Assembly (NCBI RefSeq): GCF_002105155.1
Contig: NW_019029037.1
Span: 124,001-188,000 of the forward strand
Direction: 5' to 3'
Length of the DNA stretch: 64,000 bases
DNA from: Lobosporangium transversale
Taxonomy: Eukaryota; Mortierellomycota; Mortierellomycetes; Mortierellales; Mortierellaceae
Shown here: in pieces, positions 1-64,000 of the stretch
Layout: every line of letters starts with the position of its first letter
How positions within the stretch are numbered: the stretch's first letter is position 1
The notes under the pieces: model-generated
Told to the model about the DNA's origin: nothing
The model's database searches: none
What the model saw: the letters and a program-made list of their open reading frames with translations, nothing else
Translations under genes and position numbers: made by a program

Positions 1-1055
1 GCGCACTTCCTCACTACCCGGGTCTTCCAAGAACATGGGAGTCATCTTCTCTTCCAACACCTTCTCAACCTTGAAACCGAATCCACCAAGATCTTTTTCA
101 TCATCTGAAGACTCTGCTCCTTCTTTGGGGTCAATCACTGGTGCAGCTGCGATCTCAAAGAACTTGTTGTCTGCATGTGCAAGCCAAGGGCGATGATGCG
201 TGAAGAACACAAAGACGCGTCCCGTGACTGGTTTGAGAGTTTCTTTACAGGTCTTGAGCATAGAGCGATGTTGTGAGTGGTTGAAGAGAAGATCGGACAA
301 AATGATTGTGTCAAAGAGTTCTTTGGGTTCAGCTAATGGTGCCACTGGTGTTGATGATGATGTTGCTGGTTCTGTGGTCGCTGATGTAGAAGTAGAAGAC
401 GAGGACGGGTTAAGATGGGCGAGCAAGGGGCGAGTATTGGATCCCCATAGGTATCCTTGAACAATCACTTTGCCTTCCTGAATTTGCTTTGGTACATTTT
501 GTTCAGCATTGTATTGGATGTTGGAAATGAGGTCGCTATCTGGATAGTCCGTAATGACCACCTAAAATAAAAAATCACATTTAATTATGAAACCTCGATT
601 AAAAATGTATTGTGGATTTTGTTCGTTTTGATAATGATCGATACGCAATTTTTCTTTACAGGATAAAAGTGTAAAATAAAATAAAATAAAATAAAATAAA
701 ATAAAATAAAAAAAAAAAAGCCATCTTCTTCCTTTTGATATACCTTGGAAGCGCCATTGACAGCTGCGACAAAGCTTGGTAAGGCAGCTCCGGCACCCAA
801 TTCGAGCACATTCTTGCCAAGGCAGTGTTCTGGACGGTTATCTAACCAATTTGCAAACATTTTTGCAGCGTTCCACAGATGATGTCCCCAAAGTGGGTGA
901 GAGCCAACTAGACGAAGTTTGATCGCTTGTGGTTCTTTATCATTGCAAGCACGGGTAAAGGTTTCAAAGGAGGGCTCTGGAGGAGGTGGACTGTAGTCTT
1001 TAGGCAAGTCAAACATTCCACCCATCTCTCCTTCTGATGAATCTGAATCAGACAT
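1..1055 (-). CDS. EFM7: EFM7-like eEF1A N-terminal/lysine methyltransferase (3' end outside window)
   Basis: Seven-beta-strand SAM-dependent methyltransferase of the EFM7/NNT1 type. In yeast this family methylates the N-terminal glycine and neighbouring lysine of translation elongation factor eEF1A in the cytosol. Exon 1 is 1055-744 and exon 2 is 561-1, separated by a GT-AG intron (743-562) whose sense strand is T-rich. What is seen: an acidic start, a proline-rich stretch (about residues 20-28), the family motif LWGHHLWNAAKMFANWL near 55-71, the SAM-binding motif NVLELGAGAALPSF near 81-94, and after the splice VVITDYPDSDLISNIQYN, the acidic motif-II region. A later ILSDLLFNHSQHRSM matches the post-motif region. 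A short S/T-rich insert lies between motifs. The visible 291 residues already exceed the yeast protein's usual length (about 260), so little is missing. It is divergent to the ORT1-like gene. Family is fairly certain; the exact substrate is inferred. Confidence 0.85.
672..719. repeat. (AAAAT)n microsatellite in the EFM7 intron
   Basis: Tandem AAAAT units run into an A-tract, inside the intron at 562-743. On the sense strand this is a T-rich stretch. Confidence 0.9.
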
Positions 1056-2018
1056 GTTTAGAAAATGAGATCTTAGAAAAGGGTTGTGTTTATTGTTTGT
1101 GTTGTTTGTGTTGTTGTGTATATAAATTGTCGGGCCAGTCTGTGCAAAAAGGTCCAGAGTCAGAAAAAAAACTGCATCGACGCTCGGTCCACTTGTTCAT
1201 GCATTGATCCAAAAAACAAAAAAAAAAAAAACATGATGAGTGACTGGCAAAAGTAATCAAATCTTTTGGTGCCATTTGAGCCTTTAACATGTGGGGACAA
1301 AAAAAAAGTATGCTTAATGGCTATGGGCACAATTGATGCGATGCACCCGTTGGAGCAGTGATGATCAAGAATACTATGAAATGCAATTGATCAAGAGACA
1401 AAGACTCCTACTGATAGCCTATATCGACAACGACCAAGTATCTTATAGTCGTAGTGATCAAAAGAGATGCCCCTTGGTTATTGATCTTTCTTTTGAGGAC
1501 CATGTCTGAAATTGGAACTCATCTTTTTTGGGCATTATCATCCATTCCGCACAATGCTGTTGGGTGTAAATTAGTGGGATGGTCCCGAGCTGATCTCATT
1601 CGCACCTGCAAAAAAAAAAAAAAAAAAGATTATCCAAAAAATGTCTGCATGCCACAAAAAAGAGTTTAGACAATATTTTTTTAAATGAACCTCAATCATT
1701 CTCATTCACCTTCTCCTTCACCTTCTTCATTCACCCTTTTCCCCTTACTCGGCCTACCATGTGGTCAGAAAGTTGACAGTCCTTCCCCCCTTTTCTCGTT
1801 CTATCGTTTCTCAACCTCTGCGTCTTTTTTTTTTTTTTTTTTTTTTTTTATTTTTTTTTTTAAATTGCCTCACTGTGGCGTACTCTGTTGAAAACATATT
1901 TTTTTTATCAAAATAAAATTATTCTTGCCGTTTATCTTTGAAAGCTCTTTCTACCACCACTCCCCACTCTCCATTCCCCACTCTTCCCTTATTCCATACT
2001 TGTAAAACATATATCGTA
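1056..2018. promoter_or_regulatory. Divergent promoter region between EFM7 and the ORT1-like gene
   Basis: No convincing gene. The stretch is AT-rich, with A-tracts (about 1214-1230, 1612-1627) and long T-tracts (about 1827-1860). It must hold the start sites of both flanking divergent genes. A TATATAAATT stretch near 1118-1127 could serve the minus-strand gene, but this is a weak call. The pyrimidine-rich section at 1940-1995 sits directly before the carrier ATG. Confidence 0.5.
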
Positions 2019-3495
2019 ATGGCTCATTCTTACAGCCCTTTCTCAGAAGGAAAGCTTTCTGATCTGGCAGCAACCGCCCAAGAGACCAAAGTGGTTATCT
2101 CGGAGAAGAACGAACAATCCCTTAAAGACCTTGCCTTTGGCTCTGTAGGTGTCTTGTCCCTTTCACCTTTCTTACTTGACTCACCCTGTTTTCTTCAACA
2201 TTGGAGGTTCCTCTTTGGACTATGTTGTATATTCACTACCAGCTCACACGTTCCTTTTTTTTTATTTTTATTTTTTTCCCTATTTAAGCTTGCTGGAGTA
2301 GCAGGCAAGTTTGTGGAATTTCCCTTTGACACTGTCAAGGTTCGCCTACAAACTCAGCCCTTAGATCATCCAATTTTCAAGGGTCCATTCGATTGCTTCA
2401 GGCAAACAGTCAGGAACGAAGGTTTCCTCGGTCTTTATAATGTAAGTAAAGCAACCTATGGCGTGCACTTACCCTCCATTCAGTCCCTTCTTTACCAAAC
2501 AAAAAATTTTGATTTGTTTATACATCATGAGTCGATGTGAATGGTCGGAAATTAATTCTCTCGATCATTCCCAAATTTGTAATAGGGCCTTTCGTCTCCA
2601 CTCGTTGGTGCCATGCTTGAGAACGCTGTACTCTTTGTTGGTTACAGGCGTGCACAGGACATGCTGCGAGATTTGGTCGCTGTTCCTGATACTCATGGCT
2701 CTACCCCAGCTCCCCTCAGTATCCCAATGCTGTGTCTCTCAGGAGGTATCTCTGGTGTGTTTGCCTCGATGGTGTTAACTCCCGTCGAGCTTGTCAAGTG
2801 TAAATTGCAGGTGCAACAGATTGGTCACCTCTACACTAAGGACTCCAAGACTGGTCCCGTCCCCAAAGCCCTTCACAGTGGACCTCTCAGTGTCATCAAA
2901 CAAATCTATACCCAGCACGGCCTTCGTGGATTTTATTTGGGCCATTTCCCAACATTTTTGCGTGAGACGGGTGGTGGTGCCGCTTGGTTCGGATCATATG
3001 AAGCAGTCTGTCGCTTCCTTATCACGCGTGAACAATTGGCTGCACCCGAGGGCAAGATCATAACCCAGGCAGATCTGCAGGCGCCCCATTTGATGTTCGC
3101 TGGCGCGCTAGCAGGCATGGCATACAACTTTATTCTATTCCCAGCAGACTGTATCAAGAGTCATATGCAGACCCAGGATGTTCTTCGGAGTCATCAACGA
3201 TCCGGTTCGGGAGTTGGTGGTAGTGGCGGTAGTACAGCAGCTAATAAGGGTTTCATCGCCACTGGCAAAGAGATTTTCCGCTCAGAAGGAATTCGGGGGT
3301 TGTACCGTGGCTGCGGTATCACTGTGGCTCGATCGGCGCCTTCTAGTGCCATCATTTTCATGACCTATGTAAGCTTTTTAATGGCAGTTATCTTTTTATG
3401 TTCAATCGGAGGTTGTCATGCTATTCTGGATCCTAACAACCGATTTATTTTATTTTTTATTTTCATAGGAACTGCTTTCACGTCGTTTTGCATAA
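2019..3495 (+). CDS. ORT1: Mitochondrial carrier, probable ornithine transporter (SLC25 family)
   Basis: Inner-mitochondrial-membrane carrier of 362 residues. Exons are 2019-2144, 2289-2441, 2586-3368 and 3469-3495; the last codes for only eight residues and the stop. All three SLC25 signature motifs P-x-[DE]-x-x-[KR] are present: PFDTVK, PVELVK and PADCIK, one per repeat, each followed by the usual glycine/aromatic stretch such as [20 protein letters not shown]. The order of motifs and the second-repeat sequence resemble the fungal ornithine carriers (Ort1/ARG-13), which exchange ornithine for protons or arginine and link mitochondrial ornithine synthesis with cytosolic arginine synthesis. 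A carnitine or basic amino acid carrier of the same subfamily is the main alternative. The ATG at 2019 was chosen over an in-frame one at 1938 because the upstream 27 codons are low-complexity and pyrimidine-rich. A glycine/serine-rich loop (about residues 308-325) lies in the third repeat. Confidence 0.8.
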
Positions 3496-3569
3496 GATCA
3501 TCATATAGATTTCATATCCAGCATTTTTTCAACATGTAATATAAAATTCAAACTTTCATTGCCGTGGAG

Positions 3570-3598
3570 GCAAAAAAAAAAAAAAAAAAAAAAAAAAA
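3570..3598. repeat. Poly-A tract in the 190-bp gap between two tandem genes
   Basis: An A homopolymer of about 28 nt lies between the ORT1 stop (3495) and the TRAPPC12 start (3686). The gap must carry both the terminator of the first gene and the promoter of the second. Confidence 0.8.
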
Positions 3599-3685
3599 CG
3601 TGACGGATAGCACGTCCTTAAAGCGCGCTTTGCCGAAAAAAAAGTGATGTTAATTGTAAACTCATTTCCTTAAATTGATCCAATC

Positions 3686-5085
3686 ATGTCTCGAAGTGTG
3701 CCTATTGAAGATCCATTACTACATCCACCAACACCGCCCATCCAAGCGGAACAGACAGAACAAAAACAGGATAGGACTGAACAACCAAGGTCATCGCTTC
3801 AATTTGATGATGGCCCCATCCCTTTTCAAACCACTTCTTCAACAGAGGCGACCGCAAAGAACACATCCATCTTTGCGCCTATACAAGCACAACCATTAAG
3901 CAAGCCCAATACTGTTCCTGTAAAGGCAAGCGCTGTTGGCAACGCATCCGAAACCGAAGCTGCCTCGCTACCTAAATTTGTTGATCCTTTAACAGCAGCA
4001 GCTCTTGAACAGAACATTGAAGGTACTGGCAGCATTGAGAGTACTGTGAATAAGGCCGCTACGACCGAGACTACGACTATGAACACGAGCATAGCTTCAG
4101 TTCCCTCATCTCCATCTACACAGGGATCAGCACCGCTGCCCAATATCAGTATCCCGACTGGTCATAACAACATCCCAACAGAATATCCTACACATTTAGC
4201 ATCTCCGCCATTACCTCAACGACCATCTTCGAGAGGAGGAACACCATTTGCAGCCTTCCAGAGTTTTTCATCAGCTCTACAGCCTCCTTCAGCGTCAGAG
4301 GCTCCAGTTTCAACTGATCTGAGTTCAGGATTAGGCTCAATAGTTGGCGGAAGTATTGGACTCAGTTTTAAGGAAAGTCAACAAGGAGATGAAGCAAAGG
4401 ACAAGGCCAGGAATGATACTTCTACAACTACTGCAGCACAGCAGCAGCAACGGGCGAAGCAGAACCCCATCGGGATATCCACCGCCAACATTGCAGGGAC
4501 TGGAATAGGTAGTATTCAGGATCAGTCGGATATGGTGCACCAAGAATTAAGGAGTCCTGAACAGCAGCATCATGCATTAGAGCAGCAGCAGGAACAACAG
4601 CAGCAACAGCACCAACAACAACAACCACAGCATCGCACTGAACGTAACAGCCAAATGACTATTAAGTTGGTTGAGCAAGGCCGGGAGCAATATGTTGGGT
4701 AAGGAAAAGATAGGAAGGCAGAGAAACAGGAAGACAGGGAGATAGAGTGGCAGAAGGACAGCAAAAAAAGGAAAACAAGGGAAAGAGGCAGAGACAGAGG
4801 ATAAGTCATGGAAGGATCTGGAGACTGACATAATCATATTATTATTATTGTTATTTTAACTACTAAACTTATCTAATAGCATCCGATCTCCAGTTTTTGC
4901 AGTACCTCAGAGACCTATGCGACAGGAAGGGTTCCCCGTATTGAATACCCCAAGCATGTTTCATGAGATTACGATGGTATGCTCACGCCTGTTATGGCCC
5001 AGAGTCATTTCGCTTCAAGTTTGTATTTAACCTTTTATTTCTCTTTTTCTTTTTTTTCTTTTCATTCCAAAAGTAACCAATTGAC

Positions 5086-5128
<43 letters not shown>

Positions 5129-5475
5129 GTTATTATTGTTATTATTTTTACAATATTGGATCATGATAAGAAAAGTCGGATGCGTTGAATGACTTGATGA
5201 TCAGACATATTCCTGCGGAACAGCGTGTGCTGAGAGATTGGAATGCATTGACCAAGGCGGAACAACAACAGGCGTCGAGGCCAGAAATTTTGCATGAGCT
5301 TACCGTCAATAATTCTTGGAGGGCAATGGCGAGATATACCCGATCACAGATCCTCAATAGCCCACCGGAACGTATCCCAGAGTTGATCAATGTAACCATT
5401 AGAGACTGCGAAATTAAAAAAAAAAAAAAAAAAAAAAAAGTTGAAAAGCTGTGAGAATGAAGATGGTACTAAATC

Positions 5476-5509
<34 letters not shown>

Positions 5510-6704
5510 CTAGTTGTGGTATGCACGATTGCTAGCATTGACCAAGTTGGGACAATATGAAATGGCACAGGCAGAACTAGATCAATTGGGTGATTTGCGA
5601 GGAGCACAGTATCGTTATGAAAGTTATCCTGCAGATATGTTCGTGGATAATGAGTTTCAAACGCAAGAGCAGCTACGGAATGGCGCATCCAGGACAGGTA
5701 GCATGGTACCATTTGAATTGTTTGTCCTAAAGGCGCGATTGCAGGGATATCTTGGAGATGTGTATGAGGCAATCGATCAGCTCTATGATCTGATCATGAA
5801 CTGTAAAAAGGTAAAAACGAACAAAAAGATACATTTGTCATTTCTGAGAGATGAAAATGGCAAAATAGGATGGCCTGATGTCTAAATGGTTTTTATTGGT
5901 TTCATAGTTCGAGGCAATCTGCCATGTGGGGAAAGATACTGTTGGCGCAAGGCAATGGCATAGTTTGACAGGCCAGTTACATCTTATTGTGTTAAATTAC
6001 TTGATTGAGCTCAAGGATTATTCCGCAGCAACACGGTATGGGCGTGACTTGGCCAGGGCGTATCCGCAAGACATTAATTTCCACTCTGGGTTGGGCCGAC
6101 TGTACTTGCAACTCGGGGATCTCGAGAGAGCAGAGAAAGTGTTTAAGGAAGTAGAGGAAATGGTTGCAAAGAAGACGAATTGCCATTCGAGTCAATCATC
6201 AGAAGAAACAGAGACGCCAAAGGAGCAGATCCCAGCATTGACCCACTTGAAACTTCAAGTGACGACAAATAGAGCGTTGCTTGCTGTAGCTCAAGGACAA
6301 TGGGCTGTAGCAAAGGCTGCTTTCGAAGAAGTACTTACTCAAGAGCCTGAAAATCTTGTGGTTAGTTGTTTTTTTTTTTTTTTTTTTTTTTTTTTTCTTT
6401 TTTTCTCGTCTTTATTATTGTCGTTAATTTCCTAATTTCCTTCTCTTTCTTTTCGTTTTAGGCTGCCAACAACTTGGCTGTCTGTGAGTTGTATGCTGGC
6501 CAACTAAATGAGGCTATTCCAAGGCTTGAGAGACTCATGTTTGCATACCCCACATCTGCAGGCACAAGTGAGCCATTGGTGTTTAATATGGCTACACTTT
6601 ATGAACTCCGGACAGAGGGTTCACTCCGGAGGAAACAGCAGATGATGATAGAGGTTTCCAAGTGGGCCGGCGACCAATTTAACGTGAGCATGTTCAAGAT
6701 CTAG
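3686..6704 (+). CDS. TRAPPC12: TRAPP complex subunit 12 (TPR-repeat protein)
   Basis: Subunit of the TRAPPIII vesicle-tethering complex acting at ER-Golgi membranes; 772 residues. Exons are 3686-4698, 4880-4976, 5176-5391, 5514-5810, 5908-6360 and 6462-6704; every junction keeps phase. Residues 1-330 are low-complexity, rich in Q, S, T and P, with polyQ near residues 290-315. From about 400 the protein is helical TPR-like: a conserved LWYARLLALTKLGQYEMA segment, a QLHLIVLNYLIELKDYSAA repeat, and a C-terminal AANNLAVCELYAGQLNEAI followed by LVFNMATLYELRTE. The end (FNMATLYEL, then KKQ-like and GDQFNVSMFKI) matches the C terminus of animal TRAPPC12 (TTC15). Intron 2 holds a (TTA)n microsatellite and ends in AAG rather than YAG; intron 3 has facing A- and T-tracts. 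The long disordered N terminus is lineage-specific. Confidence 0.85.
5088..5146. repeat. (TTA)n microsatellite in TRAPPC12 intron 2
   Basis: About 19 TTA units with two TTG interruptions, inside the intron at 4977-5175. Confidence 0.9.
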
Positions 6705-6875
6705 AGCCCTTTTTTTCCTTCTTATATAGCTATTTCTAGGTCTCAGATAGAATTAGTTATAGGAAATGCCTTCTTTGATAACTGTAATGTTTAGTATTAA
6801 AGAGATTTATCAGCATTGTTTTTTATGCTTCGTTTGGTTTTAGCGTGTGAAGATCGACAGTACGATTAAAATATG

Positions 6876-6907
<32 letters not shown>

Positions 6908-7913
6908 AGGAGATTTCGGAAAATAAGGAAGGTATGAGCGTGGAAATATAAAAAGCTGACTGATTGGAGTACAAGAAAATAGGAGGATGGAGAGCTCCGA
7001 GAGAAAAAGCCGGAAAAGACGCAGGCAGACTGGACTGCAGATCGGATGGCGCGATCTGACGATGGTTGACGGGTGAGGATCTTTTTTCCTCTCAAACTCT
7101 CTTAAGCGGCAAACTGACTGAAAAAAACATTCCAAGATCACTATCATCTTTGTAACTCTACAGTTATCTCTAAAGGATGGTGAAGCCAGAATTAGCAAGG
7201 GAAGGATGATATTCTTCATCATCCAAGACCCTTACTTTCATTCAACTGTTGTCATTAACAACAACATTTGAGTATCTATGAGATTAAGAACATTGATTTT
7301 TTTTTTTTTTTTTTTTTTTATTGATGGATATTGAGATAACATGTCCAATCAAGGCGCGTGGATCGGTGCTGATGCGATCGATGGTGCAATTTGTGTGCTT
7401 TTGTGTGACTGTTTCAGTGTTAAATGCATGGAAACATATTTTTGAGACTCTATCTATCCTACACAAATCGAATGCATTTCGCCATTGCGGAGCACACTGG
7501 GTGGAGCAGACGCGCACTGGGTGAATTGGGCAGATAGTGCATGCAATTAAAAAATAAAGAGTGTGCACTGTGCCTGGTTGACTCTTTTTGATCTCGGAGA
7601 AACAACATTTAAACGCGGACCCTTCATCCATTTTTTTTTTTTCTCTTTCTATCTTTTCTCCCTTTCTTTTCTCTTTCTCTTTTCAGTAGACATTGGTTCT
7701 TTACTTCCTCTCTTCCTCTTCCTTTTACCCGCAATCCTTTTTCTTTCTTTCTTTTTCTCCCCTTTCGTCTACTCTCTTTTTAATATATATCCTGTATCAT
7801 AATTTTATTGTTCATTCTCATTTTCATTTCTTTGCTGTTTTTTGTTGCCTTTGTAATCTTTGTCATTCCATTTTGTTGTATATCAAAGAAAGAGAAAGAA
7901 AGAAAGTAGAAAA
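6705..7913. other. Intergenic region upstream of MET5
   Basis: No supported gene. It holds the TRAPPC12 3' region (an AT-rich stretch near 6770-6810), an A-tract at about 6876-6905 and a T-tract at about 7298-7319. A strongly pyrimidine-rich section at 7630-7780 probably forms the MET5 core promoter and 5' leader; fungal genes often start transcription in such CT blocks. A purine run (GAAAGAGAAAGAAAGAAAG) sits just before the MET5 ATG. Confidence 0.6.
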
Positions 7914-8857
7914 ATGGTTTCGTCTACCTTTGATTTCTTAGCACAGGCTGCCTTTGCTTCCGCAGAGTCCATCTTTGCTGTCAACTCACCTTCGTCACAG
8001 CCCGCTCACGCCTTGGATCGCCTCTCGGACAGGTACAACATTAACAACACATCGCCTGAAATCACAACTCTCCAGGCCAATGCTGATCCATTTCAAAAGG
8101 TCCAAGAGTCGGCTGCTGCCAACAAGGACCTGACATCGGTCCTCACTACCTCGGACGCACTCTTGCCTGCAATTCCTCATCTCTTCAAGGTGGCTGCTCA
8201 GCGATCCGCAGTTGTTGTTCATGTGGAGACTAAGGAACGGGATTCCAACAATCATAACCATGCTAATGGTCATGCCAATGGCAAAGAGCATAAGGGAAGC
8301 AATGGTGGCGTTGTCCCCTCATATTCTGATTTGATGGCTGTCCGTCAAACAGGATTCGCAGTCTTGACCTCGGACAATGCTCAAACGGCCTTTGATCTGG
8401 CTTTGGTGGCACAGGCAGCTGCAGTCCAGACAAGCACCCCCTTCTTGAATGCCGTGAACAATGCTAATATTTCAGAGCAGCAGAAGCAACAGATTGTATT
8501 GGATCATCAGAAGGTTGCCCCTACATTGTTGTCTGAGAAAGATCTGACAGCACACAAGGAGCGTCAGCAGGCCGTAAGCGAGATCTCGCTCTCCTCGCTC
8601 TACTTGAATCCTAAAGACTCTGCCAACAGTAATGTACAGACTTCGGCATCACCTGAGGAAGTCTACACCAAGGTCGAGGAGCTCTTGTCTGTGTTCCAGA
8701 AGCAAACTGGCCGCTCGTATCGCCCTATTGAGTATCATGGTAAGTAAATTCGAGAGGGGAACTTTAACAGATTTCAAAATAAGATTTTGATGGCGAGCGA
8801 TTCGTCATTTGCACTGAGGATTTCGCTTTTTCTTTTTCCTCTCGGTCCGCTGTTTCC

Positions 8858-8889
<32 letters not shown>

Positions 8890-11800
8890 ACCTTTAAATT
8901 GCTTACTAACGTTGTGCAAAAATTGTGTGATCTGATCTTGATAGGCTCTGCCAATCCAAAGACTGTCTTTGTCACCCTAGCTATTGGTGCTTCAACTCTT
9001 GAGCAAATTCTCGAGAAGCATCACAGCAAGGATGTCGGCATCATCAAGGTCTATCTTTACCGCCCCTGGTCTGAACGTCACTTCATTCAGGCTTTGCCAA
9101 AGTCTGTCGAGCGTGTCATTGTCTTTGAGCAGGCCCCTGCTGCCCACACTGCCTGGACTCCTCTCTTCCTCGATGTTTCTGCTTCCTTCCACAGCACTGA
9201 GGCTGCTTGGGAAGGTCAGGTCCCCAAGATTATCAGCGCCCGTTACCGTGGATCTGGAGCTGACCTCTCAGAGGGCGATATCAAGGGTGCCCTGGCCTCC
9301 GAGCAACCTTCGTTTGTCATCAACCCCAATTATGTCGCTCATGCTACCTCTCATGCTACTCCTCTTCAAGACTCGGACATTGATACGCCCTACATTCAGA
9401 TGTTGAACCAAGTCTTCCAGGATCGATTGAATATTGAGAACGGCGTCAAGTCGAACTCTGTCTGGGGATCTTCGCAACAATTGCCCGAGTTTGGTTACGG
9501 TTCATTGATCACCAAGGTAAATGCTCGTGCTCGTTTTGCTGAGCTTGTCTCCAAGACTGTTCAGGACTCTTCCCTCAAGATCTCTGAGCCTCTCCGCAAG
9601 GCTCTGACTCAGTGGCATTTGAACCGTGCAGATAGCAAATCAGCCAAGCGATATGGTGATGAGGCCATTGCATTGCTCCAAGAGGTCAAAGATGGTCTTG
9701 TCGGATCCCTTGCTGAGATTGCGTCTCAATCTGCTCACTTTGCCAAGCCTTCGCACTGGTTAGTGGGTGCTGATTCTTGGGCCTTTGATATTGCCGACTC
9801 TGGTGTCCATCATGTCATCTCTTCTGATGCTGACATCAACCTCTTGATCCTTGATACTGAGCCCTACACTGCCCGTACTAAGAACCCTGAGAACCGCAAG
9901 AAGGACATTGGTCTCTATGCCATGAATTACGGCTCTGTTTTCGTTGCCTCAGTCGCTGTCTACTCTAGCTATTCTCATGTCCTCCACGCTTTGATTGAGG
10001 CTGACCAGTTCCAGGGGCCTTCGATCGTTCTTGCATACTTGCCTCATCCTGACGAGGAGAAGGTTTCACCCATTACAGTTTTAAAAGAAACCAAGCTTGC
10101 AGTCGACTCTGGTTACTGGCCCTTGTACCGCTGGAACCCTTCGCTCGAAGAGAAGGGCGAGGAGCCTTTCCGCCTGGATTCCGAGCGCATCAAGTTGGAT
10201 CTTCAGCAGTTCCTCGAGCGTGAGAATCACTTGTCCTTGATCATCAAGCAGAACCCTGACATTGCTCGTACCTTGACTCACTCCGTCGAATCTGAGGCCA
10301 AAGCCCGTGATTCCGCTCTCAAGAGAAAGGCCAAGGATGACTTTGCAAAGCTGATGGGTGGCCTTGGAGGCCCACCACTGTTGATCCTCTTTGGTTCCGA
10401 TGGAAGCAATGCCGAAGGTCTCTGCAAGCGCTTAATCAAGGGCGCAAAGCTGCGCAATCTCTCTGCCCGTTACTGCGCCATGGATGATGTTTCGATCGAG
10501 GATTTGACACTGGAGAAGCATGTCATCTTTATTGTCAGTACTGCCGGTCAAGGAGAATTCCCTGTCAATGCTCGTGAGTTCTGGAAATCTTTGGATGCAG
10601 CTACAGAGCTGGCTGTGTCGGAGACCAAGTTTGGTATCTTTGGTCTTGGTGATTCACACTACTGGCCGCGCGAGGAGGATGCTATCTTTTACAATCGTCC
10701 TTCGAGAGATCTTCATGCCAAGCTGGTCGATCTTGGTGCTCAACCCTTACTCGAACTCGGTCAAGGCAACGATCAAGATGCCGATTCGTTCGAGACCGCT
10801 TGGGCTGTGTGGGAGCCTCTTCTCTGGGAGTCTCTCGGATGCAAGCCTTTAGAGGGCGTTGTTGAGGAGCCTAAGCAATCTGCTGATGATGCTATGAAGA
10901 TTGCCTCCAACTACCTTCGTGGTACCATTGCCGAGGGTCTCTTGGACACCACCACTGGCCAACTTCGTGCGGAGGCTGACACAAAGTTGACAAAGTTCCA
11001 CGGTATCTACCAGCAAGACGATCGTGACCTCCGTGAAGAGCGCAAGGCACAGGGGTTGGAGAAGGCCTTCTCGTTCATGGTTCGTGTCCGTGTTCCAGGA
11101 GGTGTGGCCACACCTGCTCAATGGTTGGCAATGGACAGTATTTCGGATGTCACTGCCAACGGTACCTTGAAGTTGACTACCCGTCAGGCCTTCCAGTTCC
11201 ATGGAGTTTTGAAGCGCAACCTCAAGAAGAACATTCAACTTATTAACAAGTCACTCTTAGACACTATTGCAGCTTGCGGTGATGTCAACCGTAACATCAT
11301 GTGCAACCCCAATCCTCATCAGTCGGATCTTCATAAGCAGGTCAATGACTTTGCAACCAATCTTTCGGCTCATTTGCTGCCCAAGACCTCCGCTTATCGT
11401 GAGATTTGGCTTGATCAGAAGCTTGTCAAGGGAGAAGCTGTAGTTGATCACGAGCCCCTTTATGGACCTACTTACTTGCCACGCAAGTTCAAGATTGGTA
11501 TGTCTTTTCTTTTTCTTTCATTCTTTTTTTTTTTTTTTCTACTAGTCTTTTAACATCAACCAACCCTAACTTTTTTTTTTTCTCTTTATTCTCTTAAATA
11601 GTTGTTGCTGTTCCTCCTAACAACGATGTTGATGTATTTGCTCACGATCTCGGCTTCATTGCCATCACCAACAAGGATGGTTCCCTCGCTGGATTCAACG
11701 TCACTGTTGGGGGTGGTATGGGTATGACTCACGGTAACAAGAAGACCTATCCTCGTCTTGCAGATATCATTGGTTTCTGTACTCCCGAGCAGGCCATTGA

Positions 11801-12668
11801 GACTGGTGAGAAGGTCATGTTGGTGCAACGTGACTTTGGTGACCGTATGAACCGTAAGCACGCCCGTCTGAAGTACACCATCGATGACCGTGGTATTGAG
11901 TGGTTCAAGACTGAAGTTCAATCCCGCTTGCCCTTCCAGCTTCAAGAGCCCCGTCCCTTCAAGTTCCTGGATAATGCAGACCGTTATGGATGGACCCAGG
12001 GTCAGGACAAGTTGTGGCACTACTGCTGCTACATTGAGAACGGTCGTGTGAAGGACACTCCAGCTGAGCCTCACAAGACTGGACTGCGCGAGATTGCGAA
12101 GGTCCATAATGGAGAGTTCAGATTGACACCTAACCAGCATTTGATTATTGCTAACGTCAAGGAGTCTGAGAAGGCACGTATCCAGGAGTTGTTGGAGAAG
12201 TATAAGTTGGACAAGCTCAACTACACTGGTGCTATGCTCAATTCGATGGCCTGTGTAGCCTTCCCAACTTGCTCATTGGCTATGGCAGAGTCTGAGCGAT
12301 ACTTGCCTTCGTTGGTCGAGAAGTTTGAGTCAACGTTGGAGGAGGTCGGATTGAGGGATGATGCGGTGACGATTCGTATGACAGGATGTCCTAACGGATG
12401 TGCTCGTCCATATGTGGCTGAGATTGCATTTGTGGGTAAGGCCTATGGAGCTTACAATGTCTACCTGGGAGGAGGACATCACGGAGAGCGTTTGAACAAG
12501 TTGTACAAGGAGTCGTTGACAGAACCAGAAATTGTTGCAGAAATCACGCCAATGTTGCGTAGGTGGGCAGCAGAGCGTCTTGAGGGTGAACACTTTGGTG
12601 ACTTTGTGATTCGTGTTGGCATTATCAAAGCAACTTTGAGCGGCAAGACCTTCCACGATCTCTCATAA
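7914..12668 (+). CDS. MET5: Sulfite reductase [NADPH] hemoprotein beta-component
   Basis: Catalytic subunit of assimilatory sulfite reductase, which reduces sulfite to sulfide with six electrons for cysteine and methionine synthesis; cytosolic. The 1,481-residue product comes from exons 7914-8739, 8945-11497 and 11602-12668. It is close to the yeast protein's usual length (about 1,440). Domain order: a pyruvate:ferredoxin-oxidoreductase-like N-terminal half, a flavodoxin-like domain near residues 754-910 ([24 protein letters not shown]), the ferredoxin-like sulfite/nitrite reductase half-domain near 980-1040 ([14 protein letters not shown]), and the siroheme/4Fe-4S domain. The cluster ligands are visible as C-X5-C (CVAFPTC, about residue 1343) and C-X3-C (CPNGC, about 1388). 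The start ATG at 7914 begins [14 protein letters not shown]; an upstream in-frame ATG at 7860 lies in the purine-rich leader and was rejected. A short His/Asn-rich loop occurs near residues 104-122. It would work with a MET10 partner not in this window. Confidence 0.95.
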
Positions 12669-13680
12669 GTTTCACATATTTATTATATTATCTATCTATC
12701 TTTCCATTAGTTTTTGTTTAATTTTATTTTTTTTATTTTTTTTTTGCATTCATACATATTTCTTGCATTTTGCCTTTTGCGCAATAAAAAAAAATATACA
12801 AAAAAAAAAAAAAAAAAAACCTCTCTCTCACTTTTACAATAGTAGAGATGTGCGGTTGTTGATGATTGTTGCATGCAATGCTACGCTTTTTTTTTTTAAT
12901 TTGATTTGATTTGTGAAGTAGAGAAGATGTTGCCCCCATATAGTACCTCGCTCGCATCAGAATCTACGAACTTGGTGTGGAAGAGGGATTGTTTTCAAGA
13001 AAAGCTTCTTTCTTCCGAATGGAAGTAGACGAACACACCCATGGATTAAACGGGAGGAACTCAGACATATATACTCGGGTCTCTTTTGATTCTGAAGAAG
13101 CCAACAAGGCTCTCGGACTGCCATTCCTTTTAAGCAACTTCAAGGGTACGAGAGACAAAATGGGACTGGCTATGTCGACAGAGAGTTGCCTATGGGGACT
13201 AATTTGATTTCTGCTCGAATTTGATTTTGAATTTGGATTTGGATGCCTCCAGAAGTGGACTGTGTTTTTTTTTTTTTTTTTTTTTTTTTTTTGGGGTGAG
13301 GAAAACCAAGGAGATCTTGTGGGAGGGTGCAGAAAATTCCGATGGATCAACAAAGCACAAACACAGCATCCCTATCCCAGTCAATATTTAGTACGAGTCT
13401 GTAGGTTCAAAAGGCAACACTCGATTGATTGCATTAAACAAATAAGGACTTTTTTTTTTTTTTTTTTTTTTTTTATGAAGATAAATTATGTTTAATTCAA
13501 TAATACCTCTTCTATCAATTATCTCTCTCTCCCCAGTCTTTATTTTATTTTTTTTTATTTTTTTTTCTTTTCCGTTTTGATCGATTCCTCAAACTTCGTT
13601 TTAATTTATGAACAAACATGAATGATCTATATCTTTGCATCTTGCCCATGTTTTCTAAAATGTTTTAATGATCAAGAGGT
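12669..13680. other. Convergent 3' intergenic region between MET5 and COX6
   Basis: No supported gene. It contains A/T-tracts (about 12799-12818, 13265-13292, 13450-13474). AATAAA near 12783 may be the MET5 polyadenylation signal. The 12,960-13,200 stretch is less AT-biased and open on both strands, but no start context, splice structure or recognisable protein supports a gene. Confidence 0.55.
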
Positions 13681-14219
13681 TTAAAGTCCCAATTCCTCCT
13701 TGGTCTGGACACCCAGCTCGGCCTTGAGAGGGGCAAGCTCATCCAAGTACTGCTTGTAAAGGGCATCAGATCCAGTCTTGACCTTCAAGCCTTCAAAGAC
13801 ACGGACAGCAGTGGCATAGTCATCGACACGTCTAGAAGCCTTGAGGGCTGCGGCAATGACGGAGGGCGAAGGGACCAAATCGTAACCAAAGGCGTTGTTC
13901 AATCCACGTTGAAGCTCAAAGACATCATCCACATTGTCAAAGAACTTGACAAAACGTTCCGTGAAGTGCTCAAAGGATTCCTCGCCGTGCTCTGAGGAGT
14001 AGTTGCGAACTAGATATGAAAGGAGAAAAATTAGTTAGCCATAGAAAATAATAACGTATTGTTAAGATTAGTCGAGATAAGTGAGGGAGGAGGAATCTGC
14101 TGAAAGTGTCTGATGATTCCTTTCCCAATTGTTCGCCTCTCTCTTTACTCAACTGTTCGTCTCTTAACCATTGTTACTATCCCTGCAAATTTATCCTCTG
14201 CATGCTGAGAAAAACTCCA

Positions 14220-14251
<32 letters not shown>

Positions 14252-14337
14252 CAAGTTCATTAAAAACTTGGTCCATCGATAATTAAAAATAAACGAGCGT
14301 ATGGTATTTTAGCTCCTTTGGTTCCTTCATCTGAATC

Positions 14338-14372
<35 letters not shown>

Positions 14373-14604
14373 TTGCTGTTGTTGTTTATCGTAATATTCT
14401 CTAGTCTTCCTTGTTGACCTGTTTTTCGATCTGCACTCGTGTTGTCCTGGTTGTTTGCCCACTTTCCAATGTACTGGATCAGATTTGTGACGTATTTCTC
14501 GGATCCATAGGATGATCATCTTTAAATTTCCTTCAAGAGCAATAATGCCAGACTTTTTCCCGTAAAGAGATGAGCGTGTTGTAAAATGCAAAGACATAAA
14601 AATG

Positions 14605-14642
<38 letters not shown>

Positions 14643-14896
14643 TTTACAGGTGTATGTTCATGTTTTTTCTTTCTTTTTTTTTTTTTTTTTTTTGCTTCAA
14701 TGGATGGATGAATGAATATTTCTTTTTTCCTTTTCTTTCCGAGTGAATCGATCCGAGATCGCGGAAAAAATTTAAAATAGATAAATAAAAGAATAAACAT
14801 ACTCTGGATAGCAGAGCGGGTGGCAACAGCAGAGCGAGCAACCTGAATGCGAGCAGCAGCAGCAAGAGGACGAGAAATGGCAGTAATGCGGTTCAT
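13681..14896 (-). CDS. COX6: Cytochrome c oxidase subunit 6 (mammalian COX5A family), mitochondrial
   Basis: Nuclear-encoded matrix-side subunit of respiratory complex IV. Exon 1 is 14896-14803 and exon 2 is 14009-13681, joined across an intron of 793 nt, long for this window and loaded with A/T-tracts. The product has 140 residues. The N terminus is an arginine- and alanine-rich, acid-poor mitochondrial targeting sequence (MNRITAISRPLAAAARIQVA). The mature part begins near RNYSSEHGEESFEHFTERF, then contains GLNNAFGYDLVPSPSVI, ALKASRRVDDYATAVRVFEG and the KTGSDALYKQYL segment typical of COX6/COX5A. Length and domain fit the family. The ATG at 14896 was chosen because it starts the targeting peptide; upstream in-frame codons do not fit. 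A CACGTG site lies about 130 bp upstream. Confidence 0.92.
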
Positions 14897-16101
14897 GGTA
14901 ATTATGATGTCAGTTGAAGTTAATGTATGTTGGAAGAGGAAATGTAAAAAGTTTTCTCTTTTCGGAGGGAGTGTCGCGCCCAAAAGGATTACTTGGTTGA
15001 CATAAAGGTTGAGCAGTTTGGAATCACGTGCAAGTTGCGAATTTGATTTTCGTCTTCTGAGTCCAAAGCCACATGTGTATTCATCAATTGTTCAGTCTAA
15101 GTGAACTAAAAGTTTTATGTGTATTTATTTATTCATACAGACTAAAAGATTAATGCCCAAAAGACTCATTTGGTTGGCCAAGTGTCTTGGTCAAAAGGAA
15201 AAAGGAGAAAGATAAATAAATAAATGAAGAGAGAGGAGAGTAAGGGGAGAAGACGGCTTTTTTTATATTTGGTTATTTTGTGCCTGATTAGAGTGGGTGT
15301 AAAGTTCAAGGAACAAGCTTGAAGTGCATACAGGTGCTTTGGCTATTTGATCGGTCATATTTCTTTCATGTGCAAGTGCGTACATGTAATGAGTATAATG
15401 ATACAAGTCTGAATCACAGAACTCTAGAGCAAACGAATTGCGAAGGTGGAAAAGAAAAGCAGGCAATTGTGCGAGTGCCTGGGCAAAAAAAAGTATATCT
15501 CCAACACAAATCAGCGACAAACAAGATGCGGCTGCGGGATGTATACACTGTATCTCGAGTTCAATTGCAAGACAACATGGACAACATGGCGAAATCTCGC
15601 TTTCTCTCAAAGGCAGTTTTATTTTATTTTATTTTATTTTTATTTTTTTTGGTGGTTGGTAGTGAATCGGCTTTGACATGTAATGAGAATGCATAAATAT
15701 GAACATGTAACTGTATTGTGTAAAAGTAAAGAAGTTAGAAATTAACGATGACTAAAACTCCATTTTGAGCCACAGTCTGACAAATGTTTGTCCTGATTGA
15801 TTTGTCTACTTTGCATAGCGTTGTACATTCCTTATCGCACTTTTCTTTTTTCTTTTTTCTTTTTTTTTCTTTTCCTTTCCCTTCTTTTCTCTTTCTCTTT
15901 CTCTTTCTCCCTCTTCTTCAATCGTTCTCTCTTGTCCTTCCAACCTTTCCTTCCCCTCCTAGACTTTCTTGTCTTTCTTCCTCATTCTGGTTCAACCACA
16001 TTCCTCTCCACTCACCCTTCTCTCTCTTTCTCTTTTTCTCTTACTATTTCTCTCACAGTCTCTCTCTCTTTCTTTCTTTTTCTCCCTCTTTTGTATAACA
16101 A
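14897..16101. promoter_or_regulatory. Divergent promoter region between COX6 and RIB1
   Basis: No supported gene. On the COX6 side there is a CACGTG palindrome at 15025-15030. On the RIB1 side, 15840-16095 is almost pure pyrimidine (CT-rich) up to the ATG, a probable core promoter and leader. (TTTTA)n occurs near 15618-15645. Confidence 0.55.
15025..15030. promoter_or_regulatory. CACGTG E-box upstream of COX6
   Basis: A TCACGTG sequence 129 bp before the COX6 ATG. In fungi this is the core site of Cbf1-type bHLH factors. One six-base match alone is weak evidence. Confidence 0.35.
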
Positions 16102-17609
16102 ATGGCTTGTGATATCTCCATGACTGAAGCCCTTCCTGCCGCTGCACAGAGTCGCTATGTTCCTAGAAATGCTATCGACCATATGAACCCATTCTTCTTT
16201 AGAAGCCATGCCCATGCTCACTCTCACTCTCACTCTCGCCATCATGGAAGCAAACATGCTCACCATGCTTACCCTGATACTTCTGACAGCCTACAGACTC
16301 CTGTTCCTCGTCGACCATCAATCCAGATCGACAATCCTTCTCCTTCAAAGCCAGTACCAATGGCTTCGTCCCTTTCAACATCCGCCGTTCCAACAATCGT
16401 TTCATACAACACTCCTCCTGCCACTCCGCCATTGGCAAAAGACGAAGAACCTACTGGCATTGCTTGGTGCACCGCTAGGGCTAGAATCCCTACACCCGAT
16501 GGATCTGAATATTTCTTGCATATCTATGAAAACTCCAAGGACAAGAAAGAGCATCTGGCCTTTGTCTTTGGGGATGCGATCCGAAGCAAGAGTTTAGACA
16601 AGGTTCGCTGGAACGAGACAGAGATGGATAGGATCAAGCGTGGGGCATATACCGGGCGTTTGCGCAACACAGTGGCAGAAGAAGAACAGCAACAGCAACA
16701 GCAACAACAAAAGGACTCTTCTTCATTGGGCACTGAGTTCACCACAGCCTCAACTGAGACAACAGGATCAACAGCATCTTTGATTCCCTTAGTACGTATT
16801 CATTCTGAATGCTTCACAGGTGAGATCGGGCACTCGGCCCGTTGCGACTGTGGAGAGCAATTGGACGAGGCCATCCGATTGATGAAGGCCGAAGGATCCG
16901 GTGTTGTGGTCTATCTTCGTCAGGAAGGTCGCGGCATTGGTCTTGCGGAAAAATTAAGGTAAAAAAAAAAAATAAAAAAAAAAAAAAAACATTTGCGAAA
17001 GCCAATATCTCTCTTTCCACCTTCCCCACCTTTACTCCACATGTGATATTTCTGAGCTTTGAGAGTTTTTTTTTTTTTTTTTCTTTCTGGGAAATTTTCC
17101 CTTAACCGATCAACCGACAAATGCCGATATCTTTAAAAAAAAATTCGATTAGTCACTTTGTGTGCATTTGCCCATGTGCTGTGCTCTGACCTCCTTTTTC
17201 TTTCTTGAAAACTAATCAATATCAATCTAGGGCATACAATCTTCAAGATCTAGGATATGATACAGTAATGGCAAACTTGATGTTGGACCGTGGAGCAGAT
17301 GAACGTACCTATGATGTTGCTCAGGCGATTCTTGAGGATTTGGGACTAAACCAGATCCGGCTATTGACAAATAACCCTGATAAGATTGAGCAGATTGAGA
17401 AAGACAGCCAGATCAGAGTGGTTGAGCGTGTGCCAATGATGCCCAAGTCCTGGGAGGCGATTGAGCTAGGCAGAGAAATGGAATTTGAGGTCAAAGAAGG
17501 TGCAGTAGAGAACAAGGTAGTGAAGGGCAAAGAGCTGGATAGATACTTGAAGGTCAAGGTCGAAAGGATGAGACACATGATATCTATCCCTTCCAACATG
17601 AGCATTTAA
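16102..17609 (+). CDS. RIB1: GTP cyclohydrolase II, riboflavin biosynthesis
   Basis: First committed enzyme of riboflavin synthesis: converts GTP to diaminohydroxyphosphoribosylamino-pyrimidine with loss of formate and pyrophosphate. Exons are 16102-16958 and 17231-17609, giving 411 residues. The catalytic core starts near residue 230: [20 protein letters not shown] carries the zinc ligands (one Cys, then C-D-C), followed by [21 protein letters not shown] and then [15 protein letters not shown] later [15 protein letters not shown] is the usual C-terminal motif. The first 110 residues are an extension containing a histidine-rich stretch (about 36-57) and a Ser/Pro-rich part. A polyQ run (about residues 195-203) interrupts the region before the core. 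The intron has an A-tract directly after the donor and a T-tract further on. Confidence 0.93.
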
Positions 17610-18139
17610 GCAGTAGCAACGAAAAAGAAGAGCTAGACTAGATTATCCACATCTCTTTTTCATTTGATTCCTTTATACTCCTTTTTCTTTATACCTTTTT
17701 GTTCATAAAACTTGTATTTTTATTCTAAAAAAGAAAAAGACCGATTTAAAAAAATCTTATTTTTGTTATGCTACTACCATTAGAAAAAGCAGCCAAGGGA
17801 GAAGGTGTGGATGAGTTGATTCAATGTGGTGCCCGAGAATTGCCCTACCACACAGATAACTTGTTTTTTTGCAAGCAATCCTAGGAAGTTTTATTATCCT
17901 TTTTTTATAACCTTTCGGAACTAAAAGTAGCCGCAAGAAAAACATGCACCCACAAAATGAAATAAAGTGTTGCGCCCATGAGCACTTTTTGATCCAAAAG
18001 TGCGGTCCTACAAACCTCATTTCATCTTTTTCTCCATTCATTCTCTTTTTGTCTTTCTTCATTGATCTTTCCTAAGCACACAAGCAACAGTGTACATTCA
18101 CCACTGTACCAGTTGTAAAGAGTTACAGTAAACAAATTG

Positions 18140-18170
<31 letters not shown>

Positions 18171-18182
18171 TTGGACAACGTC
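17610..18182. other. Intergenic region between RIB1 and the FAD monooxygenase
   Basis: No gene seen. It has a T-rich RIB1 3' end (about 17650-17730), and an A-tract at about 18140-18167 that ends 15 bp before the next ATG. Confidence 0.6.
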
Positions 18183-20068
18183 ATGACAGAGCCTGATACA
18201 AATAAACCAAAGGTACTTATTGTGGGCGCAGGCTTGGGTGGACTCTTACTTGCGATTCTGCTCGAGCGCGCTGGCGTACCTTATGAAGTCCTAGAGCGGG
18301 CTGCTGCCATCAAGCCATTAGGTAAGTTTTAGAGAAAAAAAAATATTTTTTAAGAGTCAAGCAAGCAACTGACAATAAACAATTTGTATTTTTCCTAGGA
18401 GCGGCTATTTCACTAGGCTCCAATATCTTGCATGTGTTCAACCAGCTGGGTTTGTTGGATGAGTTTTTGGCATTTTCTAAACCCTCTGTTCGTATTTTCA
18501 TGTGCAACCAAGAACGAGGGGTTGATTATGTTCTTGAGCAAGGATTTGTCAAAGACATGTACGTCCTGCTCTTTCTCCTCTCGCCTTTTTATTGCTTTCC
18601 TTTTTTAAGCCTACGTTTTTGCCAGGTAGAGCGGATCTATTGACCTGAAACACACATTTCTGATTTTAAATGATAGGGGTGGATTCCATGGTACTATCTG
18701 TACGCGCAAGGATCTCTATGATCTGTTACTTCGTCAAATACCCTCTTCCAAAGTTCACCTTTCGAAAAAAATGATCTCGTTTGATCAAACTACAGACTCC
18801 AATGTGGTCACGGTCCAATGTGCAGATGGATCCTCCTATGTAGGAGATATCCTAGTGGGTGCCGATGGTGCCTATAGCACTGTGAGAGAGTGCCTGTACA
18901 AGGAGTTGGAAGCGCAGGGCACATTACCCAAGGGCGATTCAGAGCCATTGCCGTTCAATAGCGTTTTGGTATTGGGTACAACTAACGAATTGAGTCCTGA
19001 AGAGTTTCCAGAACTGAACAGCGATGAGAGCAACCCACAGATTTTTCTGAAGCATATCAATGGCGTACCATACACTGTAAGCTATCCCATCAATATGGTC
19101 ATTCATTGATTTTTTTTATATCTTTTCTAAAGAACTTTCCTGTCTTTGGCACATTTTTATCAGTGGATAGTGTTCCCCATGAAGGGAAATACGTTTTGCT
19201 GGGGCGTGACAGAATATTTGAACGAGTATTCTACAAAGCAAGAGGCAACTAGTTCTGATAAGGATTGGGGCCCCAAAGGAGCAGAGGCGATGTGCAACCT
19301 TTCGCGCGATTTCCCTATCCGAGGTGGACTCCATAACACTCTGACAATAGGCGACATGATCGATCGTACACCTAAAGAGTTAATTTCCAAAGTGATGTTG
19401 GAAGAAAAAGTTTTTGATACATGGTACGGCGGACGAGTGGTCCTATTGGGAGACGCATGCCACAAGATGATTCCATCAGGGGCTCAGGGAGCGGTGAATG
19501 CGATGCAGGATGCTGTAGCGTTAGCTAACTGGATCAGTGTTTTGGAAAAGACCTCCTCTAAGGATGGTTATCAATCTGCGTGGAAAGAATACCAAGATGA
19601 ACGCCATCCATTAGCTACACAGTCTTTTGAGGTGAGCCAGTTCATGGGCAAACAGACACTTGGGGTAAGTGAACTTTTTTTTTTTTTTTTTTTCTTTGTT
19701 AAAGGAAGGAAATGGTACTCTATTAAAATGAAAGTGAAGATATGGCAAAGCTTGTTTATCTATTTATTTATTTATTTTATTTTATTTTAGTTTATTTTTT
19801 TTTTTAACTAATACTTCAACACGGACATTGCATATTGAATATCTGGGGGACTTTGTTTTTCTAGAACTGGGTGGGAACAGTGAGCAGACTGTTTGCAAGA
19901 TATATGCCAGATTGGTTCCAGAAGTTTGCTATGATGAGGATGATTAGCAATCGACCTCAAGTATCGTTTTTGCCTCCAGCAGAGGATAAGGGAACGGTTC
20001 CAGTTATTGATCAACCAAGTCTTCGAAAGACAAAGGCGATGCTGGCTGGTTCTCAAGCGAGGTCATAG
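18183..20068 (+). CDS. Class A FAD-dependent monooxygenase
   Basis: Single-component flavoprotein hydroxylase of 467 residues; the substrate cannot be read from sequence. Exons are 18183-18321, 18399-18558, 18677-19076, 19164-19664 and 19865-20068, all in phase. Near the start, KVLIVGAGLGGLLLAILLER is the Rossmann GxGxxG motif for FAD. GDILVGADGAYSTVRE (about residue 125) is the DG motif that also contacts NAD(P)H. VVLLGDACHKMIPSGAQGAV is the C-terminal GD motif binding the FAD ribityl chain. No transmembrane helix or signal peptide is evident. Relatives include salicylate hydroxylases, UbiH-like and zeaxanthin-epoxidase-like enzymes, and secondary-metabolite hydroxylases. No biosynthetic neighbours are present, so a general aromatic or polyprenyl oxidation role is only a guess. 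Confidence 0.85.
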
Positions 20069-20089
20069 ACTTTTATTTATTTATTTATA

Positions 20090-20143
<54 letters not shown>

Positions 20144-22004
20144 TCAACATAATATATATATATATATAGTCTTGAAAATCTGTAGTAATGGTCAATATAT
20201 ATAGAAAGTATCTAAGGACATGCCTTTGTGGTCGTATGAGCGGAGGAAAATAAGAAAGCGTACCTTTAGAGTAAATTTTTGGCTTGATATAGACAGGTTA
20301 CCACTTTTTTCTTTTTGTCCGCTTGTCCCTCAGCCAGCTTTGGCGGCAACACTATCGAGTGCGCTAAAGGATAAAGCAAATGGTACGAATGCTTCGAGGG
20401 ACGATGGAATAGATCATAAACCACATCGACAAACGGATATAGTAGACTACAGTACAAGGATAGCAGCTACATATACAAATAGAGGACATCATATATCCTA
20501 TTTATCTTCTTACCCATCCCCTCCTCTCCCTCCATTCTACACACCTTTTGTAGTTTTATCCTCTTTGGCATCGGGCGTTTAAGTTAGAAGCAGACAAGTA
20601 ATAATAGTGTTGGTAATAAAGCATACAAAAAAAATGCAACGGCTTTATTTATTTTCCAAATCAGTCATAACCCCTAGCTGGGATATGCAGCTAGTCGATC
20701 CTCAAGGCACAGGAAAAGAGTGATGGTGAGTAGTCCAATGACTCCACTTTCGAATATCCTCTGCTTTTTCAGCTTCTTCCACCAATTTAAAATGAGGCTC
20801 GAAAAGCTTCCTTGAGATGTTTTTTTCTTTCTTTTCTCTCTTCTGTTTTTGATCCGCACCTTTCAAGGCTCTTGTGTCTCTCTCTCACCTTCCTTTCGCT
20901 TTTACTCTTTCAAACTAATCTCTTCGTACTTATCACTCGTTCTCCCTCCTTTCTTTCTTTATCTCTCACTCACAAAGGCCTTCGCGAGCCCTTCGATAAA
21001 TCAAAAGGGGGATATAACACACACACACACAAAAAAAAAGATTAAGGCGCGTAAAACAGGCGTTTTACAGTAACAAAAAAAAAAAAGGGTTTTTTTCTAT
21101 ATTTCAGGTAATGTTAGGAGTGAATTGAAAAAAGATCTAGCAATCCCTCACTCTGTCTCTCCCCCAACGTTTTGCTTTTTCTTGCTATCTATGTCACCCC
21201 TGTACTTCACAGTATTTTTTTTTTTCTTGATGGTTCCTGGCTTTTTTTTTTTTTTTTCCTCCATTCTTCCTTTATTTTCGAGGCATCCCTCTTTTTATTT
21301 TTACGCGTCATGTTTTCTTCTACTTTCAAAGACTGAGCTAAAGAATTAGGCACTATCTATTAAAGAGAAAGAGAAAGAAGCGAAAGAGAAGGGAAGAGAG
21401 AGAAAGAGAGCGAGAGATGGGAGAGAGAAGGGGTTTCCTAGTCTATCAGGTTTATTTTACATCACGCTATACTATATTAGCTTCTCTTTCTTTGTCATTT
21501 TCAGATATCCTACGAAATATTGGACAAAAAAAAAAAAAAAAAAAAAAAAATGAAAAAAAAGCATGGATCCCGAGAGTAAAGGGAAGTGAGGAAAGATATC
21601 TGGGCATGGCTGATAGCGTTGTTGCCAGCGCCTTTGGCTGGTTATGATCCGTAATGTTAAAAAAAAAAAGAAAAGAAAAGGCAAAAAAAAGCCATGAAGG
21701 CATTGCTTGAAAGTACCAATCTCCCTTGATACTTTAGTCGCTTCCATGGCAATGGTACTCGATTGAATGACTCATCATTCATATTGTCAAAGAGGACATA
21801 GGCCGTCCTAGAGGGTGAATGCCTTTTAAGAGAATAATAAATAGATACATTAAAGGAGAAAGCAAGTTTTTTTTACTATCGTTGGCATTACTGATCTGTT
21901 GCTTTTTTTCTGCTTGCATCAATTGGGAAGTCTCGCTTGGCAGCTTATCCACTGGAGGATAATTGTCGATGACGAACCCGTTATTCTTGATACACTTTTC
22001 TTTT

Positions 22005-22038
<34 letters not shown>

Positions 22039-22315
22039 TGAGGCATCACCCAAAGCGCTCATTCGAGGTCTCATAAAACCATCAACAATCAATTAAGTAC
22101 TCTACCCTTTTTTTTTCTGTTGGGGGTTATGCCTATGTTATACGTATTATCATGTATTACGCTTCCTATCAGTAGAACACGCACCCTGATTCCTCTTTTA
22201 GTATGGTGAAAATCACATTGATACAGCATTAACCTTTTTCCCCACTTTATTTTTTTTTATTTTTATTTTTTTAACCGCCACTTCCTTTGTGTCAACCAGG
22301 CTTAGAAACAGGGAA
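20069..22315. other. 2.2-kb intergenic region with microsatellites
   Basis: No supported gene. It contains an (ATT)n array, a short (TA)n run near 20153-20168, pyrimidine-rich blocks (20818-20960, 21160-21350), purine-rich DNA at 21360-21430 and several A/T-tracts (21523-21550, 22010-22034). An open frame at 20220-20582 has no recognisable domain. The final 100 bp are the leader of the Myb gene. Confidence 0.5.
20090..20143. repeat. (ATT)n microsatellite
   Basis: About 18 ATT units downstream of the FAD monooxygenase stop codon. Confidence 0.95.
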
Positions 22316-22621
22316 ATGACAAAGGTGAAAACGCGTACTGGCTCTGGAACCTCCAACAGTCGAGACTACCGTGGTGTTGACCATCTTCCTGGTCACTACA
22401 GCCCGATCATGGAGACCGATGCTGGCCCAACTCAGCTTACTGCACCTAGATCTGCCAGACGTGGGCGTCCCCCTCTGGTTCGCGTACCTGAACAACAGCA
22501 GTACCCCCGTAGCCGCCGAAAGGTAATATAAGCCTATTCAACTATATCAAGATGGTATTAGCAGTTGCATCTAGAGTCTTCAACCTTGTATATTAAAAAG
22601 TATGGTCTCTCTTTCTTTCTT

Positions 22622-22664
<43 letters not shown>

Positions 22665-25600
22665 TAATGTCCCGCTCGATAGAGGTCCGATGCTCCTTCA
22701 CCTGTTTCTGTGAGAAGGGCCTCTTTGGACTTGATAGGCCTAACGCGAGACGCTTCCGAGCTTCAACCTCATGAGAAGCGTCAAAAGGTTGCTGCGAATC
22801 AGCCTATCCTTTCAGTTCGCCAGGCTCAACAGACCGTTGACGTTCATGAGCCTGGGGAACGAGCCCACTGGGCCACCCCTGCCACCACTGCTGGACCCTT
22901 TCGCCCTTCCGCTGACTCTTATCTTGATCGAGGGGGGTCACCTAGTCCACCATCGTCCCCAGTCTTTGCCTACGATGAGCATTTGAAGCATTGGTCCTCA
23001 TGTGAAACCAAGTCCTTGCACCGCCTTGTGGAGCAGTATGGTGAAGATGACTGGCACTCCGTGGCAAGTCGCATGCCTGGCCGATCTACCCAAAGCTGCA
23101 AGCTGCGGTGGGTACGGTACAAGGCCGAAAAACAACGACAGCAGCAGCATACCAGTTCGGACGTAGTTGCTTTTCCCCGAGGCCAGAGTAAAGGCAAAGA
23201 GAGAGCCAGCGACAGATTTGCAGATCCTTTGTTTACACTTGCCGCAGCAGCAACCGTCATTGAAAACCTTCCGCCCAACATGATCATCACCATGGCTCCA
23301 CCTACGGCTCCAGCCCTAATCGAAGCTCGAGCCAAGGACGCAACTATGGCCCCTACCATGACTCCACCTACAGTCTCGAGCATGGTTTCGGGTGTAGCTT
23401 CAAATCTAATTGCAGCCTCGACCAAGGAAATGCCCAAGGACGTGGCCATCATTCCATTTTCACACCCAACCATGATCCAGACCGTGCCCTTGCCGCCAAT
23501 TGAAAATTCGGGTACAAGTCTAGCCATTAGTCCAGCTAAGGGCCCAGCTGCAAACTCAGACCTGGTTGCTGTCATCGAAGCACTGCCTGGGCCTTCGACT
23601 GGGCCTTCGATCCAGAAGTCTCTCCAAAGCACCGGACGCCAACCTGACCAAGGGTCACGTCCAAAAAAACATAATGCGGCTTCTGGCCGTTGGAGAGCAG
23701 GTGAAGATAAGGCCCTAATGGAAGGAGTTAACGCTTACCTGGCATCGCGCGGCTTGGAGGCCCAGCCCCCAGCCCATCTCCCAACAGAACAAGAGCTCCA
23801 GCTGCAGAAGAGACAGCTACAAGAAGAGCAGAATCAACGAGATGCAACCACCATCTTGGCAGCCATTCAAAGACAGGGCGCTAATGCCTACCCTATCACC
23901 TCCGTACAAAATCAGCCTGCGTACACGATGCAACAGACGCATCAGTACCAGCATCAGCATTTGCAACAGCAGCATCTCATGCTTCAGCGGAGCCAACAGT
24001 CCCAGCAACCACAGCTGCTGCATCAACAGCAACAGTTAATGCTACAGCTCGAGCTGCATCACTATCAGCAGCTCCAGCTCCATGCGCAATACCAGGCACA
24101 GCAACGAATACAGCTTTTGGCACAGTATCAGCAGCCTTGGAGCGGAAGCGGACTTGGTCCTGCAGAGGAGGCGGAGCTGTTCAATTCTATGGTTGATCTG
24201 TCATATAAAGCCAGCAACGGCAATGGAGGACTCGGCAATGAGGCTGCTAATGCTGTTGAGAGCTCGCCATCCTCTTTGGGCTCCCTTACGGCTGCTGTAT
24301 CCGCCCAGGATACTTCTTCTAATACGAGTACACGCACGGGGACTACAGTCGTCGGTTCACGCATTTACAGGAACATGCGGTCATCTCATTACGTCCATAA
24401 CGACGACGAATATTATTCAAGTGCTTCTTCTTATCAGAGCTTGTCTAACACTCCAATATCCATTGCAAGTGCTTCATCATCCAATAATGCATCAGTTAAT
24501 CCAAGCAGCGGGTCAGGCGCCAAGTGTGACACTGATTTAGCGGAAGCGCTTTGCGAGGCCCTGTCAATGGCAGGGGAGCCGCGTCAATTTTACAGCCCAC
24601 AAGAAGTCAATGGCACCAGCTGTGAACAGAGCCCACATTTAGTAGCTAGATCCTCAAGCAACGATCTAACTCAGCCCTTCGTCGAAACTAGAGATGACAA
24701 CCAGGTGCCGCAGCAAGCTCATCAAGACTACTACAAGGAATATCAGACACAAGGCTATCACTTGAGGTACGACGGTGGTTTCCACACTACGGCGGCTTCC
24801 CCGTTCCTGCCAGCCACAAAGGTACTTGCGAACCATCAATCGACCCCAGCAGCGAACCCTCAAGCGATTGTATCAGAGGGTATACCAACACCATCGACTG
24901 GTCTCCTTCTCGAGCAGCAATTTATGCTTCCCCAGAGTGACAATATTTCCGCAACAGGCTCAACTTTGTACTTTGATAACGCATCCCAGGCTATGGCGAC
25001 CTATTCTGTGGAGCATCAGAATCAAGCATCAAGTAATACATTAGTGTTTTCTCACGCTGCATCAGCGATTCCTTTCCACCGGGCTCAGATGAACAGCCAA
25101 CTGGCCACTGTAGAGAGTAACCACAATGGTAGCAATATGCCTCGCGAGCCTGACAGGAACGAAGAGATGGTCAACATCGAGGTAAAGCTTCCGCTTATGA
25201 GCAATGATACGTCCCAGGATATGAACGCATTAAACCAGCAACAGCAGAACCAGGAATGGCATCACCATCCTCTTGGACCATGGCTCGATGCTGATGGTGG
25301 TGACAATGACAAGAATGGCGATACTGGACTAAGCGATGATGATTTTATATGGAATTGGGATTGGACTTTTTTGGATGGCGAGAAAGGTGGATCTTTGACA
25401 CCTTGGACGCACACCGGTCTTGATTATATTCTTGGACTCGAGAAATTGGATCCTTCTTTGATTCCCTATCCTCAGGCCCAGGCTCATTCTGGCACCCTTT
25501 GTGATTCTCAGCCTCCTTTAATAGCTGATCCTGGTCAACCTTTAACCCCGTTTACTATGTCTTCTATGCATTCTACATTTGATTCCACATTGCTTGGATT

Positions 25601-26843
25601 CGAACCATTGGCTTTATTTGACATGTTTACTCCTGCATCCTTTTCATCATCTCATTCTCTTTTTGTTTCCGATCATCCTTGTCTATTCCATAATAACATC
25701 AGCAGCAGCAGCAGCAGCAGGTCCTACAACAGGCTACGCGACTCAAAATTAAGCTCAAGCTCAAACTCAAGCAGCAGCTCCAGCATCAGTTCCAACAGCA
25801 ACTGCAATACCATGAACAGTGTTACCAACAATACTACCGACAGCATTATCAACAACACCATCACCAACATCAATTTCAATATCAGCACCAAGGATCCCAA
25901 GAGCAACCTGGAGGACATGAAGGAAAAGGAGGGAGCTTTCGACAGTAGGGCTCCATTCTTTTCATTCGACGACATTATGGCCAGTAATGGCTTCCCTGGT
26001 GATATCGACTTGGACGGTATCAACTTTTTCACGATCAATAATGAATTTCTTAACGACTCCATTACAAAGGGCATCTTTAGTCCACTTATGAACGATATCA
26101 GAGACGACGCCATAACTGCTGCTAATACTACCTCTAGTGGTACCTCTAATACTAGTACTTTTACAAACAAAACTAATAGCATCACCAACACCGACAATAT
26201 TAATACTGCCATGAATACAACAACAGAATCTAACTCTCAATCAACATCAACATCAACATCTTCTGTCCCCCAATTCCCAACAGCTTCGGCACGAAACAAA
26301 CCTCAACCACATTTGGGTGATAGACCTCCTCTCAAGACACGTGAAGCCTACAGCCTTGCTATCTCTCGAGCGATGACGACTTGCCCCTGGAGCTATATCA
26401 CTCAAAAGGCCATCCCTGGACGGAATGGAGTGCAAGCCCAGGCAAGATGGTCTGAAGCGCTGGATCCAAGAGTGAAGAAGGAGCCTTGGACGGCTGAGGA
26501 GGATACAAAGTTAATGGAAGGGGTGGAAAAGCATCAAAAGTGTTGGATCTGGATTGCGGATGGGATTCCAGGTCGGACACAACGACAATGTCGAACACGA
26601 TGGGTGCAAATTACGATCAAACGAGAGCGTGAGGCTGCACAGGCGGCAGTAAACGCGTTAACGGAAGAGAGAAAAGTCAGGGAGAAGATGAAGGGCTTTG
26701 AAGAGGAGGAGGGAAGAGAGGAAGAAAGGAAAAGGCTGCAAGGAAAGTGGGAAGTGAAGGCGGAAGAGAATGACGGACAGGATAATGATGAAGATGAAGA
26801 TTATGTGGAGGAGGAAGAGGATGAGGACATAGATGATGAATGA
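22316..26843 (+). CDS. Large Myb/SANT-repeat DNA-binding protein with low-complexity insert
   Basis: Nuclear Myb-repeat protein, probably a transcription regulator, of 1,455 residues from exons 22316-22522 and 22683-26843. Near residues 172-225 is one repeat (HWSSCETKSLHRLVEQYGED to SCKLRW). Near 404-426 is the first half of a second repeat (GRWRAGEDKALMEGV). Its apparent second half (WSYITQKAIPGRNGVQAQ) appears only near 1305. A complete repeat follows near 1336-1380 (EPWTAEEDTKLMEGVEKH to CRTRW). The intervening 860 or so residues are rich in Q, H, S and N, with polyQ near 480-540. The C terminus is acidic (D/E-rich). The start ATG at 22316 is the first in this frame after the pyrimidine-rich leader; a further upstream exon is possible. 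The gene resembles Bas1/SNAPc-type multi-repeat Mybs but no ortholog is claimed. Confidence 0.85.
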
Positions 26844-27097
26844 TGGATAATGAGCAATGTGGCCATAGCCAGTAAAACATCAAACGCGTGGTTATAACGA
26901 AAATAAAAAAATCAAAAAAAGAAAGAAAAATGGATGCTGAGTTTCTCATACGCGCTGGCCATTAAATCTTAAAGTTTTGCAACGGCGATTGAATTAGAAA
27001 TAAGTGTAGCGGCTATGTTTTGCATATCTATAATCATATTTCCAAGTCTCTGGCATGCATTCGATTAAGGAAAGCGGAGGCTCATCTTATTTGCTCA

Positions 27098-27128
<31 letters not shown>

Positions 27129-27861
27129 GTTGGTATTGTTGTTCTTCAGAACCTGTTTGCGCCCAGAACATCAAGGTTGCAAGGTTGCATGAGAAAGAGA
27201 GGGGCTTTGTTGGAAGAAGTATGAGTTTGATGCAAGGTTGCACAGGAAGATGCATGTGAAGTGAACAGATAAACAAGAAGTTATACATTAAATGAACAGC
27301 ATTAATGTCGAAGGTGATACAGACCAGTCAATCAGGTCAAACAAGAATGAAGCTGCAGCAATTGCAACATTCCAACAAATCTCCTCGGAGAAAAATAATA
27401 AAGTACATTGCACGCAGATGATATATCAATACCGTTGTGACCCTAATATATGGATCCATGTAACCATGTAACCATGTAACCATGAAGCTGTTACTGAAAT
27501 TGCCACTGTAGTTGAATATTGTGATGCCACACTGATGATCAATTCCTTTTCTTTGGTTTTTATATATATATTTAACATTTTAAAGAGTCCTACCTTCAAG
27601 AATAAACGATAAACAACAACAAACCAGCTTTTCATATTGGGCACTGCTAAAGAGTACATGTAGAGCGTTTTTTTTCTTTGACAAGTTTGTCATGCAAGCC
27701 TGCTCTTTTTTTTTTTTTTTTTTTTTTTAATAGAGCAATGGAGGACAATGAATTGTACATGATCCGATATACATAAACTGACTGCAGTATTTCTTGAAAT
27801 GAACATCCACTCTGCTTTCAGTTGTAATCCACTTTGTGAAGAAAGTGCGGAAGGATAAGAG

Positions 27862-27911
<50 letters not shown>

Positions 27912-29229
27912 GTACGATCCATGGTCTAGAAAGACGTAAAATAAATCTAATTTTGTCATTTTAAATGCCTAATCATTCAAATAGTCAGTTCTGTTGGTTG
28001 GGACAATTGTGGGGCTTGCTAGCTGCATCCAGTAATTAACTGAATATTGATTATACTTCACTTATTAATGCCTGTGCGAAAGATCTATTGTCCCTCTTTG
28101 AACCCGCAGCTAAAGTATATATGAATGTTAAAAAAAAACACACATACAGATGTTCGCCTGGGTGTTATTTGATTCATATCTTCTATAGCCCCATGTTGCT
28201 AGAGTGCAGCCCCATGTCTCCAGAACGTAGCACAGGTTTATTAAGCTGTGAAGAAGTGGAAATGAAAGAGAGGGGTGTTTTCCATTCAACTTTAAGTTTT
28301 TGTACTTGGGGGGATCCAATGAACAATGACCATGCGAGCAAAGTAGCCAACCAAAACAAGTAATAAAAAAAAAACCCGTTCTTTCGGCTCTCTTTTCCTT
28401 CGTTTCCTCTTTTTCTTTTTTGTCTTTCATTTCCCGTCCTTTGTATCTTCCTTTTCCCTCTTTCCCTCTCTCTTTCTTTCTCTTTCTCCACATTTAATTC
28501 AATTGTACATCCTCAACTCTCTCTCCCCTCTCTTTCCCCTTTCTTCCTTTCACTAAAACTCTCTACACCGACTTTGTACAAATCCTTCCCCGCAAATCGG
28601 AAAAATTCTTCGCATGTGTAACTCCTGTCATTGTACTCGAGTACCTTTTTAAGTCGACCTCTTTCAACCCTCTCTCCTTTCACTACATCTTCAACTTCCC
28701 CTTGTTTTCGCTTACTCTATCTCTCTCCGGCGTACTTTTGTATATTACAATCACAACGCACTTTCAGGGTAATGAAAAACAAATAAGAAAGAAGACTTAC
28801 TCTCTACAAGTTTTCTTGCTCTTTTTGCTCTTCAGTTTTCCTTTTTTTTTTTATTTTTTTTTTTTAAATATCATATCATGTCGACCACTAAGGACTAAAA
28901 AAGACGCATTGGGTAATCGTGCCATTTTTAATATAATTGTCTAACAGCATCTCGACCGGTTGAGGCGAACCTTAAAAAGGAGTCATCGATCCAAGTCTGT
29001 CCGTCCGTCCGTCCCGACGTCCATCTCTGGTTTTTTATCTTTTAACACTCAATATTTTTTTTTTTACTCATTTTGGGGGTTGTTACATATAATTCAAACG
29101 TTAAATTTACGCTTTTTAATTCTTCATAATCAGATTTCCTTTGTAATTCATTCACATTATTTTACTTTATCCCTTTTGTCCTTTTCAAAGGGGAAAAACA
29201 AAAATCAGATCGGGATCATCATCGTACCG

Positions 29230-29261
<32 letters not shown>

Positions 29262-29398
29262 TTCGCCATTAACATTCATTCATCTGTCAAAACAACCCAT
29301 CTGGCAACAACAGCAACACTTCCCTTGTAACATATATATATAAAAAAAAAAAAAAAAAAAGAAAGAAAGAAAGGAAAAGAAAAAAAGAGACATCGAAA
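26844..29398. other. 2.5-kb intergenic region before the kelch-BTB gene
   Basis: No supported gene. It holds A/T-tracts (27102-27128, 27704-27728, 27865-27907), an 8-bp tandem repeat (CCATGTAA, three copies near 27455-27482), and CT-rich DNA at 28380-28700, probably the promoter of the next gene. The last 55 bp before the ATG are purine-rich. Confidence 0.5.
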
Positions 29399-32300
29399 AT
29401 GACAACTCCCATCTCACACTTACAAAACACAGATCTTAATCAACATCAGTCTACACTAAAAGATGAGATAGTCCAGGCTTCAAAGATACAGAGTGGTCAG
29501 ACTCAGCAACCCTCCACAAAGTCCCTCGCCACAACTTCTCGGGCAACACGAGGTACACATCCCCCTCCTTTGATGGGCCCTGCAACTGTCCTTGTCAATA
29601 ACTCTGCACTGCATTTATTTGGTGGGCGTCTTGAAACCCGGGAACTTGTCAACTGTCACTATGTATTCGATATCAATACTGGGTACTGGCAGGCAATCCA
29701 ACTGGCATCTAGCCCTTCAAGCAACTCTAATAACACAACTCACAACAACAGCAGTATCAAAAACACAATCGATCCCACAGCGGCTCTCATGTCGCTCTCG
29801 CTTACCACTGATCCCGTCGATACTAACTCCGGTTCCTTATCTGACGCCCTCTCAATTTCACCGTGCCCTCGCTACTTTCACACCTTAAATGCATATGGGA
29901 CGTCCTTAATTCTCTTTGGCGGCATGGGTTTACGAACACGGACAGAGGGCGAAGATAGTGACAATGAGGGAAATATGAGACAAGAGCAACAGTCAACCTC
30001 ACATTTAGCTGCATTGGACGATCTGCATGTGTTTGATATTGTGACACAACGGTGGCAACAAAAACATCCACCTGTCAATCAGCATTCACCCCGTGCACGT
30101 TGGGCCCACATGGCGACGATTCTGGACCATTTCTTGGTAGTCATTGGTGGAACGGACACGAACAAGGCCTATGTCGAGGATGCATGCGTCCTTGATCTTC
30201 ATACCTGGGAGTGGGTTGCGTCGGTCCAAAACATTGGGCAATGTGGGACTTATCGAACCGTGGCAGCAACAGGTCCTAGTACGGAATCCTATAATGAATA
30301 TACACCATCGACTCATTCATTCCCATCTGTAGATGCGTTTAATTCTCCTCAGTTCTTCTCATCTAATCTTTCGTGGCCCGTAGCAACAACCACATCAACA
30401 TCATCATCATCATCATCATCAATAGCAGAAGAAGAAGGTACACTGATAGACGCTATGGCCAGTATTTCATTAGTCCTTAATAGCGGCCGTATATCTGCTC
30501 CTAGCTCTACTACATCGTCAGATATTAATCACGTTGAGACAGAAGAGCAGATTAAAAAGAGCAACACCAGCAGCAGCAGTAGCAGGAAGACGTCTGAACG
30601 ACTAAAGAGCAGTGAACTGACACCAGCATTTAAAGCTGGAAAAGATTTACCTTCCATCTATCTCTACTCTAATTACAACTTTCAAAATCTGCAAAGGGAA
30701 TTCAAGGTCATCCTGCCTCGATACATTCCATCGTCCTCAACACCTGTATTCACCTTGGTCGATAAAACACAAACACTAGACAAGATGCAATCTGAACTCC
30801 CCTCAGGTCTAAGGTTCCCTCAAGGGCATATATACCAGAACCAGCTCATCCTCACAGGAACGTTAATTGTCCCAGGAAAGGCTCCTACGCTCGCCATCTA
30901 TTCCTACAACTTGTTGTTAGAAAAATGGGAGCCACTGGACATGGATAAAACATTGCTGACGGGTTCATGGAGTAGGACAGTCCTCCATCCTGCCACGGGA
31001 ACACTGCTTATTTTTGGTCGCCGTGATTCTGATGCAGAGACAGATTATACGAGTCGAATCCAGCACCATGAACATCTGATGATGATCAATTTGCAAGCGT
31101 TTGGATTATATGAGCGACCCATCCCTTCGTTTTCTGTCCCAGCACAGGACTTAGGCCAGGATTTGTTACGGGGACCTGGATTGAACGATATGCATGTTGC
31201 TTCAATATCTGGTACACTCTTTGACGCCAATTCGACCATTCTAGGAGCCAGATGGCCTGAATTCTCATCCATGCTGCTGTCTCCACCGTATGTAACGCCG
31301 CTAATCCTGACCTTGCCAGTACCTGACGAGGTAGTGCCGGTTTTCTTACATTACCTTTATACAGGAGCGTTACCTGCCAAAACGGTGATCACTCCAGGTA
31401 TGGCTGATTACTTGCTTATTCTTGCAAGACGGTATCAGCTCAATGGGCTCCATGCATTGACAGTTGATCTTTTGCACCAAAGCGTTGTCCATAACCCTGT
31501 ACGGATATACAGCTCTGCGTTGATGGCAGGGGAACTTGGACTTCAAGCAAGAGCAATTGGGTTAGCAATGGCTGCATTGCCTACGAATGGCCCCACTATA
31601 GCCCCACCACGACCACCATCATCATCTAATGCAGCACCTCAGAACTCAGATATGCCGGGATTGTCATTCTCAGATCCTAGACTGGCAATACCACCCAGAA
31701 GAAGGCCATCTACGCAACCTCGCCAGTTAGTTGATACCAGCTTGAGCAGGGGCTATAGTAATCGAGTCCCACCACCATCAATTCGACCTCCTCAGGCACC
31801 GGAGCGGCATGAAGGCCCTCGAGATAGCATGAGCACCGATGGTGGCTTCAGCGTTGTGGGCGAGACTCTCCTACAGCAGTATAATCCCGACGCGGCTAAC
31901 GTAATAGATGGCAGCAACGTCAGCAACAACAGCCAACCATCAGGGACAGCCAATGTGTCGTCATCCCAAGATGTTTCGCCGTATACTCCTTCTCGTTCCG
32001 CATCTAGACAACGTAAGGTGCGATCGCCACCTCTTCCACCCCATTTACAACATCCTACATCCTTGGGTCATCCTCATCCACTGTCAGTGATCAGTACAGG
32101 TTCTGGAGGATCCTATGAGAGCCCAGTTTCGTCTCCAATTCACCTCAGAGGTGTAGGTAGTGGACAGCAACTTTACCAACAGTATCAACAGCAACAGCAA
32201 CAGCAACAACATCAGCTAGCTTATCCTTCACCGTTATCCCCTAATAGCCATTCGATCTCATCCTTCGCTTCACAGGGAGTAAATCTTCGTGGCTTTGATG

Positions 32301-32560
32301 TTGGTGCCCACAGTGTTTTAGGCTTTGAGGATCAAGACGATGGATCATCCATGTATTCAGGATACCAAGGACAAAATCAACAGCATCAACTACGGGCTCA
32401 GCAAGCAAAGAGACGGCTTCAGATGCAGATGCAGATGTATTCTGATGCTTCTGTTGATCCTCAACAAGTCGAATTCACGAGACAGCAGCAGATATTGTTA
32501 GAGCAACAGCAAATGAGAGATGAAGAAATTATGTTGCAACAACATCAACAGCGGATGAGA

Positions 32561-32595
<35 letters not shown>

Positions 32596-32950
32596 ACAAC
32601 AGCAACAGCAACAGCGACAGCAACAGCAACCCAAAATAGCGGACGTAGAACAGCCGGTTGTGTATCATAATTCTGCAGCAGCGACCATGGGAGCATTGGA
32701 GTATCATGCAGGAGGAATGTCTAGTTATAAATCATCAAAGGGTAGCAGTGGATATGCGCCTAGCCACATGACAGTCGAGACAACGAGTGAAACGGTCACA
32801 TCTCAGAAATCCAGTAACAGCAGCGGTAAAGCTATGAGTGTCAAGAGCCAGGGCAGTGATAAGGACAAGAAAAAAGGGCTATTGTCCAAGATGAAGCCTC
32901 CAAAGCCCGCTGCCAGTGGAGCAGAGTTGATGAAGAGCGCAGGATTTTAG
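29399..32950 (+). CDS. Kelch-repeat and BTB-domain protein, Ral2/Mds3/Pmd1-like
   Basis: Single-exon gene for 1,183 residues. Kelch-type blades occupy about residues 55-300: PPLMGPATVLVNNSALHLFG, then RYFHTLNAYGTSLILFGGMG, then WAHMATILDHFLVVIGGTD. A second beta-propeller part resumes near 400-560. A BTB-like stretch follows near 600-700, with the conserved VPVFLHYLYTGALP segment. The C-terminal 450 residues are low-complexity with polyQ (about 922-935 and 1055-1080) and end in a lysine-rich tail. Kelch plus BTB in this order is found in fission yeast Ral2 and in the yeast sporulation/pH regulators Mds3 and Pmd1; these act in Ras or TOR-linked signalling in the cytoplasm. Assignment to that group rests on domain order and the PPLMGPATV/LFGGR and YFH/LFGGMG signatures, so a specific ortholog is not claimed. 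Confidence 0.8.
32563..32630 (+). repeat. CAG/CAA polyglutamine tract in the kelch-BTB gene
   Basis: In-frame mixture of CAG and CAA codons giving over 20 consecutive glutamines with one Arg. Such arrays are usually length-polymorphic. Confidence 0.9.
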
Positions 32951-33282
32951 TTTGTTGGAAAAGTAATTGGGTAGATGCATGGGAATGCAGGTGTATTTTA
33001 TTTTACAAATAGTAATAATAATTAAAAAGTTTTTGTTCAATTCTTTTGTCCATAATTGTGTCTCATAGTGAGAACCATTAACATGTTAGTGTACTTTTTT
33101 GTGTGCAAAGTAAAATAAAAAATAAAAAAAAAGATAATGGGTAGTAGCGAGGGTATATGAAGCTGTTAAGAAGCCTGAAGGACGAAAAGATGCATTGTAT
33201 TAATTAACAAGATGAAGGTCGGAAAGGGTTGATGCAACATGGGATCAAAAAGATATAACAACAAAGGTGAGTATGAAAAAGA

Positions 33283-33314
<32 letters not shown>

Positions 33315-33364
33315 TCGAGATTGGGAGAGTATGTGAGATGGAGAAATCGAAATGAAAGATAATA
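32951..33364. other. Convergent 3' region between two genes
   Basis: AT-rich region with an A-tract at about 33284-33311. It contains terminators for the kelch-BTB gene (+) and the unknown gene (-). No gene seen. Confidence 0.6.
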
Positions 33365-35868
33365 CTACAGTTTTTTGACTATGCGTCGGACATAGTCTGA
33401 TAAATAGGCAAGTACCAGTCCAGAGACAGCATGCTCAAGCATCTTCCCGACAGGAGCCCATACCATCCCTGCTGGAGTGAATGGTGTGCTCGGCAAGAGT
33501 CCTACGGCCTTCATGGCCGCTTCAGTTGTTGCAAACTCATTGCTAACAACCTGTTTTTCTCGCCGATCCTGTAATTGAGATTGTTTCAGACGGAAACCAT
33601 CTCGCTTGATTTTCTCGTACAATTCTTTAGCGACCGAAGCGCCTGCGCTTTCACGATCGCCATAAATGTATGTTAACCAAACTCGAGGACCACCCTTCGT
33701 CATTTGAATGCCCATCCATGCCAGAGATGCCTCACTGAGCTTAAGGACTACCCATAGGATCAACATTAGCTCCAGAGACTCTGTCAACACATGCATCATC
33801 CGTCTTCGGAGCCATGTATGCTTCCAGAGTGAGTACAACTGCATGAAAATGCTCTGTGGCCGACTGGAACCTACTCCCTGACTCCTGAATCGACGGGACT
33901 GAGATGACGATGATAAGGTTCTGTGTGATGAAGATATTGTCATTGAGCGTGGAGATGAAGGGGAAAGCCGTGACCTTGTGTAGGAGTTAGTTCTTCCACC
34001 CAGTCGTTGTCGTTGTTGCTGGTGAAATTGTAGCTGCTGTGTCCGGACCTGCGGACCTAACAGCTGTGTCTGATATATCCTCTGAAATCGCTCCGCCCTG
34101 CTCCTTGGATGTGATGATGACGAAATCCTATCTGCGCCAACAGTGGATCTTAAATTGCTTCCTGTGAATGGTACTGTTGGCTGCGAGGCATCTTGATCAG
34201 CTATCGATGAGGCAGAATTGAGGGGCACTGATGACGTTGCTGTTGTTGATATAGGGGATAGAAATAGGCAGTCGTCCATTGGTTCTTCGGTGTCCAGAAT
34301 AGTGTCATTAAAGAGCATCTCCAGCTCCAGCGAGACTCGATCACACGACCTTCTGTAGCGTTCATATTGCTCTGATTGCTTCTCTCTCCACATCATTTTC
34401 GAATATACATTTCTTCCAGGACGGGGCTGCTGCCACTTCGTCATATAGGATGATGATGGTAAGGGTGCTGATGATGATAATGACTGATACGGCCCTGCCT
34501 TATCTCTATCGGGTCTTGTATGTGAGATAGAGCTTCTACGAGAAGTTCGAGGGGAGGAATGGCTGATACAGCTACAGCTGCATTCGCCATCGTCTGTGAA
34601 CTCTGCTACTGAATCAGTGGATGATTGTTGTTGTCCTGCTGAAGATTGTAAGAGTAAACGAGGCATAAGATGGCGACAAGGCCGTCTTCTATCTAAATTA
34701 GGGATAATGGAGGACGAGACGGAAGGAGCAGTGCTTGTGCGTGAAAGAGCGGATTGCGCCTCTGTGATGAGGGTTTGAAGGGCGCCGCATATCCGATTGT
34801 AAACAATATTTGAATCCTCTTCGCTGCCAGATCCAGATCCAGGTTTTGAGCTAGGAGCTACAGATTCCTGCTCACTATCCGATTCATCAGAGTCAACCAA
34901 TGTTTCTTCAGCACTATATCAAAAAAAAAAAAAAAAAAAAAAAAGGCGAACTAGTGTCAGTTTGACAAGTATTTTAGTTGGAACATTGTAGTAGATAACT
35001 GGTCGTTCCGTTCAGATGCTTCGTGCCAAGACCACGATATCTCCCATAATTATTTAAAGTGGATTGCTGATTTGTCATAGCATTTTCCTTTTTTTTTTTG
35101 AGCTGCTCAAGATTGTTCCACCAAATCAAAATTTACTGTCTCTCGGGGTGAGTGGGAAGGGTATACGCGTTTCATTCCAAAGCCAAGAATTCTCATGTGG
35201 TCACTTAAACCGTAATCTTACTCTGCCAACAAGACCTTGAGTTCGTCCACAATATGCCTGTTCGAACTCTCTGCCCTACAATAGAAAATACAAACAAATA
35301 AACAGACAAAATAGAGCCAAGTCGGGTCAGGACATCTCTTGCTAAGCATATGACTTGGTTTTCAATAACAACAATAACAATAACAAAAAAAAACTCCTTC
35401 TCCTTACGCGTTAAGTCTGTTTTCTAGGTCAAAGACAATGGCGCGAGTATCAGCAACCTCGGATTGCAATCGTTGTACAAGATGCTCAAGTACATCGCCC
35501 TAAATAAGACACGAGTATTTTTTTTTAAGGTAATGTGATGTTGCCATAAGAATAGAATAACATGTGAGTTGTAAAATGAGAAGAAGGAGAAAAAGATGTG
35601 GAGCAACTGAGAGGATAAATAGGGGGATATGAGAAAGAAGAATGTCATGTTCATGAAGATGCTTTGGGAGTGTCTATGGCCCATAGTATGTAGAGAGCAA
35701 ATTGAAAAAAATGGCCCAATAGCTTATGACTCCGCCCAATAAAATGTACATCTGCACGAAAACTAAAAAAAAAAAAAAAAAAAAAAAAACTTTTTTTTTC
35801 TTCGCTTGGAAAAAGAAAAATGATGACGCACGGGGCCGGAAGTCGAGTGTGGAGAAAGTGGAGAAAGG

Positions 35869-35901
<33 letters not shown>

Positions 35902-36721
35902 CACGGTTCGGGCGAAAAAAAAAAAAAGAACAAGGGTTCAAGATTACAGGAAATGGCAAGATAAAGATACAAATTTTTCCGATCGGAGGAAGGAGTATGC
36001 GTATTTTTTTTTTTTTTTTTTTTTTTTTGCTTTTTACCTCCGGCCCGAATCCAGAGTCGGAAAGAGACCTTATTGCTACTTCTGTCATTGATGCTAATTG
36101 TGAGGATGGCTCAACATGATTATGAATGTGCTCCTCAGCAACAGACTGCGTTGTGATAGGAGTCGTTGACTGTTGAGTATTGATCATTGTGCTGTGATCA
36201 TTGGATAAGGATGGATCAGTATCGTGTGTATCGTTATTTGTGCCTAGCTCTGATAATTCAGGATCTGTTGATACTATCGTTTCTGCTACTTCTGCTGGTA
36301 CTGTTGTGGTTTCCGTATTGGGTGGACTGATAGCCAGATATGCGAAACGATGCTGTTTACTCTCTGCATATGAGGTTTGATTAGAGGTGACACTATCTTC
36401 ACCACTGTGGTTTTGATCATAATCATTATCATCAAAGTCAAAGGACTCGGGCGCAATGGTGGTTGAGCTTGCGTAGGAATAATGACGTCGGTCGGCAGAG
36501 TTGCGTCTGAAGCGCAATTGATGTGCAAGGGTTTGTTTTAATTCATGGTCGCTATCGTTATCTGTATCATAGGCATTAGACTGTTGAAAAGACCAAGGGT
36601 TAGTGGTATTGATGTTATTGATGCTGTGTTTGCTGTCGTTGTTGACGTTGTTGTCGTTATTGTCGGTATTATCATTGCTGTCGTTGGCGTTAAGAGTGTG
36701 GTGGTGGTGAAATGACTTCAT
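33365..36721 (-). CDS. Unknown protein: Asn/Asp-rich N terminus, coiled coil, C-terminal hydrophobic segments
   Basis: Not recognised. Four exons (36721-36038, 35499-35408, 35275-35222, 34913-33365) join in phase to give 792 residues. The N terminus is His-rich (HHHH at 5-8) and then Asn/Asp-rich. Residues 229-276, spread over the two small exons, form a likely coiled coil (EHLVQRLQSEVADTRAIVF, then SSNRHIVDELKVLLA). A long Ser/Arg-rich disordered part follows. Near 640-680 is a basic stretch followed by a hydrophobic helix (LTESLELMLILWVVLKL), and near 756-788 a second amphipathic/hydrophobic segment before a basic end (YVRRIVKKL). This suggests a cytosolic-facing membrane-anchored protein with a coiled-coil partner site; organelle not determined. 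The ATG at 36721 is the first in frame. Intron 1 (35500-36037) is long and packed with A/T-tracts. The consistent splicing supports a real gene. Confidence 0.75.
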
Positions 36722-36762
36722 AGTGTCATTGGATTGATGCAAAAAAATAAAAAATAAAAAAT

Positions 36763-36794
<32 letters not shown>

Positions 36795-38167
36795 TAAAAT
36801 AAATTGAAGAGGAGAGGGTGTGTGTGAAGAAGGTAATTGAAAGATGAGGAGGATGCAATTTCAAATTGACATTTGAGATTCGATTACAAGAAAAGAGAGC
36901 ACCATATTCCCCGCAAAGTTCAACGTGAAAGTAATCATAAAAAAAGAGCATTGCCGTAGTGTGTATCATTTGTTTATGGATTTGCACATGAAATATGAAA
37001 TATGAAATAGAAGAATAAGGTCTGGTCCCTGAAATTGAAATTTGCTTCTTCTTGTTTGCAGTAGTAACAAACACTTTTTTTTTGACTTCATTAAAGTATG
37101 TTTCAACGCGTTTCGATCTCTAAATCATTTTAACACAAGCATGTTAAGCAACAATTAAAATTATATGACAAAAGATAGTTACATTCTGCCAAGAAAAATA
37201 AAGATGTCCTACTTGAAACGAACAACTTGCTTCCCCATATTAACCCCATTTAATATATGTATATATATTTTTAACGAGACGACAAATGCAAAGTTGACCA
37301 ACAAAAAAACCTGTGCTACAGTATGTTTAGGAACAAAAAAAAAAAAAGTAGGTTCTACCCCAACTCATGTTGTCTTCTTGGCGCATTCTTTCTATGGTGG
37401 TATGCATGTTGGAATCAGATTCCCTAGCGCCACATCGCTACAAACCTTTTTGAAAGCTGTACCTGACAGTAATAGGCCATCTCTGGCGCTTTAAGGTAAT
37501 GACTGTAAAAGTCTCTGTTTCCCTGATGTTCGTTACCGATTGCTTTATTCGGAACATCTCCGTGACAATTCTTTGTGAAAAGTCAGAATTTAGCAACCGT
37601 TGTGCGAACTACATGCCCATGACATTGAATCATTGTATTAAGAATGCATATTGAGCGATATATTCGATGTTTTTGATGCCACATTTCATCCCTATCGTCT
37701 AAGCGAATGCCATCATTGAATTCCCCAAGCAACAAGGATAGTCTTCGCAACTGATATGCCTGACGACATCCATCTGATCTTGTTCAAGTGCGGATTGAAA
37801 TATCCCCTGGGGCCACTTGATGGTGTTTCACGGAATGGATAGCATCATGTTGATATGGTCAGAGAGGAAGAGTCCACAGAAACGCGGAAGATGAAACCAG
37901 TAGACCAGAATAGAATGTGGGGATTGTGCACTACCCTTAACTTGTTTATGTCACATGATCAGGCCCGTGATCACACAATGTACGTGATTACGCGTCGTTT
38001 CTACCAGCATTGAACACAAAGTGTCTTGTACTCGCTTCTCAATCCATTACGCATCCTTTTCCTTTTCCTTTTTTTTTTTACTCATTCTTGTTGTATATTC
38101 GCCTGTACACTCTTAGTTTTACTTACATCCAAGTCTCGTATTTACCACTACAACTACTATTATAACT
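36722..38167. promoter_or_regulatory. Divergent promoter region between the unknown gene and CDC48
   Basis: No supported gene. A microsatellite lies at the left end. From 37,380 to 38,030 the sequence is less AT-biased, without a recognisable frame. Three C(A/G)TGAT(C/T) motifs stand at 37954-37960, 37966-37972 and 37983-37989, 180-215 bp before the CDC48 ATG. A short T-tract (38070-38079) follows. Confidence 0.5.
36741..36803. repeat. (AAAAAAT)n minisatellite
   Basis: Tandem heptamer with some length drift directly upstream of the minus-strand gene; on that strand it is T-rich. Confidence 0.9.
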
Positions 38168-41009
<2,842 letters not shown>

Positions 41010-41306
41010 AGGAAAGAAAGAGAGAAGACAGAGTCAAGGAGTTTGCTATCATGACACATCAAAAAATCATCCAACCGCAACAAGCAAACATCTTTTTTGT
41101 ACATTTACAATATCAGTCCATTTTTCTTGATGCTTTAGGAATACAACAGTGTAAATCGCTTTATCAATAAAATTGAATCAATGCAAATCAAATTGCAGTA
41201 CGCTAGTGTCTACTCTTCTATCAGTATTTTATTTTTTATTTATTTATTACATCGTTATTAAACAAAGGAGAACGACATGGTCTTGGAAAAAAGCTCCAGA
41301 GCGTTA
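41010..41306. terminator. 3' region of CDC48, convergent with a Kazal-like gene
   Basis: Contains an AATAAA hexamer at about 41166-41171, a likely polyadenylation signal 160 bp after the CDC48 stop. No gene seen. Confidence 0.5.
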
Positions 41307-41558
41307 TCAAGGTTCGAAGCAGACTCCCTTGTAAACGAACACGTAGGAGTTCGGGTGCATGCAGTTATACTTGTTCAGCTCACAAGGGTTTCCAAATGTT
41401 CGCATGACTCCAGTTAACGTAGATTTTGCACAGACAGGATCATATATCGTTATACAAGAATGAGGGCACTTGGTTGGTGCAGTTTGCACAGAGGAGGGCA
41501 TAATCAATGCCACAAGAGCGACAAGAAGAGCAACAGTGCTTGAGGGAAAAGGTTGCAT
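41307..41558 (-). CDS. Secreted Kazal-like protease-inhibitor domain protein 1
   Basis: Small single-exon gene for 83 residues. A clear signal peptide (hydrophobic core VALLVALVALIMPSS, cleavage probably after the following AQT/QTA region) precedes one six-cysteine domain. The order C-X3-C, then IYDPVC, then TFGNPCELNKYNC and a final Cys fits the Kazal fold (YDPVC and the N-x-C-x-L-x4-C block are characteristic). Kazal proteins bind and block serine proteases outside the cell; in fungi and oomycetes they may act against host or competitor proteases. The reactive-site specificity is not predictable here. A TATAAAAG box lies 83 bp upstream. Two paralogs follow on the same strand at 46.1 and 48.6 kb. 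Confidence 0.82.
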   Translation of the reverse strand: MQPFPSSTVALLVALVALIMPSSVQTAPTKCPHSCITIYDPVCAKSTLTGVMRTFGNPCELNKYNCMHPNSYVFVYKGVCFEP

Positions 41559-42333
41559 TTTGACAGAGCGAGAGGATTTTAAAGACGAGGTGATTGCTTG
41601 ATGACGAACAGGTTTTGATGAAGAAATGAAAGGCTTTTATACAAAAAAGAAAGGACCCATCGAGTTTCAGCCATATCTTTGTCGTTCTTGAAATAACTGC
41701 CTTTCACAGCCGCAAGAACAGACGACAGTGCAAGATTTGGTGTCTAGAATGACGGGTGACCAAAAAACAAAAACAAAAACAAAAAAAAAAAAGTAACGAA
41801 GCATCTTGAAACCGATGCACGTCGGCGAATGCGTGTCAAAAATAGGTTGAACACTGTTGGTCCAGAAAGTCTGTCTCCGTATTCACGGCGTTTCTTTTTT
41901 TTTTTTTTTTTTTTTTTGAAAATGTTGGCGCCTCAGGGATCACACACATTGCAGCCATAACTATTTTTACAGATGTTTCTTTCTATCAGTTTGAATAGAC
42001 ATTAATAAAAAGAAGAGTCGTTCATTTTTGTTATTCCACCGATTCTGTTATGCACAAAATAAAAACACTGAAAAAAAAAACTGCTCTAATTAGACACGGT
42101 GTCCTGTAGGATTGCATAGACATTCCTGTGTTTAGAGGGTTGACTTTTCGCTCGCACATCACTACATCAGCGATGGTGTGGTAACTCAAGGTAAAAGAGA
42201 AATAACAATATAACATATTGATTATTTCAATACTTTTTAATGGTGGTATACCACCAGTCTATCATAATTCTTATATGTCTATCAACTCTAAAAATGGCTT
42301 TGATGTAAATCGACGAAAGCTTGAGTGCAATAC
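41559..42333. other. Promoter of Kazal-like gene 1 and 3' region of the polygalacturonase gene
   Basis: Holds the TATA box at 41634, a T-tract at about 41896-41917 and otherwise featureless AT-rich DNA. No further gene. Confidence 0.5.
41634..41641 (-). promoter_or_regulatory. TATA box of Kazal-like gene 1
   Basis: TATAAAAG on the minus strand, 83 bp before the ATG at 41558. Confidence 0.65.
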
Positions 42334-43224
42334 TTAGCAACCGCTAGGCTTGGGAGAGATTCCACTACGTAACATGGAATCCAAAATGATTAGAATACAT
42401 ATGCATAATTAAGAGAAAGTAAACTCGTCCGATTCAAGAGAGGAACAGCGAAGAAGGTAAAAGTTAAAAGAAAGAAAGAAAGAAAGAAGAGAAGAAGAAA
42501 AAAAAAAAAAAAAGTGACTTACGTGCATTTAGGCGATGCTCCAGTAATGTTAATCTTTTGGAAATTGAACTTGTCGCACTTGGCACAGAGGATGTAGACA
42601 TTGTTTCTTCCTTTCTTGCTCATGGTACCACGGATGTTGTTGAGGTTCACATTGGTGATAGGAGCGGCCCCACCAGGCTTTCCAGTGGGTCCTTCATTGG
42701 TGTAATCCTGTTGGATAATAACACCATACTTGTGAATGTTGGACATTGTAATGTCTGTATAGGTAATATTGTTGACTTTACCGCCCGTCGCGTTGGCATA
42801 GGCCTTGATACGGACAGCGTTGTCAGAGTTCACAATGTTACAGCGAGCGATTGAAACACCATCAACCACTCCACCAGCCTTGATAGAACCCTGTTTTTTT
42901 AATGGCGATGTTTTTTTTGTAAAAGAGGTAGGAGCGTATGAGTAAAAAAAAAAAAAAAAAAAAAAGAAGCTCTGTTTGCATATTCACAGACAGCAATACT
43001 CTCTTAAAGTCTTTCTTTTTCTTTTTTTTTTTACTGCTTATACGTACAATTGAAACACCATGACCACCATCGCAAAGATTGTCGTTGAAGACGATGTTGG
43101 AGCCGCTGTTGACAGCAAGGCAATCGTCGTTATTGTACACTTTGGCACCTACAATTGTGATACCTTTGGAGTCACCAGAGATATCAAAGCCATCTGTATT
43201 GTGGCCAAGACTATAGCTGGGTCC

Positions 43225-43255
<31 letters not shown>

Positions 43256-43611
43256 CGTGAATTCAAAAGAAATAAAAAAAAAAAAAAAAAGGAAATAAAA
43301 GCATCGTAAGAAAAAAAAAAAAGATTGAGTCATATCCAGAAACCACCATATTGAAAGTGCGTAAGGATTAACAGATCCCTCCTGAAAATATATGTAACGA
43401 TACAAGGCATTTGAGCAACTTACGGTTATCAATGGTAATGTCCTTAAGAATAAGTCCATTACAGTTATTGACAGAGAAGGTGTGGACAGGCGATCTAAGG
43501 ATAGTCAGTCCAGTAATTGAACCACTCATTTTGCGGAGTCTGACAAACTTGGGCTTATTGACACCACCATTGCCTCCTTTGCCATCCCAATATGCCTTTG
43601 TCAGGAGTAGT

Positions 43612-43645
<34 letters not shown>

Positions 43646-44281
43646 TTAACGGTTAAGACGATGTTTCATTCGTGCCACTCAATAAACTAAAATGAAGTAG
43701 CAAAAAAAGAAAAAAAAAAAAAAAAAAGACACTTACTGGACCGTTGCCATCGAAAACTCCCTTGGTGCCATCAATGTTAATGTTCGAACCACCAATGGTG
43801 ACGAGGTCGTGGTCCTTTCCAAGATTCCCTTTGGCGAACGTGATAGTGCCAGCTAATGAAGATCAGAGTGGTTGTTGTAAGCTTCGACGTTGACCTCTGT
43901 TGAGAGCAGGAACAATTATGAGACTGAGGAAAACAAAGAAAAAAAAAAAGTGTGGGATAAAGAAAAACATACTAATCTTGATTGTGGTGCCGGTCTTGAG
44001 TCCAGTGAGATCAATCTTTTTGTTAGCAGGCACGGTAAATGGGCCTTGGATGACAATCGCACTACAACCTTTGGTCCCTGCGATTTGCTCGTAAGATGTA
44101 GCGGTGCATCCGGCACGTGTCTAAAGGGTGCAAAAGAATAGTATGAGACAGTTCGAAGGTTAAGTTGGTAAGGAAGGTCTCACAGCCATGTTCTTCTCGT
44201 TCACTTAGCGACCCTCACCTGGACAGGCCCAGCAATGACGGTAGTGGCCAAAATGGCGGGAACGATAAGAGAAATTCTCAT
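42334..44281 (-). CDS. Secreted endo-polygalacturonase, glycoside hydrolase family 28
   Basis: Extracellular pectinase hydrolysing alpha-1,4-galacturonan. Seven exons: 44281-44219, 44120-43973, 43852-43737, 43595-43424, 43226-43048, 42890-42523 and 42364-42334 (31 nt). They join in phase to give 358 residues, normal for fungal GH28 enzymes. Residues 1-17 are a signal peptide ([18 protein letters not shown]). GH28 hallmarks are all present: [17 protein letters not shown] (the catalytic aspartates), GGHGVSI (the active-site histidine) and AVRIKAY (the RIK substrate-binding motif). Several cysteines fit the usual disulfides, ending in SGC. The two introns before the 43595 and 43226 exons end in AAG, one after a continuous A-tract. 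A TATA box lies at 44381. Its neighbours are Kazal-like inhibitor genes, so the locus is a secretome patch. Confidence 0.93.
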
Positions 44282-44380
44282 GATGGAGAGTAGGAAGCAA
44301 TTCTGAGTAAGGGTTGAGGATTTGGAGTGCTTGTTGTTTTGGATGGGTGTTTTGTTTCCTACAACGGCAGACATATCGCC

Positions 44381-44389
44381 CTTTTTATA
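44381..44389 (-). promoter_or_regulatory. TATA box of the polygalacturonase gene
   Basis: TATAAAAAG on the minus strand, 108 bp before the ATG at 44281. Confidence 0.6.
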
Positions 44390-45299
44390 CTGTCGAGAGT
44401 CCTTTGTCGAGGATGATGGCATGTGCATGCCTATAGTCTTCTGTTTGTGGAGTAGCGATGCTATTCAGCTCTAGAAGACAGCAATCCTCAATTGGATATA
44501 ATATGGATCCAAGAAGCTGCCATTACACAAATTAACATTTCAATGAAATTATTACCTTGTGCAACCGCCAGAGCCATGGACGTTGTACTAGAAGAAAAGT
44601 ACCAAAGACAGGGCATATGTTATGAAAAGGATCCCCACGGTCAATTGTGGAGCAGTTTATTTAAGGGAAGGTACTGACATGCAGCTAGAGTTTAGGGTCC
44701 AGGTTCTCAAACATAGTGGCGGGTAATAGCATGGGAAATTAGGAAATTAACATGGTCAATGTGTCACAGTCATTTGTTTGTATCTCATGGAATTTATTTT
44801 AAATTGCCTGAACCTTGTCATATTAAATGCAGGAAGGTGTACACCCGTGGGATACATCCACATTGAATAAAAAAAAAAGCTCTTCTTGATCGAAGTTTGG
44901 CAGCCTATAGTTTATAAGACCGATCCAAGAGAGGAATGGTATCTGGCTGTTATGGTCAATTAACAACACGAGTCGCGTAATGTTGCTTTGTCTGCAAGTG
45001 TGAATGTGAATGTGAATGTGAGCACAGGCATAAATGGGATATTTGAAGCCAATTGGGATGACCGTGGCTTGTGCTTATTATCTGCAAATAAAATATGGAT
45101 GGTCTTGGCTTGTTAAATCGTTTTTAATTAGCACTCATAGACACCCAGGATTAAGCAACACGAGAGCCCAAACTGAAGGCCGAATGCGCATTCAAGAGAG
45201 ACCTTCTGACTGAGTTACAGTACAATGGGGGCACACACTACCAGGTCGACAACAGATTTAACAAGTAAAGTTAACCGGAAATCTTTTTCACAGTGGCAA

Positions 45300-45690
45300 C
45301 AAAAAATAAAATGGTAAGAATAAATTTCATATAAGACCAGACATATCTCCAGATGATTGAAGTGGATCAAGTGATCTGTCTCATGTAGAGTGGTCCAGGC
45401 GCAGTAGCGCTGAATGTTGGAAAAGAGAACATAGATTTCCGTAGGAGATGGGCCGGTAACTAATAGGATAGGCAATTGAGATGCTGACGCGACAGGTATA
45501 TTTCCTGACTGGCGCTGACATGCAGCGGCCTCATCAGAGATTATGGTGACCACAGCGCCAAGTTCCTAATTTAATTGGTAATTGCTTTTAGCCCTTGAAG
45601 TGGCTGATACAACGAGGAAGCTCACATCCTCAGTATTCGAGCGAAGTAAACTGCTGACAGCCCATTGGTCCTTAATGAATACCGACCCTC
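45300..45690 (-). pseudogene. Possible gene remnant of unknown family
   Basis: On the minus strand an open stretch ending in RSNTED meets GTGAGC, and after an intron of about 60 nt ending AATTAG the frame continues with ELGAVVTIISDEAAACQ, then ASQLPILLVTGPSPTEIY. The two parts read like ordinary folded protein, unlike the surrounding AT-rich noise. Upstream the same frame hits a stop and no start is found; downstream it runs into low-quality sequence. It was not recognised and may be a degraded gene or a chance open frame. Confidence 0.3.
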
Positions 45691-46058
45691 CGAAGGGACA
45701 ATGCCAATCCAAGATGGAGTAACCCCAAAGCTTCCAGCTTCATACGATACTTGGGTGCATTGACATGAATCATGCATAAAACCTTAGCAGCTAGCGCGGA
45801 AAGCTATTCAAAGAGAGAATGCAATAGTAGCATATATTTCTATAAGACTCATGAGACAAATACTCAAAGGATGCAAGGTCCTAACTAGACTAATCTCAAT
45901 TATCCATTTTTCATATTTCTCATGTTTTGGAAGCTCTCGCAGAAGCGAATGGAATAAAAAACAACTGCTTAGCTTTTATTTTTATTAATTCAGTGATAAA
46001 ATCAAGCTAACTAGCGCTTGCGCTTGTAAAGCAGATGCCTTTGTAATCATTGCCCTTA

Positions 46059-46337
46059 TTAACAGGCTCCATCACGGATGAACTGATAGGGATCGTATGG
46101 GTACTTGCAGTTATGTAAATCCAAATAGCACGAGTTTTCAAATGTTTTTTGCCTGCCGCTCATGCCGGCTGCACAGACAGGATCATAGAGTGTAGGGCAG
46201 CCAACAGGACATTCAACTGCTGCCTCGGGTTGCTCAGAAGGAGGAAGTGGGCTTGCAACGACAGACTCGATCATGGTCATGATTATAGCCACAGTAGAGG
46301 CTAGGAATACAGTAGCAGTTGGGAGGGAGAAGTGCAT
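46059..46337 (-). CDS. Secreted Kazal-like protease-inhibitor domain protein 2
   Basis: Single-exon gene for 92 residues, starting MHFSLPTATVFLASTVA at 46337. The signal peptide runs to about residue 29 (ESVVASPLPP), then an acidic linker, then the six-cysteine Kazal-like domain: CPVGC, TLYDPVCAAG, TFENSCYLDLHNC and a last Cys as the C-terminal residue. Spacing of cysteines follows its neighbour at 41.3 kb. The frame stays open upstream, but the ATG at 46337 starts the signal peptide and lies 102 bp from a TATA box. Role inferred as extracellular serine-protease inhibition; specificity unknown. Confidence 0.82.
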   Translation of the reverse strand: MHFSLPTATVFLASTVAIIMTMIESVVASPLPPSEQPEAAVECPVGCPTLYDPVCAAGMSGRQKTFENSCYLDLHNCKYPYDPYQFIRDGAC

Positions 46338-48596
46338 TTTTGTTGCGTTTTTCGTAAAGGTCGGAGGAGTAGAGTAATGGGTTCTAAAATGCAATAGGTA
46401 AAAAGAAGGTATTGACCCATCAGAGTTAATCTTTTTATACTTGAAAGAAAGCCTCTCGACCAATTGATGATTACTCATCTTGTCCGAAGCAAAACACTCT
46501 AGGGACAGAATCAAAACACCTGCGAGGGCCACGCTACTAAGGCAACAATGCCGTTGACGCCGTCATTGCTAATAGATGCTTGCAGCTAAGCCGGCTTGAG
46601 CCTTGATAATTGTCAATGTCAATGTCCTATAAGCACATCACCTTGCTCTTTTTTTTTTTAAATACAAACATTGTCATGGAGAATGATTGGTTAGGAGATT
46701 TTTTTGTTGACACCCTACAAACATCCTTGCTACTCTAGAAACAATAAACGCGCCGCTTTTTATGATAGCTGTTTCTCTTTGCTCTATATGAGTAGTCGAA
46801 ATATGATTGTGTGCCATCAACATGTATATACAAAGAAATGATTACCCTAGCCCCATGGTTTGGTGAAAGTAGACGAGTGATCGGTTGATGTGCTCCTGTC
46901 AAAAAGTCTAAACCAAGCACTGTAGTTGTAGTAAAATGAAGGGAGAGTGAGTAAAGCTTTGCCTCAACTTCATACTAGGATTGAACTCATCTCTTCTTTT
47001 TTTCTCACGTTTATGCTCAATATCAGTGAGAGAGTTCCTATTCTAATTCTATGCTAGTTGCAGTGATATATTATGATTTTTATGATATTATACTTAGTAT
47101 TACCGCAGATAAAAGCTATTGGGATGTAGCTGCACAAAACAATAAAAAAAGACAAAGGAGCGGTCGGAGCGGTCGGAGCGGAGCACATTATTGGCTACGT
47201 GATCTAAGTAAAATATGCACTCTCCAAAAAAATAAAATAAAATAAAACCCTGCTGTAACTCTTCACTGCAGCACCGTTTTAGTTGCTAAGCTAGCTTCAG
47301 AAGACGCATATAGCATATCATGTAAATTGTTATGTCTTCTGTCAACCCCTGCTTTACTAACTTCCACCTCACAGAAAAGTTTACTTTATCTCGGCTGCTT
47401 TGGAAGTCGCTACTTTGGTGTCCGCTCAGTATCAGATAGAAAAACAGATTAAGAGAAGATAAAATAAATTTACATTGGTATTCATCTTTAGACTCATGAG
47501 TTTAATAAAGTAACAGTATGATAGAAATAAATAAACAATGGCCTGTTATTCGTTCTTGTTAATTGCGTTGTCTGGAGAATGCAGCTTATCTCAAGAAATC
47601 ATTGGCTCAACTTATTTTGGATTCTCTTGAAAGCCTCTATAGACGCTTTCAGGCATTCAGCGACTCGTTCTAGTCAAGCAACAGCGCTAGACAGGGCGAA
47701 AGAGATATCAATTATTACAGAGGATGGGACAGCACCCAGAAGGATAACAATTCGAGATACTGATGCAGCTGGGGCCCATACTAGGCTAGTCCTGACATGA
47801 AGGAGCTTCGGTTCAGGTTATAGCGACAGGTTAAAATAATATGCCCAGTTTTAAAATAGACGAGGGTAGTATGTCTAGGACCAATATCATATTTTCCTAC
47901 AGCTGAACCCCATGGGTGCAGTTATTGGCCATTCTTGGTCTCTCTCAACAACACAATCTTGGATCTTTTCAGTATAGAACACGAACGACAGGAGCTGTGC
48001 AACGAGTGCACCAGCAAGATCTCAATAAAAGGAATACTTGCGCGATGGAGGCTTATTTTTTTGTTTGTTTTAATTGATGTTAGCATTTCACGTAAAACGA
48101 CCAAAATAGGCATTCGTATATGATGTTAATTTTCGTATATCCCCGCGCAACCAAATGTAGCCGAATTTGAACTAACAATAATATAAACGCTCTCGCGAGG
48201 CATAAACATGATTATTCATTGGTGTATCTGCAGAACTGGCCTTCTATTGCTTAATTTTCTAGGGCTAATGATAGCACTCGAGAAGTTTGTACACTTGAAA
48301 GAAGAGAGGACGAATGTGTGGCAATATATTTTTTGAGCAGGAAAGGCGTATTCACCCTTTTGCACTTCGCTCAGATGAAGCTTATGCTTTGTATCTTTTG
48401 TAAAAGAGAGCAAGATAAATATGCCGCCTTGGTAAAGATTAGAAAAGTACTAAATTAAGGAAATGGATATAGTTCTTGTTCCTTTATTGTGCTAAGGCAA
48501 TGTGCAAGCTCTGCTGGCATTGCAAATCTTATTTGTAAAATCACGTCCATATTTGTTGATTACACCAAACGATGTTTTCTGATTAAGCATTCCTGC
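46338..48596. other. 2.3-kb gap between Kazal-like genes 2 and 3
   Basis: No supported gene. A GGAGCGGTC-type triplicated 9-mer occurs near 47158-47180. Short open frames at 47.6 and 48.0 kb lack start context and domains. Composition is AT-rich throughout. Confidence 0.45.
46431..46439 (-). promoter_or_regulatory. TATA box of Kazal-like gene 2
   Basis: TATAAAAAG on the minus strand, 102 bp before the chosen ATG at 46337. Confidence 0.6.
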
Positions 48597-48941
48597 TTAG
48601 CATGGTCTATTGGCGACAACATTATACCTGTTACTAGGGTTCTTGCAATTGAAAATGGTCAATTCACATCTGTTGCCAAATGTCCGGCGACGACCGCTTC
48701 TCTGCTGACCACACACAGGCTGGTAGATTCGAGTACATGCCTCTGGGCAAATTCGACGCTTGACTATACCCTCGTGTTGGTGGCGCCACTGCTCTGCCTG
48801 GCGCTGGGAGTCGAGGGCATTGATTGGTGTAGGACTTGCCTTAACAGCCATTTTCATGGTCATGATCGTGATTATGAAAATGACAATGAGCATGGTGGTG
48901 AGCGGTATGTGCGGGACAAAGGCACTTTTCATTAAAGGCAT
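48597..48941 (-). CDS. Secreted Kazal-like protease-inhibitor domain protein 3
   Basis: Single-exon gene for up to 114 residues. A strongly hydrophobic N-terminal segment (MLIVIFIITIMTMKMAVKAS) is the signal region; translation may begin at residue 1, 4 or 17, and the TATA-to-ATG spacing favours the first two. A KR pair (about residues 60-61) just before the cysteine domain could be a Kex2-type processing site, leaving a short pro-region. The domain has CPEAC, IYQPVCGQQ, TFGNRCELTIFNC and a terminal Cys, as in the two paralogs. The residue pair after the third cysteine differs among the three, so their inhibitory targets may differ. Confidence 0.8.
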   Translation of the reverse strand: MPLMKSAFVPHIPLTTMLIVIFIITIMTMKMAVKASPTPINALDSQRQAEQWRHQHEGIVKRRICPEACTRIYQPVCGQQRSGRRRTFGNRCELTIFNCKNPSNRYNVVANRPC

Positions 48942-49735
48942 GTTGATGAAGAAACAGATGTGGGGAGAGGGTCAATACAAAAAATTTTGGTTCAGGTTCT
49001 GCAGGTCAGGACAAGTTATATAAATATCTCTTCCTAAAACCTTGCCCGGTCTTGGACACTCGAAAGTATTCACCGGAATTGGCTTAGTTGATATACGAGG
49101 GAAAAATTAATACTTGCTCTCTTCTCGTATAAGACATTCTATCTTTCGCTGATGATGCAAACTATGCTTTCAACGTTCAGATGATGTACGTTCTGAGGCG
49201 AAATTTCAATGGATGTGGCGGCTTTTTGAGAATAAGTGCCATGGCAACGAAGGTCGTTCTGTCCGAAACTCATATATATCTTGTGATATAAACGATCATT
49301 CTTTGCGATCAGAAAAGCGATATATCTGTTTCTAGCCATAATCACGCTACAAACGCTACAGTCCACTGAGCCAATGAGTTGGGGGCCGGAGCAAAACCAG
49401 AGGTTGGCGCAACCGATTGACTGATCAGGCTGCAAGTCCGTAAATCAGCTATTGTCCAGTTCTTCTCAACACAATATAATGCCACGGTAAGCCTACACCA
49501 TTTTACATCCCAGTGCCGCACAATGAGAAAAAGAACTATGATAGTATGATAGTGTTGGTTTAGAGTTAGACACAGTCGTTTTTATGATCTGCAAGCATGT
49601 TGACATTGCTAATATATGGGAAAAGACAAGACTTTGAGCCACCGCGAAATACACAAACTTATTGATGATTTCTACCTAGCTAATGGCCATAGCATTTTTT
49701 CTTTTTTCCTCTCCAGCAAAAGCTGATATCTGGAG
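48942..49735. other. Gap between Kazal-like gene 3 and the terminal-repeat element
   Basis: No supported gene. A TATATAA at 49016-49022 (-) lies 81 bp before the first ATG of Kazal-like gene 3. Confidence 0.45.
49016..49022 (-). promoter_or_regulatory. TATA box of Kazal-like gene 3
   Basis: TATATAA on the minus strand, 81 bp before the ATG at 48941. Confidence 0.55.
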
Positions 49736-49853
49736 TAGGCTCGTCACCAGCCTGAGGACGAAGTTCATGTGCACATGTACGTGCTGAAAGGCAAATGTGG
49801 TTTGCTCTTGCAGACACTTCTCTCTCAGGCTGGTGACGAGCCTAACGGAGCCC
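49736..49853. repeat. 118-bp MITE-like unit at the left end of the element
   Basis: The first 20 bp are repeated inverted as the last 20 bp (49834-49853), so the left terminus is itself a small foldback. The right terminus of the 3-kb element has only one copy. Confidence 0.75.
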
Positions 49854-49941
49854 CTTGGTTTCGCGCGAACATTTTTTCTAATCATCAAATCAAATCATCA
49901 ATCCAATCCCTCCATTCCATGACCCTGTGGGTCCTTGTTAT

Positions 49942-49971
<30 letters not shown>
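49942..49971. repeat. Poly-A tract inside the element
   Basis: An A-homopolymer of about 30 nt near the left end of the terminal-repeat element. Confidence 0.85.
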
Positions 49972-49975
<4 letters not shown>

Positions 49976-50461
49976 AGTCGTGGAACAGCGAATGCAGCGA
50001 AGGCCCAAAAAATAATTCAAGACAAATAAAAACAGAGGGAGATTGATATCGAAGAATCAAAAGCAAGGTCGCTTTTTGGCTGCTACAATCCAGTTGCTGT
50101 GCATGCACCTTTCCTAAAACCCCGTATAGACTTAAAATCGAGTAAAATGCCTTGCAAAAAGAATTCTTCTTCGCCTCTGGGCTGGCGAAGTGCAAAAGAT
50201 AAGAGAATGGCTTATGAAGCCCTAATGGATGCTGCAATAAGTGATTTATATATAGCTCAAATGCTGCCTCTATAGCCGTTCCTTTTTCTCTATTGAGAAG
50301 CTTAGTCAAGCGTGTACAAACCACAATCACTACTTAAGTTATAAATCGTATGCTTTATAACACTACTGCTTCGACAGCCTCGGCAGCATCTCCTGCAATG
50401 ATGGCTGCTGTAACAACACATTTACCAAAGGGTTCCTCAAAGGAGATTCTAAAACTATTGT

Positions 50462-50878
50462 CTATGCATGGTTGACTTGCTGCTGTTGATTTACTTGCGG
50501 CGTTCCGAAGCTTTGTAGAAACTCCCTCTTCTGTTCCTCTAACTCCAGCTCTACCACTTTCCGCTGCATGCTTTCCAGCCTCTCCATCTCTATGTTATGG
50601 TTCAGTTGACATGACACTGCTAAATTTTGGCGAATCCTTGATAGTATTAGCTGTGCCCGTGGCTGTTGACCCTGTGGTGCTCGTCTCGTCAGTGGTTCTG
50701 AATCTTGCCATGCCAGTGGTTCTGGAGCTTGTGGTAGTAGCTCTTGCAGCGATGACTGTTGAAGTCGATTTTGCACTGACGGAGAAGCTTCTAGTAGCAG
50801 CTTTATAGAGTGTTGCAATGATTGGACTTCCCTCGGCTGTGTTAAATGAAGGCTTGGATTCCGGTGTAACTGCATCAT
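50462..50878 (-). CDS. Unknown Gln/Leu-rich coiled-coil open frame within the element
   Basis: Open frame of 138 residues starting MMQLHRNPSLHLTQPREVQS, with a likely coiled coil in the second half (MERLESMQRKVVELELEEQK) and a Q/V/N-rich end. It was not recognised. It lies downstream of the helicase remnant on the same strand, inside the terminal repeats, and may be the helicase's C-terminal region or an element-specific protein. No splice evidence links them. Low confidence that it is expressed. Confidence 0.35.
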   Translation of the reverse strand: MMQLHRNPSLHLTQPREVQSLQHSIKLLLEASPSVQNRLQQSSLQELLPQAPEPLAWQDSEPLTRRAPQGQQPRAQLILSRIRQNLAVSCQLNHNIEMERLESMQRKVVELELEEQKREFLQSFGTPQVNQQQQVNHA

Positions 50879-51154
50879 TAATTATTGTAATATTTATCCC
50901 TTGGACATCTGGTGATCACTTGGCTGCTGCCTCTTTTACATGATGTCGGCGTTCAAATTTACTAAGATCTTGCACAAGTCTGATGCATGCTTCGGTATAA
51001 GAGGTGTCCAATCAATAGAGGACGAGATCGATTCGGGCGTTGTAATCCAAACGCTCTTACTGACAATCTTCTTTATCATATTGTCTGACATTACAGCATC
51101 TTGATCACACATAAAGTATATGTCACTGACCTCGGTGTGGAATGTATGATCTTT

Positions 51155-52502
51155 TCATTCAGTGATCGCTTGTAACATGCTCTCTTTTTCAGCCGCCGTT
51201 CGCCACATTCCGCGTTGATTAACACCTGCATTGGATCTTGCATCTGCCCGTCTCCTTGTCTTGTGCAGTATCTGGTGGTGAAGACTCATGCATTTCGGGA
51301 TTACAATTGTCGCAGCGTCTTTCAACATTTTGGTGGACATTTCCGAAAAATTAATTTTAAAATGCTCGACGACAGCACTGAGTGTTGACAAAGGCCTTGA
51401 TATCTTTGTCAACTTTACCTAAAGCTCTGGATGAGATAGGGACTATACCTTCGCCGTGAAGCTCTGGGTTACGCACCGCTCGACCAAGGCGCTGGACCAG
51501 AGATGATATATTGTCAGGATAGCCGTACTGCACCACGCGCAGAACGTCACTGATATCACACCCCATGCCCACCGCCTCGGTTGACATCAGAACGTCGATG
51601 TCGCCACTTTTGAATTGCTCCATTAGTTCCTTCTTTCTATCACTTGACTTGTTAGAATGATACAAGGCGACTTTGTTGGGACCAATTATGTTCCTGAGGT
51701 AGATAGCAGCAGAGTCGGCTTCATCTCTCGTCTGAAAATACACGATCGTTTTCTTCCTGTCTATTAAAAAGTGGAGATCCTTAAATAACGTTACCGCATG
51801 TTTCAACCGCCTCACAACGTATTCGACATTTTTCCTATCGTTGCCAATGTTCATTTCCTTCACGTCTTTGAAGCGCATCACACTAATAACCTCCAATAGA
51901 AGCGGAGGAGGCAAGGTGGCAGATACTGCGACAAAGCAGGTGTCTGGACTAACATAAGAGCGGAGGTAGCCAAGTTTCTTATAGCCCTTTCTGAACTTGC
52001 CACCCATGCTCCAATACAGTGCGCTTCATCCACAACCACCGCGATCAACTGGTATCTCCAGCCCGGACGGGCCTAAATTAAACTCAGCTTCGTACTCGCA
52101 AAGAGCTCTGGTGAAACGAATACAGCTCGATAGCACCCTTCGAATGCCTACTGACGCCAGTTTTTCGACCTGCTCGTTACCCAACACCTTCAGTAGCGTA
52201 ATAATGAGTATATAGGTATGTGGCCAAAGTATCAGGGGCAGAAAATAGACCATTGTCTTCCCTCAGCTAGTACCAGCAATTAGGATGCAATCTTGGCGCT
52301 CCCCGATCCTCGTTACGATCTGGAGCTGCTCTGGTTTCGGATAAAACCTAAAAGCTTCATAGGCCTTTCGGTTGATAATCTCGAGGGACATGGGAGTTGT
52401 TTGATCTTCTATCGTAAGAAATCCCTGCCTCTCTAATACCATTCGCTTGGTATCACACTTTTTTCTCTTGTAACCAGAGGTTAAAAGGTTTTGTGCAGAC
52501 AT
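51155..52502 (-). pseudogene. RecQ-type DNA helicase pseudogene
   Basis: Recognisable RecQ/DEAH helicase. It starts MSAQNLLTSGYKRKKCDTKR at 52502. The Q-motif region (AFRFYPKPEQLQIV) is followed by the P-loop, which is interrupted by an in-frame TGA (stop at 52263-52265) between AGTS and GKT. The DEAHC motif II (about 52032-52050) lies in a different frame from the sequence on both sides, needing two frameshifts. Motif III (FVAVSATLPPPLL), a helicase C domain (TIVYFQTRDEADSAAIY, VLMSTEAVGMGCDISDV, SLVQRLGRAVRNPELHG) and the start of a RecQ-Ct region (FVNTQCCRR) are intact in one frame. A further frameshift near 51365 leads into the last part, ending about 51155. No splice sites explain the breaks, so this is a decayed gene. 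RecQ-like helicases occur at fungal subtelomeres and within mobile elements. Confidence 0.85.
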
Positions 52503-52772
52503 TTTTTTTTTTATATATAATTTCGTTTAGTTTTTAGGATGAGAGTGGTGAGAGGTATATTTCGTAGTGGTAATCGGATGAATAAATGAATTGTGAAATG
52601 AGAGCAAGAAAAACAGTAGCATGCTTCACACGTAGACCATTTTCCTGTGATCTGTAGGAAAAATGACTTAGAAAAAAGTTTGGACATTCATAGAAAAAAA
52701 AGTGTGTCCGGCGGCGAGAGCAAGCCACATTTGCCTTTCAGCACATGCATGTGCAGGCTGGTGACGAGCCTA

Positions 52773-53038
52773 GTCTGGAGCACATTCCCAAGGCTGACAA
52801 CAAACCTCGCCTTAGCACACACATGACTTAAATTGCATAGGAGTTCACCATGTCTTTCCCTACATTTTTTTTTTTGTAATTAAAAAAGTTGACATGTAGT
52901 ATTTATTTATTCAGGTCTAAGATGCTAAAATATTTAGCTGGTTCCTGCTCAGACAAGTATATATATACTCAAGGAGAGGTCAACAAAGGGTAGGAGAACG
53001 ATATCTTGTCTTGTGTCCTGTCCCGTCTGAAGTACACT
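52773..53038. other. Short gap with homology to the 55.1-kb region
   Basis: The segment 52890-52970 (poly-T, then TTTATTCAGG(T/C)CTAAGATG, then TTCCTGCTCAGAC) is also present at about 55155-55230. It is the shared 3' flank of two cysteine-rich peptide loci, showing that the duplication unit included flanking DNA. Confidence 0.6.
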
Positions 53039-53255
53039 TTAGGTGCAGCAGCGCTGACCAAAGCGGCAGGGGTAGGGGTTATCGTAGAAGACGGGGCGAT
53101 AACGGTAAGGGCAAGGATCATTCGGGCTGACTCAGCGGACGCCCTTGTCCTTGCTGGCCTGGGCTCCGCAGGTGATGCGTCCGCGGGTGACGGCCTCAAC
53201 AGAGGATATGGCAGCGATAGGCGACAAGGGTAAGAGCAATGAGTTGACGGATCAT
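53039..53255 (-). pseudogene. Broken copy of the six-cysteine secreted peptide gene
   Basis: The minus-strand sequence is clearly homologous to the intact peptide genes from the ATG (53255, preceded by AAATCAAACATG) to the stop at 53039, but its length of 217 bp is not a multiple of three. The reading frame shifts in the signal peptide, and a TGA replaces one conserved cysteine codon in the middle of the mature domain. The final TGC-TGC cysteine pair is kept. Upstream, the promoter is also recognisable: a CTCGTTTCT element matches the copy at 60.7 kb, and the TATA box is altered to TCTAAAAG. It is a dead family member. Confidence 0.85.
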
Positions 53256-54526
53256 GTTTGATTTGAATGATATAGTGATATTTGCCTATGATCCTTGTAG
53301 TGGGACTTGTGAGTGAATAAGGATCAATGAAGACAGAAACGAGCGTCTTTTAGACTATCGGGAACCAAAATATTGAATAGCGATGAGCGAGGCTGGTATG
53401 AGCTGGAAAAGCATGGCAATAGCACGTGGGCAATATCAATCATCGCATGGCTTCTGTTGATGTGAGATATGGGGAGGTGCTTTTTGTCAGTATTAACTAT
53501 AATCACATCTGCTTACAACCTACCAATTGTCGAAGTACTTTAATGAACTTCTGAAGAAATGTTCTGATCGAAACCTTAGCCTGCGTCCCACAGTGAATGG
53601 TTTGCGGGAAATTAAGACATTGTTGATGGTGAGGCAGGCTTACAGCCAATGACACCCCCTTTCGACCACCTGGAGAGCCTTTATTGTCCGAGGAATGTTA
53701 AGGAGAAAAGAAATTAAAAAAATACAGTCGTGTGTGCTACAGCTTAGCACAAAGTGGAAACAAAACCTGCCAACCTATTAAAGACCTGGTTCGCCTTTAA
53801 TACAATACAGTTCTGAGGGTAAAGGAAGGGATGAGATGACTTTTTTGCAAAATAAATAAGAGCCGTAAGGACGAGTCTATTCTGCTATTTCACTTGCCGG
53901 TTCTGAGCCATTCCTACATTTCTTATAAGTCTTGTAGTCTTGTTGCACTCTATTCAAGAAAGATTGATTCATCGCTCCCAATGTCGTCGTTAATTAGCTA
54001 TTTCTTTTGCTTAACAAATGGGCAGCTTGTTATGATTAAATACAAACAAGAAAAAATCTTGTTTTCATCAGGCAGCTTGGTATCAATTATAAATACGACT
54101 TTGATCTAGGGCACGATAGTTACCAGTTCATCTATTTTAACCACATTCTAAGCAAGACCAGGGTCATCATAAATTCTAAGGAAGTAGAGCAAAAGAGAGC
54201 GAAAGAGAGGGAAGCTGGTGTTCTACCCTCATTTCCAAGATGGAACGCGCCAATTCCATAGTACTTGGACAGAAGGCAATATAATACCATTGATTGTCTC
54301 TGATCAGAACCGAATGAGATTAATGGAATCAGCAGAACTGTTTTTTGGGTTCCCAGAAACATGGGTAGGGTGTAGGAAGTGTATGCGATATGTTTAAATT
54401 GGGTTGACTTTCTGTCTTATTTTATTCATCAACTTGAAGTGCATTATCAAGCTAAATAGATTAAACAATAGCTTCGATACTGCTAAGATGTGACGATGTT
54501 GCATCCCTCCTCCTGATCAGTCTTTC
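53256..54526. other. 1.3-kb gap
   Basis: Promoter remnant of the pseudogene at 53256-53400. The rest (53,500-54,520) is AT-rich without a supported gene. Confidence 0.5.
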
Positions 54527-54739
54527 TTATATGCAGCAACGTTCCCCCTTAAGGCAAGGCGATGGGTCATCATAATCAATAGCTATGGTACGATATCCAC
54601 GTGGGCAGGGATCTGAGGCGCCGACGCAGAATACACCACGGCTAGGAGATGCTTGATCTTGACAAGAGATGGATGAAACAGAAGTCATGGCAGTCAGGGC
54701 GATGATGATAACAACGGTGATAGTATTGTTACTGAACAT
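54527..54739 (-). CDS. Diverged member of the six-cysteine secreted peptide family
   Basis: Single-exon gene for 70 residues from ATG 54739. The signal peptide is hydrophobic (TVVIIIALTAMTSVSS) and the mature part keeps the family start SISCQDQA, the cysteine order C-X11-C-X6-C-X16-C-X5-CC and the terminal CCI. Only the loops before the second and fourth cysteines are longer than in the palindromic copies. The frame stays open upstream to 54835, but that part resembles the CAAG-rich 5' leader of the other copies. Codon choice is less C-biased than in the other members. Function unknown. Confidence 0.8.
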   Translation of the reverse strand: MFSNNTITVVIIIALTAMTSVSSISCQDQASPSRGVFCVGASDPCPRGYRTIAIDYDDPSPCLKGERCCI

Positions 54740-55209
54740 TTTTACGTCGATGTAAAGTGTGGAAAGGAAAATCGAAAATTTGTAGGCTTCCTCGGCTCTT
54801 TGCTTGAATTGGTTGAAGCACTTGAAGGGTATCAACGGGTTTGAGATAAATAGGTGTTGGGATTAAGGAAAGAAAAATGGCTTGCATCTCCTTGTCTTCT
54901 ATTTATACAGAGGAAAATAAAGCAGATACATGATGGGCATGGGGAAAAACACTGTTCCCATCTTCGCATCCCCCTAGTCGTTCTATTTAGAAGGCCATTG
55001 GCGTAATGCAGTGGCGATAAACAGGAAAAATCGTACTGTCTTTGGATAATGATGAAAACGAAGACGAAGCGTAAGAATAAAATGAAATAAATGTATATCG
55101 ATACTTCGTTGCAGATAAGCACAAGTCTCGCGTAAAAAAAAAAAAAATTATAGTGATATATGTAGTATTTATTCAGGCCTAAGATGCTAAAAGATTCAGC
55201 GGATTCCTG
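54740..55209. other. Gap before the palindrome
   Basis: Upstream region of the 54.5-kb gene, with TATAAATA on the minus strand near 54900, 165 bp from the ATG. The 55150-55209 end is the family 3' flank shared with 52.9 kb. No other gene. Confidence 0.45.
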
Positions 55210-55339
55210 CTCAGACTTGTATATATACTCTATATGCCTTGGATGTACTCAAGTGGACTATAGGCCTCCAGGAGAGACGCTATCAAGCGATAGAAAACGT
55301 CTCATCTTGTCTTGCCTCGTGTCCTGTCTCGAGGACACT

Positions 55340-55537
55340 TTAGATGCAGCAGCGCTGACCAGAGCGGCAGGGGTAGGGGGTATCGTAGAAGACGGGACGG
55401 AAGCCAGAGGGGCAGCTTGTGCCTTTGGCGACGCAGCGGACGCCCTTGCTGCCGGCTTGGTCCTGGCAGGAGATGGCCTCAACAGAGGTCATGGCGACGA
55501 CAGCGACGAGAGCGAGAGCAACGAGTTGGCGGAACAT
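55340..55537 (-). CDS. Six-cysteine small secreted peptide, copy A (left arm)
   Basis: Single-exon gene for a 65-residue precursor. Residues 1-21 are a signal peptide (MFRQLVALALVAVVAMTSVEA); the mature peptide of about 44 residues has cysteines in the order C-X10-C-X6-C-X14-C-X5-CC, so three disulfides are likely. Codons are strongly C-ending (CTC, GTC, GCC, TGC) and GC-rich against AT-rich flanks, which suggests high expression. A TATAAAAG box is 93 bp upstream and the leader ends in ACTCAAGCCAAACATG. It was not recognised as any named family. An antimicrobial peptide, protease-inhibitor-like or host-directed effector are all possible; the cysteine pair at the end recalls other secreted knottin-like peptides. 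Its mirror copy is at 63658. Confidence 0.85.
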   Translation of the reverse strand: MFRQLVALALVAVVAMTSVEAISCQDQAGSKGVRCVAKGTSCPSGFRPVFYDTPYPCRSGQRCCI

Positions 55538-58253
55538 GTTTGGCTTGAGTGGTTTGCTTGAGTGGTTCTTGAAGAGAAACTGAAGAGCGAATGAAGGTCA
55601 ATGGAGGAGGGGAAACGACTCTCTTTTATACTAGAGAAGACAGGACAAACAGCCTCTCACTCAACTCTTGGCTGCAACCACCAATGAAGGATAAGTCTTT
55701 GTTCTTCAACAATTGCCAATGACATACAGATACTTCAATCATATCCGGTTACTAATGCGATCGAAGTCACTGTAGCCAGCAAAAAGAAAAAAAGAAAGCG
55801 GCGTCTTTGCGCCACAGTGCACACAAGCCGTTAGTAGTCATTATAATATAATAGAAATACTATACATCCATCAGATCAAAGAGTCAAAGAAGCACACATG
55901 TTTATTCAGATAGCGGTAAAAGCAGAGTAATGGGCTTGAGGGGAAAGAAAGCCAAGGGTTCAGTCAATGGTATGATGATGACATATTACGCTAGTCTACA
56001 GTGGCAATATTGTCTCGCACTACGATCGTTGCAACGGTCAAGTCATAGAATGGCGTGGGTGCACACAATAAAGTGCGGCGTCTCTGATTTTACTGAGATG
56101 TGCATGTGCGCTACATGCTATCACAGGGAGAGAGGAGAGAGCAACAGAAAGGTCAAGCCAATCATGATGCTATGCAGGACAGGGACAGGTAGAGAGAGAC
56201 AGGGACAAACTATATTGGGCAAGGGAAAAAGTAAAAAAAAATTCAGTGCACGCTGTACCGTACACAGACGGCGCAAACATACAAACATGCATCTAATTTA
56301 TCAAGTACGCCTTTCACATCGAGGGAATAAAATGATAGAGCGCAACCGATTCACTGGCCGGATAGTGTCACACTAAATGGTTAGGTTGCATGAATGAGAA
56401 GATAAATAAAATAAACTATGATTGTGTATGTTTACATCCTGTTAAGCATATTAACGGTCGCAGGCCTAACGCCTCCTGCCCGCGGATCATTTCTCTAGAC
56501 AGACAAGCAAGGGCGAAGGACTAATATATCTTTTATACCTGTATCTTATTCTAATTACTCAACTAACTTATACTATTTATAATACACATACTACAACGAT
56601 AAGTATATATATATATATATTTATCTATATGGTCTTGGCCCATCTGCATGATCGTATCAGATGGAAAAGCAGCATGAGAAGAAAAAACAAAAAAAGAAAT
56701 GGCTCTTGTGTGCAGACGAAGCATAATCCTTTCTAGTGCGCAGAATACATGCACGAACGAAACGCACTATGTAATTCCCAGAAACCTATCGTTGACCAAC
56801 TCGATGCATTATGCATCGATCATTCTTTCCCTCTTCTCCCTCAACCGAGCATTAAAATATCCATTCACTTTCTGGTCTGGCTCCTGGCATTGAACCAATT
56901 AAATCTTTGCTCTCCTTCTCGAGCACTATACAACTATAGCACCACTCTCCATGATCCGGTTAAGTGTCAACTCTAGTGATATTTGTACACATTAGTTTAC
57001 GCCCATAGATGTGAGGTGGATCTGGCGTAGCATTACTCAGTTTATCGATGTCGGAGTATGTTCTCTCGTTTCTAATGTCTCATGTTCTGTTCCAAGGCTG
57101 CCACGCTAAACAGTAGGGACATGCAAAGAGAGAGGGGGAGAAGAGGGAAAAGAAGGAAATAAAGGCTAGTGCAGTGGACGATGTTCACATCTGTCCCCTC
57201 CTATTTCCTGTCCCCTAGGTTCTTGCTCTTGCAGTTAGGCTGGACTAAGCACTGTTCAGCTGAACATTATCTGTTTGCTCCCTAACATACCATAACAACT
57301 GTTGAAAGAAAGAGTGGTCTCCTTTTTTCTAGCATTACGCTGGTGAGAGAAAACAACTAATTGTGTGTACTCAGCGGGTAAAAAGGGAAAAATGGAAAAA
57401 AAGAAAACAGAAATAATACGGAAATAAAAGAATAATGATAAGATCGAGTTAACCGCCATCAATGCCTTGGAGCGCATGAAGAAAAGGTCGCTTGAGCAAC
57501 GAACATCGCAGCAATGTGTTCATATAAAATCGCACGAACCACATTTTAACCTTAAAAAAACCTTAAAGCTTGATTCAAATGTTTTCGCTACAGAGATGAG
57601 CCAGGTAAACATAGAATGAGGAAGGCTCTTTTTTCTTTCCCTTGCTGCCGATACTATGGCGAGCTATTGCATGGCATACTGAAAGTTTATGGGGGTGTAT
57701 GGTACTTAGTATATACTTGTGCGGTGGAGGTAGAGCTGTGGGAGGGTGGAGCAATGGGAGAGTAAGATGGCAATACAAGCTGCTTAATAGCAAGGCGAGA
57801 AAAGAGAGAGAGAGAGAAAGGGAGGTGAGTAGAGGGAGAGAGGGAGAAGGAGAAGGAAAGAGGAAGAAAAAAAGCAAGAGCAGAGGATCGTGAGAAAAGC
57901 AACCAGGTATGAGGGCATAGAGAGGTTCTCATCATACACTGCACACACAGCTGAGTAAAATTCGAACTTCCTACAATGCTCCATCTTCTCACTCACCATT
58001 TCCAAGTCAGATATCCATCCCAATCATCTTCATAACAAGCCATATTGTATAACTACTATATCCGGGCAGGCAAGTAAAAAGGCTGCAGCAGAAGAAAAGC
58101 AGAGTAGTTTTTGTTTATAGTATTTCTTTTATTTCAAATGAGATATCAACTGTCTTGTACTTTCTCAGCCTTGCTTAGGGTATGTGCATATACACTAAGT
58201 GATCTGGCGAGGCCTTGAGTCTTGCTCATTCCAGTAACCAGCACTGGAGCTCT
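55538..58253. other. Interior of the left arm between peptide genes
   Basis: 2.7 kb with no supported gene. Open frames such as 55930-56376 (+) lack a domain, start context or splice sites. There are (AT)n and purine-rich sections (about 57800-57890). The same sequence is mirrored in 60942-63657. Confidence 0.5.
55623..55630 (-). promoter_or_regulatory. TATA box of peptide copy A (left arm)
   Basis: TATAAAAG, 93 bp before the ATG at 55537. Confidence 0.7.
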
Positions 58254-58451
58254 TTAGATGCAGCAGCGCTGGCCAGAGCGGCAGGGGTAGGGGGTATCGT
58301 AGAAGACGGGACGGTAGCCAGAGGGGCAGCTTGTGCCTCTGGCGACGCAGCGGACGCCCCTGCTGCCGGCTTGGTCCTGGCAGGAGATGGCCTCAACAGA
58401 GGTCATGGCGACGACAGCGACGAGAGCGAGAGCAACGAGTTGGCGGAACAT
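58254..58451 (-). CDS. Six-cysteine small secreted peptide, copy B (left arm)
   Basis: Single-exon gene for a 65-residue precursor almost identical to copy A: the two coding sequences differ at four of 198 bases, giving two Lys-to-Arg changes and one Phe-to-Tyr in the mature part, plus one silent change. The signal peptide is identical. Coding similarity ends directly after the stop codon, while part of the leader (ACTCAAGCCAAACATG-like) is kept. TATATAA is 93 bp upstream. The mirror copy is at 60744. Confidence 0.85.
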   Translation of the reverse strand: MFRQLVALALVAVVAMTSVEAISCQDQAGSRGVRCVARGTSCPSGYRPVFYDTPYPCRSGQRCCI

Positions 58452-58537
58452 GTTTGGCTTGAGTGATGTTTGTTTGTAGTTCTTGAAGTGACACTTGAGA
58501 GCGGATGGGGACCAACGAAGATAGAGAAACGAGCTTC

Positions 58538-58544
58538 TTATATA
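58538..58544 (-). promoter_or_regulatory. TATA box of peptide copy B (left arm)
   Basis: TATATAA on the minus strand, 93 bp before the ATG at 58451. Confidence 0.65.
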
Positions 58545-58834
58545 TTTGTCGAAGCGTAGGAGATGACAAGGTATTAAGGTATTAACATAGTATATTCTTG
58601 CCTGACTGGCAGTGTTATCAACTGCGTGTATGAAGCTTGATCGCCACTTACTGTCTTCTAAAAGCAGTGCCCTAAACAGTTAAGTTGACACGAGTCGTCA
58701 CTACTCTATTCTTGATCTTTTTCTGCATGCATACCCGAACTGATACAGGTATCTCACTTGGATATGCTCACATAGCTGATTTGATTTGGTGTCGGCCAGT
58801 GCATTGAGTTACTCAAATATATAATATATGGAGT

Positions 58835-58903
58835 CGTGACTAAAAGACTGGAACTAGTATGAACTACACCCGTGACTAAAAGACTGGAACTAGTATGAAC
58901 TAC
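58835..58903. repeat. 33-bp direct repeat, two copies
   Basis: The unit CGTGACTAAAAGACTGGAAC plus 13 further bases occurs at 58835-58867 and 58871-58903 with a 3-bp gap. It is mirrored in the right arm at 60292-60360. Confidence 0.9.
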
Positions 58904-59211
58904 GATAACCATAGCATTTAACACCAACGGTTGAAATCTAGCTTTGAAACAGACCCGTTTCCCTGATATAGGAGCTAAAATCTACGATTAAGTCAAATAG
59001 GGTGTGATATCTACTTATCCTCTGCTATACAGGGACAGGTGGCGTGTTCTTTTGTCTCTCATACGCACACATGTACAGGCATGGATGATGCGTGTTATAT
59101 ATACATATACATATATGTTTATTAGTATATGTCTATTCTACAAATCTATTGGAGCATACAACCAAGCGATATCTGTACCTGATACAGCCTACTAAACAGG
59201 CAAGCAATCCT

Positions 59212-59983
59212 CATGAGTGAGCTAACGCGCGTGCAGTCGACCCATTGGCCTCTTGATATCACATCCTTACATTGGAATGCATTATAGACCCTTTGTAGAA
59301 ATTAAAGATATTATTTTCTTTGCTTAATACGAAAAAGCTGTATTTGTAGGGCGACTCCTGTAATGCCACTTGTGGGCTTTGCTGAGCGGCCTGAAGGGAT
59401 TCTAGAAAAAGATGATTGTGCCAATCCATACATTAATATAGTGGGTGCAATAATATCATGTCCTATGAGGATAGGAGGTGCCTAAGAAAAAAAAGGGGGT
59501 CATGACTTAGAAGTTGTCTCTATTCACAGTGTTTATGCATTTCTATTTAGGTTTGCCTGCTCCAAAGTCATGACCAGTACTTAAGTGAACGTAGAACAGC
59601 ATAAAGGGTTTTCTGGCTTTGATTAACGGACATTAAGAGAATTTATTTATTAGAGACATGCATTTTTAACGTGTAACTTCATCTTGGAAGCAGGCTATTA
59701 CTGAAAACATTAAGGCTCTAATATTTGTGAATGCTCTGATGGAACTAAGTTGTGATAGTAGGTTTTTTATTGTTGGAAATGAAGGACTAGAACTACGAAC
59801 AGGAATATATATCTCTACTAGATGTAGCCTTTCTACAAGGAACAATCTGGAGCCCAAATTTTACGGAGGAACAAAGTCTCTAGTAAATACTTAATGACAG
59901 CAAATAATACAAGTAATAACGACAATTGTGCCAATAGCTATAATAGTAATAGAATAAATCGTGTCCACTCATGGAACAAAGAA
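59212..59983. other. Spacer at the centre of the palindrome
   Basis: 772 bp of single-copy, AT-rich DNA between the arms. No gene is supported; a 63-codon frame at 59666-59857 (-) has no signal peptide or domain. No obvious transposon ends or telomeric repeats are present. Confidence 0.7.
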
Positions 59984-60291
59984 AGGATTGCTTGCCTGTT
60001 TAGTAGGCTGTATCAGGTACAGATATCGCTTGGTTGTATGCTCCAATAGATTTGTAGAATAGACATATACTAATAAACATATATGTATATGTATATATAA
60101 CACGCATCATCCATGCCTGTACATGTGTGCGTATGAGAGACAAAAGAACACGCCACCTGTCCCTGTATAGCAGAGGATAAGTAGATATCACACCCTATTT
60201 GACTTAATCGTAGATTTTAGCTCCTATATCAGGGAAACGGGTCTGTTTCAAAGCTAGATTTCAACCGTTGGTGTTAAATGCTATGGTTATC

Positions 60292-60360
60292 GTAGTTCAT
60301 ACTAGTTCCAGTCTTTTAGTCACGGGTGTAGTTCATACTAGTTCCAGTCTTTTAGTCACG
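60292..60360. repeat. 33-bp direct repeat, mirrored copies
   Basis: Mirror image of the pair at 58835-58903. Confidence 0.9.
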
Positions 60361-60650
60361 ACTCCATATATTATATATTTGAGTAACTCAATGCACTGGC
60401 CGACACCAAATCAAATCAGCTATGTGAGCATATCCAAGTGAGATACCTGTATCAGTTCGGGTATGCATGCAGAAAAAGATCAAGAATAGAGTAGTGACGA
60501 CTCGTGTCAACTTAACTGTTTAGGGCACTGCTTTTAGAAGACAGTAAGTGGCGATCAAGCTTCATACACGCAGTTGATAACACTGCCAGTCAGGCAAGAA
60601 TATACTATGTTAATACCTTAATACCTTGTCATCTCCTACGCTTCGACAAA

Positions 60651-60657
60651 TATATAA
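60651..60657 (+). promoter_or_regulatory. TATA box of peptide copy B (right arm)
   Basis: TATATAA, 93 bp before the ATG at 60744. Confidence 0.65.
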
Positions 60658-60743
60658 GAAGCTCGTTTCTCTATCTTCGTTGGTCCCCATCCGCTCTCAA
60701 GTGTCACTTCAAGAACTACAAACAAACATCACTCAAGCCAAAC

Positions 60744-60941
60744 ATGTTCCGCCAACTCGTTGCTCTCGCTCTCGTCGCTGTCGTCGCCATGACCTCTGTT
60801 GAGGCCATCTCCTGCCAGGACCAAGCCGGCAGCAGGGGCGTCCGCTGCGTCGCCAGAGGCACAAGCTGCCCCTCTGGCTACCGTCCCGTCTTCTACGATA
60901 CCCCCTACCCCTGCCGCTCTGGCCAGCGCTGCTGCATCTAA
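60744..60941 (+). CDS. Six-cysteine small secreted peptide, copy B (right arm)
   Basis: Identical in sequence to the gene at 58254-58451 but in the opposite orientation, so the two copies point away from each other across the palindrome centre. It has a 21-residue signal peptide, six cysteines and the SGQRCCI C terminus. Promoter and leader are part of the arm and identical too. Confidence 0.85.
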   Translation: MFRQLVALALVAVVAMTSVEAISCQDQAGSRGVRCVARGTSCPSGYRPVFYDTPYPCRSGQRCCI

Positions 60942-63657
60942 AGAGCTCCAGTGCTGGTTACTGGAATGAGCAAGACTCAAGGCCTCGCCAGATCACTTAG
61001 TGTATATGCACATACCCTAAGCAAGGCTGAGAAAGTACAAGACAGTTGATATCTCATTTGAAATAAAAGAAATACTATAAACAAAAACTACTCTGCTTTT
61101 CTTCTGCTGCAGCCTTTTTACTTGCCTGCCCGGATATAGTAGTTATACAATATGGCTTGTTATGAAGATGATTGGGATGGATATCTGACTTGGAAATGGT
61201 GAGTGAGAAGATGGAGCATTGTAGGAAGTTCGAATTTTACTCAGCTGTGTGTGCAGTGTATGATGAGAACCTCTCTATGCCCTCATACCTGGTTGCTTTT
61301 CTCACGATCCTCTGCTCTTGCTTTTTTTCTTCCTCTTTCCTTCTCCTTCTCCCTCTCTCCCTCTACTCACCTCCCTTTCTCTCTCTCTCTCTTTTCTCGC
61401 CTTGCTATTAAGCAGCTTGTATTGCCATCTTACTCTCCCATTGCTCCACCCTCCCACAGCTCTACCTCCACCGCACAAGTATATACTAAGTACCATACAC
61501 CCCCATAAACTTTCAGTATGCCATGCAATAGCTCGCCATAGTATCGGCAGCAAGGGAAAGAAAAAAGAGCCTTCCTCATTCTATGTTTACCTGGCTCATC
61601 TCTGTAGCGAAAACATTTGAATCAAGCTTTAAGGTTTTTTTAAGGTTAAAATGTGGTTCGTGCGATTTTATATGAACACATTGCTGCGATGTTCGTTGCT
61701 CAAGCGACCTTTTCTTCATGCGCTCCAAGGCATTGATGGCGGTTAACTCGATCTTATCATTATTCTTTTATTTCCGTATTATTTCTGTTTTCTTTTTTTC
61801 CATTTTTCCCTTTTTACCCGCTGAGTACACACAATTAGTTGTTTTCTCTCACCAGCGTAATGCTAGAAAAAAGGAGACCACTCTTTCTTTCAACAGTTGT
61901 TATGGTATGTTAGGGAGCAAACAGATAATGTTCAGCTGAACAGTGCTTAGTCCAGCCTAACTGCAAGAGCAAGAACCTAGGGGACAGGAAATAGGAGGGG
62001 ACAGATGTGAACATCGTCCACTGCACTAGCCTTTATTTCCTTCTTTTCCCTCTTCTCCCCCTCTCTCTTTGCATGTCCCTACTGTTTAGCGTGGCAGCCT
62101 TGGAACAGAACATGAGACATTAGAAACGAGAGAACATACTCCGACATCGATAAACTGAGTAATGCTACGCCAGATCCACCTCACATCTATGGGCGTAAAC
62201 TAATGTGTACAAATATCACTAGAGTTGACACTTAACCGGATCATGGAGAGTGGTGCTATAGTTGTATAGTGCTCGAGAAGGAGAGCAAAGATTTAATTGG
62301 TTCAATGCCAGGAGCCAGACCAGAAAGTGAATGGATATTTTAATGCTCGGTTGAGGGAGAAGAGGGAAAGAATGATCGATGCATAATGCATCGAGTTGGT
62401 CAACGATAGGTTTCTGGGAATTACATAGTGCGTTTCGTTCGTGCATGTATTCTGCGCACTAGAAAGGATTATGCTTCGTCTGCACACAAGAGCCATTTCT
62501 TTTTTTGTTTTTTCTTCTCATGCTGCTTTTCCATCTGATACGATCATGCAGATGGGCCAAGACCATATAGATAAATATATATATATATATACTTATCGTT
62601 GTAGTATGTGTATTATAAATAGTATAAGTTAGTTGAGTAATTAGAATAAGATACAGGTATAAAAGATATATTAGTCCTTCGCCCTTGCTTGTCTGTCTAG
62701 AGAAATGATCCGCGGGCAGGAGGCGTTAGGCCTGCGACCGTTAATATGCTTAACAGGATGTAAACATACACAATCATAGTTTATTTTATTTATCTTCTCA
62801 TTCATGCAACCTAACCATTTAGTGTGACACTATCCGGCCAGTGAATCGGTTGCGCTCTATCATTTTATTCCCTCGATGTGAAAGGCGTACTTGATAAATT
62901 AGATGCATGTTTGTATGTTTGCGCCGTCTGTGTACGGTACAGCGTGCACTGAATTTTTTTTTACTTTTTCCCTTGCCCAATATAGTTTGTCCCTGTCTCT
63001 CTCTACCTGTCCCTGTCCTGCATAGCATCATGATTGGCTTGACCTTTCTGTTGCTCTCTCCTCTCTCCCTGTGATAGCATGTAGCGCACATGCACATCTC
63101 AGTAAAATCAGAGACGCCGCACTTTATTGTGTGCACCCACGCCATTCTATGACTTGACCGTTGCAACGATCGTAGTGCGAGACAATATTGCCACTGTAGA
63201 CTAGCGTAATATGTCATCATCATACCATTGACTGAACCCTTGGCTTTCTTTCCCCTCAAGCCCATTACTCTGCTTTTACCGCTATCTGAATAAACATGTG
63301 TGCTTCTTTGACTCTTTGATCTGATGGATGTATAGTATTTCTATTATATTATAATGACTACTAACGGCTTGTGTGCACTGTGGCGCAAAGACGCCGCTTT
63401 CTTTTTTTCTTTTTGCTGGCTACAGTGACTTCGATCGCATTAGTAACCGGATATGATTGAAGTATCTGTATGTCATTGGCAATTGTTGAAGAACAAAGAC
63501 TTATCCTTCATTGGTGGTTGCAGCCAAGAGTTGAGTGAGAGGCTGTTTGTCCTGTCTTCTCTAGTATAAAAGAGAGTCGTTTCCCCTCCTCCATTGACCT
63601 TCATTCGCTCTTCAGTTTCTCTTCAAGAACCACTCAAGCAAACCACTCAAGCCAAAC
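60942..63657. other. Interior of the right arm between peptide genes
   Basis: Mirror of 55538-58253; no supported gene. Confidence 0.5.
63565..63572 (+). promoter_or_regulatory. TATA box of peptide copy A (right arm)
   Basis: TATAAAAG, 93 bp before the ATG at 63658. Confidence 0.7.
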
Positions 63658-63855
63658 ATGTTCCGCCAACTCGTTGCTCTCGCTCTCGTCGCTGTCGTCG
63701 CCATGACCTCTGTTGAGGCCATCTCCTGCCAGGACCAAGCCGGCAGCAAGGGCGTCCGCTGCGTCGCCAAAGGCACAAGCTGCCCCTCTGGCTTCCGTCC
63801 CGTCTTCTACGATACCCCCTACCCCTGCCGCTCTGGTCAGCGCTGCTGCATCTAA
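63658..63855 (+). CDS. Six-cysteine small secreted peptide, copy A (right arm)
   Basis: Identical to the gene at 55340-55537, in the opposite orientation. The 65-residue precursor has a signal peptide and the C-X10-C-X6-C-X14-C-X5-CC pattern. It is the outermost intact family member seen; the arm similarity weakens 130 bp after its stop codon. Confidence 0.85.
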   Translation: MFRQLVALALVAVVAMTSVEAISCQDQAGSKGVRCVAKGTSCPSGFRPVFYDTPYPCRSGQRCCI

Positions 63856-64000
63856 AGTGTCCTCGAGACAGGACACGAGGCAAGACAAGATGAGACGTTT
63901 TCTATCGCTTGATAGCGTCTCTCCTGGAGGCCTATAGTCCACTTGAGTACATCCAAGGCATATAGAGTATATATACAAGTCTGAGTAGGAACTTGCTGAA

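Follow-up and report, generated by a model that had tools for sequence, protein, structure and literature searches.

Nested inverted repeats carrying cysteine-rich peptide and polygalacturonase genes in Lobosporangium transversale are consistent with homologous copying between inverted paralogs

The 64-kb stretch of DNA analysed here (the window) covers positions 124001-188000 of contig NW_019029037.1 (C83) in one genome of Lobosporangium transversale, and C83 coordinates are therefore obtained by adding 124,000 to the window coordinates. The genome searched comprises 42.7 Mb in 127 contigs, which we take to be the assembly of strain NRRL 3116 built from long reads. The right end of the window was occupied by a palindrome carrying genes for small cysteine-rich peptides, and a second, longer-range inverted repeat, with a gene for a polygalacturonase of glycoside hydrolase family 28 (GH28), was found to enclose this palindrome on the same contig (Table 1). 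Rfam and tRNA scans of the 64-kb window gave no matches. A fungal origin, proposed in an initial annotation made from the letters alone, was correct.

Table 1. Features of the nested inverted repeats and their surroundings, in window coordinates unless C83 is given.
Feature	Position	Strand	Remarks
Left arm, outer inverted repeat	42227..45092	+	Partner C83:194784-197656 beyond the window (window numbering 70784-73656)
GH28 polygalacturonase gene	42334..44281	-	7 exons, 358 aa, in outer arm; partner copy C83:195595-197545, identical protein
Old mirrored homology adjoining the identical GH28 tract on its inner side	45112..45489	.	Pairs with C83:194628-194238 (402 columns, 59%, E 5.6e-16)
Kazal-like ORF	46059-46562		Below Pfam cut-off
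Strongly decayed peptide paralog	47675..47839	-	5 stops; weak match, E 5e-4
Kazal-like ORF	48597-48971		Passes Pfam cut-off
Decayed peptide paralog	53045..53227	-	One in-frame TGA; 3' flank related to both arm margins
Diverged peptide paralog outside left arm	54527..54739	-	70 aa
Diverged outer margin of left arm	55154..55209	.	47/56 identical to C83:187986-188041 (starts at window 63986, passes the window end)
Left arm, inner palindrome	55210..59211	+	4002 bp, reverse complement of 59984-63985
Cysteine-rich peptide gene, outer copy, left arm	55340..55537	-	65 aa
Cysteine-rich peptide gene, inner copy, left arm	58254..58451	-	65 aa
Spacer, inner palindrome	59212..59983	.	772 bp, one genome match
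Right arm, inner palindrome	59984..63985	-	
Cysteine-rich peptide gene, inner copy, right arm	60744..60941	+	Same as 58254-58451
Cysteine-rich peptide gene, outer copy, right arm	63658..63855	+	Same as 55340-55537
Diverged outer margin of right arm, first 15 bp	63986..64000	.	Goes on to C83:188041
Kazal-like ORF, third	C83:192968-193294		Recognised by eye

When the arms of the inner palindrome were compared directly, 0 of 4002 positions mismatched and no indel was present, in agreement with the initial annotation, which had described this palindrome and its 772-bp spacer without net indel. Open frames recurring at mirrored coordinates were likewise recovered (for ORFs of at least 50 aa), and the assignment of cysteine-rich peptide genes with a secretion-like start to the arms held. 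A perfect match of 4 kb cannot arise by chance. The exactness of the arms had been seen correctly, but not that the palindrome is one of two nested inverted repeats. Its homology also passes the window end. Repeat detection returned the same arm pair lengthened with mismatches to the window end (55195-59211/59984-64000), and alignment beyond the window (C83:179154-183211 against 188041-183984) extended over 4058 bp with 9 mismatches, all of them in the outer 56 bp. No arm-to-arm homology was found past these 56 bp, where the two flanks are unlike each other. The outer margin gave a local score of 39 compared to at most 23.5 in 100 shuffles; its anchored ungapped extension was equalled by 0 of 2000 random pairs, and in the gapped control it was beaten by 1 of 300 random pairs (score 91). 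The margin flanks the outer peptide gene on its 3' side, and a related flank is present at the decayed paralog approximately 2 kb further left. At the inner edge no continuing homology was detected (score 13.0 compared to a shuffle mean of 13.3) and the break was sharp, with an 8-bp match displaced by 10 bp, as occurs in 0.14% of random edge pairs (0.49% when both offsets float).

In a genome DNA search that skipped simple repeats, the stretch 59984-64000 gave four matches, namely the two arms and two weak paralog matches on the same contig, and the 772-bp spacer gave one match across the genome. Insertion of a mobile element twice, in opposite orientations, could be considered because a dispersed repeat lies close to the right arm, but the same DNA search, with no further genome copy of arm or spacer, largely refutes this explanation, which is very improbable. 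The dispersed repeat itself (C83:188205-188583, approximately 380 bp) begins approximately 160 bp outside the right arm and, at E ≤ 1e-60, matched at least 38 further places, spread over many contigs, with 71-80% identity. At the same cut-off, three of four 4-kb control pieces matched themselves alone; the fourth, which lies to the right of the palindrome, otherwise shared only dispersed repeats of less than 0.5 kb, in each case among the matches listed.

Self-comparison of 141.8 kb of C83 (low complexity masked, matches longer than 200 bp, E ≤ 1e-8) returned the two inverted repeats, the peptide-gene paralogs and one 203-bp direct pair at 73%. A more sensitive scan of C83 155-215 kb added weaker pairs; the longest, in direct orientation, spanned 708 columns at 56% near 163-165 kb. 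At C83:200172-200275 lies a spacerless palindrome of 104 bp that is 79% self-complementary. Weak direct similarity (60%, E 1.7e-8) was present between 41229-41497 and 45969-46244 of the window; the latter overlaps a Kazal-like ORF, which suggests a relic outside the GH28 arm.

A search of the genome with the peptide produced 10 matches, nine on C83 and a distant one on contig C108. The nine comprised the four arm copies, three open and diverged copies (54527-54739, C83:189160 and C83:199742) and two copies with stops, so that two of the five unpaired paralogs on C83 carry stops. The product of 54527-54739 is the same as L. transversale BX616_003881 over the first 66 residues, and the sequence P0001 consists of the outer peptide plus six upstream codons. 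For three peptides tested, the Pfam scan gave nothing over the cut-off, and a PDB sequence search gave no relative at E ≤ 1. A beta-defensin-like fold was considered, but the structural matches are too weak to claim it; among the titles listed in the literature search, none showed a fungal beta-defensin-like family. The distribution of the peptide family was patchy, comprising Mortierellaceae, three Aspergillus species and Ascochyta lentis (59% identity), for which horizontal transfer or loss is possible.

Comparison of the inner with the outer peptide gene of each arm showed differences at 4 of 198 CDS positions, with one change over 48 synonymous sites (Poisson P 5e-5). In contrast, 26 of 99 aligned positions (26%) differed in the DNA upstream of the two genes (Fisher P 3e-10 compared to the CDS). 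Judged from these sequences, the tandem genes in each arm may form a third homogenised pair, to whose likeness codon selection could contribute; codon selection or a fast-changing promoter could also account for the low synonymous divergence.

The outer inverted repeat (C83:166227-169092 against 197656-194784) aligned over 2875 columns with 13 mismatches and 11 gap letters. Twelve of the mismatches and four of the gap letters fell in the outermost 45 columns; the interior, approximately 2.8 kb, was identical except for one substitution near the inner edge and three homopolymer lengths (22/27, 28/27 and 28/27), all in introns 3, 4 and 5 of the GH28 gene. The repeat contains A and T homopolymers 11-28 bases long, many of them intronic. 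The outermost 45 columns reached a local score of 18.0 where the best of 100 shuffles reached 18.5; anchored to the tract end, they were equalled by 4 of 2000 random pairs without gaps and by 1 of 300 with gaps, and on this alignment their status as true homology is doubtful.

The introns of the GH28 gene are GT-AG and both copies encode the same 358-aa protein. PF00295 scored over the cut-off, and the NTD, DD, GHG and RIK motifs, which are those of family 28, were read in the protein. In a whole-genome search with PF00295, all six exon matches were within the two inverted copies, and these were the only GH28 genes found. The partial GH28 protein L. transversale BX616_001842 was 100% identical over 46% of the query, and the closest relative among the matches listed was from Mortierella sp. 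AM989 (82%).

The outer arms lie 25.7 kb apart, and the DNA between outer and inner arms amounts to 10.1 kb on the left and 6.7 kb on the right. Besides the two repeats, no mirrored near-identity was found in this DNA, which indicates that one recent large inverted duplication cannot explain both tracts. A single duplication spanning both repeats was rejected, the inter-arm intervals being unmirrored beyond approximately 400 bp beside the GH28 tract. Within those 400 bp, the mirrored 59% homology adjoining the inner edge of the identical tract points to an old inverted relationship, as gene conversion predicts. It runs into a peptide-gene relic in mirrored orientation, clear on the left, where the score was reached by 0 of 200 shuffles with each of three family members, and weak on the right, where it was reached by 0, 3 and 43 of 200 shuffles; neither relic was among the matches of the genome protein search with the peptide. 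In the diverged part, transitions exceeded transversions (113 compared to 39). Repeat-induced point mutation is characterised by a high TpA/ApT and a low (CpA+TpG)/(ApC+GpT) index. Both indices were ordinary in the two diverged GH28 flanks (0.80 and 0.90, and 1.27 and 1.20, respectively), and repeat-induced point mutation of the old copies was disfavoured despite the transition excess.

Longer, diverged homology around an identical tract is clear at the inner edge of the outer repeat and doubtful at its outer edge; at the inner palindrome it extends over 56 bp at the outer edge and was not found at the inner edge. The initial annotation had left recent duplication, conversion between arms and assembly fold-back side by side; the evidence leans to conversion-type copying and disfavours a simple fold-back, given the unlike flanks beyond 56 bp, the spacer with one match and the diverged margin. 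The reading preferred here, with a probability of roughly 0.58, is that inverted paralogs of a secreted-protein cluster in L. transversale were made identical by homologous recombination, either as gene conversion or as copying anchored by homology. When one copy suffered a break, the inverted partner would serve as repair template, and the copying would overwrite approximately 4.0 kb in the inner palindrome and approximately 2.8 kb in the outer GH28 repeat, while diverged sequence of older homology would survive at some of the tract edges. The peptide genes and the pectinase would thereby be retained in several intact copies; if, rarely, a crossover replaced conversion, the 772-bp spacer or the 25.7-kb interval would be inverted. 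We infer repair copying as the cause, as well as its direction and its possible recurrence.

Recombination of this kind is favoured by 0 of 4002 mismatches in the arms compared to 9 of 56 in the adjoining margin of the inner palindrome, by the near-identical outer tract with 59% mirrored homology beside it, and by the alike tandem coding sequences (1/48 synonymous) with different upstream DNA (26/99). It is also favoured by the precedent of homogenised inverted repeats in yeast (PMC9731477). The patchy, gene-centred identity is more readily reconciled with gene conversion between inverted paralogs than with a plain new duplication or with a fold-back artefact, and the diverged remnants at some tract edges suggest that one copy was recently overwritten by the other rather than that a plain assembly error occurred.

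The same edges bear on a different explanation, in which each repeat arose by one recent copying event, a single inverted duplication whose ends were anchored by short homology to an existing paralog (break-induced replication or template switching), with arms that are identical because they are young and not because they are maintained. The absence of mismatches in 4002 positions, which caps arm divergence at approximately 0.075%, the sharp inner edge of the palindrome and the location of its margin in a 3' flank common to paralogs agree with such an event, and the inner palindrome by itself would be explained about equally well. Against conversion it may also be held that, for the inner palindrome, the evidence outside the tract comprises 56 bp in a flank shared with other paralogs and the inner edge is sharp, and that the GH28 repeat has a doubtful outer margin. 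However, one-off copying needs three coincidences, namely that each of the two nested tracts has at most one substitution and that the tandem CDS pair is unusually alike, and it is rather unlikely as an account of the whole locus. Homologous repair between inverted paralogs accounts for the identical tracts with diverged edges, for the substitution counts of zero and one in the two nested tracts, and for the likeness of the tandem CDS pair.

An assembly artefact, by fold-back, misjoin or one copy being written over its diverged partner during consensus building, is improbable. In other data, P0001 (without starting Met) was on a contig of 8475 bp, the flank peptide P0003 on one of 4568 bp and the GH28 fragment P0059 on one of 7167 bp, as an artefact would allow, but a real repeat would likewise give short contigs in a short-read assembly. 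The mirroring past the arms that marks a fold-back was absent, the flanks being unlike beyond 56 bp; moreover, diverged mirrored homology lies beside the tracts, and, among the matches listed, the control pieces of the same assembly showed no comparable duplication. An artefact would need the unlike flanks, the single-copy spacer and the diverged margins all to have come about by chance. The outer copies differ in homopolymer length, which indicates that they were called separately and argues against an artefact. Consensus smoothing could nevertheless hide a few real differences between the arms.

The closest known arrangement is the flip/flop region of Saccharomyces chromosome XIV, where near-identical 4.2-kb inverted repeats with gene pairs lie 24 kb apart; its authors attribute their likeness to gene conversion that goes on continually, of which inversion is a by-product, and call what keeps the repeats alike an open question (PMC9731477). 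In both loci, unlike DNA is flanked by a near-identical pair of inverted copies that carry genes; in L. transversale the outer arms measure 2.8 kb and lie 25.7 kb apart. In contrast to the yeast case as described there, a further inverted repeat, with arms of 4.0 kb and a spacer of 772 bp, is nested inside, and the genes are those for cysteine-rich peptides and a GH28 pectinase. The likeness is one of anatomy, as the yeast case is defined by strain trees and orientation polymorphism and the present one by one genome. Gene-bearing palindrome arms held alike by gene conversion are also described for the human Y (more than 99.9%; PMC3723533) and the willow W (PMC7023750). The inner palindrome resembles them in arms more than 99.9% identical around a unique spacer, but its arms are 4 kb, it has no known sex-chromosome context, and conversion is deduced from tract edges, whereas populations or species were not the basis of comparison. 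For a palindrome older than its arm identity, the features observed are the 56-bp diverged margin and the weak match at the inner edge. In yeast, template switching between inverted repeats of short length homogenises arms and inverts spacers (PMC8604942); it concerns short repeats and changes of few bases, unlike the kilobase tracts found here. Among the titles listed in the literature search, none described a gene-conversion palindrome or inverted repeat that carries genes for secreted peptides in a fungus, PMC9731477 being the nearest.

Homogenised inverted repeats are already documented in yeast and on sex chromosomes, and the kind itself is known; what is new is that a palindrome with a short spacer lies within a long-range inverted repeat and that the gene families differ. 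With five unpaired members of the peptide family next to the nested pair, two of them carrying stops, the locus provides an internal control for whether pairing protects genes from divergence and decay. A tentative and rather doubtful extension is that the nested palindromes act as a gene-maintenance device in this early-diverging fungus, in which continual conversion would keep the peptide genes and the sole pectinase found identical and intact while unpaired paralogs diverge or break, and crossovers would flip the 772-bp and 25.7-kb segments in the population.
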